A stretch of DNA of 64,000 bases, taken from NCBI RefSeq assembly GCF_024623785.1, contig NZ_JANKBZ010000011.1, positions 186,001 through 250,000 of the forward strand, given 5' to 3'. The position numbers were made by a program, and so were the translations under genes. Source of the stretch: Archangium lipolyticum (GTDB taxonomy: Bacteria; Myxococcota; Myxococcia; Myxococcales; Myxococcaceae). How positions within the stretch are numbered: position 1 is the stretch's first letter; each line of letters begins with the position of its first letter. The notes under the pieces are model-generated. The model was not told where the DNA came from, made no database searches, and saw only the letters and a list, made by a program, of their open reading frames with translations. Shown here piece after piece: positions 1 through 64,000 of this stretch.

Positions 1-330
1 CAGGGAGTCGGTGCCGGGACCGGCGAGCGGATCCGGGATGTCCACGCCGGCCAGGGCGGACGGCGGGGGCAGCGGACGCGTGGTGGACGGCCCGGAGAAG
101 GGCGCGCTCTTGGGGATGTTGGACGAGGACGGCGCCGGCAGCGGCAGCGGCTTGCGAGCCTTCGGAGCATCCGCGCCCTGAGAAGCCGGAGCCTCGGCCG
201 CCGGTCCCTTCGCGGTGCTCGCGGAAGCAGCCGGGGAAGACTTCGTCTGCGCCGCCCCACCACTGCTGGCGGCGAGGCCACACACCAGCCCGACGAGGGC
301 CGGGAGCCAAGCGATTCGAGTCGAGTGCAT
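1..330 (-). CDS. Exported proline/serine-rich protein, 3' end outside window
   Basis: The reading frame starts at an ATG (330-328) and runs off the left edge, so only the first 110 residues are visible. They begin with a short basic segment and a hydrophobic stretch (LPALVGLVCGLAAS) ending in AxA-like sites, consistent with a Sec signal peptide. After that comes a low-complexity Ala/Pro/Ser/Lys region with no recognised domain. It lies 169 bp downstream of a coupled phosphatase-TPR-binding-protein operon on the same strand and could be a distal member or have its own promoter. I cannot assign a function; export is inferred from the N-terminus alone. Confidence 0.6.
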   Translation of the reverse strand, partial: MHSTRIAWLPALVGLVCGLAASSGGAAQTKSSPAASASTAKGPAAEAPASQGADAPKARKPLPLPAPSSSNIPKSAPFSGPSTTRPLPPPSALAGVDIPDPLAGPGTDSL

Positions 331-499
331 CGTTCTCTACGTCCCGCGAGTTGAAGAAGAAGCGTTCGAGGACACGTCCATGGTCGCCGACCGGTGCGCT
401 CCCCACGCCGTCCCCGAGACGGCCGTCCCCAAACGCCCAGGTTGTTGAATGGTGGGTACTCTATCTTTTCGACGAGGAAAAAGTCGCCCCCCGCCCGGG

Positions 500-1405
500 T
501 CAGTCATCCGGCTGCTCCGCCGACACGTCCAGGGCATCGGCGAAGGAAGGCAGCACGGGCTGGAGGGCCGCCGGCTCCATGAAGGCCTTCGTCTCCACGC
601 GCAGTGCGGGGGCTTCCACCAGCACGGGCTGGCGGCGGGGCGGACCGCTCTGGAGGAGCTTGCGGAAGTCCTCCAGCTCCTTGCCCTGCACGGCCACGAA
701 GGCGCCGAAGGGGGCCACCGCGTCGAGCTTCGGCAGGTTCTCCTTCAGGTCATCCACGTTGCCCTTCATGCCCACCAGGACGGCGCCCGGCACCCGGGTG
801 CTGCGGAAGAGCACCTTGACCCCCTGTGGCACGTGCGTCAGCGGAACCAGGGCGGCCTCGGCGCCCTTGGCCTCGAGCATCTTGAGGGCGGACTCCACGT
901 TGGGCACCGGGGTGAGCTTGAAGTGCTTCCTGGCGTCCAGGTCACCGGCCAGCACCACGTTGGTGACGAACTTGGGATCCGTCGCGCCCGCGCCCTTGAC
1001 GATGGCGAGCCGCGCCCCGGCCAGCTCCTTCATCGAGCCCTTCGAGAGGGAGACGATGGCCCAGCGCTGGGACGTCTCACCGGAGAGCGGAGCGAGCGCC
1101 ACCGGGGTGGCCTTGGCCAGCTGCACCGCGGCCCACGAGTCCACGACGGCGAAGTCGACGATGCCCTCGGAGACGGCCTTCGAGAAGTCCTCGTAGCGGG
1201 CGAAGCTCTTGGCGGCGGTGGGCCGGCCGGTGGCCGTCGACAGCTTCGCGGCGAGCGCCTCGGCGTACTGGAAGCGCTGCTGGCCGTCGGTGAGGGTGGT
1301 GGGCAGGAAGACGCCCAGGGTGGCCTTCTTGGGGGCCGCGCCAGCGGCGGGCGCCCACGCGCACACGAGCGCGAGACCCAGGATGAGCGAGCGAAGGAGG
1401 TTCAT
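500..1405 (-). CDS. PhnD-like periplasmic substrate-binding protein (orphan)
   Basis: This is a 301-residue protein with a clear signal peptide (MNLLRSLILGLALVCAWAPA, cleavage near AGAA). The mature part has the layout of phosphate/phosphonate-type binding proteins (PhnD superfamily): an opening strand LGVFLPTTLTDGQQRF, a segment VDFAVVDSWAAV, and RLAIVKGAGATDPKFV. Its ATG overlaps the TGA of the upstream TPR gene in an ATGA junction, so the two are translationally coupled. No permease or ATPase gene is nearby, so transport is doubtful and a ligand-sensing role for the upstream phosphatase is plausible. Family assignment is from pattern and the ligand is unknown. Confidence 0.72.
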   Translation of the reverse strand: MNLLRSLILGLALVCAWAPAAGAAPKKATLGVFLPTTLTDGQQRFQYAEALAAKLSTATGRPTAAKSFARYEDFSKAVSEGIVDFAVVDSWAAVQLAKATPVALAPLSGETSQRWAIVSLSKGSMKELAGARLAIVKGAGATDPKFVTNVVLAGDLDARKHFKLTPVPNVESALKMLEAKGAEAALVPLTHVPQGVKVLFRSTRVPGAVLVGMKGNVDDLKENLPKLDAVAPFGAFVAVQGKELEDFRKLLQSGPPRRQPVLVEAPALRVETKAFMEPAALQPVLPSFADALDVSAEQPDD

Positions 1406-3942
1406 GGCGTGGTGTCGGAAGCGGTGGCGCTGGAGGACTCGGGGTTGGAGACCGGAGCGGAGTCGGAGAGGCCGTAGAGCATCTGCAGGCGATCCTTCCA
1501 CTCGCGGACGGTGGCGGCGCGCGGCACGCTGCCCGAGGCGAGGTAGCGGCGGTAGGCATCCACGGCCTCGCCCATGCTGTTGCGGCGCTCCTGGGCGTCG
1601 ATGCCGAGGTTGAGCGTGGCCTGGGGGACGGTGCCCTCCAGCTTGCGCCAGGTGGCCACGGCATCCGCGGCCTTGCCACCGCGGTAGGCCACGCAAGCCA
1701 GGTTGTGCTGAAGGGCGGCACTGTCCGGCGAGAGGGCCAGCGCGGCCTTGAGGGCCTTCTCCGCGGCCTTCATGTTGCCGGACGCGTAGGCGCGCTCGGC
1801 CTCGCGGCGGTGGAGGACGCTGGTGAGGGCGCTCGTCCACTGGGCCTGCTCGGGGATGGGGCGCTTGATGGCCGCCGCGAGCGCCTTGCGCGACTGGGGC
1901 AGCATGTCGCGGCGGTAGAGGACGTAGGCGTCGGTGAGCTGCCGGGTGTTGGGACGGGCCCACGAGGGCGTCGGGGAGAGCACGCGCTTGAGGAGCGTGG
2001 CCGCTTCCGCGAAGCGCCCCTCCTCCGTGTGGGAGAGCGCCTTGGCGAAGCCCGACAGGCGCCCCAGGTCGGACGAGTTGCCGCCGACACCGGCGCGCTC
2101 CGCGGACTCCACGTCCTGGCGGGCGCCCGCGCCGTCACCGGCCTCCAGCCGGGCGAAGGCGCGGCGCAGGTAGGCGCGTGAGAGGTTGGCGCGCGTCACC
2201 TCGAGGGCGCGCTTGGAGGTGCCGGGGTCCGTCAGCCGCTTGAGGGCCGCGTCCACCTGGCCCAGCTCCATCTCCGCCAGGGCCGAGCCCGCGGACACGT
2301 CGGAGATGGAGGCCACGTCCGGCGCCATCTTCTCGGCCTGGGCGAAGGCCTCGAGCGCTTCCTTCGGAGCACCCGCGCCCAGCCGCGCGTAGCCGAGCAC
2401 CAGGTACTCGCGCCAGGCGGCCTCGGGCAGTTGGATGCCCTGCTCCATCACCTTGCGGGCCTCGGCGTGGGAGCCCTGCTGGATGAGGGCCGCGCCCAGG
2501 CGGCGCGCCATGGCGGAGGTGCGCTCCATGTCGAAGGCGCGGCGCAGATCCCGCACCGCGTCGTCCAGACGCCCGTTGCCGGCGCGATCCCGGGCGCGGT
2601 GGGCCAGGGCCCGGGCCAGCCACTTCTTCGCGCCGGCGTGCTCCGGCTCCAGCTTGAGGGCCTGGGTGTAGTCGTCGATGGTCAGGTCCCACTGGCCGGT
2701 GGAGAAGTGGTCCGCGCCCAGCAGCACGTAGCCGAACGCCTGCTTGGGAGCCATCTCCACCACGCGGCGGTGCACCTCCACGGCGCGCGCGTAGCGGCCG
2801 GCGCGGCGATTGACGCTGCCGAGCGTGGCCCAGAGCTCCAGGCTGTCGGCGCCCGACTGCACGGCGCCCTCCAGGAAGGAGATGGCCTCCTCGTTGCGGC
2901 CCTGCTTCTGCAGCGCCATGCCCACGGAGATCTGCGCGCCCACGTCACCGGGGGCCAGCTCCAACGCCTTGCGGAACTCGGTCTCCGCCTCGGCGGGGCG
3001 GCCCTGGGCCAGGCGCACGTCACCCATCAGCATGTGCGCCGGGGGCGTGCTGCCCAGCTTCAACAGGGCCAGCGCCTGCACCTCGGCGCGTGGCAGCTCC
3101 CTGGCGTCCAGCAGCAGCCGGCCCAGGCGCTCCTTGGGCTCGGGCACCTGGGGGAAGCGCCGGGTGAGGCCCTCCAGCAGGGCCATGGCCTCCGCCATCT
3201 TCCCTTCCATCTCCAGCACCGCGCCCAGTCCCATCTGGATGGAGACGGACTCGGCGCGGCCCACCTGGGCCCGCTGGAAGGACAAGCGCGCCGCCGCCGC
3301 GTCCCCCTTCAACAGGTGGCCCCGGCCGAGCAGCTCGTGGATCTGGTAGTCGTTGCCGGCGATCCTGTCCGGGCGCTGGGCCAGGTAGGCCTGAAGCTCG
3401 GCCACCGTCGCCTCGCCGTCCATGGCGATGAGGGCGTAGTAGTTGCCCAGGTAGTAGTGGACGAGCAGGTGCTCGGGCTGGTTGGCCACGGTCACCTTCT
3501 GAAGCACCGGCACCGCCTCGTCGTAGCGGCGCAGCTTGAAGAGCGAGATGCCCAGCGGATAGGCCAGATCCAGCGAGTCGGGGTTGGCCGCGTACACGGG
3601 CGTCAGCCGCTCGGCGACGCGGGTGTACTCCTGGAGGGCGAGCCCCACCGCGCCGAGGCCGGCGGCGGCCTGGACGGAGCCGGGCTCGGCATCGAGCGCC
3701 TTCTCGAAGAGCTCGAGGGCCTTGCGGTACTTGGCTTCCGCGCGCTTCTTGTCGCCGGAGGTGGCGGCGGCGCTCGCGTCCACCTGGGCCGCCTCACCTT
3801 CCCGGGCGAGCCGCTGGGACTCGGTCATGGGAGGAGGACGGTACTGGGCGAGCGCGCCCGTGCCGGCGAGCGAATGGGCGAGGACGAGTGCCGCGGCGAG
3901 GCGGCGGACGGAGGGACGAGAGGAGCGTCTCATGCGACTCAT
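1402..3942 (-). CDS. Large exported tetratricopeptide-repeat protein
   Basis: This is an 846-residue protein. The N-terminus is basic then hydrophobic (RRLAAALVLAHSLAGTGALAQ), a likely signal peptide, so the repeats would lie in the periplasm. The body is nearly all TPR-like helical pairs, with recurring A-x-x-x-G/L-x-x-A...P patterns such as YRKALELFEKALDAEPGSVQAAAGLG and FRKALELAPGDVGAQISVG. TPR arrays are scaffolds, so a partner-binding role is expected and no enzyme motif is seen. The start codon overlaps the stop of the phosphatase gene (ATGA, 3939-3942), and its own stop overlaps the PhnD-like gene. Three such couplings in a row suggest a fixed-stoichiometry complex. An alternative start is the Met three codons downstream. 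Confidence 0.85.
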   Translation of the reverse strand: MSRMRRSSRPSVRRLAAALVLAHSLAGTGALAQYRPPPMTESQRLAREGEAAQVDASAAATSGDKKRAEAKYRKALELFEKALDAEPGSVQAAAGLGAVGLALQEYTRVAERLTPVYAANPDSLDLAYPLGISLFKLRRYDEAVPVLQKVTVANQPEHLLVHYYLGNYYALIAMDGEATVAELQAYLAQRPDRIAGNDYQIHELLGRGHLLKGDAAAARLSFQRAQVGRAESVSIQMGLGAVLEMEGKMAEAMALLEGLTRRFPQVPEPKERLGRLLLDARELPRAEVQALALLKLGSTPPAHMLMGDVRLAQGRPAEAETEFRKALELAPGDVGAQISVGMALQKQGRNEEAISFLEGAVQSGADSLELWATLGSVNRRAGRYARAVEVHRRVVEMAPKQAFGYVLLGADHFSTGQWDLTIDDYTQALKLEPEHAGAKKWLARALAHRARDRAGNGRLDDAVRDLRRAFDMERTSAMARRLGAALIQQGSHAEARKVMEQGIQLPEAAWREYLVLGYARLGAGAPKEALEAFAQAEKMAPDVASISDVSAGSALAEMELGQVDAALKRLTDPGTSKRALEVTRANLSRAYLRRAFARLEAGDGAGARQDVESAERAGVGGNSSDLGRLSGFAKALSHTEEGRFAEAATLLKRVLSPTPSWARPNTRQLTDAYVLYRRDMLPQSRKALAAAIKRPIPEQAQWTSALTSVLHRREAERAYASGNMKAAEKALKAALALSPDSAALQHNLACVAYRGGKAADAVATWRKLEGTVPQATLNLGIDAQERRNSMGEAVDAYRRYLASGSVPRAATVREWKDRLQMLYGLSDSAPVSNPESSSATASDTTP

Positions 3943-5675
3943 GGGGAGGCGGGGCTGAACTCGGCGACGACCACGGTGATGTCGTCCTGGGCGGGCAGAC
4001 CGGCGCTGAAGGCGCGCGCGTCGGCCAGGATGGCATCACGCAGACCCTCGGCGGACAGATGCGCGTTGGCCTGGAGGGCGGCGGCCAGGCGCTGGGTGCC
4101 ATACTGCTTCTGACTGGCGTCACGCGACTCGGTGAGACCGTCCGTGTACCAGACGATGACGTCACCGGGGCGCAGCTGGGCCTGGCGCGAGGCGTACTGG
4201 GAGCTGGCGGAGGCGCCCAGCAGCGCGCCGCGGGCGGGCAGCGAGGCCACCTGGCGCGAGAGGCGGTTGTAGACGATGGGGCTGGGGTGGCCACCGCTCG
4301 CGTAGTCGACGACGCCCGTCTGCACGTCGATGACGGCCAGCGCGCTCGACATCTGGTGCTCGCCCCGGCCCACGTGGGACATGGTGACGTTGAGCGAGGA
4401 GATGAGGACCTGGGCGGAGAGCTCCTCCGGCGAGCGCATCGTCATGGCGGCGGTGAAGCCGCTGGTGGCGCTGGTGGCCACCAGGGCGGTGGCGAGACCG
4501 TGGCCGGTGACGTCGCCGATGCCCACCACCACGCGCCGCTCGTCCAGGGAGGCGCGCATCCACCAGTCGCCGCCGCAGGCATCCGCGGTGACGACGAGGC
4601 CGGCGATGCGCAGGGGGCCGGCCTGGAAGCCCTCGCGGCCGGGCAGCAGCGTCTCCTGCACGGTGCGCGCGAGCGACACGTCGCGCTCCAGCTGGGCCTT
4701 GGTGCGCACGTCCTCGAGCAGCACCTTGATGCGCTCGGCCATGTGGTTGAACACCACGCCGAGCGTCGTCACCTCGCGTCCGGCGCCGCGGGCCTGCTCG
4801 GCGCGCGCGCCCAGGTCTCCGGCGGCCAGCTGCATCACCTTGCCGGTGAGCACGCCCAGCGGCCGGGTGATGCGGCGGCTCTGGAAGGCCACCAGCACGC
4901 CGGCCAGCAGCACGAAGCCCAGACCCAGGCCCGACATGGTGGTGGCGTTGCGGCGCAGCGACTCGCGCTTGGTCTCCTCCAGATCGCTCAGCTGCTTCTG
5001 CAGCACCTCCATCGAGTAGCTGATGACGACCAGCCCCTGGCCACTCTGCGAGCCGTAGTCGATGGGCTCCTGGTACACGATGATGGGCTTGCCCTGGAAG
5101 AGCCCGTTCTCCCAGTCGCGCTTCGGCTTGCGCGTGGTGGGGGTGCCCAGCTTCGCGTCCGGAGCGGAATCCGCGGCGAGCTGGCTGTCCGCGTCGTAGA
5201 TCTGCACGCGCAGGATGTTGGGATTGTCGGTGATGATGGAGCGCGCCACCTCACTGAGGAAGGCGTAGTTGTTGTCGCGCAGCGAGGTGGCCGAGGTGAG
5301 CGACAGGGTGTGGCTGACCGTCTGGCCGAGCTCGCGGGCCTGCTGCTCGATCTGCGAGCGGAAGCGCGCGGAGGACTCCTCGAACTGGGCCTTGGTGGAG
5401 ACCCAGGCCACGGAGGCGAGCAGGCCCACGATGACGCCCACCAGGATGCCGGTGGTGATGAAGAGGAGCTGATCCAACCGTGGGCCGCGGATGGCCGCCA
5501 CATCGGGCAGCTCGCCGGCCTCCAGCGGGGCGACGATGGTCCCCGTCATCTCCGGATGGAGCGGGGAGAGCTTCGTCGACGTGAGGCCCGCGACACGGGT
5601 GGCCGTGAAGGTGGGCTCGTGCTGTTCGAACGACCCCTCGGGTGGGGGCTGGGAAGGCAGCGGGGCGTTGGACAA
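3939..5675 (-). CDS. Membrane SpoIIE/PP2C-type protein phosphatase with HAMP domain
   Basis: This 578-residue protein resembles RsbU/SpoIIE-type serine phosphatases that control partner-switching regulators. It has a cytoplasmic N-terminus, a first membrane helix near residues 70-92 (LLFITTGILVGVIVGLLAS), an extracytoplasmic sensor of about 150 residues, a second helix near 245-266, a HAMP linker (RRITRPLGVLTGKVMQLAAGD), and a catalytic domain from about 350. The catalytic domain shows DACGGDWW and IGDVTGHGLATAL, which carry the metal-binding Asp/Gly pattern. Its substrate is expected to be an anti-anti-sigma-type protein, but none is encoded here. It is the first gene of a coupled operon with an exported TPR protein and an orphan binding protein. 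Confidence 0.9.
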   Translation of the reverse strand: MSNAPLPSQPPPEGSFEQHEPTFTATRVAGLTSTKLSPLHPEMTGTIVAPLEAGELPDVAAIRGPRLDQLLFITTGILVGVIVGLLASVAWVSTKAQFEESSARFRSQIEQQARELGQTVSHTLSLTSATSLRDNNYAFLSEVARSIITDNPNILRVQIYDADSQLAADSAPDAKLGTPTTRKPKRDWENGLFQGKPIIVYQEPIDYGSQSGQGLVVISYSMEVLQKQLSDLEETKRESLRRNATTMSGLGLGFVLLAGVLVAFQSRRITRPLGVLTGKVMQLAAGDLGARAEQARGAGREVTTLGVVFNHMAERIKVLLEDVRTKAQLERDVSLARTVQETLLPGREGFQAGPLRIAGLVVTADACGGDWWMRASLDERRVVVGIGDVTGHGLATALVATSATSGFTAAMTMRSPEELSAQVLISSLNVTMSHVGRGEHQMSSALAVIDVQTGVVDYASGGHPSPIVYNRLSRQVASLPARGALLGASASSQYASRQAQLRPGDVIVWYTDGLTESRDASQKQYGTQRLAAALQANAHLSAEGLRDAILADARAFSAGLPAQDDITVVVAEFSPASP

Positions 5676-6157
5676 GGTGGAACTCTGTGGGGGGGCGCTG
5701 GGGGGCGCGACGGCGTTGAAACAGGGAGAGCGGAAGCGACTTTAGCGCACTTTTCCGATTAGGCGAGTACCCCTGTGAGCCCACCAAGTGAATCCTGAGA
5801 ATCTGGGAGCCCCCTCTCCCACGGGTCCATCCTCTCTCGATACGGCCCCCCTGACACGTGGCGTATGTGCTCGCTCGCATGCCGCCGCGCGCGCACGTGG
5901 GCATGACCTGGCGGGTCCTGAAGCCGAGGCTCCCAGCCTGGGCTCCCCCATCAGCCGCCCTGCTGGCTGCCAACAGTCCCTTCCCATCTGGAAACGAGCA
6001 TCTCACGCGGGCGGTGTGTTCACCGTAACGGGCCGTCCGTCTACGCCGCGGCGCGGCATGTTCGGCGGGCCCGTGACATCCACGGCGTGCTTGAGCGCCG
6101 GGGGCACCTTTGCGGTATAGGGGGCCCCGTCCTTTTCCCTCTGACAGAGAGACGCGC
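5676..6157. other. 482-bp gene-free divergent intergenic region
   Basis: This region separates the phosphatase operon (minus) from the E1 operon (plus), so it should hold two promoters. Possible reading frames inside have no family resemblance and poor codon structure. A weak sigma-70-like pair for the E1 operon can be proposed: TTGAGC at 6091-6096 and GTATAG at 6115-6120 with an 18-bp spacer. A small inverted repeat (TGGGAG/CTCCCA) lies near 5804-5821. No conserved RNA is recognised. Confidence 0.5.
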
Positions 6158-7165
6158 GTGCCAAAACCCCGCCTTCTCAACCGCGATGAAGATTCGCTCC
6201 CGCTCGATCGGGAGCTCCTGGTCCGGATGCACGACCTGATGGTGAAGGCGCGCGTCCTCGAAGAGCGCCTCATCCAGATGTACAAGCAGGGCCACGGGTA
6301 CTTCTGGATTGGAGGCCCGGGTGAGGAGGCCTTCAACGTCCCCCTCGGCCTGCTGATGAAGAAGGGCCAGGGCCCGGCCTACGACTACCTGCACGCGCAC
6401 TACCGCCAGTCGGCCACGATGATGGCCCTGGGCGAGGATCCCATCGGTGCGCTGCGGCAGATGAAGAACGTGGCCGCGGACCCCTACTCCGGCGGCCGCA
6501 ACTTCGCGGGCCACTTCTCCAAGCGCGAGTGGAACATCGCCCCGGTCTCCTCCCCCATCGAGGTCCAGTACGCGATGGCCCCGGGCACCGCGCTGGCGCA
6601 GAAGCGCCACGGCGGCGACGGCATCTCCATCGTCACCGGCGGTGACGCGGGCACGGCCGAGGGCGATTTCGCCTCGTGCCTGGTGTGGAGCTCGCGCCCC
6701 GGCAACGAGCTGCCCATCCTCATCATCGTCACCAACAACAAGTGGGGCATCTCCACGCCGGGGGAGACCCAGCACGGAGAGACGCACATCGCGGATCGCG
6801 GCAAGGCATTCAACATCCGCACCAAGACGATCGACGGCAACGATCCGATCAACTCCTACCTCGAGCTGAAGGAGGCGATGGAGTACGTGCGCAAGGAGCG
6901 CAAGCCGTTCCTCCTGGAGGCGATGGTGTCGCGCCTGTACGGGCACTCGTCGGCGTCCGGCGCCAACTTCGTGGGCAACGAGCAGGACTGCCTGGCCGTC
7001 TTCGAGGAGCGCCTGGAGAAGCACGGCATCCTCACGCGCAAGGAGATGGACGAGCTGCGCAACCGCTACACCGAGGACATGGCCGCCATGGCCCGTCAGG
7101 TCCGCGAGGAGCCGCTGCCGGCCCCCGAGACCATCTGGAACCACATCTTCGCGGAGAGGAAGTAA
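6158..7165 (+). CDS. Thiamine-diphosphate dehydrogenase E1 component, alpha subunit
   Basis: This is the alpha subunit of a 2-oxoacid dehydrogenase E1 (branched-chain 2-oxoacid or pyruvate type), which decarboxylates the 2-oxoacid and passes the acyl group to lipoyl-E2. The thiamine-diphosphate signature is visible as GDAGTAEGDF (about residues 162-171) followed by VTNNKWGIST. HYRQSATMMALG and GHFS are typical substrate and cofactor loops. I chose the GTG at 6158, which follows a purine-rich GACAGAGAGAC and gives the usual N-terminus MPKPRLLN; a longer frame to 6110 lacks support. The beta subunit starts 3 bp after its stop. In myxobacteria a branched-chain E1 supplies isovaleryl-CoA for iso-fatty acids and E-signalling (esg locus), but the substrate here is not proven. 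Confidence 0.9.
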   Translation: MPKPRLLNRDEDSLPLDRELLVRMHDLMVKARVLEERLIQMYKQGHGYFWIGGPGEEAFNVPLGLLMKKGQGPAYDYLHAHYRQSATMMALGEDPIGALRQMKNVAADPYSGGRNFAGHFSKREWNIAPVSSPIEVQYAMAPGTALAQKRHGGDGISIVTGGDAGTAEGDFASCLVWSSRPGNELPILIIVTNNKWGISTPGETQHGETHIADRGKAFNIRTKTIDGNDPINSYLELKEAMEYVRKERKPFLLEAMVSRLYGHSSASGANFVGNEQDCLAVFEERLEKHGILTRKEMDELRNRYTEDMAAMARQVREEPLPAPETIWNHIFAERK

Positions 7166-7168
7166 CCC

Positions 7169-8224
7169 ATGGCCAACATGGCACAGGCCGTTCGCATGGC
7201 CCTGCACTACGCCGAGGAGCACCTCGGCGTCACCGACATCTTCGGCGAGGACGTGGGCGCCCCCCTGGGCGGCGTCTTCACCGCCACGCAGGGCCTCAAG
7301 ACGGCGTGGAACTCGCCCCTGGACGAGCGCGGCATCATCGGCATGGCCATCGGTCTGGCCATGGCCGGCTCGAAGCCCGTCGCGGAGATCCAGTTCGCCG
7401 ACTACATCTTCAACACCATCGACCTGTTGAAGATCGCCGGCAACACCTGCTGGGCCACCAACGGGGACTGGAACCTGCCCATGGTCGTGAAGACCCCGGT
7501 GGGCAGTGGCATCCGCGGGTCCATCTACCACTCGCACTCCTTCGACGCGACGGCCACGCACATCCCGGGCTGGAAGATCGTCATCCCCTCCAACCCGCTG
7601 GATGCGTACGGGCTGATGATCTCCGCCTGCCAGGAGATCAACCCCGTCATGTACCTGGAGCCCAAGGCGCTCTTGCGCATCAAGGGCGAGGAGCGGATTC
7701 CGGGCGAGCCCGAGGACGACAAGCTGCTGTCGAAGATGATCGACGCGCCGCTGGGAGACCGCTCGCAGTGGAAGCCGCAGTGGCCGCAGCTCGAGGCGTA
7801 CGCGGTGCCCATCGGCAAGGGCAAGGTGGTGCGCGCGGGCTCGCAGGTGACGGTGGTGAGCTACGGCCGCACGCTGCCGCTGTGCAAGAAGGCCGCGGAC
7901 GACCTGGCCGCCGAGGGCGTGGACGCCGAGGTCATCGACATGCGCACCCTGTGGCCCTACGACTGGGAGCTCATCAAGGGCTCCGTCGAGAAGACGGGCC
8001 GCGTGCTCTACGTGAACGAGGACACCGAGGTGACCAACTTCGGCGAGCACCTGGTGCGCCGCACGGTCGAGGAGCTCTTCTACAAGCTGATGGCGCCTCC
8101 TCGGCTGCTCGCTGGCAAGTTCGTTCCGGGCATCGGCCTGGCGGACACGCTGGAGATGGCCTCGGTGCCCCAGCAGGGCGACGTCACCGCCGCCATCCGC
8201 TCGCTGGCGTCCGAGCAGCCCTGA
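7169..8224 (+). CDS. Thiamine-diphosphate dehydrogenase E1 component, beta subunit
   Basis: This 351-residue protein is the partner of the preceding E1-alpha. Family landmarks include the acidic FGEDVG, the DERGIIGMAIGLAMAGSKPVAEIQF block, SHSFDATATHIPGWKIVIPSNP, and the C-terminal transketolase part EVIDMRTLWPYDWELIKGSVEKTG and NEDTEVTNFGEHL. The latter is closer in style to branched-chain than to classical pyruvate E1-beta subunits. An AGAGGAAG Shine-Dalgarno sequence inside the end of the alpha gene precedes the ATG. Heterotetramer formation with the alpha subunit is expected. No E2 or E3 gene is present nearby, so the rest of the complex must be encoded elsewhere. The operon ends in a strong hairpin. 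Confidence 0.92.
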   Translation: MANMAQAVRMALHYAEEHLGVTDIFGEDVGAPLGGVFTATQGLKTAWNSPLDERGIIGMAIGLAMAGSKPVAEIQFADYIFNTIDLLKIAGNTCWATNGDWNLPMVVKTPVGSGIRGSIYHSHSFDATATHIPGWKIVIPSNPLDAYGLMISACQEINPVMYLEPKALLRIKGEERIPGEPEDDKLLSKMIDAPLGDRSQWKPQWPQLEAYAVPIGKGKVVRAGSQVTVVSYGRTLPLCKKAADDLAAEGVDAEVIDMRTLWPYDWELIKGSVEKTGRVLYVNEDTEVTNFGEHLVRRTVEELFYKLMAPPRLLAGKFVPGIGLADTLEMASVPQQGDVTAAIRSLASEQP

Positions 8225-8253
8225 TTCCCGTGTCACGGTAGGCGGAAGTGTGC

Positions 8254-8288
8254 GAGGGCGGCCCGGAGAAGAGTCCGGAGCCGCCCTC
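8254..8288 (+). terminator. Strong hairpin after the E1 operon
   Basis: GAGGGCGGC (8254-8262) pairs with GCCGCCCTC (8280-8288), and inside it CCGGA pairs with TCCGG around a GAAGAG loop. This gives a 14-bp stem with one bulged A, 30 bp after the E1-beta stop. A poor T-run follows, as is common in high-GC genomes. Confidence 0.75.
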
Positions 8289-8323
8289 TACCTTTGCGAG
8301 GTCGCCCCCCCCTTGGATAGACT

Positions 8324-8824
8324 GTGCGAGCCGTGCAACCGATCCCCACAAGAACCCCCGCCCCGGACGCTCCCTCCTTCCGCATCCGCCGTGCTCGCCG
8401 CGGTGACGCCGAGAGCCTGGCCGCGCTCCTGCGAGAGATGGGTTACCCCCATGGCTCGGACGCCCAGACGGTCCACTGGGTCATCAGCCATCCGGAGATC
8501 GAGATCTTCGTGGCGGCGGATCTGCAGGATCGCCCCGTGGGCATGGTGTCGCTGTCCCACCGGCCGCAGTTGAGGCTGCGCGGGCGCGTGGCCACGGTGG
8601 ACGAGCTGGTGGTGACCGAGAGCTGGCGGCGCCGCGGCGTGGGCCGGGCCCTCATGCAGCAGGTCATCGAGCGCTGTGGCGCGCGTGCGCTGAGCGTCAA
8701 GCGGCTCGAGGTGTGCTCCTACGGTCAGGAGGAGCTACGGGGCTTCTACGAGTCCTGCGGCTTCGTGAAGATGGACCGGCAGGTGCTGCGCTACGTCGAG
8801 CTGGAAGGCCAGCACGGCCAGTAG
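8324..8824 (+). CDS. GNAT-family N-acetyltransferase
   Basis: This 166-residue protein has the GNAT fold: an N-terminal IRRARRGDAESLAALLREMGY, a central strand VDELVVTESWRRRGVGRALM (acetyl-CoA pyrophosphate loop, R-x-x-G-x-G/A type), and the C-terminal GFYESCGFVKMDRQVLRY. The acceptor substrate cannot be told from sequence. The start is a GTG at 8324; a second in-frame GTG lies three codons on. It stands alone between the E1 terminator and a convergent PilZ gene. Confidence 0.85.
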   Translation: MRAVQPIPTRTPAPDAPSFRIRRARRGDAESLAALLREMGYPHGSDAQTVHWVISHPEIEIFVAADLQDRPVGMVSLSHRPQLRLRGRVATVDELVVTESWRRRGVGRALMQQVIERCGARALSVKRLEVCSYGQEELRGFYESCGFVKMDRQVLRYVELEGQHGQ

Positions 8825-8844
8825 CGCGGCACCCGCGGCCGCGC
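8824..8844. terminator. Hairpin between convergent GNAT and PilZ genes
   Basis: GCGCGGC (8824-8830) is followed by a 7-nt loop and GCCGCGC (8838-8844). It starts at the last base of the GNAT stop codon and precedes the PilZ stop, so it could serve both strands. No T-run. Confidence 0.5.
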
Positions 8845-8850
8845 CCCACT

Positions 8851-9213
8851 TCAGCGCTTGAAGCTGCCCACCACGCGCTGCAGGCGGGCCTGGTCCGCTT
8901 CGTTCACGTCGACGAAGCGCACGCCGATGGCCTCGGCGTCATCGCGGACCCACGAGATGATGCCCTCGAGCTCGAAGTCCTCTCCGCTCACGGTCATCTG
9001 AAGACGCACGCGCGAGCCCACGTCGTAGGAGCGCCGCGTGCGCAGGCACAGTCCTCCAGCCGACAGATTGAGCGAGTAGGCGCGCAGCGCCCGCGCCGCG
9101 TCCTGGGCTTCCTGAAAACGGACATCGAACGTCGCCGTCACCCTCTCATGGGCCCTCCGGTTGGAGTGCAGCACCGCCGGCGTCTCCGCGGCTTCGGACG
9201 TCTTCATGGTCAT
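8851..9213 (-). CDS. PilZ-domain protein, candidate c-di-GMP receptor
   Basis: This small protein of 120 residues is almost entirely a PilZ domain. The two signature motifs for cyclic di-GMP binding are present: an RxxxR-type NRRAHER and the NLSAGGL loop (D/N-x-S-x-x-G), followed by V-x-L-x-M strands and IGVRFVDVNEADQARLQRVV. This arrangement is common in myxobacterial stand-alone PilZ proteins. I chose the ATG at 9213, which has GAGGAA about 10 nt upstream; a GTG at 9249 would add 12 residues. The partner is unknown. Confidence 0.85.
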   Translation of the reverse strand: MTMKTSEAAETPAVLHSNRRAHERVTATFDVRFQEAQDAARALRAYSLNLSAGGLCLRTRRSYDVGSRVRLQMTVSGEDFELEGIISWVRDDAEAIGVRFVDVNEADQARLQRVVGSFKR

Positions 9214-9382
9214 GCGCACTGATTCCTCGGGCTCTTGGGTGGATGGCACTGAGATGACGCACTCGGTCGGAGACCTCGTGGCGTCAACAAGTGTCCGCTG
9301 TACCCCAGGTCTTGTTCAAGGGGGGCCCGTTTCTCCACGGACGTCTTATTAGTCCTGTTCGTTACTCCAGACGGGGCAAGGA

Positions 9383-10285
9383 ATGCGGGCGAAAGTTCTC
9401 CTGGTGTGCAGTGTCGTGCTGATGGGTGGATGGGTAGCCAGTGGCTGCCGCAACGGCAATGGGAGCGCGGGGAACGACTCCGGGACGCTGGCCGATGGTG
9501 GGCCGGGCGCGAAGAACGATGGGGGCGGAGGGTCGACGGACTCGGGCGGGGACGGGGACGCGGGAGAGCCGCTCCAGGGTTGTGACGTGGCGCGGCAACA
9601 GGGCTGTGACGCGGGCGCGCTGTGCCTGCGGGGCTTCCTGGAGGACGGTGGGCAGGGCAACCGCTGCTTCCCCGCGGACGAGTGCGACCCGGTGGCGCAG
9701 AACTGTCCGGAGGGGAACAAGTGCACCTACGTGCGCCAGGGCGGCACGACGCGCCGGCGCTGCGTGCCGGACGGGACGGTGACGGAAGGCGGGGCCTGTC
9801 AGAGCACGGCGAGCCCGGAGGGCCACTTCCACGACACGTGCAAGGCGGGGCTGCACTGCACGGACCAGACGGCGGCGGATGGGGGCACCACCTTCGCGTG
9901 CCAGAAGTTCTGTTACGGGAGCGCGCAGTGCACGGCCCCGCGCGATTGCATCGAGGTGCTGCGCTTCGAGGGCTCGGACGAGCTGCCCAGGGTGTGCGGA
10001 GAGCCAGGGCCGAAGTGCGACCTGCTGGCGCAGGGCTGCGCGAGCTCGCTGGGGTGCTACCCCTCGCCGAGGAGCGGGCCGGTGTGCGTGCCGGCGGGAG
10101 GCGCGGAGAACGGCTCGCCCTGCACGTATTCGAACGACTGCCGGCCGGGGAGCGCCTGCGTGAAGGAAGGAGCGGGCCTGGTGTGCCGCGCGCTGTGCCG
10201 GACGCCCTCGGGAACGCCGGGCTGCGCGAGCGGACGCTGCGAGCCCCTGCAGGACTTCCCAGGCGTGGGGGCCTGCGTGCCGTAG
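9383..10285 (+). CDS. Cysteine-rich surface lipoprotein
   Basis: This 300-residue protein has a lipoprotein signal (MRAKVLLVCSVVLMGGWVASGC, lipobox VASGC, lipidated Cys about residue 22). A Gly/Asp/Ser-rich linker follows (residues 23-65), typical of myxobacterial outer-membrane lipoproteins. The remainder holds regularly spaced cysteines in repeated C...G-x-x-C units (GCDAGALCLRG, ECDPVAQNCPEGNKCTY, DTCKAGLHCTD, DCRPGSACVKE). This is like the disulfide-rich modules common in myxobacterial secreted proteins. No catalytic motif is seen. Function unknown; surface display is inferred. Confidence 0.82.
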   Translation: MRAKVLLVCSVVLMGGWVASGCRNGNGSAGNDSGTLADGGPGAKNDGGGGSTDSGGDGDAGEPLQGCDVARQQGCDAGALCLRGFLEDGGQGNRCFPADECDPVAQNCPEGNKCTYVRQGGTTRRRCVPDGTVTEGGACQSTASPEGHFHDTCKAGLHCTDQTAADGGTTFACQKFCYGSAQCTAPRDCIEVLRFEGSDELPRVCGEPGPKCDLLAQGCASSLGCYPSPRSGPVCVPAGGAENGSPCTYSNDCRPGSACVKEGAGLVCRALCRTPSGTPGCASGRCEPLQDFPGVGACVP

Positions 10286-10293
10286 GGGTCGGG

Positions 10294-10322
10294 TTGATCT
10301 GTCCGCGACACGCCGTTAATCT
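10294..10322 (+). promoter_or_regulatory. Candidate sigma-70 promoter for the leader peptide
   Basis: TTGATC (10294-10299) and TAATCT (10317-10322) are separated by exactly 17 bp. Transcription would begin near 10329-10330, only two or three bases before the leader ATG at 10332, giving a nearly leaderless message. The -10 element keeps the conserved T-A...T positions only. Confidence 0.45.
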
Positions 10323-10331
10323 GGCTACACG

Positions 10332-10400
10332 ATGAGTGCAACGTGCGCCCGCTTCCTGACGACCGCCTGCAGCCCCTGTCGCTGCGGCGCGTGTTGTTAG
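10332..10400 (+). CDS. Candidate cysteine-rich leader peptide (22 residues)
   Basis: A 23-codon frame begins MSATCARFLTTAC and has Cys at positions 5, 13, 16, 18, 21 and 22, so six of 22 residues, with two adjacent Cys codons right before the TAG. It sits between a plausible promoter and a dioxygenase gene 162 bp downstream, with several hairpins between. Clustered codons for one amino acid near the end of a tiny frame are the mark of ribosome-mediated attenuation, and short Cys-rich leader peptides precede sulfur genes in actinobacteria. No Shine-Dalgarno sequence is seen, which fits leaderless translation. Regulation by cysteine is an inference. Confidence 0.5.
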   Translation: MSATCARFLTTACSPCRCGACC

Positions 10401-10498
10401 TCGAGCAGCCACGTCCCTCCGACAGTACCGGCTGAGTACCCGCTGGCACGGCGCGAGGGAGCCCTCGTCTCTTCCCACCTGAGCGTCGCGTCTCGCCA

Positions 10499-10529
10499 CG
10501 GAGCGTCTCCGGCGCCCCGCCGTGGGCGC
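10499..10529 (+). promoter_or_regulatory. Paired hairpins upstream of the dioxygenase start
   Basis: Two adjacent inverted repeats lie between the leader peptide and the dioxygenase: CGGAG-CGT-CTCCG (10499-10511) and GCGCCC-CGCCGT-GGGCGC (10512-10529). They share the base at the junction and end 20 nt before the GAGGAG ribosome-binding site. A shorter repeat (CGAGG/CCTCG) lies near 10454-10467. They could form alternative attenuator structures; no T-run follows. Confidence 0.4.
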
Positions 10530-10562
10530 GTGCTCGGGCCATTCCCGCCAGAGGAGTGTCCG

Positions 10563-11633
10563 ATGCCCATTGCCCGATTCGAGCCCCACGACGATTTCCT
10601 GCGCGTCCACTTCGCCGCTGGAGAGAGCCCGCGCCACGCCGACTTCCACTGGTTCTGGTTGCGGCACAACTCCGAGCTGGACCGGCACCCCCTCACCCGC
10701 GAGCGCATCGTCTGCTCCTCCGAGCTGCCGCTCGAGCCCCACCCCCGCCTCGTGCGTCTCACCGAGGACGCGGCCGCCCTCGATATCGACTGGGGCGACC
10801 GCTCCGACGGGCAGGTGAGCCGCTACGCCGCCGACTGGCTCCGCGAGCACGCCTATGCGGCCGACCGGGTCCCCTCCCCCGCCCCTCCCTCCGACAGCGC
10901 GGCCATCACCGTGGAGGCCTCGCGTCTGGACGAGCCGCTCGGGCGCTTCACCGTGCGCACCGTCCAACGCACCGGAGCCCTCATCGTGCGCGGCTTCGGC
11001 ACCGACACGGAGTCCCTCATCGACGCCATCGGCCGCGAGGGACTCTCCGTCATCGAGACCCACTTCGGGCGCATCGAGGATCTGCGCACCGACAACACGA
11101 CGAACCGCAACACCGACCAGCTCGGCTACACGGACAGCGCCATCCAACTGCACACGGATCAGCCCTTCCTCGACAGGCCGCCGCGCTACCAGCTCCTGCA
11201 CTGCCAGCAACCCGCGGACACGGGAGGCGACAACTTCGTGGTGGACGCGCTCGCGGCGGCGCACCACCTGGCCGATCTCGACCGGCCCGCCTTCGACCTG
11301 CTGCGCACGGTGCCGGTGACCTTCCACCGCAAGCAGAAGTCCTTCGAGCGCGTGCTCGTCTCGCCCATCCTCGACTTCGACGCGCCCGGCGGCTTCCGCA
11401 TCCGCTACAGCTACTTCACCCTCGCACCCCACCGCCGGCCCTTCGCCGAGATGGAGGCGTGGTACCGCGCGTACAACCGCTTCGCGAGGCTCGTGCGGGA
11501 CGAACGCCACCAGTACCGCTTCCGCCTCGAGAAGGGCGACTTCCTCATCTACGACAACTGGCGCATGCTCCACGCGCGCACGAACTTCACCGGCGCCCGC
11601 TGGGTGCGGGGCGTGTACTTCGACGCCGCGTAG
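10563..11633 (+). CDS. TauD/gamma-butyrobetaine-hydroxylase-like 2-oxoglutarate dioxygenase
   Basis: This 356-residue Fe(II)/2-oxoglutarate oxygenase has an N-terminal DUF971-like domain (about residues 10-90, FHWFWLRHNSELDRHPLTRER) and a C-terminal TauD-fold domain. The iron facial triad is visible as LHTDQP (H-x-D, about residue 196) and the distal His in NWRMLHARTNF (about 335), with the 2-oxoglutarate Arg in RWVRGVYFD. The N-terminal domain lacks the cysteine cluster that binds zinc in eukaryotic gamma-butyrobetaine hydroxylases. The ATG at 10563 follows GAGGAG by 6 nt; a longer frame from 10530 is less likely. The Cys-rich leader upstream hints at a sulfur-related substrate, but this is a guess; carnitine-type substrates remain possible. 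Confidence 0.85.
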   Translation: MPIARFEPHDDFLRVHFAAGESPRHADFHWFWLRHNSELDRHPLTRERIVCSSELPLEPHPRLVRLTEDAAALDIDWGDRSDGQVSRYAADWLREHAYAADRVPSPAPPSDSAAITVEASRLDEPLGRFTVRTVQRTGALIVRGFGTDTESLIDAIGREGLSVIETHFGRIEDLRTDNTTNRNTDQLGYTDSAIQLHTDQPFLDRPPRYQLLHCQQPADTGGDNFVVDALAAAHHLADLDRPAFDLLRTVPVTFHRKQKSFERVLVSPILDFDAPGGFRIRYSYFTLAPHRRPFAEMEAWYRAYNRFARLVRDERHQYRFRLEKGDFLIYDNWRMLHARTNFTGARWVRGVYFDAA

Positions 11634-11640
11634 CCCCCGG

Positions 11641-12537
11641 TCAGCTCCGGCCGCCGCGCAGCCGCTCCAGCTCGGCCAGCGCCTCGGCCAGCTTGCGCTC
11701 CGCTTCCTGTCTGCGGCTCGCCTCCTCCTCACGCAGGCGAGCTTCCTCGGCCAGCTTGCGCTCCGCTTCCTGTCTGCGGCTTGCCTCCTCCTCACGCAGG
11801 CGGGCTTCCTCCTCACGCAGGCGGGCTTCCTCCTCGCGCAGGCGGACCTCCTCGGCACGGCGCGCTTCCGCGCCCTCCACCATCCGCTCGAGCCGGGCGA
11901 TCAACTCGTTCGCTTCCGGCAGCGCCGCTCCTCCGTGGAAGAAGCGCAACCGCTCGTCCTCGATTTGCAGCTCCAGCCCCAATACCTCGGAGGAGTAGAG
12001 GCCATGCTGGGGCAGGATGGGCCGGTAGACACGCCGGCCCTCCTCCAGCCGCCAGCCCGTCAGCCGCAAGCGTCCCCGATCGAAAAGGAAGTACTCGCGG
12101 ATGCCGAGCCGGGCGAAACGCTCGACGTTCTTCTCCAGGTCCTTGCGGCGGTTGCCCGCCACATGGATCTCCAGCGCCAGATCGAGCCCCTTCCCCTCGG
12201 CGCTCACCGCCCAGCGCATGCGCGGATGGGGCTCCACGTCCACTACCGCAATGACGTCCGGGGCGAACATGGGCTCGCCCGGGTAGTACACGGGCAGCTC
12301 ACATCCCAGGTACACCTTGCGGCCGATGCGCGCGAAGTAGCCCCCGAGCACCTCGCGCGCACGCGACTTGGCCTCGTAATGAGGGTCTCCCTCGGGCGTC
12401 GAGGCCTCGGAGACGGGAAATTCGGAGGGCAGGCTGTCGACGATGCGAGCGCGCTCCTCGGGCGTGAGCCGATCCCACTCCTCCTGGGACGGCGCGCGAG
12501 GATCGTCCGGGTCGACGCGATAGGGATGGACGCGCAT
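11641..12537 (-). CDS. Uma2-family (DUF820) nuclease-fold protein with repetitive coiled-coil tail
   Basis: This 298-residue protein belongs to the Uma2/DUF820 family with a PD-(D/E)xK-like fold. Visible family features are the acidic APDVIAVVDV, LALEIHVAGNRRKDLEKNVERFARLGIREYFLFD, and the typical LRLTGWRLEEGRRVYRP strand. From about residue 215 the sequence becomes a charged heptad-like coiled coil of LREEEARLREEEA and SRRQEAERKLAEEA units encoded by tandem DNA repeats. Uma2 proteins are abundant in myxobacteria and cyanobacteria and their biological role is unknown. Nuclease activity is family inference only. Confidence 0.8.
   Translation of the reverse strand: MRVHPYRVDPDDPRAPSQEEWDRLTPEERARIVDSLPSEFPVSEASTPEGDPHYEAKSRAREVLGGYFARIGRKVYLGCELPVYYPGEPMFAPDVIAVVDVEPHPRMRWAVSAEGKGLDLALEIHVAGNRRKDLEKNVERFARLGIREYFLFDRGRLRLTGWRLEEGRRVYRPILPQHGLYSSEVLGLELQIEDERLRFFHGGAALPEANELIARLERMVEGAEARRAEEVRLREEEARLREEEARLREEEASRRQEAERKLAEEARLREEEASRRQEAERKLAEALAELERLRGGRS
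11683..11850. repeat. In-frame tandem repeats (63-bp and 21-bp units) in the Uma2 tail
   Basis: Two 63-bp copies (11683-11745 and 11746-11808) differ at only a couple of positions. They run into shorter 21-bp units built on GCTTCCTCCTCACGCAGGCG up to about 11850. All units are multiples of three and encode coiled-coil heptads, so copy-number change would lengthen or shorten the coil without a frameshift. Confidence 0.85.
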
Positions 12538-12634
12538 GGGCCTGAGGACAGAGTAATGCCTCGTGGGGCAGGCACCAAGCCGGAGCGGGCGGAAGCGTCC
12601 TGCGGAAGGCGTCCGGCCGATCGGACCCCCCTCC

Positions 12635-15307
12635 TCACCCGGTGTTGCGCATGCCCGCGGCGATTCCGCTCAAGGTGAGCAACAGCGGCCGTTCGCAGTT
12701 CTCACACCCCGCCCGCTTGCGCCGCATCAGCTCCACCTGGAGGAAGGACATGGGGTCCACGTAGGGGTTGCGCAGGGCGATGCTCTGCCGCAACTGCTGG
12801 TTTCCCTCCAGGAGGCGCTCCTCGCCCGTCACCTGCTTCACCCAGCGGCGCGTGCGCGTGTACTCGGCACGGATGCTCTCCCACAGCGGACGCGTGGACT
12901 CGGGCGCCAGCGCCGCGTACCGCGAGGCGATGGCCATGTCCGCCTTCGCCAGCACCATGGCCACGTTGTCGATGACCGTGTGGAAGTAGGGCCACTGGCG
13001 GTACATGCGCCTCAACAACTCCCGGCCCCCGGGCCGTGAGCCCAGCTCCTCCAGCGCCGAGCCCACCCCATACCAACCCGGCACGATGGCGCGGTTCTGC
13101 GTCCACGCGAAGCTCCAGGGAATGGCGCGCAACGACTCCAGTCCTCCGGCGGAACGCTTGCTGGGCCGCGAGCCGATGGGCAACGCGGAGATCTGCTCGA
13201 TGGGCGTGGCCGCCTGGAAGAACGGAACGAAGTTCGGGTCCTCCCACACGAGCGCGCGGTAGGCGCGGCGGCCGATCTCCGCCAGCTCGTCGAAGGTGGC
13301 GCGGAACGAGGCCTCCTCCTCGCGCGCCACGCGCGGCTGCGCATCCAGCGAGTGCAGCAACACCCCGCCGAGCACCAGCTCCAGCGTGCGCCGCGCCAGC
13401 TCGGGCCGGGCGTACTTGTGGTCCAACGCCTCGCCCTGCTCGGTGGCCTTGTACGTGCCGGCGACACTGCCGGGTGGGAGCGCGAGGATCGCCTCCTGCG
13501 CGGGACCACCACCCCGGGCCACCGTCTCGCCCCGGCCATGGAAGAGGCGCAGGCGCACGCCGGCCTCGTGGGCCACCTGGGTGAGCGCGGACTGGGCGCG
13601 GTAGAGCGCGGCGCTGGCGGCCAGCAGCCCCACCTCCTTGCCCGAGTCGCTGTACCCCACCATCACCTCCTGCACGCCTCGCGCTTGCAGGTGGCGGCGG
13701 TACTCGGGGTGGGTGAACAGCTCGCGCAGGATGCGCGGGCCATCATCGAGCGCCCCGAGCTGCTCGAACAGGGGCACCACGTCCACGGTGGCGCACCCCC
13801 GGGCCTCGTCCCACAGGCCGGCCCCCCGCGCGCACTGGAAGGCCGCGAGCACGTCCTCGGCGCTGGCGGCCATGGAGAGGATGAGCGTGCGGCAGCACCC
13901 CTCTCCCGACTCGGCCTGGGCCTCGCGCATGCGCTGCAGCACGGCCAACAACCTCGCTCCGCCCTCCGTGGGCGCGGGCCCTCCCGCCAACGACGCGGCG
14001 GCGCTGCGCGCGTCCTCGGCGGGCGTGCGCACCTCCAGCTCGGCCAGGTGGAAGCCCACCGCCCGCACCAGGGAGATGAGGCGGCGGACCTTGCTCACCC
14101 CGCCCTGCTTCGCCTTGGCCTCGATGAGGGAGCGCTCGATGATGCCCAGATCGCGCAGCAGATCCTCGGGCGAGCGGTAGGCCGCGGGAGGAAGTGGCTC
14201 GGTGCGGCCGGCGCGGCGGCCCTCGACATACGCCAGGGCGGCCTGGAGCCGGGCCTCGATGAAGCGCAGCTTGCGGCGCCAGGGCTCACCCGTGGTGCGC
14301 GAGCCATAACGGATCATCACCTCCGGCAGGGCCGCGGCGTCCTCGGCGAGCGAGGCCTTCAGCTCCTCCGAGACGAAGGCATGCCGCTCGGACTGGGTGA
14401 GCACCCAACCCAACCGGGCCACCTGCGTCATCAGGATGCGGAGCCCGCGGGCCCGGTGGGCACGCAGCGTGTCCGCCAGCACCTCCGGCGTCACCAGCGG
14501 GTTGCCATCCATGTCGCCGCCCACCCACGAGTGCAGGCGCACGGGCGTGGCGAGAACTCCCAGGGGCTCGCCATAGACACGCTCGAAGGCCCAGTCGAGC
14601 GTCTCCGGCATGAGCGCGAGCTGCTCGCCGAGCACCTCCTCCACGTACCAGAGGGCGTTCTTCACCTCGTCGCCCACGGTGGGCCGCTCGCGGCGCAGCT
14701 CGTCCGTCTGCCAGAGGGCGGTGATCTCCTCGCGCATGGACAGATGGGTGTCGGCCTTCTCGTGAGGGGTGAGATGGCAGCGGTCGCGGTTCTCCAGCAA
14801 CCGGGCCAGGCGGTAGGTCTTCTCCAGCACCGTGCGGCGGGACGCCTGCGTGGGGTGCGCCGTCAGGGTGAGCGTCACCCGCATGGACATCAGCAGCTCG
14901 CGCACCTTCTGGGCGGGGACACCGGCCTGCCGCAGCGTCTGCATCACCGCCTCGAGCGAGCCCCGCTGCGGGCCCCCCTGGCCGCCGATGGCATGCTCAC
15001 GGGTGCGGCGGATGCGGTGGTGCTGCTCGGCGAGGTTGACGAGACGGAAGTACGTGGAGAAGGCGCGCAGCACGGGCTCGGCCTGCTCCAGGGGCATCTC
15101 CCGGAGCAGCGCGGCCAGCTGCGTGGCGGCGGCCCGGCGGCCGGACTTCGGCCCGCGGCGGCGCTCGATGGAGAGGTGCCGGACACGCTCCTCCAGGTCG
15201 AAGAGGGCCTGTCCCTCCTGCTCGATGAGGACCTCACCGAGCAGGCGGCCGAGGAGCCGGACATCCCGGCGCAACTGCGAGTCGATGCGACGACGGATGG
15301 GAGCCAT
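12635..15307 (-). CDS. ppc: Phosphoenolpyruvate carboxylase
   Basis: This 890-residue enzyme carboxylates phosphoenolpyruvate with bicarbonate to oxaloacetate, an anaplerotic step feeding the TCA cycle. All hallmark segments are present: LTAHPTQASRR with the catalytic His (about residue 146), GGDMDGNP (about 263), MVGYSDSGKEVG (about 551), the FHGRGETVARGGGP phosphate-binding loop (about 587), and the invariant C-terminus GIAAGMRNTG. Length matches the bacterial family. It lies about 97 bp upstream of the Uma2 gene on the same strand and just downstream of the helicase gene, probably as its own unit. Confidence 0.97.
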   Translation of the reverse strand: MAPIRRRIDSQLRRDVRLLGRLLGEVLIEQEGQALFDLEERVRHLSIERRRGPKSGRRAAATQLAALLREMPLEQAEPVLRAFSTYFRLVNLAEQHHRIRRTREHAIGGQGGPQRGSLEAVMQTLRQAGVPAQKVRELLMSMRVTLTLTAHPTQASRRTVLEKTYRLARLLENRDRCHLTPHEKADTHLSMREEITALWQTDELRRERPTVGDEVKNALWYVEEVLGEQLALMPETLDWAFERVYGEPLGVLATPVRLHSWVGGDMDGNPLVTPEVLADTLRAHRARGLRILMTQVARLGWVLTQSERHAFVSEELKASLAEDAAALPEVMIRYGSRTTGEPWRRKLRFIEARLQAALAYVEGRRAGRTEPLPPAAYRSPEDLLRDLGIIERSLIEAKAKQGGVSKVRRLISLVRAVGFHLAELEVRTPAEDARSAAASLAGGPAPTEGGARLLAVLQRMREAQAESGEGCCRTLILSMAASAEDVLAAFQCARGAGLWDEARGCATVDVVPLFEQLGALDDGPRILRELFTHPEYRRHLQARGVQEVMVGYSDSGKEVGLLAASAALYRAQSALTQVAHEAGVRLRLFHGRGETVARGGGPAQEAILALPPGSVAGTYKATEQGEALDHKYARPELARRTLELVLGGVLLHSLDAQPRVAREEEASFRATFDELAEIGRRAYRALVWEDPNFVPFFQAATPIEQISALPIGSRPSKRSAGGLESLRAIPWSFAWTQNRAIVPGWYGVGSALEELGSRPGGRELLRRMYRQWPYFHTVIDNVAMVLAKADMAIASRYAALAPESTRPLWESIRAEYTRTRRWVKQVTGEERLLEGNQQLRQSIALRNPYVDPMSFLQVELMRRKRAGCENCERPLLLTLSGIAAGMRNTG

Positions 15308-15356
15308 GCGGAGCTATCTACCTTGAGGAGGGACTTTCAACGGTGACACGACGCCG

Positions 15357-22613: not shown

Positions 22614-25600
22614 TCACGGAGAGAACGAGGCACAGACGCGCACGCCGATCGCTGCGTCGCGCGCCGTCGGATCGCCAACGGAAATGTTCGCGATGTGCGC
22701 GCCAAAGTCATCGTAGTACCAGGCCCCGCCCCGCAGGACGACGCGCCCGAACTCCGGTGTCACGGAGCGTGTGATCTCGAAGGCGTTGCCGGCCATGTCC
22801 TCCAGCCCGAAGGGGCTCACCGAGACCGGGTGGGAGCCGACCATGTCGGGTCCGAAGGCCGTGGGCCGCCGTTCATAGGTCGTGTCGATGTTGGCGTCGT
22901 CGGGCAGCAGCTGGTCGCCGTGGGGGTAGCGGCGGCCATCCGCACCGCGAGCGGCGTACTCCCACTCGTTCTGGGTGCACAGGCGCGCTCCCGGAAGACG
23001 TCCCGTATGGTCAAGCCAGTAGAAGTAGCCCGCCAGATCCTCGGCGGAGACGCCGGACAGGGGAAACTGGCGCCAGTCGGCGGTGTTCCGCCGGGTCCTC
23101 CCCGGATAGTGGAAGGTCTCCCCCTCTCTCGCCGTGAAGACGTCCTCGCGTGAACGGTAGAAGGAGAAGACCCAGCCCACGCCGGGTTGCTGCCGCAGCG
23201 AGACCGCCCCGGTGGCGCTGAAGCGCGGCTGCTCGAGGATCCGTCTCGCTGGCGCATCCGGGGACAGGTCGTCGAGGTAGGTCAGCCAGTCGCCGAACGT
23301 CACCTCTCTCTGTCCGATCAGATATCCCTCGTTGAGACAGAACCGGTGGAGCGGCGGGCTGAGCATGAAGCCCCGCACCTCCTCCGGCTCGGCACTGCCC
23401 AGCAGGAAGCACCCGGACGGGATGAAGACATAGCCGGCCGGCACCGTGGTGGGGAGCGTGAGGCGGATCCGCTCGCTGGCACCGTGCGTGAGGAGCAGCG
23501 GCAGCTCCATCGGCACGCGCCCTGGATGCGTGACGTGGAGGAGATAGGAGCCCTCGGGCAGCAGGACGCGGGAGAGGGGCGTCGGTCCCAGGGAGCCCGC
23601 CTCCGGAACGGGCACGCGGAGCCGCGTCCCCTGGACGTCGGTGTAGCGCTCGATCTCGACGCGGGCGCCGGGGGGCTCCGTCACCAGCTCGAGCTCGGCC
23701 GGAGCCAGGAACCGTCGCCGCCACTCCGCGCCCTCCTTCGCGGTATCGGTCACCTGCACCAGGTGCTGGACCCATTCGTCGCGCTCGCGCCGCTGGTGGA
23801 AGCGCTCGGCGAGGAGGAGCCGTTCATAGGTGACCTCCGCGATGAGCTGGCGCGTGCCCGCATGGCCACGATCGCGATCGAGGGCCTTCTCGAGGGTCCG
23901 GCTGGCCCAGGCGTAGGCCTCATGGGCCTGCTCGCGCAAGGTGAGTGCCTCGGTCCATTGCCGCTCGGCGGCTTTCCTGAGGTCATGGGGGCCCGGCAGG
24001 GTCTCGAGACCAGCGGACGGAGAAGGCCGGCCGTCGAACAGCGCCAGTGCATCCTCCTGGCGCAGGCCGGCCCGCTGCGCGAGGGCGCGCCCCTCGGCGA
24101 GCGCTTCCCTCGCCGTGGCGACCTGGGCGGCGACGAAGCGCGCGTCCTCGAGGTACGCCTGCAGGCGCAGGCCCCCGTAGGAGGCGGCGACGGCCAGCGC
24201 GAGGACGAGCGCGGCGAGCCATCGGCCCCAACGCTGGCGCACCACGGCGCGGTGGGAGGCGAGGAGGAAGGCACGCTCGCGCGCCCCCAGGGTAGAGGGC
24301 TCGAGCGCACGGGCCTCGTCGAGCTGACGCTGTCCCCAGAGGGCCTCCCTGGTGCGCATCAGGCGCTCCCACTCGGCGCTCGCCGCCTCGAGCCGTTTGC
24401 GCACCGCGCGATGGCCGATGTCATCGTCGAGCCAGTCGCGGAGCGTCTCCCAGCTCTGGATGAGCGAGTCATGGGCGATCTCGTAACGTGGCTGGCCACG
24501 AGCGGTGCGCGTGTGCAGGAGGCGGCCCTCGACGAGCGCGCGAAGGGCCGCGAGGGACGGCCCATCCGAGGCCTCGACGAGCTCCTCCTCACCCCGCTCG
24601 ATGCGCGTCCCCTCCGCCGTCACGAGTTGGAGGAGGAGCCGCCGCGCTGCCTCGCGCTCGGCGGGACTCAGGCGCGCGAGCACCCCATCCGCGTGCCGTG
24701 ACAGCGCTCCAGCCACTCCACCCATCTCGTCGAGCGCCGCCCGTGTGATGCGGCCTCGCGCCGGGTCTCGCCGCTCCCACAGCTCGGCGAGCGCGAACTG
24801 GAGCAGCGGCAAGCTGCCCACGCCGTGCGCCGTGGACGCGACGAGCATCTGGACGAGCTCGGCGGATTCGAAGACCACGCCACGGCCGCGCGCGGGGCCG
24901 ACGATGGCCTCGCGCACGCCCTCGGGAGACATGGGGCGGAGGATGTAGAGCGCCCGCTCGGCCTCCTCGCCCAGGCCGGGCAGGGAGCACAGGCGCGTCA
25001 GGAAATCACCGCGCACCGCCAGCAGGACGCGCACCGCCTCCGACGGCAGGGCGAGCTCCCCGAGGATACGGGCGAAGTGCGCCGCCTGGACCGGCTCGGA
25101 GAGGGTGATGAGCTCCTCGAGCTGATCGATGAAGAGGAGCAGGCGCCGTCCGCCCTGGTGCGCCTCGCGCAGCGCCCGCCCGAGCCAGCCCGGCGAGTCC
25201 GCGAGCGCGGTGACGAGCTCCGCCTCCTTCCGTCCCAACAGGGGCGCGAGTGCGGCGGCCAGGGCCTCGAGTGGGCGGTGGCCGGGCCACAACGTGACGG
25301 GAATCCGCTCACGCGCCTCGTCCAGGGCCCCGGCGGCCACCTGGGGCAGCACACCGGCGCGGCACAGCGAGGACTTGCCGGCGCCTGAGTCCCCGGCGAC
25401 GAGGACGAGGGGCCGGTGGCGGAGGCGCTCGAGCACGGCGCGGATGTCCGCGTCGCGTCCGAAGAAGAGCTCCCGGTGCTCGGCCTCGAAGGGCGCGAGG
25501 CCCCGGTAGGGATTTCCGGCGACCAGGGGCGCGGGGGCACTGCTGCGCTCGAGGCGTTCGAGGGCCTCGCAGAGCACCTCCGCCGAGGCGAAGCGCTCCA

Positions 25601-26579
25601 TCGGGTCGGGCGCGAGGCACCGCGCGATGATCGCGGCGAAGTCCGGGTCGATCCCCTGCCCTGCTCCAACTGGTGGGGGCCCCTCCTCCGGACGCCGGGG
25701 TGTGCCCCGCGGCACCTCGCCCGTGCACAGCTCGTGGAGCACGAGGCCCAGCGCATGGAGATCGCTTCTCGGAGTCGCCGGAGCACGCTCCAGCAGCTCC
25801 GGCGCCATGTAGGGCCGCGTGCCGACGAGGAGGTGCGTGCTGGAGGCCGGTGAGTCCGCCCCCGGCTCGAAACGCTCGGCCAACCCGAAGTCGAGCAGCT
25901 TCACCTCGCCGTCCTCGGTGAGGAGGGCGTTGGACGGCTTGAGGTCGCGGTGGAGCACGCCCTGGCGATGCGCCGCCGCGAGCCCCCGGGCGAGACCGAT
26001 GCCGAGCGTCAGGACCCGGCGCCACGGCACCGGCAGTGGCAGCTCCGCGAGGCTCTGGCCGACGACGTACTCGGAGACGATGTACGGGTGCCCGCCGACC
26101 TCACCGACGCGGAACACGTTGACGACGTTGGGGTGCTGCAGCCGGGCGATGGCACGGGCCTCGGTCTCGAAGTACGCGCGGACCCAGGGCTCGGGCTGAC
26201 TCGAGGCGATGAACTTCACCGCCACGTGCCGGTCCAGCGAGGTGTCGTACGCCAGGTAGACGACGCCCATGCCGCCGCGGCCGAGCAGGCGCACGAGGCG
26301 GAACTCGTCGAACGCGTCGGGTGGCGTCCAGGGGACACCCGGCTCCTCCACGGTGACGGTGGCCGGAACTGGAACTTCCGGGACGCTCCGCTCCACCCCC
26401 AGACCCCCGCGCGAGACCGAGGCGAGGAGGAGCCGGCAGGCGTCGCACCCGGCGGAGTGACGATGGGCACGAGCCAGCGCCTCGTCCGGCAACCGGCCAT
26501 CGAGGAGATCGACGAGGACATCGTCCGTCAGACAACCGGATGCGCTCGGCCCGCTGTCACTGGGAGTGGACTGACGCAT
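22614..26579 (-). CDS. Zinc-finger/Ser-Thr kinase/nSTAND ATPase/FGE-like multidomain regulator
   Basis: This 1321-residue protein has, in order: an anti-sigma-like zinc motif HSAGCDAC (H-x3-C-x2-C, about residue 43); a Ser/Thr kinase (about 92-345) with GRGGMGVVY, VAVKF, HRDLKPSN and DFG; an nSTAND-type ATPase (about 353-740) with Walker A GDSGAGKSS and Walker B LLLFIDQLEEL; and a membrane helix near 785-803. After the helix come a helical region, a PEGA-like beta segment, and a C-terminal formylglycine-generating-enzyme-like domain (about 1048-1321, IGQREVTFGDWL, LPGARLCTQNEWEYAARG, VVLRGGAWYYDD). That domain lacks the FGE catalytic Cys pair, so it is probably a ligand-binding sensor. It is divergent from a sigma-factor gene 90 bp away. 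Confidence 0.9.
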   Translation of the reverse strand: MRQSTPSDSGPSASGCLTDDVLVDLLDGRLPDEALARAHRHSAGCDACRLLLASVSRGGLGVERSVPEVPVPATVTVEEPGVPWTPPDAFDEFRLVRLLGRGGMGVVYLAYDTSLDRHVAVKFIASSQPEPWVRAYFETEARAIARLQHPNVVNVFRVGEVGGHPYIVSEYVVGQSLAELPLPVPWRRVLTLGIGLARGLAAAHRQGVLHRDLKPSNALLTEDGEVKLLDFGLAERFEPGADSPASSTHLLVGTRPYMAPELLERAPATPRSDLHALGLVLHELCTGEVPRGTPRRPEEGPPPVGAGQGIDPDFAAIIARCLAPDPMERFASAEVLCEALERLERSSAPAPLVAGNPYRGLAPFEAEHRELFFGRDADIRAVLERLRHRPLVLVAGDSGAGKSSLCRAGVLPQVAAGALDEARERIPVTLWPGHRPLEALAAALAPLLGRKEAELVTALADSPGWLGRALREAHQGGRRLLLFIDQLEELITLSEPVQAAHFARILGELALPSEAVRVLLAVRGDFLTRLCSLPGLGEEAERALYILRPMSPEGVREAIVGPARGRGVVFESAELVQMLVASTAHGVGSLPLLQFALAELWERRDPARGRITRAALDEMGGVAGALSRHADGVLARLSPAEREAARRLLLQLVTAEGTRIERGEEELVEASDGPSLAALRALVEGRLLHTRTARGQPRYEIAHDSLIQSWETLRDWLDDDIGHRAVRKRLEAASAEWERLMRTREALWGQRQLDEARALEPSTLGARERAFLLASHRAVVRQRWGRWLAALVLALAVAASYGGLRLQAYLEDARFVAAQVATAREALAEGRALAQRAGLRQEDALALFDGRPSPSAGLETLPGPHDLRKAAERQWTEALTLREQAHEAYAWASRTLEKALDRDRGHAGTRQLIAEVTYERLLLAERFHQRRERDEWVQHLVQVTDTAKEGAEWRRRFLAPAELELVTEPPGARVEIERYTDVQGTRLRVPVPEAGSLGPTPLSRVLLPEGSYLLHVTHPGRVPMELPLLLTHGASERIRLTLPTTVPAGYVFIPSGCFLLGSAEPEEVRGFMLSPPLHRFCLNEGYLIGQREVTFGDWLTYLDDLSPDAPARRILEQPRFSATGAVSLRQQPGVGWVFSFYRSREDVFTAREGETFHYPGRTRRNTADWRQFPLSGVSAEDLAGYFYWLDHTGRLPGARLCTQNEWEYAARGADGRRYPHGDQLLPDDANIDTTYERRPTAFGPDMVGSHPVSVSPFGLEDMAGNAFEITRSVTPEFGRVVLRGGAWYYDDFGAHIANISVGDPTARDAAIGVRVCASFSP

Positions 26580-26669
26580 GGAGTCGATGGGCTCAGGCTA
26601 GCCGCGTGCCGATCGCCGCTCAATGGCCCCCGTTGATGGCCCGAAGAAGCGCATGGTACAGGGACGAGA
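26580..26669. promoter_or_regulatory. Short divergent promoter region, kinase versus sigma factor
   Basis: Ninety bases must carry promoters and 5' leaders for both the kinase gene and the sigma-factor gene, so joint regulation is likely. I cannot pick a convincing -35/-10 pair by eye. Confidence 0.4.
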
Positions 26670-27605
26670 ATGGAGCAGGTGCCAGGGTTGGCCGCGACGT
26701 TTCTCGCCCACGCGAAGGTGCGCTTCGTTCCACCCGCGGATGCCTCCGAGCTCGAAGGTCTGCTCGTCCGGACCTGGGAGACCGCCCGTGCGCAGTGGCC
26801 GGCCGTGAATCTTCCCGCCGAGCCATTCGTGAAACACCTCGCCGAGCGGCTGCCCGAGGCAAATCCAGACAGCCCCATCGAGCCGCTGCTCGCGCAGCTG
26901 TCCCTGGCGGAGCTCTACCTCGCATGCGCCTGTCTGAGGGGTCTTCCCGCCGCCATCGGGCTCTTCGAGCGGAACTACCTCGCGAAGCTGCCGGGGCTGC
27001 TCCGGGGTCCCAAGCAGCCCGAGGCGATGATCGACGACGTCTGCCAGCTGGCGCGCGTGAAGCTCCTGGTCCCCACTCCCGAAGGGGACCCGAAGATCGC
27101 CGAGTACACGGGACGAGGCGCGCTGCTGAGCTGGGTGCGTGTCACCGCCGTGCGCATCGCCATCAAGCTGCAGGCCGGCCAGAAGCCCGCTCCCGATCAA
27201 GACTCGGACACCGTGTTCGAGGCGTTGCCGGCGCCGGGAATGGACGCGGAGCTGGACCTCATCAAGCGGCGCTACCACAACGACTTCCGCCAGGCCGTGC
27301 GCGAGGCCTTCTCCGAGCTCCCGGCGGACGATCGCCACCTGCTGCGCCTCTACTTCGTCGATCAGCTCTCGATGTACGAGCTGGCCTCGCTCTTTCGCGT
27401 CAATCAATCGACGGTCTCCCGTTGGTTGAAGAGTGCCCGGCAGGAGATCTACGAGGACACCCGGCGCCGTCTGCAGGCGCGGCTGGGCCTCTCCACCGGT
27501 GACTTCAAGAGCTTCCTGGCCGTCCTCGACAGCCAGCTCGATCTGAACATCAGCCAGCTCCTGGGGAAGGCGGACGGAGGGAGCCGGACTCCAGGGAAGG
27601 ACTGA
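26670..27605 (+). CDS. Sigma-70 family RNA polymerase factor, Myxococcales type
   Basis: This 311-residue sigma factor of extracytoplasmic-function layout resembles the Myxococcales-specific Sig-70_gmx1 group. An N-terminal extension of about 80 residues precedes the region-2 equivalent (AELYLACACLRGLPAAIGLFERNYL...IDDVCQLARVKLLV...YTGRGALLSWVRVTAVRIAI). The region-4 helix-turn-helix is clear (ELPADDRHLLRLYFVDQLSMYELASLFRVNQSTVSRWLKSARQEIYED). A C-terminal extension of about 50 residues follows. It is divergent from the zinc-finger kinase gene, which makes that protein the likely controller. Confidence 0.87.
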   Translation: MEQVPGLAATFLAHAKVRFVPPADASELEGLLVRTWETARAQWPAVNLPAEPFVKHLAERLPEANPDSPIEPLLAQLSLAELYLACACLRGLPAAIGLFERNYLAKLPGLLRGPKQPEAMIDDVCQLARVKLLVPTPEGDPKIAEYTGRGALLSWVRVTAVRIAIKLQAGQKPAPDQDSDTVFEALPAPGMDAELDLIKRRYHNDFRQAVREAFSELPADDRHLLRLYFVDQLSMYELASLFRVNQSTVSRWLKSARQEIYEDTRRRLQARLGLSTGDFKSFLAVLDSQLDLNISQLLGKADGGSRTPGKD

Positions 27606-27607
27606 CG

Positions 27608-27625
27608 CGGAGGCACACGCCTCCG
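27608..27625. terminator. Hairpin between sigma factor and ADYC gene
   Basis: CGGAGGC-ACAC-GCCTCCG, 7-bp arms, located between the convergent stop codons of the two genes. Confidence 0.6.
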
Positions 27626-27631
27626 GGGGTC

Positions 27632-28666
27632 CTACGGGGCTCCATAGGACTGGTTGCGCAGCAGCGCCGTTCCGGGGCTCGCGTCCGCGCGGCGCACCAT
27701 GCAGCGGTCCCCCCCACCCAGCTCGAGCGCCGCGCCCTTCTGGAAACGGTTGGGACACTCCTCGAGGATCGTCGCCAGTGCGCGGCCGTCGCGGGTCCGG
27801 GCCAGGCAGGTGGCGCCGTCGGGAGCCCACGCCGCTTCGAACGAGGCCCGCGCGGGATCCCAGCCGTCGACGGCCTCCGTCGTCCGCGCGAGCACGCCGA
27901 GCCGATCGTACATGTCGATGGCGGTGTCCTGGTACGTGTGGCTGCGGCCGTTGCCGCAGTAATCCGCGCGAGCCATGCGCGTGCAGGCCTGATGGAGGTC
28001 GGCCAGTGAATGCCCGTCGCGGCGCTCCCAGGGCTTGTAGCCCCAGCGGATGCACTTGGTGATGGCGCCGTTCTCACAGGCGAAGGTGAGCTTGCCCGGG
28101 ACGTCCTGGCGTGCGCCGCTCGCGTCCCAGACGCCGCCCACCGCGAGCGCCCGGGGGTCGGGCACGCGATCCAGGGCGACGCAGGGGTTCTCCCACTCCT
28201 GGGCCACCGCGTTCCACGCCTCGATGCGGTACCAGACCATCCCGGGATCCTCGGGGGCGGGCTCGGCGCCGCAGATGGCCACCTCCACGGGCTTGCCGTC
28301 GCTCGCCGTGCCCTGGAGCACGGTGCCGACGACGCCCTTCCCCGAGGCCACCAGACGTCCGCCCTCGAGGGTCAGGGCCTTCGTCCCGGCATCCGCCTGG
28401 CGCAGGGGCGCGAGGTCCACCGAGACGAGCACGCTGCTCACCTCGGGAGCCGTCTTCTCGGTGTCCCAACTGCGCTTGGTGCCCCACAGCATCGTCCCCT
28501 GGGGCTTGACGGTGCGGTGAGGTGCCTGGGACTGGCACCGCCGCGCGTAGCGCTCGGCCTCGGACACCTGGACGGCCGTACGCTGGGGTTTCGCGGTGGC
28601 CGGAGTGGCGGCTTGAGCCAGCGCGGGAATCTGAAGGCACATCCAGGCGAGCAGGTACTTCTTCAT
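27632..28666 (-). CDS. Exported ADYC-domain protein
   Basis: This 344-residue secreted protein has a signal peptide (MKKYLLAWMCLQIPALAQAA). It contains the signature ARADYCGNGRSHTYQDTAIDMYD that names the ADYC domain of myxobacterial exported proteins. Paired cysteines (CENGAITKCIRWGYKPW, CTRMARADYC, CLARTRDG, CPNRFQKG, CMVRR) suggest disulfides in a periplasmic or extracellular location. Function of the family is unknown. The ATG at 28666 is preferred over two in-frame GTG codons just upstream because it gives the cleanest signal peptide. Confidence 0.75.
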   Translation of the reverse strand: MKKYLLAWMCLQIPALAQAATPATAKPQRTAVQVSEAERYARRCQSQAPHRTVKPQGTMLWGTKRSWDTEKTAPEVSSVLVSVDLAPLRQADAGTKALTLEGGRLVASGKGVVGTVLQGTASDGKPVEVAICGAEPAPEDPGMVWYRIEAWNAVAQEWENPCVALDRVPDPRALAVGGVWDASGARQDVPGKLTFACENGAITKCIRWGYKPWERRDGHSLADLHQACTRMARADYCGNGRSHTYQDTAIDMYDRLGVLARTTEAVDGWDPARASFEAAWAPDGATCLARTRDGRALATILEECPNRFQKGAALELGGGDRCMVRRADASPGTALLRNQSYGAP

Positions 28667-28779
28667 CACGGTCACCGTTTTCCGTGGGTCGAGTTCACGA
28701 GGGGCTCGAACGACTGGCCCACATCCGTTCAGAGCCGGTGACTTGGAGAATCATGCGGAAAATTCGTGAGGGACCGCGC

Positions 28780-30297
28780 TCAGAGGGCCAGCAGCGTCTG
28801 CTCGATGGGGCGCTCCAGGCCCTCGGCGTAGTACCGGACGCGCAGGTTCTGGTCGGGATCCCACCCGGCCCTGCCGCTCGCGCCCGGGTCCAGCACGGCG
28901 AAGTTCCTCCGGAAGAGCACGCGTCCCTCCGGATTGCCCGGCAGCTCCAGCAGCCTCCCCGAGAAGAGGTCCTGGTACATGTCCACCGCCTCGGAGCCGA
29001 GGCCGAGCTCCACCACCTTGCGGATGAGGCCGTCCGGCGGCAGCGAGCCGATGCCACTGGACACCACCTGGGTGATCTCCGGCAGGTCGGAATCGGAGCG
29101 CTTGTGGAAGGGCACGCGCGAGCGCAACCGCGCCGTCGTCCCTACGTGGACGTCCCCGCTCAGCGATGTCACCTCCGTGCCGGGCGAGCGCTTGCGAAAC
29201 TCGAAGAGGCGGTTGAGCAGCTTGCGCAGCTCCTCGGTGTTGTTGGGCGCCATCCACGAGTCGCGCACGTCGCACAGGAACGAGTCGAAACCGAGCTTCT
29301 CCAGCAGCTTGCTGGCCGCGGCCACCTTCGCGTGCAGCGGGGGCACGCCCGTGACGACGAAGAGCCGCTTGAGCCCGGCGGGCACCTGCGCCTCCAACCA
29401 CGCATCCACCTCGGCCCACTGCTTCCGGCCGATGATGGTCTGGTCCTTCCAGCTCCGGTGCGTGCGCGCGTCGAGCACCAGGAACCCCAGTCCGTTGCTC
29501 ACCCACCCGAAGCCATACGAGTGCTCGCTGAAGGCGGGCGGGTTCAGCCGTGCCTGGAACTCCTCGAACGTCGTCCGCGCGGCCTCGAAGAAGGCGCGAT
29601 CCGCGGGGGTCACCTCGTCATGGGAGCCCCACCCATCGAAGATGTCGTGGTCGTCCCACATCATCATCGAGGGCACCGAGCCGAGCACCGAGGCGAGCTC
29701 GGGCCGCTGCCACGTGTCGCAATAGAGGACGCGGAAGGACTCCCGGAGCCGCTGCATCAGCGCCTCGTTCTCCGGCGTCAGGTGGTCGTCCAGGTCGTTG
29801 CGCTGCCAGGCCTCGCGGATGTGGTCCGCGTAGATCTGATCGCCCATGTGGAGGAGCAGGTCCACCTCCCCCGCCGCGACCACCTCGCCGAGCCGCTTCC
29901 ACATGGCATGACGCCGGCCGTGATCGCTCACCACGTAGCCGCCATTGCAGCTCACCAGGCCGATCCGCAGGGGCTGACCGGGTGGAGGCAGCAGCCGGAA
30001 ACGGCCGAGCCCACCGGACTGGGAGAGCTGTGTAAGGGAGGGCAACCCCTCGGGTGTGGCCGAGACGGCCACCGCGTATTCGACCGTGGAGGACCCGGCG
30101 AGGCCGTCGAGGTCGAACGTGCCATGGAGGAAGGTGGAGCCGGTGGGCTGGGAGAGCCGTGCCTCACGTGACTGGAACGCGCCCTCCCCCGAGCGGAAGA
30201 CGAGCCGGGCGTGGGAGAGCCCGTCCTTCGCGGTGACGCAGATGCGGGCCGTGGTGCTGGTGCAGTACCCGATGGTGGTGATCAATGGCCTCGCCAT
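28780..30297 (-). CDS. PhoD-like alkaline phosphatase/phosphodiesterase-family metalloenzyme
   Basis: This 505-residue protein has an N-terminal fibronectin-like domain (TTIGYCTSTTARICVTAKDG) and a PhoD-type calcineurin-like phosphatase core. Metal-binding motifs are visible: LLHMGDQIYAD (about residue 146), MMMWDDHDIFDGWG (about 212) and LSGDVHVG (about 379). The start at 30297 (MARPLITT) omits 13 codons of possible upstream frame. No signal peptide or Tat motif is present, so it may be cytoplasmic, unlike classical PhoD. The substrate is unknown. It is divergent from a small hypothetical gene. Confidence 0.85.
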   Translation of the reverse strand: MARPLITTIGYCTSTTARICVTAKDGLSHARLVFRSGEGAFQSREARLSQPTGSTFLHGTFDLDGLAGSSTVEYAVAVSATPEGLPSLTQLSQSGGLGRFRLLPPPGQPLRIGLVSCNGGYVVSDHGRRHAMWKRLGEVVAAGEVDLLLHMGDQIYADHIREAWQRNDLDDHLTPENEALMQRLRESFRVLYCDTWQRPELASVLGSVPSMMMWDDHDIFDGWGSHDEVTPADRAFFEAARTTFEEFQARLNPPAFSEHSYGFGWVSNGLGFLVLDARTHRSWKDQTIIGRKQWAEVDAWLEAQVPAGLKRLFVVTGVPPLHAKVAAASKLLEKLGFDSFLCDVRDSWMAPNNTEELRKLLNRLFEFRKRSPGTEVTSLSGDVHVGTTARLRSRVPFHKRSDSDLPEITQVVSSGIGSLPPDGLIRKVVELGLGSEAVDMYQDLFSGRLLELPGNPEGRVLFRRNFAVLDPGASGRAGWDPDQNLRVRYYAEGLERPIEQTLLAL

Positions 30298-30364
30298 GGC
30301 GCCATCATTCCACAATGAAGAATCAGGTTCCGGCAACCGGACTACTCAGGTGAGAGGGAAAAAC

Positions 30365-30787
30365 GTGCGGTGCACCATCTACAGCCCGGTGGTTGATCAT
30401 CAGGCCATCGAGTCCGTGAGGGATGTCCTCCCCGGGTGGTTGCTGCACTGGGACGGTGAACCTGAGCGCTGGAGTTCCGCGAGCTTCACGAGCGCTCAGG
30501 GGACGCTCAAGTTCAACTCCCTGGAGTTCACCGGACCGATGGATCCGTTTGGCAAGATCATCCTCGGTACCAGCAGTTTCTTCTGGCGACGTGAGGACCT
30601 TGATCAACCCACCAAGAAGGAACTGATTCGCTTCGTAGGAGGAACCAGGTGGTTGGTCGGTGTCGTGGGAACCTCGGAGGTCCTCTCCGAGGAGGTGTTC
30701 CTGAAGGCCGCGCTGGAGCTGGCGCGCCGCTTGAACGGAAGAGTCTTCAACGGCACGGACCTCCTCTCCCCCGGCTCACGGGACTGA
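30365..30787 (+). CDS. Small hypothetical protein
   Basis: The protein is 140 residues starting at a GTG that follows GAGAGGG at 30352-30358. It has no signal peptide or transmembrane helix. It looks like a mixed alpha/beta soluble protein (IYSPVVDHQAIESVRDVLPGWLLHW, LKFNSLEFTGPMDPFGKIILG, RWLVGVVGTSEVLSEEVFLKAALELARRLNGRVFNGTDLL). The C-terminal part resembles small single-domain bacterial proteins described only as hypothetical. The gene is real by codon bias and ribosome-binding site; I cannot name its function. Confidence 0.65.
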   Translation: MRCTIYSPVVDHQAIESVRDVLPGWLLHWDGEPERWSSASFTSAQGTLKFNSLEFTGPMDPFGKIILGTSSFFWRREDLDQPTKKELIRFVGGTRWLVGVVGTSEVLSEEVFLKAALELARRLNGRVFNGTDLLSPGSRD

Positions 30788-30841
30788 GCATCCCGGCGGG
30801 GGCACTACCCTCACCCAGCCCGCCAGGCCGGCATCCAGGGG

Positions 30842-30916
30842 CCCGGTAGGTATCCCACATCGACGCCTACCCGGGAGCGGGCTTTCCCACCGCTTCGGCG
30901 GCATAGATCGCCGCCG
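30842..30916 (+). terminator. Two successive hairpins after the small hypothetical gene
   Basis: CCCGGTAGG (30842-30850) pairs with CCTACCCGGG (30866-30875) with one bulge. Then CGGCGGC-ATAGATC-GCCGCCG (30896-30916) forms a second 7-bp stem. They lie in the 226-bp gap before the ABC-F gene and may end the upstream transcript or act in the ABC-F leader. Confidence 0.45.
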
Positions 30917-31013
30917 CTCCGGGGTTAAAAGGGGTCCTCACCGTCGGTCTCGGTGAAATCCACCTGTCGCGCGCCTTCCGGCCGCCTACCCCTTCCGCTA
31001 GAAAGCGCCCCCC

Positions 31014-32612
31014 ATGTTCACGATCGTCAACGTCTCCAAGGCCTACGGGCCCAAGAAGCTCTTCGAGGAGGTCAACGTCGCCTTCTCGCCCGGCCGCCGC
31101 TACGGCCTCACCGGTCCCAACGGGGCGGGCAAGTCCACGTTCATGAAGATCCTCGCTGGAGACGAGGAAGCGGACATGGGCACCATCTCCCGCCCCAAGA
31201 AGCTGGGCATCCTCCGCCAGGATCACTTCCGCTACGAGGACAACCGCGTCCTCGATGTCGTCCTCATGGGCAACAAGGCCCTCTGGGACGCCATGAAGGA
31301 GAAGGACGTCATCCTCGCCAAGCCCGACATCACCGAGGACGATGGCAACCGGCTGGGCGAGCTGGAGATGGTCATCGCCGAGGAGGACGGCTACAGCGCC
31401 GAGTCCGAGGCGGCCTCGCTGCTCGAGGGTCTCGGCATCCCCGCGGCCTCCCATGAAGGCCCCATGAAGCAGCTCACCGGCGGCCTCAAGCTGCGCGTGC
31501 TGCTCGCCCAGGCCCTCTTCGGCAAGCCCCAGGGGCTGCTGCTCGACGAGCCCACCAACAACCTCGACATCGACTCCATCCGCTGGCTGGAGAACTTCCT
31601 CCTGGCCTTCGAGGGTGTGCTCATCACCATCAGCCACGACCGGCACTTCCTCAATCAGATCTGCACGCACATCGCGGACATCGATTACGAGACCATCATC
31701 CAGTACACCGGTGGCTACGATGACATGGTGCGCCAGAAGGCCCAGGTGCGCAGCCGCATCGAGTCCGAGGTCTCCGAGAAGAAGAAGAAGATCGCCCAGC
31801 TGCAGGACTTCGTCGCCCGCTTCCATGCCGGCACGCGCGCCTCCCAGGTGCAGAGCCGCATCAAGCAGATCGACAAGCTGAAGACGGACGACCTCAAGCG
31901 CTCGAACATCGCGCGGCCCTTCATCCGCTTCGACGTGAAGCAGTCCAGCGGCAAGCAGACGATCATGGTGGAGGGCATCGCCAAGAGCTTCGATGGCCAG
32001 CCCGTCATCCGGCCCTTCAGCCCGCTGGTGCTCAAGGGCGAGAAGATCTGCGTCATCGGCCGCAACGGCGTGGGCAAGTCCACGCTGGTGAAGATGATCG
32101 CCGGGCAGCTCGAGCCGGACGCGGGGAAGATCACCTGGGGCCACCAGGCCTCCATGGCCTACCTGCCGCAGGACCACCATGGCACCATCCGCAAGGGCAC
32201 CACCGCCTTCGAGTGGCTGCGCGACATCAACACCAAGCTCACCAACGAGGAGATCTCCGGTGTGATGGGCCGCATGCTCTTCTCCGGTGAGGAGCGCATG
32301 AAGCCCACGGACACGCTCTCCGGTGGTGAGACGGTGCGCCTGCTGCTGTGCAAGCTGATGCTCAACCAGGACAACGTGCTCGTCTTCGACGAGCCCACCA
32401 ACCACCTGGACCTGGAGTCCATCAGCGCGCTGGCCGAGGGCCTCCAGAAGTACGAGGGCACCGCCATCATCGTGACGCACGACCAGGAGCTCATCTCCGA
32501 GGTGGCCACCCGCATCTGGAGCCTCGAGGAGGGCAAGCCGGTCAACGACTTCACCGGCACCTTCGCCGAGTTCCTCGAGAAGAACCCCTACCACGCCGCC
32601 CAGCGCCGCTAG
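31014..32612 (+). CDS. ABC-F family ATPase (YbiT-like ribosome-associated factor)
   Basis: This 532-residue protein has two ABC ATPase cassettes and no membrane segment, as in ABC-F translation factors. Cassette 1 has TGPNGAGKST and LLLDEPTNNLDI; cassette 2 has IGRNGVGKST, LSGGE and LVFDEPTNHLD. The linker between them is the charged helical ABC-F (Uup/YbiT) linker (RSRIESEVSEKKKKIAQLQDFVARF). The first cassette's signature reads LTGGL instead of LSGGQ. Length and the C-terminus (FAEFLEKNPYHAAQRR) fit the YbiT subgroup. It acts on ribosomes rather than in transport by family knowledge. It stands alone. Confidence 0.9.
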   Translation: MFTIVNVSKAYGPKKLFEEVNVAFSPGRRYGLTGPNGAGKSTFMKILAGDEEADMGTISRPKKLGILRQDHFRYEDNRVLDVVLMGNKALWDAMKEKDVILAKPDITEDDGNRLGELEMVIAEEDGYSAESEAASLLEGLGIPAASHEGPMKQLTGGLKLRVLLAQALFGKPQGLLLDEPTNNLDIDSIRWLENFLLAFEGVLITISHDRHFLNQICTHIADIDYETIIQYTGGYDDMVRQKAQVRSRIESEVSEKKKKIAQLQDFVARFHAGTRASQVQSRIKQIDKLKTDDLKRSNIARPFIRFDVKQSSGKQTIMVEGIAKSFDGQPVIRPFSPLVLKGEKICVIGRNGVGKSTLVKMIAGQLEPDAGKITWGHQASMAYLPQDHHGTIRKGTTAFEWLRDINTKLTNEEISGVMGRMLFSGEERMKPTDTLSGGETVRLLLCKLMLNQDNVLVFDEPTNHLDLESISALAEGLQKYEGTAIIVTHDQELISEVATRIWSLEEGKPVNDFTGTFAEFLEKNPYHAAQRR

Positions 32613-32618
32613 GCGTCG

Positions 32619-32654
32619 GGCCGGAAGCCGCTGGACTCCCAGTGGCTTCCGGCC
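32619..32654. terminator. Very strong bidirectional hairpin
   Basis: GGCCGGAAGCC (32619-32629) and GGCTTCCGGCC (32644-32654) form an 11-bp perfect stem, with an inner CTGG/CCAG stem in the loop. It lies between the convergent ABC-F and LamG/dimethylformamidase-like genes. Confidence 0.85.
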
Positions 32655-32661
32655 AGGGTGC

Positions 32662-34878
32662 TCACAGTCCGAAATGCCCCAGGACGTTGCGCAGCACGGT
32701 TCCCCAGCGCGCCTCGTCCTGCTTCAGCGCCAGACCCGCTCCGATGGTGCCGGCGAAGAAGACCTCCCCGCCCGCTGGCCGCTCCCAGTGGATCATCTGG
32801 CTGATGAGGATGTCGCCGTCCTGGAGATCGACTTCGTCCATGCCGTAGTTCCACACCTGGTCCGTGGCGGTGGCGTGGCTGTACGCCAGGGTCACGATGC
32901 CCTGGGGCAGCTCCGAGTCGGGGATCCCCGTGTCGCCCTGCTGCGGCAGATCCACGCGGATGTCCCACTCGTGCCCCACGGCGCCGTTGGCGAAGGTGTC
33001 GCCCCCCGTCAGACCGGTCCCGGCGAAGAAGGGGTGATCTGGCGCTTCGCAGACGTAATCGATGTGCGCGCTCTCATCCCGGACGAAGCCCACGCTCTCC
33101 ATGCCGAGCAGCTTCCAGGCCGGGAAGCCACACTGGCGCATCAGCCCTCCGCGCCCGCCATCGTCGCTGTGGTAGCACTCCCCGAGGTAGGCCTTCCACA
33201 GCCCGCCCGCGATGCCGAGCACTTCGGACTTCCGGCACTCCATCGTCGTCAGATCCTCGTCGTAGCTCACGCGCCAGAAGAGGGTATTGCCCGACAGCGC
33301 GATGACCTTGCCGCCCTGGGCGAGATAGCGCTCCAGCCCCTTGTAGGCCGGCACCGACCAGTACTCGCTGTGTCCGTTGATGAGCACCACCGGGTAGTCC
33401 TCCAGCACGGAGGCGTCCGTGTGCAGGTCCAGGTCGGTGACGACATCGAAGTCGTAGCCGTTGGCCTCCAGCCAGCAGTGCAGGGCCCGCTCGGCGCGCA
33501 CCAGGTGGCTGTAGTCGGCTCCCACGTGGTAGCGGACGTAGGGTGCGGCCACCGGCCAGGGGAGGTTCCAGCCCATGCGGTAGGTGGGCTGATCGCCCCG
33601 GTGGTTCACATAGAAGTTGTACTTCGGAGGCTCGGACCCGGCGGTATCGAGCCCCTGCACCACCGAGGAGCCTCCCACCCCACCCGGGTACCAGGCCGTA
33701 CCGAGCGCGGTCTCCGGCGCGAAGGGGGTGGCACCATAGGCGAGCCAGGTATTCGTCGCGCACAGGACGAGCAGGGGCGCCCGGTCAGGGCTCTCCCGGG
33801 GCCGCTTGACCACGAATGTCACGTCGTAGATGGACCCGTTGCCGTAGTGGATGCGCCCGACGTAGATGCCCGGCTTCGCATGGGCGGGGAGATCGAAGCG
33901 GTGGTTCGCCAACCACTTGCAGTCGTACAGGTCGTCGGAGGCGAAGCGCAGGCCGTGTCCCCGGGTGGCATCCGTGGCGGGATCGTACCCGTCCGGGAAG
34001 CGCGACACGTCCTGGCTGTCGAAGCTGGGGCCCCCAATCATCCACGTGCCCCGGTTGATCACCGTGCCGTCGCGCCCGTGACCGCTGGAGTCATTCACCC
34101 GGGTTCCCCGCTCCTCGTTCAGGGGCCAGCAGGCCAGCACGCCTTGTAACCCGGGCGGATGCAGGCCCTTGTCCGCGAAGCGCTGGAGGATCTCCTCTTC
34201 CGGGAGCGCCCGGCCGTAGATGACGGGCATGGCCAGGTCCCCATCCAGGAAGTTCTGGGTCAGTCCCGAGTCCCCATAGGCCGCCAACCGGAGCGCCGCG
34301 GGCCCTGGCTGGACCGGCCCCTCCAGGGGAACCGGGCCCACCACCCGCTGACCGTCGATCCAGAGCGAGACCTGGGTCCCGTCCCACACCCCGGCCACGT
34401 GGTGCCACTCCCCCGGGGAAAGGCTCTCGGGACTGAGCAGGCACCTCGCCTCATCGAAGTCCCCCCCGGTTCCCAGGTAGAGGAGGATCTGCTTCTGGGG
34501 GGTGAGGAACAGTCCGATGCCACACTGATTGGGATAGGAGTGCTGCGAGAGCAGCCCCTGCCAATTCGCCAACTGCTCTCCGAAGGGCCGGACCCAGCAC
34601 TCCAGCGTCACTGCCGCGAGGGGCTCGTCCGGCAGGGGAGTGACCACGTGGACGTAGGAGCCGGGGAAGATCGGCTGCGTCTGGGGTTTCGCCACCCGGC
34701 GGCGGGGGAACAGCTCCTGGTCCCCCGCCGGACCGTTCGCGTCCGGCCCCAACCGGGCGACGGTGATGGTGTACGGCACGTCACTGCTCACCCGGAAATG
34801 GATGGACTGCCCCGCGGTGATGGACTTCTCCGCGTACGCATGCACACCGGACAGCACGACTGCTGGCGACGGATCCAT
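32662..34878 (-). CDS. LamG plus N,N-dimethylformamidase-beta-like protein (paralogue 1)
   Basis: This 738-residue protein has an N-terminal beta domain (GVHAYAEKSITAGQSIHFRVSS), a LamG/concanavalin-like domain (about residues 80-260, TLECWVRPFGEQLANWQGLLSQ, WHHVAGVWDGTQVSLWIDGQ), and a C-terminal region like the large subunit of N,N-dimethylformamidase with a glutamine-amidotransferase-like fold. Conserved blocks there include LLVLCATNTWLAYG, VVLINGHSEYWSVPAYKGLERY and GGKVIALSGNTLFWRVSYDE. In known dimethylformamidase the active site is a mononuclear iron held by two Tyr and one Glu; candidates lie in the NGHSEYWS segment. No small subunit and no signal peptide are seen. A closely similar paralogue lies at 56538-58838. 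Substrate unknown. Confidence 0.8.
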   Translation of the reverse strand: MDPSPAVVLSGVHAYAEKSITAGQSIHFRVSSDVPYTITVARLGPDANGPAGDQELFPRRRVAKPQTQPIFPGSYVHVVTPLPDEPLAAVTLECWVRPFGEQLANWQGLLSQHSYPNQCGIGLFLTPQKQILLYLGTGGDFDEARCLLSPESLSPGEWHHVAGVWDGTQVSLWIDGQRVVGPVPLEGPVQPGPAALRLAAYGDSGLTQNFLDGDLAMPVIYGRALPEEEILQRFADKGLHPPGLQGVLACWPLNEERGTRVNDSSGHGRDGTVINRGTWMIGGPSFDSQDVSRFPDGYDPATDATRGHGLRFASDDLYDCKWLANHRFDLPAHAKPGIYVGRIHYGNGSIYDVTFVVKRPRESPDRAPLLVLCATNTWLAYGATPFAPETALGTAWYPGGVGGSSVVQGLDTAGSEPPKYNFYVNHRGDQPTYRMGWNLPWPVAAPYVRYHVGADYSHLVRAERALHCWLEANGYDFDVVTDLDLHTDASVLEDYPVVLINGHSEYWSVPAYKGLERYLAQGGKVIALSGNTLFWRVSYDEDLTTMECRKSEVLGIAGGLWKAYLGECYHSDDGGRGGLMRQCGFPAWKLLGMESVGFVRDESAHIDYVCEAPDHPFFAGTGLTGGDTFANGAVGHEWDIRVDLPQQGDTGIPDSELPQGIVTLAYSHATATDQVWNYGMDEVDLQDGDILISQMIHWERPAGGEVFFAGTIGAGLALKQDEARWGTVLRNVLGHFGL

Positions 34879-35019
34879 GGAGCGCCTCGTCTGGAATGAA
34901 CCAGTGCGGGAAGCGCCGAGGATCTCGTCTGTCTTGTCACTCGAGGGCCCCCGGTTCCCCGCTGAGAGGAAAGACTACTCCATCGCCAACCGTGACGCGC
35001 AGGGCTCGAGCCCCATCTG

Positions 35020-36060
35020 TCATCGGGAAGAACGACGCAGCAGGAACAGCCCCAACCCGAAGCCCGTGGCCCAGGTGGTCGCCGCACCCAGAGGCGACAT
35101 CCGGGCGGGCTCGGGCCGCGGTGGCGGCGTGGGACGCAGGCGCTCCTCGATCTCCTTGCGCTCCCTCTCCTTCTTCTCGCTCTTGGTCATGGGGGGGCCA
35201 CCTCGCTCACCCGGACGCTTCTCACCCGGGGCCTTGCCCTCCGGCGACCTGTGCTCGAGGACGGAGTTGATCTCCGCGCCCAGCAGGATGACCTGCGAGG
35301 AGATCCACATCCACAGCAGCATGACGATGACACCACCGAGCGCGCCGTAGTTCGCGTCGTAGCTGCCGAAGTTGCGCACGTACACCGAGAAACCCCAGGA
35401 CGCGACCAACCAGATGATGACGCCCACCACCGAGCCGGGCGAGATGAACTTGAAGGTCTGCTTCACGTCCGGGAGCACGTAGTAGATCATCGCCCACACC
35501 AGCATCATGATCAGGCCCGCCACGGGCAGGCGCAGCCACATCACCACGGTGCCGAGCGGCTCACCCAGCCATTTCGCGACGGCTGGCGTGCCCACCATGG
35601 CCAGCGAGGCGAGGATGGAGAGCACCGCGCCTCCCAGCGCCACCATGATGGCGATGCCACGCACCTTCCAGAAGGGCCGGGACTCCTTCACGTCATAGAC
35701 GGTGTTGAGCGCGTCCATCAGCGCCACCACCCCGCCCGACGCGGCCCACACCGCGCCCAACGCACCCACCGACAGCAGCCCCACGTTGTTGCTGGCCGCC
35801 AAGTCGTGCAGACGCTGGCCCAATATCTGGGTCACCGCCTCTGGCGCCACCCGGCCCAGTTCCTTGATGAGCACCTCGGCCTGGGCGGGATCGATGATGA
35901 CGCTCGCGAGCGCCACGAGGAACAGGATGAAGGGGAACAACGCCAGCACGCCGAAGAACGTCACGGCGCCGGCCACGTTGCTCACCTTGTCGTTCTGGTA
36001 TTCGTTCTTCAGGTCGGTGAAGAACTCCTTCCAACTGATTCCCTTGCCCGGGAGCACCAT
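35020..36060 (-). CDS. YihY/virulence factor BrkB-family inner-membrane protein
   Basis: This 346-residue protein has six predicted membrane helices and the YihY/BrkB family pattern (DKVSNVAGAVTFFGVLALFPFILFLVALAS, LGAVWAASGGVVALMDALNTVYDV, FKFISPGSVVGVIIWLVASWGFSVYVRNFGSYDANYGALGGVIVMLLWMWISSQVILLGAEINSV). The family was once called ribonuclease BN in error; its function is unknown. A charged Lys/Glu/Pro-rich cytoplasmic tail of about 60 residues ends in another possible hydrophobic segment. The start at 36060 (MVLPGKG) is fixed by a perfect AGGAGGAG site; an upstream in-frame Met is rejected. It is monocistronic as far as can be seen. Confidence 0.87.
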   Translation of the reverse strand: MVLPGKGISWKEFFTDLKNEYQNDKVSNVAGAVTFFGVLALFPFILFLVALASVIIDPAQAEVLIKELGRVAPEAVTQILGQRLHDLAASNNVGLLSVGALGAVWAASGGVVALMDALNTVYDVKESRPFWKVRGIAIMVALGGAVLSILASLAMVGTPAVAKWLGEPLGTVVMWLRLPVAGLIMMLVWAMIYYVLPDVKQTFKFISPGSVVGVIIWLVASWGFSVYVRNFGSYDANYGALGGVIVMLLWMWISSQVILLGAEINSVLEHRSPEGKAPGEKRPGERGGPPMTKSEKKERERKEIEERLRPTPPPRPEPARMSPLGAATTWATGFGLGLFLLRRSSR

Positions 36061-36177
36061 CGCGTCTCCTCCTAGGTGACAGGCCAAGGATGTTCACTCC
36101 TCCTACCTGCCCCCACGCCCCGAAGCCGTGCTCGCCCGCCTCCTCTGGGAGCATGCGGAGCGGCGGCCTCCAGGCCG

Positions 36178-37269
36178 TCACTCGGAGACGCGGCCGGAGG
36201 CGGAGCGGTCCAGGAAATCGAGCAGGGGGGCCCAGACCTCGTAGGGCGCCCGGTCGCCGATGACCACGTCCACGTGCCCGTAGTCCGCGGCGAGCCCCGC
36301 GCGGGTGCCCAGCAGGCGCCAGGCCTTGGGTCCTCCCAGGGCGAGGTAGCCGTCGCGCACCGCGCTCTCGGTGGCGACCATGTCTCCCTCTCCCGCCATC
36401 ACCATCACCGGCACGCGCACCCGGGAGAGGCCCGCCCGGTAGTCCCGGCGCCCGTCCGAGCTGGTGAAGCGCCCGGTGAGGATCATCCGGCACAGGTCCT
36501 TCGCCACGCCTCCGGAGAGCTGACCGAAGACGCTCCGGGCGAAGAGCTTCCAGCGCTCGCGCGGGGTGTTGCGCGTGTTGAGGGCGATGCGCTCCACCGG
36601 GTTGCCCCGCAGATGCGCCTGCACCGGGGCCGTCAGGGAGGAGAGGAAGCCCATGTCGAGCGTCTCGTCCCGCGAGACGACGCGGTCTCCCACCCGCGCG
36701 AGCCCCACCAGCCACGCCTCGCTGCGATCCAACCGCGTGGGCCCGGCCATGGCCACCGCCGCGGCGATGCCGTCCCCGTCCTCGGCCAGGTAGGCATAGA
36801 GCAGCAGCGCCCCCAGGCTGTAGGCGACGACGTCCACCCGGTCCTCGCCGGTGCGCTGGCGCACGGTGCTCAGGGCCGCGCGGAAGTCCTCCCGCCACAG
36901 GGTGTCGAAGCCATAGCCCGGCGCGCGTCCCATCGCCGCGTCCGCGCGATCCGACTCGCCGGTGCCCCGCAGCGCCACCGTCCACACCTCGCGCCCACGA
37001 GCCGCCAGCCAGTACGCGAGGCTGTGATCCTCATCCAGCAGCAGGCTCACGTCGCCCGAGGCCAGCCCCGGCACGAGCAGGATGGGACGCCCGCGCACCG
37101 GCCCCACGGCGGGCACGTGCCGCATCGACAGGCTCCAGCCGTCCTCCGTGCGGATGCGCAGGGATTCGAAAGCGGGCGCGCTCCGGACACCAGCGGCCGT
37201 GGTGGAACAGCCCGTGGCGAGCAGGACGGACAGCAGCAGCACTGGCGCGAGTGGGAGCGTGCGGGGCAT
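36178..37269 (-). CDS. Alpha/beta-hydrolase lipoprotein
   Basis: This 363-residue protein has a lipoprotein signal (lipobox LLATGC) and an alpha/beta-hydrolase fold similar to PhaC/depolymerase-like hydrolases: ILLVPGLASGDVSLLLDEDHSLAYWLAARGREVWTVALRGTGESDR, nucleophile elbow VVAYSLGALL (about residue 152), and a late His in DYGHVDVVIG (about 330). The elbow is A-x-S-x-G rather than G-x-S-x-G, a variation seen in polyhydroxyalkanoate-type hydrolases. It is probably tethered to a periplasmic or outer-membrane face. Substrate unknown. I prefer the ATG at 37269 because it gives a compact lipoprotein signal. Confidence 0.82.
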   Translation of the reverse strand: MPRTLPLAPVLLLSVLLATGCSTTAAGVRSAPAFESLRIRTEDGWSLSMRHVPAVGPVRGRPILLVPGLASGDVSLLLDEDHSLAYWLAARGREVWTVALRGTGESDRADAAMGRAPGYGFDTLWREDFRAALSTVRQRTGEDRVDVVAYSLGALLLYAYLAEDGDGIAAAVAMAGPTRLDRSEAWLVGLARVGDRVVSRDETLDMGFLSSLTAPVQAHLRGNPVERIALNTRNTPRERWKLFARSVFGQLSGGVAKDLCRMILTGRFTSSDGRRDYRAGLSRVRVPVMVMAGEGDMVATESAVRDGYLALGGPKAWRLLGTRAGLAADYGHVDVVIGDRAPYEVWAPLLDFLDRSASGRVSE

Positions 37270-37412
37270 CGCGAGAGCCAGCGGGAGCATCGACGCCCCC
37301 GGGCCCGGACGCCAAGGTTTCTCACATCGAAGAAGACGTGAACATGCTCGGGTGGGACTCCGCCGCTCGGCTGGGAGGCCGGTGGGCGCCCTTCCCGAGG
37401 ACGCCCGGAGGG

Positions 37413-37964
37413 CTAACGCTCATACAGGGGCAGCACTGGCGCGTCCTTCAGACGCGGTGCGGCGGCGTCCTTGGGCGACAGCAACGGCGACGTCACGGGC
37501 CAGGGGATGGCCAGATCCGGGTCGTTCCAGAGCAGGCCCCGGTCGGCGGTGGGAACGTAGACATCCGTACACTTGTAGAAGAAGTCGGCGCGCTCGGAGA
37601 GGACGCAGAAGCCATGGGCGAAGCCCGGGGGGATCCACAGCTGGCGCCGGTTCTCCGCCGACAGCTCCAGGCCCAACCACCGGCCGAAGGCGGGCGAGCC
37701 CCGGCGGATGTCCACCACCACGTCGTAGACGGTGCCCGAGAGCACCTGCACCAGCTTGCCCTGGCCGTGGGGCTCCTGGAAATGCAGCCCGCGCAGCGTC
37801 CCCTTCACGGAGCGCGACAGGTTGTCCTGCACGAAGGCCGCCCGGATGCCCACCTCCGCGTACCTGCCCGCGTGGAACACCTCCATGAAGACGCCGCGCG
37901 CATCCTCGAAGGCGCGTGGCTCCAACAGCAGCACTCCGGGCAGCTCCGTCTCGAGGACCTTCAC
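37413..37964 (-). CDS. rfbC: dTDP-4-dehydrorhamnose 3,5-epimerase
   Basis: This 183-residue enzyme catalyses the third step of dTDP-L-rhamnose synthesis. Family blocks are clear: [20 protein letters not shown] with the catalytic His, [19 protein letters not shown], and the C-terminal [11 protein letters not shown]. Length is typical. The start is a GTG at 37964 whose last bases overlap the TGA of rfbA (GTGA junction), so the pair is translationally coupled. The open frame extends further upstream, but that part is a shadow of rfbA. The remaining two pathway genes, rfbB and rfbD, lie about 12 kb away in another operon. Confidence 0.95.
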
Positions 37965-38842
37965 CCCCGCGCGCCCTTGTTCTCGATGAGCCGGAGCAGG
38001 TACTGCCCGTACTCGTTCTTGCGCATGGGCTCGGCCAGCCTCGCCACCTGCTCCGCGTCGATGTAGCCCATCCGCCAGGCGATCTCCTCCAGACAGGCCA
38101 CCTTGAGCCCCTGCCGCTCCTCGATGATCTGGATGAAGCTGGAGGCCTGCATCAACGACTCGTGCGTGCCGGTGTCCAGCCACGCGTAGCCGCGGCCCAT
38201 GAGCGCCACGTCCAGCTGCCCTCGCCGCAGGTACTCCGCGTTGACGTCGGTGATCTCCAGCTCGCCCCGCTTGGAGGGCTTGAGCGCCGCGGCGATGTCC
38301 AGCACCTGGTTGTCGTAGAAGTACAGGCCCGTCACCGCGTAGTTGGACTTGGGCTGGGCCGGCTTCTCCTCGATGCTCAACGCGCGGTTGTTCTCATCCA
38401 GCTCGACCACGCCGTAGCGCTCCGGATCCCTCACGTAGTAGCCGAAGACGGTCGCCCCCTTCTCCCGCGCCGCCGCCCGCCGCACCAGATCGACCAGGCC
38501 GTGCCCGTAGAAGATGTTGTCTCCGAGGATGAGAGAGACCGGCTCATTTCCCACGAACTGGCGGCCGATGATGAAGGCCTGCGCGAGCCCCTCCGGGCGT
38601 GGCTGCACGGCGTACTGGAAGCGCACGCCCCACTGTTCGCCGCTCCCCAACAGCTCCTCGAAGCGCGGCAGGTCCGCGGGCGTGGAGATGAGGAGGATGT
38701 CCCGGATGCCCGCCAGCATCAGCGTGGAGACCGGGTAGTACACCATCGGCTTGTCGTAGATGGGCAGCAGCTGCTTGCTGACGACGCGTGTCAGCGGGTA
38801 GAGCCGCGTTCCCGATCCTCCAGCCAGAACGATTCCCTTCAT
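37961..38842 (-). CDS. rfbA: Glucose-1-phosphate thymidylyltransferase
   Basis: This 293-residue enzyme makes dTDP-glucose from glucose-1-phosphate and dTTP, the first step toward dTDP-rhamnose and dTDP-Fuc4NAc. The nucleotide-binding start [18 protein letters not shown] is textbook, followed by [56 protein letters not shown] and [14 protein letters not shown]. The ATG at 38842 fits the family length; frame upstream of it is spurious. The gene is coupled to rfbC. It faces away from the fused glycosyltransferase gene across a 311-bp gap. Confidence 0.97.
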
Positions 38843-39153
38843 GGATGCGGCTATAGCCGGGGCTCGACGAAGGCAGCAAGTCCCGCGAGCCTCTCCGCCG
38901 CCAGGAGAGCAGACGGACGAGCGGCACCATTGCCGGGGCACTGGAGTTTGAGGTACGTACCTCGCCCCATTCAGCAAAGCGATCCAAGGTGGCCATGCCA
39001 CCGTTCGACATCGACCATCACCGATGGCGCGCGGGGGCAAGCGCGATGTGGGCTCCAGGGTCCGAGGCCTGGAGCTGCCCGTGGCAGAACTCTGGCCGGA
39101 GAGAGGGCCACCCTCATGAAGCGCCGAGCTGGGAATGCAATGGAGAGCAGCAC
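38843..39153. other. 311-bp divergent region between rfbA and the fused glycosyltransferase
   Basis: The region holds no credible gene. It contains a perfect 14-bp palindrome GAGGTACGTACCTC (38950-38963) and an inverted repeat GGTGGC-CAT-GCCACC (38988-39002), both suited to protein binding, in a space that must hold two promoters. No JUMPstart/ops element is seen. Confidence 0.5.
38950..38963. promoter_or_regulatory. Perfect 14-bp palindrome in divergent promoter region
   Basis: GAGGTACGTACCTC reads identically on both strands. It is centred 114 bp from the rfbA start and 197 bp from the glycosyltransferase start. Role as an operator is inferred from position only. Confidence 0.4.
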
Positions 39154-41880
39154 ATGGTGAGCAAGCGCAACAGGATCTCGGTCGTGATCCCCTGCTACAA
39201 CGACGGCAAGTACCTGCCGGAAACGCTGGAGAGCCTCGCGGCCCAGACGCGCCCGGCGGATGAGATCCTGGTGGTGAACGACGGCTCCACGGATCCGGCC
39301 ACGCTCGCGCTGTTCGATCAATTGCCCAAGCACATCCGCGTCCACCACCAGCATAACCAGGGGCTGGGGTTCGCGCGCAACAACGGCATCCGCGAGACCA
39401 CCGGCGACCTCATCCTCGCGCTCGACAGCGACGACCTCATCACTCCGGACACGCTGGAGAAGATGGAAGCCGCGCTCGACGCCAACCCGGAGGCGTCGTT
39501 CGTCTACAGCCAGATCGAGTCCTTCGGGGCCTGGCAGGACTTCATCCCCGTCCCCCGGTGGAACCCCTACCTGGAGCTGGACAACAACTACTGCGTGGTG
39601 ATGTCGCTCATCCGCAAGTCTGTCTTCACCGAGAAGGGGCTCTACTACCCGAAGATGCTCGGCTACGAGGACTGGTCCTTCTGGCTGGGCTGCATCGAGG
39701 CCGGCCTGCATGGCGTGGTCATCGACGAGCCGCTCTTCAAGTACCGGCGCAAGGTGACGGGCTCGCTGCTGACCGCGTCCGACCGGGTGCGGCACGAGCT
39801 GAAGACGCTGCTGATGCAGCAGCACCCCAAGTTGTTCACGCCCGAGATGCGGGCGACGCTCAAGCTGCGGCACGCCCCGGGGCTGGAGCTGGTGTGGACG
39901 GGCCCTGCCACGGACGTGCCGCGCGTGCGCGCGTGGCTGGCGCGGCAGACGCTCACCGACGTGACGCTCACCGTGGGAGCGCCCGGCGACGCGCGGGGAC
40001 TGCTGGAGGTCCTCAAGGGCAAGTACGCGGCGTTGCTGCGGCCCGAGCACCTGCCGCTGCTGGAGCGCGGCTCGCCCACCTTCCTGGAGCAGGTGGTGCG
40101 CGCCTCGGAGACGCGCTACGTGCCGGCCATCGTGGTGCCCACGGACGTGACGACGCTGACCACGTGGTCCACGCGCCACCGCGTGGAGAACTACCCCACG
40201 GAGCGCCTCGGGACGCACCCCGGGGACATCATCTTCCTGCGCACCTGGCTGGCCAGCCGCGCCACGGGGGCCGAGCTGCCGGCGGGCAAGCCCGCCATGG
40301 AGGTGTTCCACGAGGTGGTGCGGACCCAGGGCGCCCTCCTGTTCGCGCAGGACTTCTTCCATCAGGTCAAGCAGCTCCTCCCGGGGCAGGTGGGCGTCCA
40401 CAACCAGGCGCCCCAGCGCTCTCCCATCGTGCAGAAGGCGCGCAAGGCCGTGTCCATCGCCCGCAGGGGCGTGGTGAAGGTGCTGGGCGAGGACCAGACG
40501 GCCCGCCTGCTGCACCCCATCAAGGTGGGGCTGCACGAGCGGCGCGAGGCACTCAAGCGCCTGGTCCCCAGCCAGATCCAGGCGCAGATCCAGCGGCAGG
40601 TGCGTCACTGGAGGCCCGACAACCAGCCGCTGCTGCGCGCCAGCCACATCCAGGAGCGGCTGCTGCTGGACGGAGTCCCGGTGGACTTCGAGCGGCCGAT
40701 GCCGCTGGTCACCGCGGGAGACCAGAAGCGCGTGCTGCTGATGCTGCCGTGGGCCATGTGCGGCGGCGTGGACAAGGCCACCATCGACATGGCCGAGCTG
40801 CTGCGCGGCGCCGGGTACGAGCTGGCCCTGGCCACCAACATCCCCTCCACCAACGACTGGGCGCACAAGCTGGTGCCCCACGTGGACGACGTCTGGCACA
40901 TGCAGAACTTCGTCCCGGCGGCGGATCAGGTGGGCGTGGTGACGGAGCTCGTCCGCAACCGGGGCTATGACGCCGTCTTCATGAGTCACTCGTGGCTCGG
41001 CTACGACACCGCCATGGCCGTGAAGCGGCGGCTGCCGGGTGTGCGCACCGTGGACTTCCTCCACATGCACAACGACTACACCCGCCAGTCGTGCAAGCGG
41101 TACGACCGGTTCCTGGACATGCACCTGGTGAGCAGCGAGTTCATCTCCCAGCGGGCGCAGCGCTACGGGGTGGATCCGTCCAAGCTCCGGGTGATCCGCC
41201 TCACCTGCGACGAGGAGAACCTCTTCAACCCGGACAAGGTGGCCGAGGGCTGGCTGTGCGAGCGGCTGCGGCTGCGGCGTGGCACTCCGGTGGTGGGCTT
41301 CGTGGGCCGGCTGCACCAAGACAAGGATCCGCTGTTCCTGGCCCGGGTCCACGAGAAGATGCGCTCGCGCTGGTCCCAGCCCAACCGGCCGCTGAACTTC
41401 GTCTTCATCGGCGACGGCCCGATGGAGCAGCCGCTGCGCACCCTCCTCCATGACACGGGGATGAACCGCTGCACGCACATCCTGCCCAGCGACACCCCCA
41501 TCGCCATGGCCATGCGTGACATGTCCCTGCTGATGCTGGCCTCGCGCGTGGAGGGCCTGCCCATCGTCTTCTACGAGGCCCTCTCCATGGGCGTCCCCGT
41601 GGTGAGCACCGCCATCGAGGGCATCCCCGAGCTGGTCACCAGCGAGGTCGGGGCGTGCGTTCCCAACCTGAAGAATCCGGAGAAGCGGCTCGAGCGCGTG
41701 ACCAGCGCCGCGCTCGACATCCTGGAGGACGAGAACCTCCGGGCCGACATGGGGCGGCGCGCGCGCCAGCGCATGCAGACGCACTTCTCGCTGGCCACCA
41801 CCCACGCGGCCTACCTCAAGGCCTTCGAGGAGCTGCTGCGCACCGGCTCCACCCCGGTGGAACTGGCGGTCGCGGGATGA
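39154..41880 (+). CDS. Bifunctional GT2-GT4 fused glycosyltransferase
   Basis: This 908-residue protein has two transferase domains. The first (about 1-260) is GT2/[34 protein letters not shown], and the metal-binding [11 protein letters not shown]. The second (about 524-908) is GT4/[39 protein letters not shown] (about 714) and the E-x7-E-type motif [22 protein letters not shown] (about 798). A roughly 260-residue linker of unassigned structure joins them. Two sequential sugar transfers by one polypeptide are likely. The ATG at 39154 follows GGAGAG and gives the proper GT2 start. Its stop overlaps the ATG of the next gene. Confidence 0.88.
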
Positions 41881-43436
41881 TGCCCATGAAACCCCTCATC
41901 GCGGAGACCCAGGGGGAGCCTCCAGCACTCTCCACGGACAGCATGAACACCCCGGTACACACCCCGGGTGTGCTCACCCGGCGCGAGCTCACGATCCTCG
42001 GCGGGGTGTTCGTCCTGCTGCTGATGACCTGGTTCCCCAAGCTGTCACCGACGTTCTTCTCCACGGATGACTACTTCCTCATCCACAATCAGGATCCCCG
42101 GGAAGTCACCGACCTGATGCTGGGCCAGGGACGGTTCGGCTATGCGGTGCTGTTCACGGTGATGAACGCGCTCGGTGCACCGCATGCGAAGACCGTGACG
42201 CTCTACTCATGGCTGGCCATCGCCCTGCTCGCCTTCGCCTCGGTTCTCCTGGCGCGGATCTGGCGGATCACCCATGAGCGCTGGCTGCCCTTCGTCGTCG
42301 GGCCGCTCATCTTCACCCATCCCTACTTCGCGGAGCTGTGGACCTTTCGTGGAGTACCGGCCTACTTCTGCGTCTCGCTGATTCCCTCCCTTCTCGCGGT
42401 GGAGTGGACCCGGACGCGCGGGTGGCATGGGCTGTCGGTGGCGGTGCCGCTGCTCGTCTTCTCGTTGAGCATCTACCAGCTCAACTTCAACCCACTCGTC
42501 GCGACCATCTTCATTGGCCTGGCGCTCGACCTCGCTCGCACCACCGGAGAGAAGGGCACGACCAGCCGCACCGTGCGCGCATGGCTGCCCGTGCTGAGCC
42601 TGGTCCCCCTCGCGTGTGTCACGTACATGGTTGTCAACCGCGTGATCCAGAAGGCGCTCTCGGTGCCTCCGCTGGAACGCGCGCAGTTGCTGCCCCTGGC
42701 CGACATCCCACAACGCTGGGCGGAACTGAAGTGGTTGTACTCACAGACCCTGCTTCGGGATCAGGTGCTCAGCACGCCTCTGCTCACCCGGCTCGAGCTG
42801 GGAGTGCTGGGTGTGGCGCTCGTCCTGGTGGGTCTGCGGGCCTGGCGGCACCGTGCACCGGGCAAGGGGATGATGATGTGGCTCCTGTCCGGAGCGAGCC
42901 TCGCGTGCATCGCCGGCATCGTCATGGCGCTGAAGGTCTGGGGCACGGCGCCCCGGATATTGATCACCCTGGCCTTCGTCATCGGTGGCCACCTGGCCCT
43001 GGCCTACGTGCTCATGAGTGCCAGATTCCGCGGCGTGCTCCTGGGAGCGGCGGGCCTGCTGCTGGTGGGCTTCACCGGTCTGGATCAACAGGTCTCCGCG
43101 GGGCAGCTCCGGGTGAACCAGATCGACCGGGAGACCGCATCCCGGGTGCTGCAGCGGATGGAGAAGATCCCAGGCACCCAGGAGTTGCGGAACATCATCT
43201 TCGTGAACCATCCCACGTCGTATCCCGGAGTGCTGTCCATCGGAGACACGAACAGCTCCGCCCTGGCCCTCCCCTGGAGCCAGGCGGGATTGATGAGCGA
43301 AATCTCGGGACGGAGCTTCGTGCACGTGAATGACGCCAACCGCGCGCGGCTCAGTCAGCACTGCACCAGCACGCCCCGATGGCCCGACGAGCAGTCCGTG
43401 CGCGTGGAAGGTGATACGGTCGTCGTCTGCTTCTGA
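41877..43436 (+). CDS. Multi-pass membrane protein, GT-C-like
   Basis: This 519-residue protein has about ten hydrophobic helices. After the first helix comes STDDYFLIHNQD, an acidic DD in the first extracytoplasmic loop, which is a hallmark of GT-C-fold transferases that use lipid-phosphate sugars (GtrII/O-antigen-modifying type). The C-terminal 90 residues are soluble (RVNQIDRETASRVLQRMEKI...HCTSTP). It is coupled to the fused GT2-GT4 gene by an ATGATG overlap. A role in adding a side-branch sugar on the periplasmic face is plausible. It could alternatively be a non-catalytic membrane protein. Confidence 0.7.
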   Translation: MMPMKPLIAETQGEPPALSTDSMNTPVHTPGVLTRRELTILGGVFVLLLMTWFPKLSPTFFSTDDYFLIHNQDPREVTDLMLGQGRFGYAVLFTVMNALGAPHAKTVTLYSWLAIALLAFASVLLARIWRITHERWLPFVVGPLIFTHPYFAELWTFRGVPAYFCVSLIPSLLAVEWTRTRGWHGLSVAVPLLVFSLSIYQLNFNPLVATIFIGLALDLARTTGEKGTTSRTVRAWLPVLSLVPLACVTYMVVNRVIQKALSVPPLERAQLLPLADIPQRWAELKWLYSQTLLRDQVLSTPLLTRLELGVLGVALVLVGLRAWRHRAPGKGMMMWLLSGASLACIAGIVMALKVWGTAPRILITLAFVIGGHLALAYVLMSARFRGVLLGAAGLLLVGFTGLDQQVSAGQLRVNQIDRETASRVLQRMEKIPGTQELRNIIFVNHPTSYPGVLSIGDTNSSALALPWSQAGLMSEISGRSFVHVNDANRARLSQHCTSTPRWPDEQSVRVEGDTVVVCF

Positions 43437-43450
43437 CCTGCTCCAGGTCA
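43434..43450. terminator. Symmetric hairpin spanning both convergent stop codons
   Basis: TGACCTG-CTC-CAGGTCA: the first TGA is the stop of the plus-strand gene and the last TCA is the stop of the minus-strand gene, so the same structure lies at the end of both transcripts. Confidence 0.55.
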
Positions 43451-45157
43451 GCGCGCCGCCGCATCCACCAGCCGCTGGCTCACCAGCCACTCCAGACACT
43501 GCGCCTCTGTCGCCCCCGGCGCCAGGGGCGTGATGTCCCGCGCGTCTCCCAAAAACGAGGTCCTGGCGACCATCACCCGTGCCTCGGGCAGCATCCGGCA
43601 GAGCTCCTGCTGCGCCTTCAGCTCGTGATGCGTGCGGAGGGAGGAGAGGTTCGTCACGTAGGTGACGCGCGGGCAGGCCACCGCCTCCGGACACGAGAAC
43701 TCCTTGGCGAACGATTTCGCCGCCCAGCCCGCGGACATGAAGCTGGGATCCACCCAGTCCCCCATGCGGCTCTCGATGATCCATCGCGGCACGAAGACCA
43801 CCACGTCGCGTGACTGCCCCTCGCGGGCGAGCTGGCTGCCCATCGCACGCACCTCGCGCTGAAGGGAGAAGACGTCCGTCAGCTCCGCCCGGCGCGCCTC
43901 GACGTAGCTCAGCAGCCGGGGGAGCCGCTGATCCAGCTTCCACACGCCGAACCCGGCCAGCAGCACGGCGAGCACGGCGCGCGGCCACGCACGTTGGAGC
44001 AGCTGCGTCAGCGCCCCAGCACACCACAGCGAGCAGGCCGTCAGGCCCAGGCCCGCGAAGGCGAGGTGCCGCTCTCCGGCCCACATGTAGCTGAGCCCCG
44101 CCAGCACGATGAGGCCCAGCGCCGCGGCGAGGAAGGCGCCCCCCGCGGACAGGGTGATGAGGAAGCGCCGCACGCGGCCGCCCGGCTCCGCGCGCCACAC
44201 GCTCAGCGCCACCACCCACACCAGCAGGCCCACCGCCAGCACCAGCTCGGAAATCCAATACTCCTGGAAGGTCCGCACGGCGAACGACACCGCGGCGAGC
44301 AACCCCGGTCCCGTGCTGTGCTCCAGCAGGTTGAGCGGGCGCGGGAAGAGGAGCTTGTTGAGCAGCCAGTAGCAGAACGGCCAGGCCGTGGTGGCCCCCA
44401 GCCAGCGCCAGTCCAGGCGCCGCTGCAGCGCGAGCGAGAACCCGAGTGGGAAGACCACCAGGAGCCCGATCTCCGCGAAGTGGATGCAGCTGATGGCCAG
44501 CAGCGACCAGCGGGCATGGTCCCGCCAGGTCAGCGGCCGCTCGGAAGCGGCGCGTTGCCAGGACAGGGCCACCAGCCCCGCGCACGTGCCGAAGCAGAAG
44601 AGGAGGTAGCCCGCCGTCTTGAACTCCATGGTGGACCAGACGTACGTCGACACCATCAGGGAGGAGAACAACAGCCAGGCTCCGCTCCAGACGCCGGCCC
44701 GCCGCGCCAGGGGCCGGCACAGCAGCACGCCTCCTCCGAGCACCATGGCCAGGGTGAGCAGGTAGAGCGCGTTGACGGCCGTGCGCGACTCGAACCACCA
44801 GCGGAAGACCGGTAGCAGGATGAGGTGGTGGATGAAGGCGAAGCGCACGTGCGGCGTGGTGCGCGTCGTGACGATGTCCCCCAGCACCTCCCCCATCGGA
44901 CGCGAGCGGATGTGCTCGACCATGTAGAAGTCGTCGAGCTTCAGCCACTGCGCGTCGATGAGGGAGAGGAACAGCACGGACAGGGCGCCGATCCCCACGA
45001 GCACGCACCCGCGCGCCGCGGAGGTCCCCAGACGCGCGAGCCGTGACGGCGAGGCCGGCTCCACGCGCGGAGCGGAAATGGGGGCGCCCTCATCATGGGC
45101 CGGGGCGGCCGGAGCCGTGTCGTTGGAGGCGCTGACAGGTGTCGTGGAAACAGTCAT
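43448..45157 (-). CDS. Multi-pass membrane protein, GT-C-like (second copy type)
   Basis: This 569-residue protein has a proline/alanine-rich cytoplasmic N-terminus of about 45 residues, then some ten membrane helices and a soluble C-terminal region (about 430-569). The first loop has LKLDDFYMVEHIRSRP, parallel to the DD-containing loop of the neighbouring gene at 41877-43436, and ends in the same Cys-containing style. Both are thus likely GT-C-like transferases or partners for the polysaccharide, arranged tail to tail. It is last in the rfbB-to-here minus-strand operon (21 bp after the preceding gene). Direct evidence for catalysis is only the acidic pair. Confidence 0.68.
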   Translation of the reverse strand: MTVSTTPVSASNDTAPAAPAHDEGAPISAPRVEPASPSRLARLGTSAARGCVLVGIGALSVLFLSLIDAQWLKLDDFYMVEHIRSRPMGEVLGDIVTTRTTPHVRFAFIHHLILLPVFRWWFESRTAVNALYLLTLAMVLGGGVLLCRPLARRAGVWSGAWLLFSSLMVSTYVWSTMEFKTAGYLLFCFGTCAGLVALSWQRAASERPLTWRDHARWSLLAISCIHFAEIGLLVVFPLGFSLALQRRLDWRWLGATTAWPFCYWLLNKLLFPRPLNLLEHSTGPGLLAAVSFAVRTFQEYWISELVLAVGLLVWVVALSVWRAEPGGRVRRFLITLSAGGAFLAAALGLIVLAGLSYMWAGERHLAFAGLGLTACSLWCAGALTQLLQRAWPRAVLAVLLAGFGVWKLDQRLPRLLSYVEARRAELTDVFSLQREVRAMGSQLAREGQSRDVVVFVPRWIIESRMGDWVDPSFMSAGWAAKSFAKEFSCPEAVACPRVTYVTNLSSLRTHHELKAQQELCRMLPEARVMVARTSFLGDARDITPLAPGATEAQCLEWLVSQRLVDAAAR

Positions 45158-45178
45158 GGGTCGTTCGTGTTCGTCGGT

Positions 45179-46909
45179 TCAGGCGCGCGCGCGGCGGCGC
45201 AGGAGCACCAGCAGGGCCAGGGCTCCGGCGCCCTGTGCGCCGCTCGCTCCACAGCCACACCCCTGCCCCTCGGAGCCCGGGCGCAGGTCGATGGTCACAT
45301 CACCCGAGCCGGCATGGTGGATGCGGAGCTCGAAGTCATCGGCGTCCAGGGGCCGCAGCGTGTAGCCCTCCTGGCTCAGGTCCTTCACGAGCTGGAGCTC
45401 GCGACCCCCGGCCAGGATCCGGCCCGGACGGGTATCCAGGCGCAGCACCTCGGTCGCGTCGGCTTCGAAGGTCGAGTACGAGATCTCCTCGGCCCCATAG
45501 GAGATGTGCTTCACCACGGAGCTGGTGCCCAGCAGGTGGCTCTCGCCGGGAGGCGCCCACTCCGGCACGGCGGCCATGCCCGAGAGGTAGTGGCGGATGT
45601 AATCGCCGTAGCCGTCGGTGAACCAGGTGTCACCCTCCCCCACCCAGGTCGAGACGAGCCCGGTGCCGTCATTCATGTACGTGGCCCAGTTGAAGGAGCG
45701 GAACGCCTTCTCCTTCGCCGCCGTGTCTCCCGTCCGGTCGGACCAGAGCGCGTTGACCGAGGCGTACCGGGCGGTGTGGCTGCCCATCTTGAAGGGGAAG
45801 AAGAGCTGCTCGGTGAGGACCTGGGCGCCCCATTGAAGGCCCTTCTCGGTCTCCGTGTCGGCGGCGAAGACCCGCTCGGAGAAGTCGAGCAGCTGCTTCG
45901 CGTGCTCCTTCCACTTCACATCGAGATCCGGCCGCTGGAGGAGATAGCGCGCCGTCTCCAGGGCAATGTATTGGTTCGGGTTCTGGTCCGGAGAGGACAT
46001 GATGGGGATGTCCTCGAAGTACCCGCTCCAGTGGTTGTTGCTCATGGGGACCCGCATCATCCAGGTCCATGCGGTCTGCCGGGCCTCCAGGTAGGCCCGC
46101 GAGTCACCGAGCCGCAGCCGGAGCAGCTCGTCGAAGAGCCGGATGGGGCCGATCACATTCGCCCCGTACTCCTCGCGCACCTCGCCCGTCTCGGCGCGGA
46201 CGCGCATGGGCCAGGGAGACTTCAGCGCATCCCCCGGCCGCACGTGGGCCGCGAGCGCATCGGCGCAGGCGATGGCCACGTCCCGGTAGCGAACCTCGCC
46301 CGTCACCTGGAAGAGCCGGAGATAGGCCAGCCCCGACTCGCCCACCTTGTCGGGCTCGAGGACCCCGAGGCCATCGCCCCGCCCGCAGTTCGTTCCGCCC
46401 TCGCAGGCCCAGGCATCATCGCCCCCCTGGAAGGTGGTCGCCCCCGGCATGGACGAGGAGAAGGGCACGTTGCCCCACACCCACCCGGACGGAGTCATGC
46501 CGTGCTCGAGCTGGTAGTCCATCAGGGAGCGCGGCAGCTCCACCGCCGAGCGGTCACCGGTATAGGCGTGGATGGCGAGGGCGGTCTCCAACAGCATCGC
46601 GTTCAGCCCCGCCGGATGGTGCAGCCACTGGAACGCCACCCGCGAGACCGGTGAGAAGCCCGGATAGGTGAAGTAGGTCTTCAACCCGTTGGCCTCGGTG
46701 GGCACGCGGGTGTTCAAGAACTCCCAGGCCGTGAGCGCGGTGCGGGAGTAGGCCGTCTCCTGGGGCTGCATCCAGGAGAGGAGCTTCCCGCTCGAGTCGA
46801 GTACCACGGGCTTGCCCGCCAGGCTCCGCGGATCCGATTCCTCGGCGCAGCTCACGGACGGCACGAGGAGACAGGGCAACAGCCCCAACAACCCTACGAG
46901 GTGACGCAT
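45179..46909 (-). CDS. Exported glycosidase-like protein with MYXO-CTERM anchor
   Basis: This 576-residue protein has a signal peptide (MRHLVGLLGLLPCLLVPSVSC). The body consists of helices with repeated aromatic/acidic blocks (WLHHPAGLNAMLLETALAIHAYTGDRS, NNHWSGYFEDIPIMSSPDQNPNQYIALETARYLL, STWVGEGDTWFTDGYGDYIRHYLSG), suggesting an alpha/alpha-barrel glycoside hydrolase or lyase. The C-terminus is a classic MYXO-CTERM tail: GQGCGCGASGAQ, a short hydrophobic helix, and RRRARA. That tail targets proteins for myxosortase processing and surface display. Placement within the polysaccharide operon suggests trimming or turnover of the exported glycan. The catalytic family is not certain. Confidence 0.78.
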   Translation of the reverse strand: MRHLVGLLGLLPCLLVPSVSCAEESDPRSLAGKPVVLDSSGKLLSWMQPQETAYSRTALTAWEFLNTRVPTEANGLKTYFTYPGFSPVSRVAFQWLHHPAGLNAMLLETALAIHAYTGDRSAVELPRSLMDYQLEHGMTPSGWVWGNVPFSSSMPGATTFQGGDDAWACEGGTNCGRGDGLGVLEPDKVGESGLAYLRLFQVTGEVRYRDVAIACADALAAHVRPGDALKSPWPMRVRAETGEVREEYGANVIGPIRLFDELLRLRLGDSRAYLEARQTAWTWMMRVPMSNNHWSGYFEDIPIMSSPDQNPNQYIALETARYLLQRPDLDVKWKEHAKQLLDFSERVFAADTETEKGLQWGAQVLTEQLFFPFKMGSHTARYASVNALWSDRTGDTAAKEKAFRSFNWATYMNDGTGLVSTWVGEGDTWFTDGYGDYIRHYLSGMAAVPEWAPPGESHLLGTSSVVKHISYGAEEISYSTFEADATEVLRLDTRPGRILAGGRELQLVKDLSQEGYTLRPLDADDFELRIHHAGSGDVTIDLRPGSEGQGCGCGASGAQGAGALALLVLLRRRARA

Positions 46910-46943
46910 GAGGATTCCCCTACGTGCCAGAACGGCGGGAGCG

Positions 46944-47864
46944 CTAACCGTTCCCCCGCTCGCTCCCCTCCGGGAGCCACGAGCTCCAGGTCATCGAGGA
47001 GGACTGCGCGACGCCGCCCAACCTCCACCAGGTCCTCTGGACGGCGAGCTGCTGGAGCTGGGTGACCACTTCCACGCGTTCCGCCCCGTGCTTCCAGGCC
47101 TCTGCCAGCCCGGCCTGCACGAGCGTCCGGTAGATCCCCCGGCCACGCCAACGCGCATCCACCGCGTTGAGGGGCACCTTCGCCACGCCCTCCTTGGGGA
47201 GGACCAGGGTCAGGAAGCCCGCCAGTTCCCCCTCCTCTTCCACGACGAAGGTGACGTCCGCGGCTGGACCGCCCATGGAGGTGCGCGCCCAGTACGCGTA
47301 CACCTCGCGCACGCCCTCCCTCGGCAGGTACGGATCATTCAGGTAGCGGTTGTACGAGTCTCCAGGCGTGCTGAAGCATCGGGCGGAGAGCTCCGCGAGC
47401 CGATCCGCGTCCCGCTCGGTGGCGCGGCGTACCCCGGCGGGGAAGGGCTCGGGCCGTGACGGGCGCGTGATGGCCAACGTCACCAGCAGATCCCTCAGGG
47501 TGAAGCCAGCCCCCTGCAGCGCGGCGGCACCCGTGTAGTCACGGCTGTCCAGACGGCACGTCAGATGGCGGAGCCCCTGTGCCCTCGCCTTCTCCACCGC
47601 GCGGAGGACCAGCTCACGGCCCCCCTGCTCGGAGCGCGCGAGCAGCACTTCCAGCTTGCCCGCCTCGAGCCCCAGCCGATCGCAATCCCACGCCTCGCGG
47701 CGCACGGCCACCACGCCGCCCTCGCCCTCGACGAGCTGCCCGGCCTCCCGCCGCCGCTCCAGCTCGCGCACGAGGCGCTCCGCCGCCTCACGCCGAGAGC
47801 CTCCCGGTGGCACCGGAAGACTCGCCCACCCTTCCAACCACTCCACCCAGCCCTGGCCGCTCAT
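46944..47864 (-). CDS. wecD: WecD-like dTDP-Fuc4N acetyltransferase (two-domain GNAT)
   Basis: This 306-residue protein has an N-terminal substrate part resembling TDP-fucosamine acetyltransferase (VVAVRREAWDCDRLGLEAGKLEVLLA, LTCRLDSRDYTGAAALQGAGF) and a C-terminal GNAT domain (VPLNAVDARWRGRGIYRTLVQAGL with the R-x-x-G-x-G/A loop). WecD uses acetyl-CoA to finish dTDP-4-acetamido-4,6-dideoxygalactose. Its ATG overlaps the stop of the preceding GT2 gene, and the transaminase WecE is two genes upstream, so pathway logic supports the name. An independent check of substrate specificity is not possible from sequence. Confidence 0.72.
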   Translation of the reverse strand: MSGQGWVEWLEGWASLPVPPGGSRREAAERLVRELERRREAGQLVEGEGGVVAVRREAWDCDRLGLEAGKLEVLLARSEQGGRELVLRAVEKARAQGLRHLTCRLDSRDYTGAAALQGAGFTLRDLLVTLAITRPSRPEPFPAGVRRATERDADRLAELSARCFSTPGDSYNRYLNDPYLPREGVREVYAYWARTSMGGPAADVTFVVEEEGELAGFLTLVLPKEGVAKVPLNAVDARWRGRGIYRTLVQAGLAEAWKHGAERVEVVTQLQQLAVQRTWWRLGGVAQSSSMTWSSWLPEGSERGNG

Positions 47865-48862
47865 GATACCGAATCAACCCGGCCGGCCGGCTTCTGCTCC
47901 CCTGCCCGCGACCGCTCGACGAGCACGGGACCCGCCCCTCCCGAGGAGCGGATCCAATCCTGTCCCCGTGCGTTGAGCGAGACGTACAGCCGCCCCAGGT
48001 AGGTGCTGATGACGCCCAGGAAGGCGAAGAGGAGGCTGAAGAGGAACGTGAGCGCGCAGAAGAGGGACAACCAGCCCGGAGGCGCCTGCCGCTCCAGCAG
48101 CACGCGCACCATCTGCCCCAGTCCCAGCAGCAGGCCCAGGCCCGCCGCGGCGAACGAGCCCCACGTGGCGATCTGCAGGGGCAGCACCGTCAGGGTGCTC
48201 ATGTGCGAGAGCCACAGCCGGAACAGGTCACGGATGCGATAGGTGGACTGCCCCTCGTCGCGGCGGCGGTGGGGCACGGTGACCTCGCCCACCCGGCGGG
48301 TGCAGCGGAAGATCATCGAGTCGATGTACGGGTAGACCTGCTCGGACTGGCCCAGCCTGCGGGCCAGGTCTCCGCGGATCGCGCGCACGTTGGTCACCCG
48401 GACACCGGTCCGGTTGCCCATGGTGTGCTTGAAGATCCACAGGTTGAGCCGCGAGGCGAGCCGGCGCGGCAGGCTCTGCTCGGTGGTCTGGAAGCGGCCA
48501 TACACCACGTCATGGCGGCTGCCGCGCAGCGCCTCGGCCACGGCCAGTCCGGCGGCCGGCGGGTTCTGCCCGTCATCGTCGACCGTGATGACGACGTCGC
48601 CCCGCGCGATGGCGAAGCCCTTCAGCGTGGCGGCATGCTGCCCGCGGTTGCTGCCCAGCTCCAGGAAGCGCACGCGCGCGTCCTTCTCGTGCAGACGATC
48701 GATGACCTGCTGGACGTCATCCGGGGAGCCGTCGTTGACGAGGATGATCTCGAAGGGCCCCTTCGGCTCGAGCGCCTCGATGAGCTCCGTCACCGTCCGC
48801 TCCAGATAGGCCTGGGAGCGGTAGCACGGGATGACGACGGACAGCAGACCTTCAGAGGGCAC
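47861..48862 (-). CDS. GT2 family glycosyltransferase with two C-terminal membrane helices
   Basis: This 333-residue protein is of the ArnC/GtrB/polyprenyl-phosphate-sugar type. The GT-A core shows SVVIPCYRSQAYLERTV, IILVNDGSPDDVQQVI and ITVDDDGQNPPA, followed by RRRDEGQSTYRIRDLFRLWLSHM and two helices near residues 235-300 (IATWGSFAAAGLGLLLGLGQ, LFCALTFLFSLLFAFLGVISTYLG). Such enzymes transfer a sugar to undecaprenyl phosphate for later GT-C transferases, fitting the membrane GT-C-like proteins nearby. The start is a GTG at 48862, overlapping the wecE stop by 11 bp. Alternatively it modifies another lipid carrier. Confidence 0.82.
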   Translation of the reverse strand: MPSEGLLSVVIPCYRSQAYLERTVTELIEALEPKGPFEIILVNDGSPDDVQQVIDRLHEKDARVRFLELGSNRGQHAATLKGFAIARGDVVITVDDDGQNPPAAGLAVAEALRGSRHDVVYGRFQTTEQSLPRRLASRLNLWIFKHTMGNRTGVRVTNVRAIRGDLARRLGQSEQVYPYIDSMIFRCTRRVGEVTVPHRRRDEGQSTYRIRDLFRLWLSHMSTLTVLPLQIATWGSFAAAGLGLLLGLGQMVRVLLERQAPPGWLSLFCALTFLFSLLFAFLGVISTYLGRLYVSLNARGQDWIRSSGGAGPVLVERSRAGEQKPAGRVDSVS

Positions 48863-49973
48863 GGAGGAACTCCTGCGTGCGTCCGATGACCTCGTCGCGC
48901 TCGGCATCGGTCATGTTGAAGTACAGCGGCAGGCGCACCAGGCACCCCGTCAGCCGCTCGGAGACGGGCAGGCTGGAGCCATCGTGGAACTTCTGCCCCA
49001 TGGGCGACTGGTGCAGGGCCACGTAGTGGAAGGGCGTGATGATGTCGTGCTTGCGCATGTGCGCGATGTAGCCGGTGCGGTGCTCCGGCGAGCGGAAGAC
49101 GATGGCGAACAGGTGCTGGTTGCCGGAGATCCGCGGGGAACCCTTGACGATGTATCCGCCCATGCGCTCCACCGGCTCGGTGAGCGCCTCCTCGTAGGCG
49201 GAGTAGATCTGCTTGCGGCGGGCCTGGATGCGCGGGAGCGCCTCGAGCTGCGTGCTGAGGTAGGCCGCGTTGAGATCCGACAGCACGTAGCTGGAGCCGA
49301 TGTCCACCCACGTGTACTTGTCCACGATGCCGTTCTGGAACTTGCGGCGGTTGGTGCCCTTGTCGCGGATGTACTCGGCCCGATCGATGAGGTTGGGGTC
49401 GCGCAGGGTGAGCGCGCCGCCCTCGCCACAGCCGATGTTCTTCGTCTCGTGGAAGCTGAAGGCCGAGCACACGCCGAAGGTGCCGAGCGGCTTGCCATCG
49501 AAGCTGGCCGCCAGGGCCTGCGCCGCGTCCTCCACGACCGGCACATCGCCGCACAGCTTCAGCAGGGCTTCCATGTCACACGAGTTGCCCGCGTAATGGA
49601 CCACCAGCACGGCCTTGGTCCGCGGATTGAGCAGCTTCTCCACGTGCGCCAGATCCAGGTTGCCGTGCGCGTCCACGTCCGCGAAGACGGGCTTCGCCCC
49701 GCGCAGCGCGAAGGCGTTGGCCGTGGAGACGAAGGTGTACGAGGGGACGATGAACTCGTCGCCCGGCCCCACCTCCAGCAGCAGCGCCGCCATCTCCAGC
49801 GCGTGCGTGCAGGACGTCACCAGCAGCGTGCGCAGCCCGAGCATCTGCTCCAGCATCGCCTCGCAGCGCTTGCCGAAAGGTCCGCCGCCCGCGACGTGGC
49901 CGTTCTTCAAGATGGCCTCGGCCATGGCGGAGAGCTCGGTCCCCAGATGGACCGGTTTATTGAACGGGATCAT
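48852..49973 (-). CDS. wecE: dTDP-4-amino-4,6-dideoxygalactose transaminase
   Basis: This 373-residue PLP enzyme of the DegT/DnrJ/EryC1/StrS fold is very like E. coli WecE (RffA). It has TSCTHALEMAALLLEVGPGDEFIVPSYTFVSTANAFALRGA, VVHYAGNSCDM, VVEDAAQALAASFDGKPLGTFG, and the PLP lysine in AFSFHETKN (Lys178). DKYTWVDIGSSYVLSDLNAAYLSTQL and FHYVALHQSP follow. It aminates dTDP-4-keto-6-deoxyglucose made by RfbB. The next gene but one, wecD, would acetylate the product. A GAGAGGG site precedes the ATG. Confidence 0.92.
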   Translation of the reverse strand: MIPFNKPVHLGTELSAMAEAILKNGHVAGGGPFGKRCEAMLEQMLGLRTLLVTSCTHALEMAALLLEVGPGDEFIVPSYTFVSTANAFALRGAKPVFADVDAHGNLDLAHVEKLLNPRTKAVLVVHYAGNSCDMEALLKLCGDVPVVEDAAQALAASFDGKPLGTFGVCSAFSFHETKNIGCGEGGALTLRDPNLIDRAEYIRDKGTNRRKFQNGIVDKYTWVDIGSSYVLSDLNAAYLSTQLEALPRIQARRKQIYSAYEEALTEPVERMGGYIVKGSPRISGNQHLFAIVFRSPEHRTGYIAHMRKHDIITPFHYVALHQSPMGQKFHDGSSLPVSERLTGCLVRLPLYFNMTDAERDEVIGRTQEFLRAL

Positions 49974-50066
49974 GAAACCCTCTCGTGGGCAGACAGAAGA
50001 GCAGGCTAGCTAACAGAGCAGCGGGGACTGCGTCAAAAGGAGCAAGGCCTCCTGGCGGGTGGTTGC

Positions 50067-50966
50067 TCAACCTCGCTCGCGCCGCCAATCCTCATGGAAG
50101 CGGGCGAGCGATTCGGCCAGCCCCAGGGGCCGGGCCGCCAGCTCGCGGCGGACCTTGTCCACCCGCAGTCCGGAGCGCAGGGGGCGAGGGGCGGAAAGCT
50201 TCAGCTCCGCCATCTTCGTAGAGATCAGGAGCCCCGGGTCGAAGCCGAAGACCTCACACACGGCCTGGCCGAAGCGCACCCGGTTGACCACCTCGGCCCC
50301 ACAGGTGTTCCAGACGCCCCCCAGCCGGCGCACGGCCAGCTCGGCCACCATGGCGGCCACGCTCGGTGCATGGCTGGGCGAGATGAACTGATCCTCGAAC
50401 AGGCGGACGGGCTGCCCCTTCTCCAGGTTGCCCACCAGCCAGGCACCGAAGTTGAGCCGTCCCGTCACGGGAGGCCAGCCGTACACCACCGCCGTCCGGG
50501 CGATGGCACAGCCGGGCGCGAGCACCCGCGCGGCCTGCTCGCCCATGTGCTTGGTGAGCGCGTACACACCTCGCGGGTTGGGAAGGGCCTCCTCGTCGTA
50601 GGGGCCGGCCTCGCCGTCGAAGACGTAGTCCGTGGACACGTGCACCAGGTGCGCCCCGGCCCGGCGCGAGGCCCGGGCCACGAAGGCCGTCGCGTCCACG
50701 TTGGCGGCGAAGGCCGACTCCGGCGCCCGCTCGCACGCGTCCACCTCCGTCATGGAGGCGCAGTGGATGACGGCCTCGGGAGAAGCCTCCGCGAAGGCGG
50801 CGGACACCTCGGCGTCCCGGGTGAGCTCGCAGGACACGTACCGCCAGGAGCCGGTGGCGCGGCGCTCACCGCGTCCGAGCCCCACCACCACGTGTCCCTG
50901 CTCCACGAGCAGCCCGCACGTCCGGCTGCCCACGAGCCCGTTGGCCCCGGTCACCAGGATCCGCAT
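50067..50966 (-). CDS. rfbD: dTDP-4-dehydrorhamnose reductase-like SDR enzyme
   Basis: This 299-residue enzyme of the extended SDR fold has a Rossmann start MRILVTGANGLVGSRTC. It has CASMTEVDACERAPESAFAANVDA, STDYVFDGEAGPYDEEA, and the Tyr-x3-Lys catalytic pair in GVYALTKHMGEQA. The RmlD-type C-terminus RPLRSGLRVDK appears near residue 260. It is the last step of dTDP-L-rhamnose synthesis. It begins 4 bp after rfbB. Related NAD(P)-dependent reductases exist, so the name is likely but not certain; supporting context is that all other rhamnose genes are present in the locus. Confidence 0.85.
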   Translation of the reverse strand: MRILVTGANGLVGSRTCGLLVEQGHVVVGLGRGERRATGSWRYVSCELTRDAEVSAAFAEASPEAVIHCASMTEVDACERAPESAFAANVDATAFVARASRRAGAHLVHVSTDYVFDGEAGPYDEEALPNPRGVYALTKHMGEQAARVLAPGCAIARTAVVYGWPPVTGRLNFGAWLVGNLEKGQPVRLFEDQFISPSHAPSVAAMVAELAVRRLGGVWNTCGAEVVNRVRFGQAVCEVFGFDPGLLISTKMAELKLSAPRPLRSGLRVDKVRRELAARPLGLAESLARFHEDWRRERG

Positions 50967-50970
50967 CGGC

Positions 50971-51996
50971 TCACCCGGCCTGGAGGCGCGTGCTGTACTG
51001 CGTGTCGAAGTAGTCCCGGTAGGCGCCGCTCATCACGCGCTGCCACCACTCGCGGTTGTCCACGTACCAGCGCACCGTCTCCGACAGACCCTGCTCGAAG
51101 GTGTGCGCGGGCGTCCAACCCAGCTCGGCCTTGATCTTCGAGGGATCGATGGCGTAGCGCCGATCGTGCCCCGGCCGGTCCTTCACGTAGCGGATGAGGG
51201 ACTCGGGCTTGCCCAGCAGCGAGAGGATGGCCTTGACGATCTCGATGTTCTTGCGCTCGGCCCCGCCACCGATGTTGTAGACCTCGCCGCCCCGGCCCTT
51301 CTCCAGCGCGAGCAGCAGCGCGTGGCAGTGGTCCTCCACATGGAGCCAGTCGCGCACGTTGGCGCCGTCGCCGTACACCGGCAGCGGCTTGTCGTGCAGG
51401 GCGTTGACGACCATCAGGGGGATGAGCTTCTCGGGGAACTGGTAGCGGCCGTAGTTGTTGGAGCAGCGGGTGACGACCACGTCCAGGCCGAAGGTGTGGT
51501 GCCAGGCCAGCGCGAGCAGATCCGAGCCCGTCTTCGAGGCCGAGTACGGGCTGGAGGGCTGGAGCGGCGAGCTCTCCGTGAAGGCGCCGGTGGGGCCCAG
51601 CGAGCCGTACACCTCGTCGGTGGAGACCATGAGGAAGCGCTTGATGGTACCGTGCTGCCGCGCCGCCTCCAGCAGCCGCTGGGTGCCGAGCACGTTGGTC
51701 TGGACGAAGACCTCGGGGCCGAGGATGGAGCGGTCCACGTGGCTCTCGGCGGCCAGATGCATCACCGCGTCGATGGAGTGCTCACGCATCAGCCGCTCGA
51801 CGAACTCCCGGTCGAGGATGTCCCCGCGGACGAAGACGTGACCCTTGTCGGACTCGAGATCGATGAGGTTCTCGAGGTTGCCGGCATACGTGAGCTTGTC
51901 GAGGTTGACGACCTTCCACTCGGGCCGGACCCGGCGCAGGTACCTGACGAGATTGGAACCGATGAAGCCGCAACCGCCTGTGACGAGGACGTTCAT
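50971..51996 (-). CDS. rfbB: dTDP-glucose 4,6-dehydratase
   Basis: This 341-residue extended SDR enzyme converts dTDP-glucose to dTDP-4-keto-6-deoxyglucose, the branch point for rhamnose and Fuc4NAc. Motifs include NAD-binding [22 protein letters not shown], the catalytic [10 protein letters not shown] and [31 protein letters not shown], and [13 protein letters not shown]. The ATG at 51996 gives the normal start; frame upstream is non-coding. It is the first gene of a seven-gene minus-strand operon and divergent from the GT4 operon. Confidence 0.96.
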
Positions 51997-52139
51997 GAAA
52001 CCTGCCGAAACGACGAAGAGAGGCTCCCGAGTAGCGGAGCCCCCATCGGCCGTCAAGGAGGCCGTACCTCCGCGGAGCTTGTGTGCCGTATGGCCCGGGT
52101 TGTAAGGGAGCAGGCGTCTTGAGCCCACCGCGACGAGAT

Positions 52140-53747
52140 ATGCGCTCCGCCGCTCCCCCGCTTCGTGCCGTCCATCAACTGGTCCCCCGGCTCGCCTGGG
52201 GTGACGCGGTGGGCAACCAGGTCCGCTACCTGCGCGAGCTGCTGCGCGGCTGGGGCCATGCCTCTGAAATCTACGCGGAGCAGTGGGACGAGGAGTGCAG
52301 CGCCCAGGTCCGCCCGGCCCGGGATTATCCCCGTGAGGCGGATGAGGACTCGCTGCTGCTCATCCACCACAGCTACGAATCGCGGCTCGTCCCGCTCGTC
52401 CGGCGCTCGCCCGGCCGCAAGGCGCTCGTGTACCACAACGTGACGCCCGCCCGGCTGCTCGAGGGCTTCGAGCGCAAGGTGGCGGCCGGCTGCGTGGCGG
52501 CGCGCGAGGAACTGCTCGCCCTCCGGCCGCTCGTGGAGTGCGCGTTCGCCTACTCGCGCTTCAGCGCCGAGGAGCTGGTGGCCGGCGGCTTCCCGAACGT
52601 CTCCGTCATCCCCTTCGCGGTGGACTGGCGCGCCTTCGACGTGGCGCCCGACCCCACCCTGCGTGCCGAGCTGGACGACGGCCACACCAACATCCTCTTC
52701 GTGGGCCGCGCGGTGCCTAGCAAGGGCGTGGATGACGTGCTGCGCGTCTTCACCGCGTACCAGCGTCTGTATCAGCCGCGCAGCCGCCTGCTGGTGGCCG
52801 GTTACCTCAATCGCGACTCGGCCTATGGGGCATGGCTGCTCGGGCTGAGGGACGTGCTCGGACCGGAGCGGGTGCTGCTGCTGGGCCGGGTGAGCGCGGC
52901 CCAGCTCTCCGCCTGCTTCTCCGTGGCCACCGCGTACCTGTCCATGAGCCGGCACGAGGGCTTCGGCGTGCCCCTCCTCGAGTCCATGTACCGGGGCGTA
53001 CCGGTGGTGGCCTACGGTGCGGCGGCCGTGCCCGAGACGATGGCCGGCGCGGGGCTCGCCACCTTGTCGGGAGACCCGGTGGAGGTGGCCCAGCTCCTCG
53101 CGGTGTTGGAGCGCAAGCCCGATCTGCGTGCCCGGGTGGTGGAGGCCCAGCGTGCCCGGCTGCGGGGTCTCGAGCAGGACTCGGTCGCCACCGCCGTGCA
53201 CGAGGCCCTGCGCCCGCTCCTCGAGGGAACGTTCACCCGCCCCGCCCCATCCACCACGGGCCATACGGTGGAGCTGGTGTGTCCCGGCTTCTCGGCGGAG
53301 CCGGAGGCGCCCATGTCCCAGCTCGCGCGGCGGCTGATGGAGCGGCTCCCGAGGGCTCGCGTGCTGTCGCTCCAAGCGGGCGCGCTGCTGACCGCCACCG
53401 CTCCCGCCGTGGACCTCGTTGGAGGGGACGAGGTGTGGCGCTTCAGCCCCGACCTGCCCCTGCCGCGTGGAGCCTCCGGCGAGCTCCCAGGCTCCTCGTC
53501 CCTGGAGACCGCCGTGTGCAGCTCGGGGGCACCGGCCCTCTTCCTCGGCGCGGACACGCGGGTGGCCCGCGACACGGTGCCTCGGATCGGCGAGCGCGCG
53601 TGGGGTGTCACCTTCTCCTCCGAGCGCCCGGCCGGAGTGCCGGACTACGGCGACCGGTTGATCACCCTGGATGCCGGCCGGCACGACGAGGCCGCCGAGC
53701 GCATCATCCATGTCCTCGACACCCGTGGAGGCCTCCGTGCGCGCTGA
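52140..53747 (+). CDS. GT4 family glycosyltransferase
   Basis: This 535-residue GT-B enzyme has an N-terminal acceptor domain ([38 protein letters not shown]) and donor domain with [69 protein letters not shown] (E-x7-E). A C-terminal extension of about 140 residues ([29 protein letters not shown]...) is not part of the GT4 core. The ATG at 52140 is used; a TTG at 52119 with AAGGGAG upstream would add seven residues. First gene of a four-gene coupled operon. Sugar specificity unknown. Confidence 0.85.
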
Positions 53748-54252
53748 AGACCTGTTGACCCAAGAGCCCTCCGCCGAGGCCGTCGCCGCGGAGACCGCCA
53801 GACTCCCCGCCGCGCCCGAGGCCACGCTGGATGAGGTGCGGCGCCTGCTCGAGGTGTCCGAGCGCGCTCCCTCGTCCCCGGAGTGGCCGCCCGTCCTCCA
53901 GGCGCCGAGGAACAAGAAGGACACCCGCTACGCGGATCCGCCCTCCTCCCACCGCCCCGTGGTGGGCCCGGTGCTGGTGACCGCCAAGCGCGCCTTCCGG
54001 CTCGCCTTCCAGCCGTTCATCAACGAGATCATGCGCCGGCAGGTGGAGTTCAACGAGGCCATCCTCGAGTCGCTCGCCGTCATCTACGAGCACCAGCAGG
54101 AGAGCTCGCGGACCCAGGCCCTCTGGCGGCAGGAGATGGAGCGCCGGCTGGCGCGGCTCGAGGCGGAGCGTGGCGTGGCGGACGCGAAGCCCTCCGACGA
54201 CAAGCCTCGCGCGTCCCGGAAGGCGAAGAAGCCCAAGGGCGGGGCCCGATGA
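53737..54252 (+). CDS. Small helical protein of the glycosyltransferase operon
   Basis: This 171-residue protein starts at a GTG preceded by GTGGAGG and overlaps the previous gene's stop by 11 bp. The N-terminal half is disordered. A conserved-looking block (PVVGPVLVTAKRAFRLAFQPFINEIMRRQVEFNEAILESLAVIYEHQQE) could be an amphipathic helix followed by coiled coil. Similar KRxxR...P...xxQxEFN blocks occur in proteins next to methyltransferases and glycosyltransferases of polysaccharide loci. The C-terminus is Lys/Arg-rich. No enzyme motif is present; it is possibly a membrane-surface adaptor or length regulator. Confidence 0.65.
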   Translation: MRAEDLLTQEPSAEAVAAETARLPAAPEATLDEVRRLLEVSERAPSSPEWPPVLQAPRNKKDTRYADPPSSHRPVVGPVLVTAKRAFRLAFQPFINEIMRRQVEFNEAILESLAVIYEHQQESSRTQALWRQEMERRLARLEAERGVADAKPSDDKPRASRKAKKPKGGAR

Positions 54253-55508
54253 AGATCGCCTTCCTGGCCGGCGACGTCGGCAACATCTCGGGCGGGGCCA
54301 ACGTCATCATCGAGTACGCATGGAGGCTGCGGGCGCTCGGCCACGAGGTGGTGCTCGTCACCCACCAGCCGGTGCGCATCTCCTCGCCCCCCTGGCACCC
54401 GAGGCTGCCGGAGCTGCGCTTCCAGACCTTCACGGAGGCGGCGCACGAGCGCTTCGACTTCGTCTTCGCCACCTGGTGGCTCACCTGGTTCGACCTGTGG
54501 CGCCTGGACAGCGCCGTCTACGGCTACCTGAACCAGAGCCTCGAATCGCGCTTCCGGCCGGAAGGCCACCTCAAGCACCTCAACCGCATCACCTACTCGC
54601 TGCCGCTGCTCTTCGTCACCGAGGCGCGGTGGCTCGCCGAGTTCATCCGTACCGTGCAACCGGCGGGACAGGTGCTCTACGTCCGCAACGGGCTGAGCCG
54701 CGAGCACTTCCCCTGTGTCGAGGCCCCCGCGCCGCGCACCGGTCCGCTCCGGGTGCTCGTGGAAGGCCCCTGGGGCATCGACTTCAAGGGAGTGGCCGAG
54801 ACCTTCGCGCTGCTCGAGGAGGCCCGCGCCAGGGTGGAGCTCCAGGTGGGTTGGCTCTCGTCGAGCAGCGGCGGGCAGGTGCCGGTGGTGGGAGGTCGGC
54901 CCGTCCAGGTGCACGAGCGCATCCCCATCGACCGCGTCCACGAGGTGTATCAGCGGTACGACGTGATGCTGAAGCTCTCCCGGGTCGAGGGCATGTTCGG
55001 CCCGCCGCTGGAGATGTTCTCGCAGGGCGGCACGGCCATCACCTACACCGTCACCGGCTCCGACGAGTACATGGTGCACGGCGAGAACTCGCTCCTGGTG
55101 CCTCCGCACGACCGGCGGCAGCTCCCGCGCTACCTGGAGGCGCTGTCGGCCTCGCCCGCGTACCTCGACCGCCTGCGGGCCGGGGCGCTACGCACCGCCC
55201 GTGCCTTCCCGGACTGGGAGACCAGCATCGGGCAGTTCGAAGGCGAGCTGCGACGGCTCCACGGAGAGGGCCTGCGCAACGAGCACCTCCGCCCCGCGCT
55301 CGCCGCGATGGCGACGATGAAGGAGCACTGGCTCGACGAGGTCCGGCACGTGGCGGAGGTCTCGCTGGACGCCGGCCCTGGCGAGCGGCTGCTGCTCGAG
55401 CGCTACCGGAAGCTCAAGAGGAACCCGGGCATCGAGGCCGTGAAGCGGCTGGTGCCGGACGCCCTGAAGCACTCCGTGCGCGCGTTCTTCACCCGGAGGT
55501 TGGAATGA
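54249..55508 (+). CDS. GT4-like glycosyltransferase
   Basis: This 419-residue protein has GT-B architecture. Its start MKIAFLAGDVGNISGGANVIIEYAWRLRALGHEVVLVTHQP is typical of GT4 enzymes, and the donor domain has RVLVEGPWGIDFKGVAETFALLEEA, DVMLKLSRVEGMFGPPLEMFSQGGTAITYTVTGSDEYMVHGENSLLVP. The E-x7-E pattern is E...GPPLEMFSQGG. The ATG overlaps the stop of the upstream gene (ATGA) and its own stop overlaps the next gene. A long helical C-terminus follows. Specificity unknown. Confidence 0.85.
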   Translation: MKIAFLAGDVGNISGGANVIIEYAWRLRALGHEVVLVTHQPVRISSPPWHPRLPELRFQTFTEAAHERFDFVFATWWLTWFDLWRLDSAVYGYLNQSLESRFRPEGHLKHLNRITYSLPLLFVTEARWLAEFIRTVQPAGQVLYVRNGLSREHFPCVEAPAPRTGPLRVLVEGPWGIDFKGVAETFALLEEARARVELQVGWLSSSSGGQVPVVGGRPVQVHERIPIDRVHEVYQRYDVMLKLSRVEGMFGPPLEMFSQGGTAITYTVTGSDEYMVHGENSLLVPPHDRRQLPRYLEALSASPAYLDRLRAGALRTARAFPDWETSIGQFEGELRRLHGEGLRNEHLRPALAAMATMKEHWLDEVRHVAEVSLDAGPGERLLLERYRKLKRNPGIEAVKRLVPDALKHSVRAFFTRRLE

Positions 55509-56413
55509 GGGTCCTCCCGCCATTGGCACGGATGAAGGTGGCGTTCCTCGGGCGGCCCGTGTTCGAGCCACACGTTCCGCGCACGGCGGAGTGGGCCGAG
55601 TTCCGGTTCTTCGCCCTCGGCGGGGACGGTGGAGTCTCGGCCGCGGACGAGGTGCGCGCCTGGGGCGCCGGGGCCTGTCTCGTCTTCGAGCCGCAGCGGC
55701 TCGATGGGGCTGTCGTGGCGCGGCTCCCCGGGATGAAGGTCGGCATCGTCCCGGCCCCGTTCGATGGGGTCGAGTCCCTCGCGGTGCTCTCGGAGTTCCG
55801 CTGGCTCACCTGGCCCGAATCCCCCATCCCCGCCGGGCTGGCCTCGCTCCCCTGGCTCCAGACACTCCCGCTGCCCGTGGACACGCACCGCTTCACCGGG
55901 GGACCCCGGCTGCAACGGACCGGACTTCTCGTCCCGGAGTGGGCCTCGCCTTCCGCTCCCGTGCTCGAGCGGATTCGCGAGCGGGTCCCCGTCGAGCTGC
56001 TCCCCAGGGGACTGGAACCCTCCGCGCTGCTGGAGCGACTGGAGGGCGCTGGGGTGCTGCTCCACAGCTCCCACGAGCCGCTCGGCCGGAACGATCCCCT
56101 GCCCATGCTGGCGCTCTCGCGGGGCCTGCTGCTCATCGCCGACACGCCCTTCCCCGCCGATTGGTACGTGGAGCCCGAGGACGAGTACCTCCTCCGGAAA
56201 GGAGAGGAGCAGGTGCGAGCGGTCGATGAGCTCGCTCGCATGCCCGGATCCTTCTTCGCCGTGCGCGTGCGTGCCTGGCAGAAATCACGCGAGGCCTTCG
56301 ATGCCTCCGCCGCCTTCCAGCGGCTCTTGCACGATGCCTGTCTGCTGGATGACGTGGAGGGACACCTCGGGCGGATGTCCACGATGGGTCCGGTGAGCGA
56401 CCCGGCGAGCTGA
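55505..56413 (+). CDS. Protein of unknown function in GT operon, GT-B-like
   Basis: This 302-residue protein is coupled to the upstream GT4 gene by an ATGA overlap. It has no complete transferase motif. The pattern of alternating strands and helices (MKVAFLGRPVFEPHVP, VGIVPAPFDGVESLAVLSEFRWLTWPES, LPLPVDTHRFTGG, RTGLLVPEWASP, LLHSSHEPLGRNDPLPMLALSRGLLLIADTPFPADWYVEPEDEYLL) suggests a GT-B-like fold with a reduced donor domain. An internal Met nine codons on is an alternative start. It may be a partner rather than an enzyme. Confidence 0.65.
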   Translation: MRVLPPLARMKVAFLGRPVFEPHVPRTAEWAEFRFFALGGDGGVSAADEVRAWGAGACLVFEPQRLDGAVVARLPGMKVGIVPAPFDGVESLAVLSEFRWLTWPESPIPAGLASLPWLQTLPLPVDTHRFTGGPRLQRTGLLVPEWASPSAPVLERIRERVPVELLPRGLEPSALLERLEGAGVLLHSSHEPLGRNDPLPMLALSRGLLLIADTPFPADWYVEPEDEYLLRKGEEQVRAVDELARMPGSFFAVRVRAWQKSREAFDASAAFQRLLHDACLLDDVEGHLGRMSTMGPVSDPAS

Positions 56414-56479
56414 CCGGGCCCCCCCAGAGGGCAGATGGTCGTCACATGGGACAGGCAACACCCTCCCTCCCAGCAAGAA

Positions 56480-56520
56480 TCACCGGTCGACGCGGCAAGC
56501 CGTGAGCGGCGGACCGGTGA
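56480..56520 (+). promoter_or_regulatory. 9-bp inverted repeat just before the paralogue-2 ribosome-binding site
   Basis: TCACCGGTC (56480-56488) and GACCGGTGA (56512-56520) are perfect inverted repeats with a 23-nt spacer. They end 3 nt before GGGAGAG and 17 nt before the start codon. They could be an operator or an mRNA hairpin. Confidence 0.45.
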
Positions 56521-56537
56521 CATGGGAGAGAGACGAC

Positions 56538-58838
56538 ATGGCACTGGAGCCCTCGCGAGAGATACACCTGACGGGCGTACACGCCTACGCGGAGAAGAGC
56601 GTCTTCGCGGGTGACACCCTCCACTTTCGCGTCAGCAGCAGCGTCCCCTACCGCATCTCCGTCGTCCGGCTGGGCACGAACCCGGACGGCACGTCGGAGG
56701 ATGTCGAGCTGCTCCCGGCCCAGGATGGCGGCCCGAATCAACAGCCCATCCGCCCTGGCTCGTACGTGAACGTGGACACCGGCCTGCCCGACAAACCCTT
56801 CAAGGCCCTGACGCTGGAGTGTTGGGTGCGGCCGTGGGATCTCGACTCCTGGCAGGGAGTGCTGACGCAGCACAGGTTCCCCGATGCGTCCGGCATCGGC
56901 CTGTTCCTCACGCCGGCCGGGTACGTCCTCCTCTATTTCGGCCAGGGAACGGACTTCGACGGCTCACGGCTCGTGCGCAGCCCCAGGCCCCTCACGAGAT
57001 TCCACTGGCACCACCTCGTCGGCGTCTGGGATGGGAGCCAGGTCTCGCTCTGGATCGACGGCCAGCGGGTGGCGGGCCCCTTTCCGCTGACAGGCCCGGT
57101 CCGGCCGGGAACCGCGCCGCTGCGCCTGGGCGCCTATGGCGAAGTCATCGACGGTCAGCCGCGGACCTGCAAGTTCCTGAATGGCGATCTGGCCATGCCC
57201 GTCATCTACGACCGCGCGCTCTCCGCCGGGGAGATCCAGCAGCGCTACGCGGACAAGGGATTGCACCCGCCCCCGCTCAAGGGGGTGCTCGCCTGCTGGC
57301 CCCTGTCCGAGGAGAAGGGGAGCGAGGTCGCGGACATCAGCGGGAACAAGCGTCATGGCCACATCATCAATGAAGGAACCTGGATGATTGGTGGGCCTGG
57401 CTTCGATGGCGCGAACGGCTCGCGCTTCAAGAAGGGGTACAATCCCGCGAAGGATGCGACGCGCGGGCACGCCCTGCGCCTGGCCTCCGACGACCTGTAC
57501 GACTGCTACTGGCAGGAGTCCCACGCCTTCGCCCTCCCGCCAGACCTGACGCCGGGCATCTACGTGGGACGGGTGCGCCACGGGGACGCGTTCCAGCACA
57601 TCTATGACGTCACCTTCGTGGTCCGGAGAGCCAGGGGTCTGCCCAAGGCTCCCATCCTCGTCCTCTGCGCCACCAATACCTGGCTGGCCTACTGCGGCAC
57701 GCCGTTCGCGCCCAACCACACGGGGAACGATCCTCGCCAGTTCTGGGGAGTCACGGGACAGGAAGACCCCTCCGAGGCTCCGAAATACAACTTCTACAGC
57801 AACCACCGGACCGAGCAGCCCACGTACAAGATGGGGTTGAACCTGCCCTGGCCGGCCGCGTCCCCCTACACCTATTACAGCTCCGCCAACACCTGCTACA
57901 GCCACCTGTCCCGTGCCGAGCGCTTCACGCACCTCTGGCTCGAGAGCAACGGCTACGACTTCGACGTGGCCACCGACTTCGACCTGCACCAGAACCCGGA
58001 GCTCCTCAAGGGCTACCAGGTGGTGCTCATCAACGGGCACAGCGAGTACTGGTCCATCCCCGCCTACAAGGGAGTGGAGAGCTACCTGAAGCAGGGAGGG
58101 AAGGTCATCGCGCTGTCGGGAAACACCATGTTCTGGCGCGTGAGCTTCGACGGCAAGCTGACGACCATGGAGTGCCGCAAGGCCGAGCGGCTCGGGGCCG
58201 CGGGAGGGCTGTCCCACGCCATTCCCGGGGAGCTGTACCACAGCAACGACGGGTTGCTCGGCAGCCTGATGCGCGAGAGTGGCCATTCATGCTGGCGCCT
58301 GCTCGGACTGGAGAGCGTGGGCTACATCAACAACGACAACTACCTCGCATTCACCTGCGACAAACCGGAGCATCCCTTCTTCGAGGGGACCGAGCTCGTC
58401 CAGGGAGCGAAGTTCGCCAGTGACGCCGTGGGCCACGAGTGGGACGTGCGCATCGACCTGCCCCAGCAGCGCATCAACGGGCTGATCCCCAAGCAGGATC
58501 TGCCCAAGGGCGTCGTGACGCTGGCGCACTGTCAGGCGACGCGAGACGAAGCCGAGACCAAGGGTGACACCCTCTGGGACTACAGCGGCCAGGAGCTCTC
58601 CGCCGAGAGCAAGCAGCAGATCCAGCAGCTGCTCAACAGCCAGATGATCTACTGGAAGCGCCCCGCGGGTGGAGAGGTGTTCTTCGCCGGCGCCATCGGC
58701 ACCGGCTGGGCCCTGATGAAGTCAGGTGCGGATCCCCGATGGGGAGTCATCCTGCGCAACGTCTTCCAGCACTTCGGCGTGCGGCCCGCGGCCACCCCCA
58801 TCGTGGAGGAGCACGAGCCGGCCCCCGCGCACGTCTAG
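56538..58838 (+). CDS. LamG plus N,N-dimethylformamidase-beta-like protein (paralogue 2)
   Basis: This 766-residue protein shares its whole length with the protein at 32662-34878. N-terminal beta domain (GVHAYAEKSVFAGDTLHFRVSS), LamG domain (TLECWVRPWDLDSWQGVLTQHRFPDASGIGLFLTP, WHHLVGVWDGSQVSLWIDGQ), and a dimethylformamidase-large-subunit-like C-terminal domain (ILVLCATNTWLAYCG, VVLINGHSEYWSIPAYKGVESYL, GGKVIALSGNTMFWRVSFD) are all present. The protein has no signal peptide. The ATG at 56538 follows GGGAGAG. Its stop codon overlaps that of the convergent GT2 gene in a shared CTAG. The presence inside the glycan locus hints at a role tied to the cell surface, but the sequence does not show the substrate. 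Confidence 0.8.
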   Translation: MALEPSREIHLTGVHAYAEKSVFAGDTLHFRVSSSVPYRISVVRLGTNPDGTSEDVELLPAQDGGPNQQPIRPGSYVNVDTGLPDKPFKALTLECWVRPWDLDSWQGVLTQHRFPDASGIGLFLTPAGYVLLYFGQGTDFDGSRLVRSPRPLTRFHWHHLVGVWDGSQVSLWIDGQRVAGPFPLTGPVRPGTAPLRLGAYGEVIDGQPRTCKFLNGDLAMPVIYDRALSAGEIQQRYADKGLHPPPLKGVLACWPLSEEKGSEVADISGNKRHGHIINEGTWMIGGPGFDGANGSRFKKGYNPAKDATRGHALRLASDDLYDCYWQESHAFALPPDLTPGIYVGRVRHGDAFQHIYDVTFVVRRARGLPKAPILVLCATNTWLAYCGTPFAPNHTGNDPRQFWGVTGQEDPSEAPKYNFYSNHRTEQPTYKMGLNLPWPAASPYTYYSSANTCYSHLSRAERFTHLWLESNGYDFDVATDFDLHQNPELLKGYQVVLINGHSEYWSIPAYKGVESYLKQGGKVIALSGNTMFWRVSFDGKLTTMECRKAERLGAAGGLSHAIPGELYHSNDGLLGSLMRESGHSCWRLLGLESVGYINNDNYLAFTCDKPEHPFFEGTELVQGAKFASDAVGHEWDVRIDLPQQRINGLIPKQDLPKGVVTLAHCQATRDEAETKGDTLWDYSGQELSAESKQQIQQLLNSQMIYWKRPAGGEVFFAGAIGTGWALMKSGADPRWGVILRNVFQHFGVRPAATPIVEEHEPAPAHV

Positions 58839-60262
58839 CGCACCAGCCGACCCGCGAGGGACTTCAGCGCGCCGTGCAGGCCCGGCACGCGCTCGCGCAA
58901 GCGGCTGTTCAGCTCGTCGAGGAATCGATGCCGGAGGCCCTTCGCGCTCGCGCCCTCGGCCCGAGCCCGTACCACCCGCTCCTCGACGGTGCCCAGCGAG
59001 GTGAGCATCCGAAGCTCCGGCGGTAGCGCCACCGGCTCCTGCGGGTCAGGGCCGGTGAAGCGCTGCTCGCAGGAGGCGATGCCGCCCAGGAAGGTGGGCT
59101 CGAAGAGCGCCGCGAGGCGCAGGGGCAGCTCGGAGGCACGCTCGGCGGCACGCTCCAGGGAGAAGGGCCCCAGCCGCGAGCGATCCACCATCAGGGCGAA
59201 CAGCAGGGACGGCTCCTGGTACAGGTGTGCCGGCTCCAGGTGCTCACCCAGCGGCAGTGGCCGCTTGTGGGGGACGAACCGCTCGGCGCCCTCCAGGGGC
59301 GTCCGCCGGGCGCGAGACACCGCCCATGCGGCCGGACCATCCCGCAGCGTCTGGACGAGCTTCACGTAATGGTCCGGGTAGACGACGCACGCCGCATCGA
59401 GGAACGCCAGGTACTGTCCCCGGGCACGGCGGAGCCCCTCGACGAACGCCGCCGGGGCCTGCGCTTCGACGAGGTCGAACGTGTAGCCACCGATGGCCTG
59501 GTAGCGCTCCAGCAGCTCACGCGCCGCCTCGTCCCGTGAGGGAGTGACGAGGAGGATCTCCAGGGGATGCTGCTCCTGGCACGCGAGCGAGAACAGGGCC
59601 TCGTCGAGCAACGAGCGAGCCTGGGCATCCCCGGCCCACAGCACCACGCTGAGCAGCCCGGGAACGCGCGCTGGCGCGGCCGGCTCTTCCCGGTCACCGG
59701 AGGACGTGAGCGCGTAGAACAACACATCCGTCTCCGTCGCCGGGGAGAGCTGGGCGAGGAGGCCCCTCAACGCGGTCTCCGTCCCGGCGGCGAGCGCCGT
59801 CGTCCGGGGCTGACAAGGAACCGCGCGCCGCGCCAGGACCTTCAGCCCGAGCGCGGAGAAGCAGCGCGACAGGGACGCCTCGGTGGCGCCGAGGACCGCC
59901 GGAGCCTGACCGGAGAGCGTCTCCAACAGCGCGGTCGAGGAGGCCGCGTTGCGCGCGCCCACCAGCAGCGTCGCGGAAGGCACGGCCTCGACGAGGGTCC
60001 GCAGCGTCTCCTCGAGGACTGGAGAGGGACCGTCCCCGGAGAGCACCACGTGGCTCGGTGCCAGCCAGCCCAGCATCTCCGCCAACGGGCTGTCCGACTC
60101 CGAGGCCCCGGCCATGTCCAGGACGGTGCACCCGGCGGCCACCAGCCGCTCCGCCAGCACCTCGTCGCGCGCGAGCAGCAGCACGCGCGCTCCCCTCCCG
60201 ACCTGTTCGAGAACCCAGGCGTGCAGTGGCACCTCTGACTCCATGTCGGTGGGCATCTTCAC
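58835..60262 (-). CDS. GT2-type glycosyltransferase with extra N-terminal domain
   Basis: This 475-residue protein has an N-terminal Rossmann-like part (RGARVLLLARDEVLAERLVAAGCTVLDMAGA, LGWLAPSHVVLSGD, SATLLVGARNAASSTALLETL) reminiscent of a methyltransferase without the catalytic loop. From about residue 205 it carries a GT-A-type domain: LLSVVLWAGDAQARSLLDEALFSLACQEQHPLEILLV and QYLAFLDAACVVYPDHYVKL. The usual DxD is weak (LDAAC), so activity is uncertain. It starts at GTG 60262 overlapping the previous stop (GTGA); ATG at 60256 is an alternative. Last gene of the wzm-wzt operon. Confidence 0.72.
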   Translation of the reverse strand: MKMPTDMESEVPLHAWVLEQVGRGARVLLLARDEVLAERLVAAGCTVLDMAGASESDSPLAEMLGWLAPSHVVLSGDGPSPVLEETLRTLVEAVPSATLLVGARNAASSTALLETLSGQAPAVLGATEASLSRCFSALGLKVLARRAVPCQPRTTALAAGTETALRGLLAQLSPATETDVLFYALTSSGDREEPAAPARVPGLLSVVLWAGDAQARSLLDEALFSLACQEQHPLEILLVTPSRDEAARELLERYQAIGGYTFDLVEAQAPAAFVEGLRRARGQYLAFLDAACVVYPDHYVKLVQTLRDGPAAWAVSRARRTPLEGAERFVPHKRPLPLGEHLEPAHLYQEPSLLFALMVDRSRLGPFSLERAAERASELPLRLAALFEPTFLGGIASCEQRFTGPDPQEPVALPPELRMLTSLGTVEERVVRARAEGASAKGLRHRFLDELNSRLRERVPGLHGALKSLAGRLVR

Positions 60263-61092
60263 CAGCGCGACCCCGCGAAATCGAAGCCCTGGGAGAAGTC
60301 CGCCACCCGGGCGAGCTCCCGGGACGGACGCTCCACGGTGGGCCTGGGGAACGGCGGCCCGCCCAGCTCGCCGTACGCCTTCAGGCAGAGCTCGGCGAAC
60401 GCCGCGTCGCCGTACTTCGCGCCGAGCAGCGCACCACTGCGGCGCACGCTCTGCTCCCGCCGGGGGCTCACCTCGCGTGTCACCGTGTAGTGGTGGGCCA
60501 GCGCCAGGGGCGCCACATGCGTGGAGAAACCCGCCGCCCGGGCACGCCAGGACAGATCCACGTCCTCGCAGTACATGAAGAAGCGCTCATCGAAGCCGCC
60601 CACCGCCTCGTACAGCTCCCGGGTGATGAGCAGCACGCAGCCCGAGCACCAGGGCGTCTGGTGCGTGATGGGATCATAGGGCTTGGGGTGCTCGTCCGGG
60701 AACATGCGGGCCTCCACCAGGCCCGTGCGCGCGTGGCGGCGCGTCTCGGCCACCAGCTCGCGGACACAGTCCGGGTGCAGCACCGCGTCGGGGTTGACGC
60801 ACACGTAGTGGCCCACCCCGGGCTCGGCGAAGGCTCGCGCCATCATCCGGTTGTGCGCGATGCCGAAGCCGAAGTTGCCGCCCGAGTGCCGGTAGTCGCT
60901 GCCCGGCGCCAGCTCCGCCAGTACCTCGCGCAGCGACTCGTCCGGCGAGTTGTCGAGCCACATCACCTCGAACGGAGGCGTCCCCGGCGAGCGCCGGCCG
61001 AGCCCGAACGAGGCCACCAACCGCGACAGCTCGTGATGGGAGTTCCGGTACAGCACGACGCCCAGGCGGACGCCATCGGCTTGCCGCTTCAC
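60259..61092 (-). CDS. GT2 family glycosyltransferase, rhamnosyltransferase-like
   Basis: This 277-residue protein is of the WbbL/rhamnosyltransferase style. It shows RLGVVLYRNSHHELSRLVASF, FEVMWLDNSPDES, GGNFGFGIAHNRMM, the sugar-nucleotide motif YVCVNPDAVLHPDCV, and GGFDERFFMYCEDVDLSWRARAAGF with its catalytic acidic pair. The GTG start at 61092 follows GGGAGGAAC. dTDP-rhamnose made by RfbABCD in this window is the likely donor, but specificity cannot be read directly. Confidence 0.85.
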   Translation of the reverse strand: MKRQADGVRLGVVLYRNSHHELSRLVASFGLGRRSPGTPPFEVMWLDNSPDESLREVLAELAPGSDYRHSGGNFGFGIAHNRMMARAFAEPGVGHYVCVNPDAVLHPDCVRELVAETRRHARTGLVEARMFPDEHPKPYDPITHQTPWCSGCVLLITRELYEAVGGFDERFFMYCEDVDLSWRARAAGFSTHVAPLALAHHYTVTREVSPRREQSVRRSGALLGAKYGDAAFAELCLKAYGELGGPPFPRPTVERPSRELARVADFSQGFDFAGSRW

Positions 61093-61111
61093 CTGTTCCT
61101 CCCGCCGAGCC

Positions 61112-62434
61112 TCACGAGGCCGTGTTGAGCAGGGGCTCCGCCTGCTCGATGACCCACCGGTGCGGTGGGCGAACCAACCCCTCGTCCGCGATGGGCGAGC
61201 GCACCTCGAAGACACTCGGCTGCCCGCCGGTGGCATGCACCGCGCCATTGGCCGAGCGGGCCGACACGGCCAGGGTGTACCGGCCCGGGGTCAGACCCAC
61301 GCGCTCGATGACGAAGCGCACCGTCCCACGCTCCGGCAGGGGGCTCGGCAGCTCCACCTTCTCGAGGAAGGTGTTCGTCCCGAACACCTGGGTGCCGCCC
61401 TCGCGCCGGATGTCCACCGCGAAGCCCACGTCCGACACGGGCGTCCGGGTGGAGAAGCCGATGCGCACCTCCAGACCCTGCTCGGTATCCACCACCACGC
61501 CCGTATCGCCCCGGGTCGCCACCAGGTCCACCGCGTGCAACTCCACCAGCGGAGCCACGGGGGCCTCGTTCCCCGAGGAAACCACGGGGATTCCCGTCGG
61601 AGCCGTGTCGGCGCCCTGGAGCGAGGGGAGCGCGCCTCCGCCCGGGCTGAGCGCGGGGGCCAGGAGCGGAGAGCCCTGGGCCTCGGCCAGCCGCAGCGCC
61701 TGCTGGTAGTGGCGGATGACCCTCGCGGGCTCGCCCACCTCGCGGATGCGCCCGCCGTCCAGCCACGCCGCGCTGTCGCACCACGAGGCCACCGTGCCCA
61801 GGTCGTGCGTCACCAGGACGATCGTCTTCCCCTGCCGCTTGAACTCCGTCATCTTGGCGAGGCTCTTCTTGCTGAAGTGCTCGTCGCCCACGGCGAGGAT
61901 CTCATCGATGATGAGGATGTCCGGGTCCACGTGCGTGGCCACGGCGAACGCCAGGCGCATGTACATGCCGCTGGAGTAGGTGCGCACCGGCTCGTCGATG
62001 AACTCGCCCAGCTCGCTGAAGGCGATGATCTCATCCATGCGCGCGCGTACCTCCGCGCGGCTCATGCCCAGGATGATGCCGTTGATGAGGATGTTCTCCC
62101 GCCCGGAGAAGTCCGGGTGGAAGCCGGCGCCCAGGTCCAACAGCGCGGAGATGCGCCCGTTGATCTGGATGGAGCCCGACGTGGGCGCGTAGATGCCGGT
62201 GATGATCTTCAGCAGCGTGCTCTTCCCCGAGCCGTTGCGCCCGAGGATCCCCATGGTCTTTCCCCGGGGGATGGTGAGATCGATCCCGCGCAGCGCGGTG
62301 ATGAGCCGCGCCTCCTCGGACTGGCGCTGCCCGCGCATCCAGCGCAGCAGCTCGGACTTGAACGTCGTGTACTCGCCCCGGATGGTCCGCTTCCGGAAGC
62401 TCTTCACGACGTCACGGATGACGATGGCGTCCAT
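61112..62434 (-). CDS. wzt: O-antigen ABC transporter ATP-binding subunit with carbohydrate-binding domain
   Basis: The N-terminal ABC domain has MGILGRNGSGKSTLLKIITG, SSGMYMRLAFA signature, ILIIDEILAVGD Walker B and VTHD H-loop. The C-terminal domain (about 290-440) is Wzt-C-like and is expected to bind the non-reducing end of the exported glycan, giving export specificity. The start at 62434 (MDAIVIRD) has AGGA nearby; a Met four codons upstream is an alternative. It lies 18 bp after the wzm stop. Confidence 0.92.
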   Translation of the reverse strand: MDAIVIRDVVKSFRKRTIRGEYTTFKSELLRWMRGQRQSEEARLITALRGIDLTIPRGKTMGILGRNGSGKSTLLKIITGIYAPTSGSIQINGRISALLDLGAGFHPDFSGRENILINGIILGMSRAEVRARMDEIIAFSELGEFIDEPVRTYSSGMYMRLAFAVATHVDPDILIIDEILAVGDEHFSKKSLAKMTEFKRQGKTIVLVTHDLGTVASWCDSAAWLDGGRIREVGEPARVIRHYQQALRLAEAQGSPLLAPALSPGGGALPSLQGADTAPTGIPVVSSGNEAPVAPLVELHAVDLVATRGDTGVVVDTEQGLEVRIGFSTRTPVSDVGFAVDIRREGGTQVFGTNTFLEKVELPSPLPERGTVRFVIERVGLTPGRYTLAVSARSANGAVHATGGQPSVFEVRSPIADEGLVRPPHRWVIEQAEPLLNTAS

Positions 62435-62452
62435 GGATTCCTGCATTGGCGA

Positions 62453-63235
62453 CTAGATGGACTCCGCGAATTCCTCGCGGCGGGCCTCGAACAGCTGCGA
62501 GGCACCCCACAACAGCGCGAGCGACCCCAGGGCCAGCCCCAGCAGGGGCAACCCGTCCGGGAGCCGGTGTTCGTAGAAGATGGACTGGTACGAAGTGATG
62601 AGGATGGCCACGGGATTGACCAGCGTCACCAGCACCCGCATCCGCGGATCGGCGATGGTGCTGGCCTGGTACAGCACCGGCGTGCAGAAGAACCAGAGCG
62701 TGAGCAGGTTCTGCACGATGTGCTGCAGGTCCCGGAAGGTCACGTTGATGGCGGAGATGATGTAGACGAGCGCCAGGGTGAAGACGAGCTGGATGAGCAC
62801 CACCAGCGGGAAGGCCACCACGTGCCACGTGGGCCACACGCCGTAGAAGGCCCCCAGCACCAGCATCAGTGGCAGGGACAGCACGTAGTTGATGAGGTTG
62901 GTGGCCACCACCGTGGAGGGCAGCACCTGCGCCGGGAAGCGCACCTTGGTCATCAAGTCCCGCCGGTCGCTGATGGTGCTCGCGCCGGCGCCCACGGAGC
63001 TGGTGAACCAGATCCACGGCAGCAGGCCCACGAACATGAAGAAGGCGTACCTCGGGATGTTCTGCCGCATCACCACGGTGAAGAGCAGCGCGTACACCAG
63101 CATGTGGAGGGTCGGGTTCAGGAACGTCCAGAAGAACCCGAGGACGGAACCGCGGTAGCGCGCCTTCAGCTCGCGTTGGACGAGGCTGATGAGCAACCCC
63201 CGGTATTGGTACAGCTCTCGGAAGTGGCGGAACAT
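62453..63235 (-). CDS. wzm: O-antigen ABC transporter permease
   Basis: This 260-residue ABC-2-type permease has six predicted helices and the signature region LVQRELKARYRGSVLGFFWTFLNPTLHMLVYALLFT. ISAINVTFRDLQHIVQNLLTLWFFCTPVLYQ marks the second half. With Wzt it forms the polysaccharide exporter. In Myxococcus xanthus the O-antigen export operon begins wzm-wzt, the same order as here. It lies downstream of two tRNA-Gly genes and their terminator. Confidence 0.92.
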   Translation of the reverse strand: MFRHFRELYQYRGLLISLVQRELKARYRGSVLGFFWTFLNPTLHMLVYALLFTVVMRQNIPRYAFFMFVGLLPWIWFTSSVGAGASTISDRRDLMTKVRFPAQVLPSTVVATNLINYVLSLPLMLVLGAFYGVWPTWHVVAFPLVVLIQLVFTLALVYIISAINVTFRDLQHIVQNLLTLWFFCTPVLYQASTIADPRMRVLVTLVNPVAILITSYQSIFYEHRLPDGLPLLGLALGSLALLWGASQLFEARREEFAESI

Positions 63236-63344
63236 GGGGCGGCCTTCATATAGCAGGCCAGAGCCGGTACGCGAGGCAGGCGGACATACGGGGCCCCGCT
63301 CCTCGCGATGGCCGGTTCGCTGTCCGAGCCAGGGGCCGGACCTG

Positions 63345-63381
63345 GAAAAAACAAAGGCCCCCTGGTCTCCCAGGGGGCCTT
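63345..63381 (-). terminator. Rho-independent terminator of the tRNA-Gly genes
   Basis: On the minus strand AAGGCCCCCTGG and CCAGGGGGCCTT pair perfectly (12 bp) around a GAGA loop (63354-63381), followed by TTTGTTTTTT. It starts 6 bp past the tRNA and insulates wzm from tRNA transcription. Confidence 0.93.
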
Positions 63382-63386
63382 CTTGT

Positions 63387-63461
63387 TGGAGCGGGAAAAG
63401 GGATTTGAACCCTCGACCCTCGCCTTGGCAAGGCGATGCTCTACCACTGAGCTATTCCCGC
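63387..63461 (-). tRNA. tRNA-Gly (anticodon GCC), copy 2
   Basis: The 75-nt sequence, including an encoded CCA, folds as a cloverleaf with acceptor GCGGGAA/TTCCCGC, D-arm GCTC/GAGC and anticodon loop CTTGCCAAG (GCC). The T-arm has GTTCAAATC. It is identical to the tRNA at 63477-63551, 15 bp away. Confidence 0.97.
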
Positions 63462-63476
63462 ATCAGGTCGGAGTAT

Positions 63477-63551
63477 TGGAGCGGGAAAAGGGATTTGAAC
63501 CCTCGACCCTCGCCTTGGCAAGGCGATGCTCTACCACTGAGCTATTCCCGC
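63477..63551 (-). tRNA. tRNA-Gly (anticodon GCC), copy 1
   Basis: Identical to the neighbouring tRNA-Gly including the encoded CCA. Transcribed toward the terminator at 63345-63381, probably as one dicistronic precursor. Confidence 0.97.
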
Positions 63552-63635
63552 TTCTCTCGACTCCTGAAGCCTCTCGCCGGTGCCTCGCGGCGCCGTCGAA
63601 AGTGAGGGGGGATATACAGTCCGCTCCCAGGTGCG

Positions 63636-64000
63636 TCAAGCCTTCTGTGCGTCCGTTCCGCTCCCCCGTCTGGCCAGCATGGCGAGGAAGGCACGGAAGT
63701 ACACGACGGCGCTCCACACCGAGAACGCCCCCGACAGATAGACCAACAGCTGACCCACCTTGTTGAAGTCCACGGGCGCCGAATAGAAGCCCACGTCGAT
63801 CAGGTGCTCGTAGTGCACGCAGAGCGAAATGATGCCCACGAGCTGGAGGGACGTCTTCCACTTGCCCTCCTGCCCGGCGGCGATGACCATGCCCTCGCTC
63901 GCCGCGATGGTACGCAGGCCGCTGACGATGAGCTCGCGCGCCAGCAGCACGATGACCACCCAGGCCGCGATGCGCCCCAGCCGCACCATCATCACCAGGG
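63636..64000 (-). CDS. pgsA: CDP-diacylglycerol-glycerol-3-phosphate 3-phosphatidyltransferase, 5' end outside window
   Basis: Only the C-terminal part is visible. It shows RIAAWVVIVLLARELIVSGLRTIAASEGMVIAAGQEGKWKTSLQLVGI, which matches the end of PgsA (LLARE...SGLRTIAA and GKxKTxxQ). The enzyme makes phosphatidylglycerophosphate for membrane lipids. The reading frame continues past base 64000, so the Met at 63995 is not a start. It lies upstream of the tRNA genes on the same strand with 84 bp between. Confidence 0.85.
   Translation of the reverse strand, partial: LVMMVRLGRIAAWVVIVLLARELIVSGLRTIAASEGMVIAAGQEGKWKTSLQLVGIISLCVHYEHLIDVGFYSAPVDFNKVGQLLVYLSGAFSVWSAVVYFRAFLAMLARRGSGTDAQKA

Follow-up and report, generated by a model that had tools for sequence, protein, structure and literature searches.

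A kinase headed by a putative anti-sigma-type zinc domain is a conserved partner of TIGR03001 sigma factors in many myxobacteria

Does a membrane receptor kinase hold the sigma factor whose gene faces its own? Ser/Thr kinases and sigma factors are both very numerous in myxobacteria, and a locus in the 12.6-Mb genome of Archangium lipolyticum raises this question for one of each. In the window (the whole stretch of 64,000 nucleotides that was analysed), a receptor kinase gene (1321 aa, 22614..26579, minus strand) diverges from the gene of an ECF-type sigma factor (311 aa, 26670..27605, plus strand). Our comparisons show that the partnership of such a sigma factor with a zinc-domain kinase is conserved in many myxobacteria, and we think it rather probable that the kinase of this locus is a one-piece membrane receptor and keeps hold of its own sigma factor.

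The locus and the domains of its kinase

The start codons of the two genes are 90 bp apart (26580..26669). An earlier note, made from the sequence alone, had described both open reading frames and the divergent gap, and all of them lie where it placed them. Scanning of positions 26380-26800 found no sigma-70 consensus promoter. A TTG ... CATGGTA-like pattern, common to many relatives, is located shortly 5' of the sigma ATG. The third conserved member of the locus encodes an ADYC-domain (PF20032) protein of 347 aa (27632..28675, minus strand). It lies outside the coordinates of the earlier note and was overlooked there.

The kinase was rightly described as a single multidomain protein, since Pfam places three large domains in it, all encoded on the minus strand: a Ser/Thr kinase domain (residues 94-337, 25569..26300; Pkinase, 2e-43), an nSTAND1 NTPase domain (residues 357-743, 24351..25511; 1.2e-103) and an FGE-like C-terminal domain (residues 1049-1315, 22635..23435; FGE-sulfatase, 3.7e-21). 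The first is a Hanks-type kinase, matching the Pkinase profile and containing the catalytic Lys (VAVK), HRD (HRDLKPSN) and DFG motifs. A membrane helix is predicted at residues 788-806 (24162..24218, minus strand) by a hydropathy peak only, and the placement of the kinase parts inside or outside the cell would depend on this one predicted helix. Between the helix and the FGE-like domain, residues 826-1048 gave a weak PEGA-like stretch (residues ~997-1039, 23463..23591, minus strand; 14.4 bits, below the cut-off of 20.8), one match at chance level and nothing else. The C-x4-C motif, which we take to be the catalytic Cys pair of formylglycine-generating enzyme, was found by motif scan in none of the FGE tails of 41 relatives. 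The FGE-like domain thus lacks the Cys pair of that enzyme, as had been noted before.

The N-terminal zinc domain and its sigma factor

Ahead of the kinase domain lies a zinc domain, at about residues 13-58 (26406..26543, minus strand). An H-x3-C-x2-C motif had been recognised here, and it is indeed present and conserved; what had been overlooked is a fourth ligand, Cys16, a Cys in 65/65 domains. The full site is C16-x24-H41-x3-C45-x2-C48, and the upstream Cys and HxxxCxxC are constant in all 65 aligned kinase N-termini. A motif that was not conserved would have spoken against the earlier proposal, by its own account, and the four-ligand pattern is kept in 112 of the 116 kinases that we found paired with a sigma gene (see below). 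The four exceptions include L158, in which Cys45 is replaced by Tyr.

The Pfam profile zf-HC2 (PF13490) was matched by all 16 domains scanned, which were sampled from the 65 (best 4.8e-10); the window copy alone reaches 19.2 bits (E 0.0013), below the cut-off of 22.2. Profile A4, built from 22 zinc domains with L163 and L167 omitted, retrieved six PDB sequences at E<=10, the top four being DdvA, 3hug_B and two ChrR chains. The PDB label of 3hug_B is 'conserved membrane protein', and we assume it to be the anti-sigma factor RslA. Absent from the matches at E<=10 is 9eed_A, a 364-aa 'Kinase domain protein' that may, we presume, be PknS 1-364. Alignment A5 omits L163, L165 and L167, which were not chosen, and L170 and L175, which have stops in the chosen stretch. 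Structural comparisons were weak. A predicted model of 89 aa (mean pLDDT 71.8) gave seven Foldseek rows, all with E>1, of which four were RsiW, DdvA or ChrR, with RsiW first, and the rows listed from a comparison with 15 chains include RsiW (Z 4.2, rmsd 10.4) and ChrR (Z 3.2, rmsd 5.6).

When the window's own genome was searched with a profile of 16 domains, 13 matches at E<1e-13 were obtained, ten in intact kinases and three in truncated remnants. Weaker matches include ORFs C2:470644, C30:75754 and C19:45862, which adjoin ECF sigma genes, as is expected of anti-sigma factors. Judging by these sequence likenesses, the N-terminal zinc motif would be an anti-sigma-type domain. The same kind had been proposed in the earlier note, and it agrees with the zf-HC2 matches (16/16) and with anti-sigma factors being the top PDB sequence matches.

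The sigma factor itself scores 326.4 bits (cut-off 154.6) against NCBIfam TIGR03001 'Sig-70_gmx1, Myxococcales family 1', over model positions 1-243 of 244. TIGR03001 is an ECF-type sigma family of Myxococcota. The protein is also above cut-off for Sigma70_r4_2 (Pfam) and for TIGR02937 sigma70-ECF (58.5 bits vs 42.9), and the Pfam region-2 model gave no match to it at E<=0.1. Six structure matches at E<=0.001, sigmaE and SigW chains among them, were obtained with its predicted model (mean pLDDT 76.7). Sigma factors over the TIGR03001 cut-off occur in 108 of 195 Myxococcota genomes, a sample in which the window's own family weighs heavily; counted by genus, it contains a match at E<=1e-20 in 38 of 90.

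Region 2.2 of this sigma factor bears on how a kinase could act on it. Among 64 sigma sequences, position 123 is acidic in 64/64 and position 122 in 53/64, and Gln126 is invariant (64/64). When the DxxDxxQE motif is positioned by eye in the alignment, the commonest residues at the places of its first Asp and last Glu are non-acidic. Passages of PMC8999054 and PMC8103513 describe ECF43 sigma factors as having lost this acidic motif and regaining the charge through phosphorylation. The combination of an uncharged region 2.2 and a target Thr, characteristic of that type, is not found in the TIGR03001 sigma factor. Since acidic residues are kept, phosphorylation is not needed to regain charge, and a charge restoration like that of EcfP is disfavoured. 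The analogy with EcfP/PknT drawn in the earlier note is therefore less supported. Beyond region sigma-4, a conserved C-terminal extension contains S281 (63/64) and S288 (54/64), both of which are possible candidates for phosphorylation.

Region 2.2 is also where a rival explanation has to be weighed, in which the zinc domain would only dock the sigma factor and the kinase would phosphorylate the docked sigma factor and so switch it on, the sigma factor being inactive without phosphate (as in PknS/EcfK and PknT/EcfP). Kinase-activated ECF sigma factors do exist, as passages of PMC8999054 and PMC13147305 report; PknS has an N-terminal extension of 83 aa (PMC13147305, in the part consulted); and some other kinase-linked ECF groups keep the acidic motif and may work in another way, by a mechanism that the passage of PMC8999054 calls unknown. 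Catalytic motifs are present in 112/116 of the paired kinases, as this explanation would demand. However, a sigma factor that is acidic at 122 and 123 has no need to borrow charge, a point weakened in that DxxDxxQE has mostly lost its first Asp and last Glu, and zinc anti-sigma-type domains normally inhibit. We regard activation by phosphate as unlikely, if still the strongest of the rival explanations.

Conservation of the pairing and the ADYC partner

Co-occurrence of kinase and sigma gene across genomes had been proposed as a check in the earlier note. Out of 128 loci examined, 116 have a zinc-domain kinase within 5 kb of a TIGR03001-like sigma gene: 9/9 in the own genome, 54/55 in the class, 23/24 in named genomes and 30/40 in distant genomes. 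The 128 loci were hand-picked, and the class and distant samples are non-random: the former comprises the best-scoring 55 loci of a longer list, and the latter 40 of 111 matches, hand-selected with an eye to contig room, each of 29 genomes contributing at least one. In the own genome, each of the nine TIGR03001 sigma genes over cut-off adjoins a zinc-domain kinase. The partnership of sigma factor and zinc-domain kinase is thus conserved in many myxobacteria. The 12 unpaired loci are of several kinds. Contig ends cut L183 and L206; in L199 and L203 the zinc and kinase pieces lie in separate frames; L200, L210 and L218 have sigma-adjacent kinases without zinc ligands, whose N-termini resemble, by eye, zinc-free anti-sigma domains; and no partner kinase was found within 5 kb of the sigma gene in L096, L173, L184, L201 and L219, the sole kinase found in L096 being unrelated and 4.1 kb off. 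Conversely, L092 contains an intact zinc-domain kinase and no TIGR03001 sigma gene within its 16-kb locus. With a limit of 1.5 kb, 145 kinases (after dropping 5 of 150 frames with <200 aligned residues) divide into 110 with both domain and sigma gene, 7 with the domain only, 8 with the sigma gene only and 20 with neither.

The pairing holds across kinase lengths and extends to other kinase designs, which had been overlooked in the earlier note. The 116 pairs are divergent (50), kinase first (40), sigma first (23) or convergent (3). Distances between sigma factors correlate with those between zinc domains (r 0.86 for the 116 pairs; taken separately, the divergent long kinases, 37 in number, and the remaining 79 each give r 0.84; 0 of 2000 shuffles were as high). 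As such a correlation is expected of co-inherited neighbours, it shows a stable partnership, not contact. The conserved pairing and the zf-HC2 match would also suit a classical anti-sigma factor, whose N-terminal domain sequesters the sigma factor until proteolysis or a change of shape releases it, the kinase serving other substrates. Nevertheless, the 116 sigma-paired kinases are of several designs and, in 112 cases, retain the Lys, HRD and DFG motifs, so we consider that explanation improbable.

Relatives of the window kinase with and without the zinc domain could also be compared, at 68 places (E<=1e-150) in 18 genomes. In 21 the alignment starts at or before residue 13, so that these carry the zinc domain; all 21 have a TIGR03001 sigma gene within 3.5 kb. 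In the other 47 the alignment leaves out the N-terminal domain, and none of them has a sigma neighbour (Fisher 5e-18, a statistic that ignores relatedness). Neither HxxxCxxC nor a zinc-profile match at E<=0.1 was found in 40 fetched N-termini of the 47, and HxxxCxxC is absent from four further domain-less kinases of the own genome, 44 of the 47 being read in all. The earlier note had held that its proposal would suffer if homologues of the kinase usually lacked a sigma gene. This is true of 47/68, but not of the domain-aligning kinases (21/21 with sigma). Chance or an annotation artefact is ruled out by the 116/128 pairing and the 21/47 split, with the caveat of shared descent.

When a tree of 41 kinases is rooted on three that lack the domain, the fourth domain-less member, the C49 kinase, nests among the domain-bearing ones, and a single clade of the 37 domain-bearing kinases is rejected (p-AU 0.0037). 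The C49 pattern may be read as a joint loss of domain and sigma gene, the alternative being two gains. A test of independent pairs found four well-supported pairs; on average, the sigma gene changed along with the domain in 1.8 of them, against it in 0.6 and not at all in 1.6; with only four pairs, the test is without power. The tracking of domain and sigma gene is largely a matter of shared descent, with few independent changes. This leaves some room for the idea that zinc domain and sigma factor travel together without contact, as neighbours in a duplicating family, given that correlations are expected under co-inheritance. Yet the domain is of a recognised anti-sigma type, the pairing survives differing orientations and kinase lengths, and the C49-type kinase has neither domain nor sigma gene while an ADYC gene is still adjacent. 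Mere hitch-hiking seems to us very improbable indeed.

The ADYC protein of the window scores 186.4 bits against PF20032 (cut-off 27), and its N-terminus, judged by eye, is signal-peptide-like. An ADYC gene is present in 36/37 loci of the window type (not found in L196), either convergent 3' of the sigma gene or 3' of the kinase gene on the kinase strand. Other neighbours were rejected as conserved partners (TGT in 1/37 loci, methyltransferase in 1/37, PhoD-like in 2/37). In five genomes, ADYC lies within 4.5 kb of 21/24 FGE-type kinases (8/8 with the domain, 13/16 without it), and 23 of the 27 ADYC genes have an FGE-type kinase at this distance or less; such surroundings make up 0.48% of the sequence. 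A separate sample contains ADYC in 12/58 Myxococcota genomes, and in genomes of it such as G011, G146, G150 and G154 the sigma factor is present and ADYC was not found; consequently, ADYC tracks the sensor type and not the sigma family at large. ADYC also adjoins the kinases L088, L090 and L091, without domain or sigma gene. Because it adjoins sigma-less FGE kinases, the view that it is no more than a target of the sigma factor is disfavoured, even if it may be both.

A proposed mechanism and known systems

We hypothesize that the one-piece receptor would work in four steps. In the off state, the cytoplasmic zinc domain would bind the TIGR03001 sigma factor and keep it inactive at the membrane. 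As input, an outside condition would be registered by the FGE-like domain beyond the helix together with the secreted ADYC protein, the latter being its ligand or a co-sensor. The nSTAND1 assembly would then gather the kinase domains as a relay. The output is the least certain step: the kinase would target the anti-sigma domain, the linker or the bound sigma factor in cis and so free or activate the sigma factor. We favour release by phosphorylation over activation, since inhibition is what zinc anti-sigma domains do and the core-binding motif of the sigma factor is not neutralised. It is tempting to go further and, with more doubt than confidence, to propose a class of one-piece receptors present in several Myxococcota families, in which anti-sigma domain and Ser/Thr kinase share one protein, cis-phosphorylation frees a captive sigma factor and sensors are swappable, the window type having an FGE-fold sensor and a dedicated secreted ADYC ligand or co-receptor.

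Loci of this type connect a defined class of kinases with a defined sigma family, and a direct prediction follows, a route from signal to transcription. They may form an undescribed link between outside signals and gene expression. Moreover, the ADYC domain gains a testable role, and the ADYC family would gain a function if the receptor-class reading is true. The mechanism would unite anti-sigma sequestration and kinase control, which are listed apart in the consulted passages of reviews (PMC8999054, PMC8103513). The parts are each of a known kind, while their fusion and the link to ADYC seem new. A search of the open-access literature, in which phrase matching is imperfect and a prior mention possible, found no description of a fusion of zinc anti-sigma domain and kinase.

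Known systems resemble the locus in part. The zinc anti-sigma factors RsiW, ChrR and DdvA share the zf-HC2 profile and the zinc ligands and are likewise found beside ECF-type sigma factors; they are small anti-sigma proteins, whereas the zinc domain described here sits at the N-terminus of a 1321-aa kinase-nSTAND-FGE receptor. The window sigma factor is a member, over cut-off, of NCBIfam TIGR03001, whose description may already mention kinase neighbours. EcfP/PknT in Vibrio and EcfK/PknS in Xanthomonas, pairs of group ECF43, as far as the consulted passages describe them, also place an ECF sigma factor beside a membrane Ser/Thr kinase. In contrast with the ECF43 pairs, the TIGR03001 sigma factor is acidic in region 2.2 and the window kinase has a zinc anti-sigma-type domain. 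Finally, zinc anti-sigma factors are phosphorylated in trans by PknB, according to a passage of PMC8999054. There, a Ser/Thr kinase frees a sigma factor by way of its anti-sigma factor; here, kinase and anti-sigma factor would be one polypeptide.

Surroundings of the divergent pair

A TTG ... CATGGTA-like pattern, found in many of the aligned relatives, lies just upstream of the sigma ATG in the region separating the kinase and sigma genes (26580-26669). It may be a promoter from which the sigma mRNA would start with almost no leader. Secreted ADYC-domain proteins (27632-28675 and its relatives) are tied to the kinase-nSTAND1 receptors carrying an FGE-like C-terminal domain: in five genomes, 23 of 27 ADYC genes lie at most 4.5 kb from a gene for such a receptor.

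Variant, doubled and decayed loci

At three of the fetched loci (L200, L210 and L218), the kinase adjoining the sigma gene has an N-terminus without zinc ligands that keeps the helical pattern. Locus L092 encodes an intact zinc-domain kinase (5570-8722) without a TIGR03001 sigma; another kind of ECF-type sigma (10402-11223) is found 1.7 kb from it, followed by another kinase. Two adjacent kinase-sigma pairs, each divergent, are present in Pyxidicoccus caerfyrddinensis (L160, whose end cuts the second sigma), perhaps through tandem duplication. The own genome also holds truncated remnants of zinc-domain kinases (L176, L177 and L178) without an intact TIGR03001 sigma; in L177, a kinase piece of 97 residues and a sigma piece of 28 residues remain, resembling the second C42 pair of that genome.

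A possible zinc domain beyond the kinases

The zinc-domain profile weakly matches PDB 8rot_B, a CHAT-domain protein of 991 aa (E 0.52); this too may be a long polypeptide with a domain of this type at its N-terminus.
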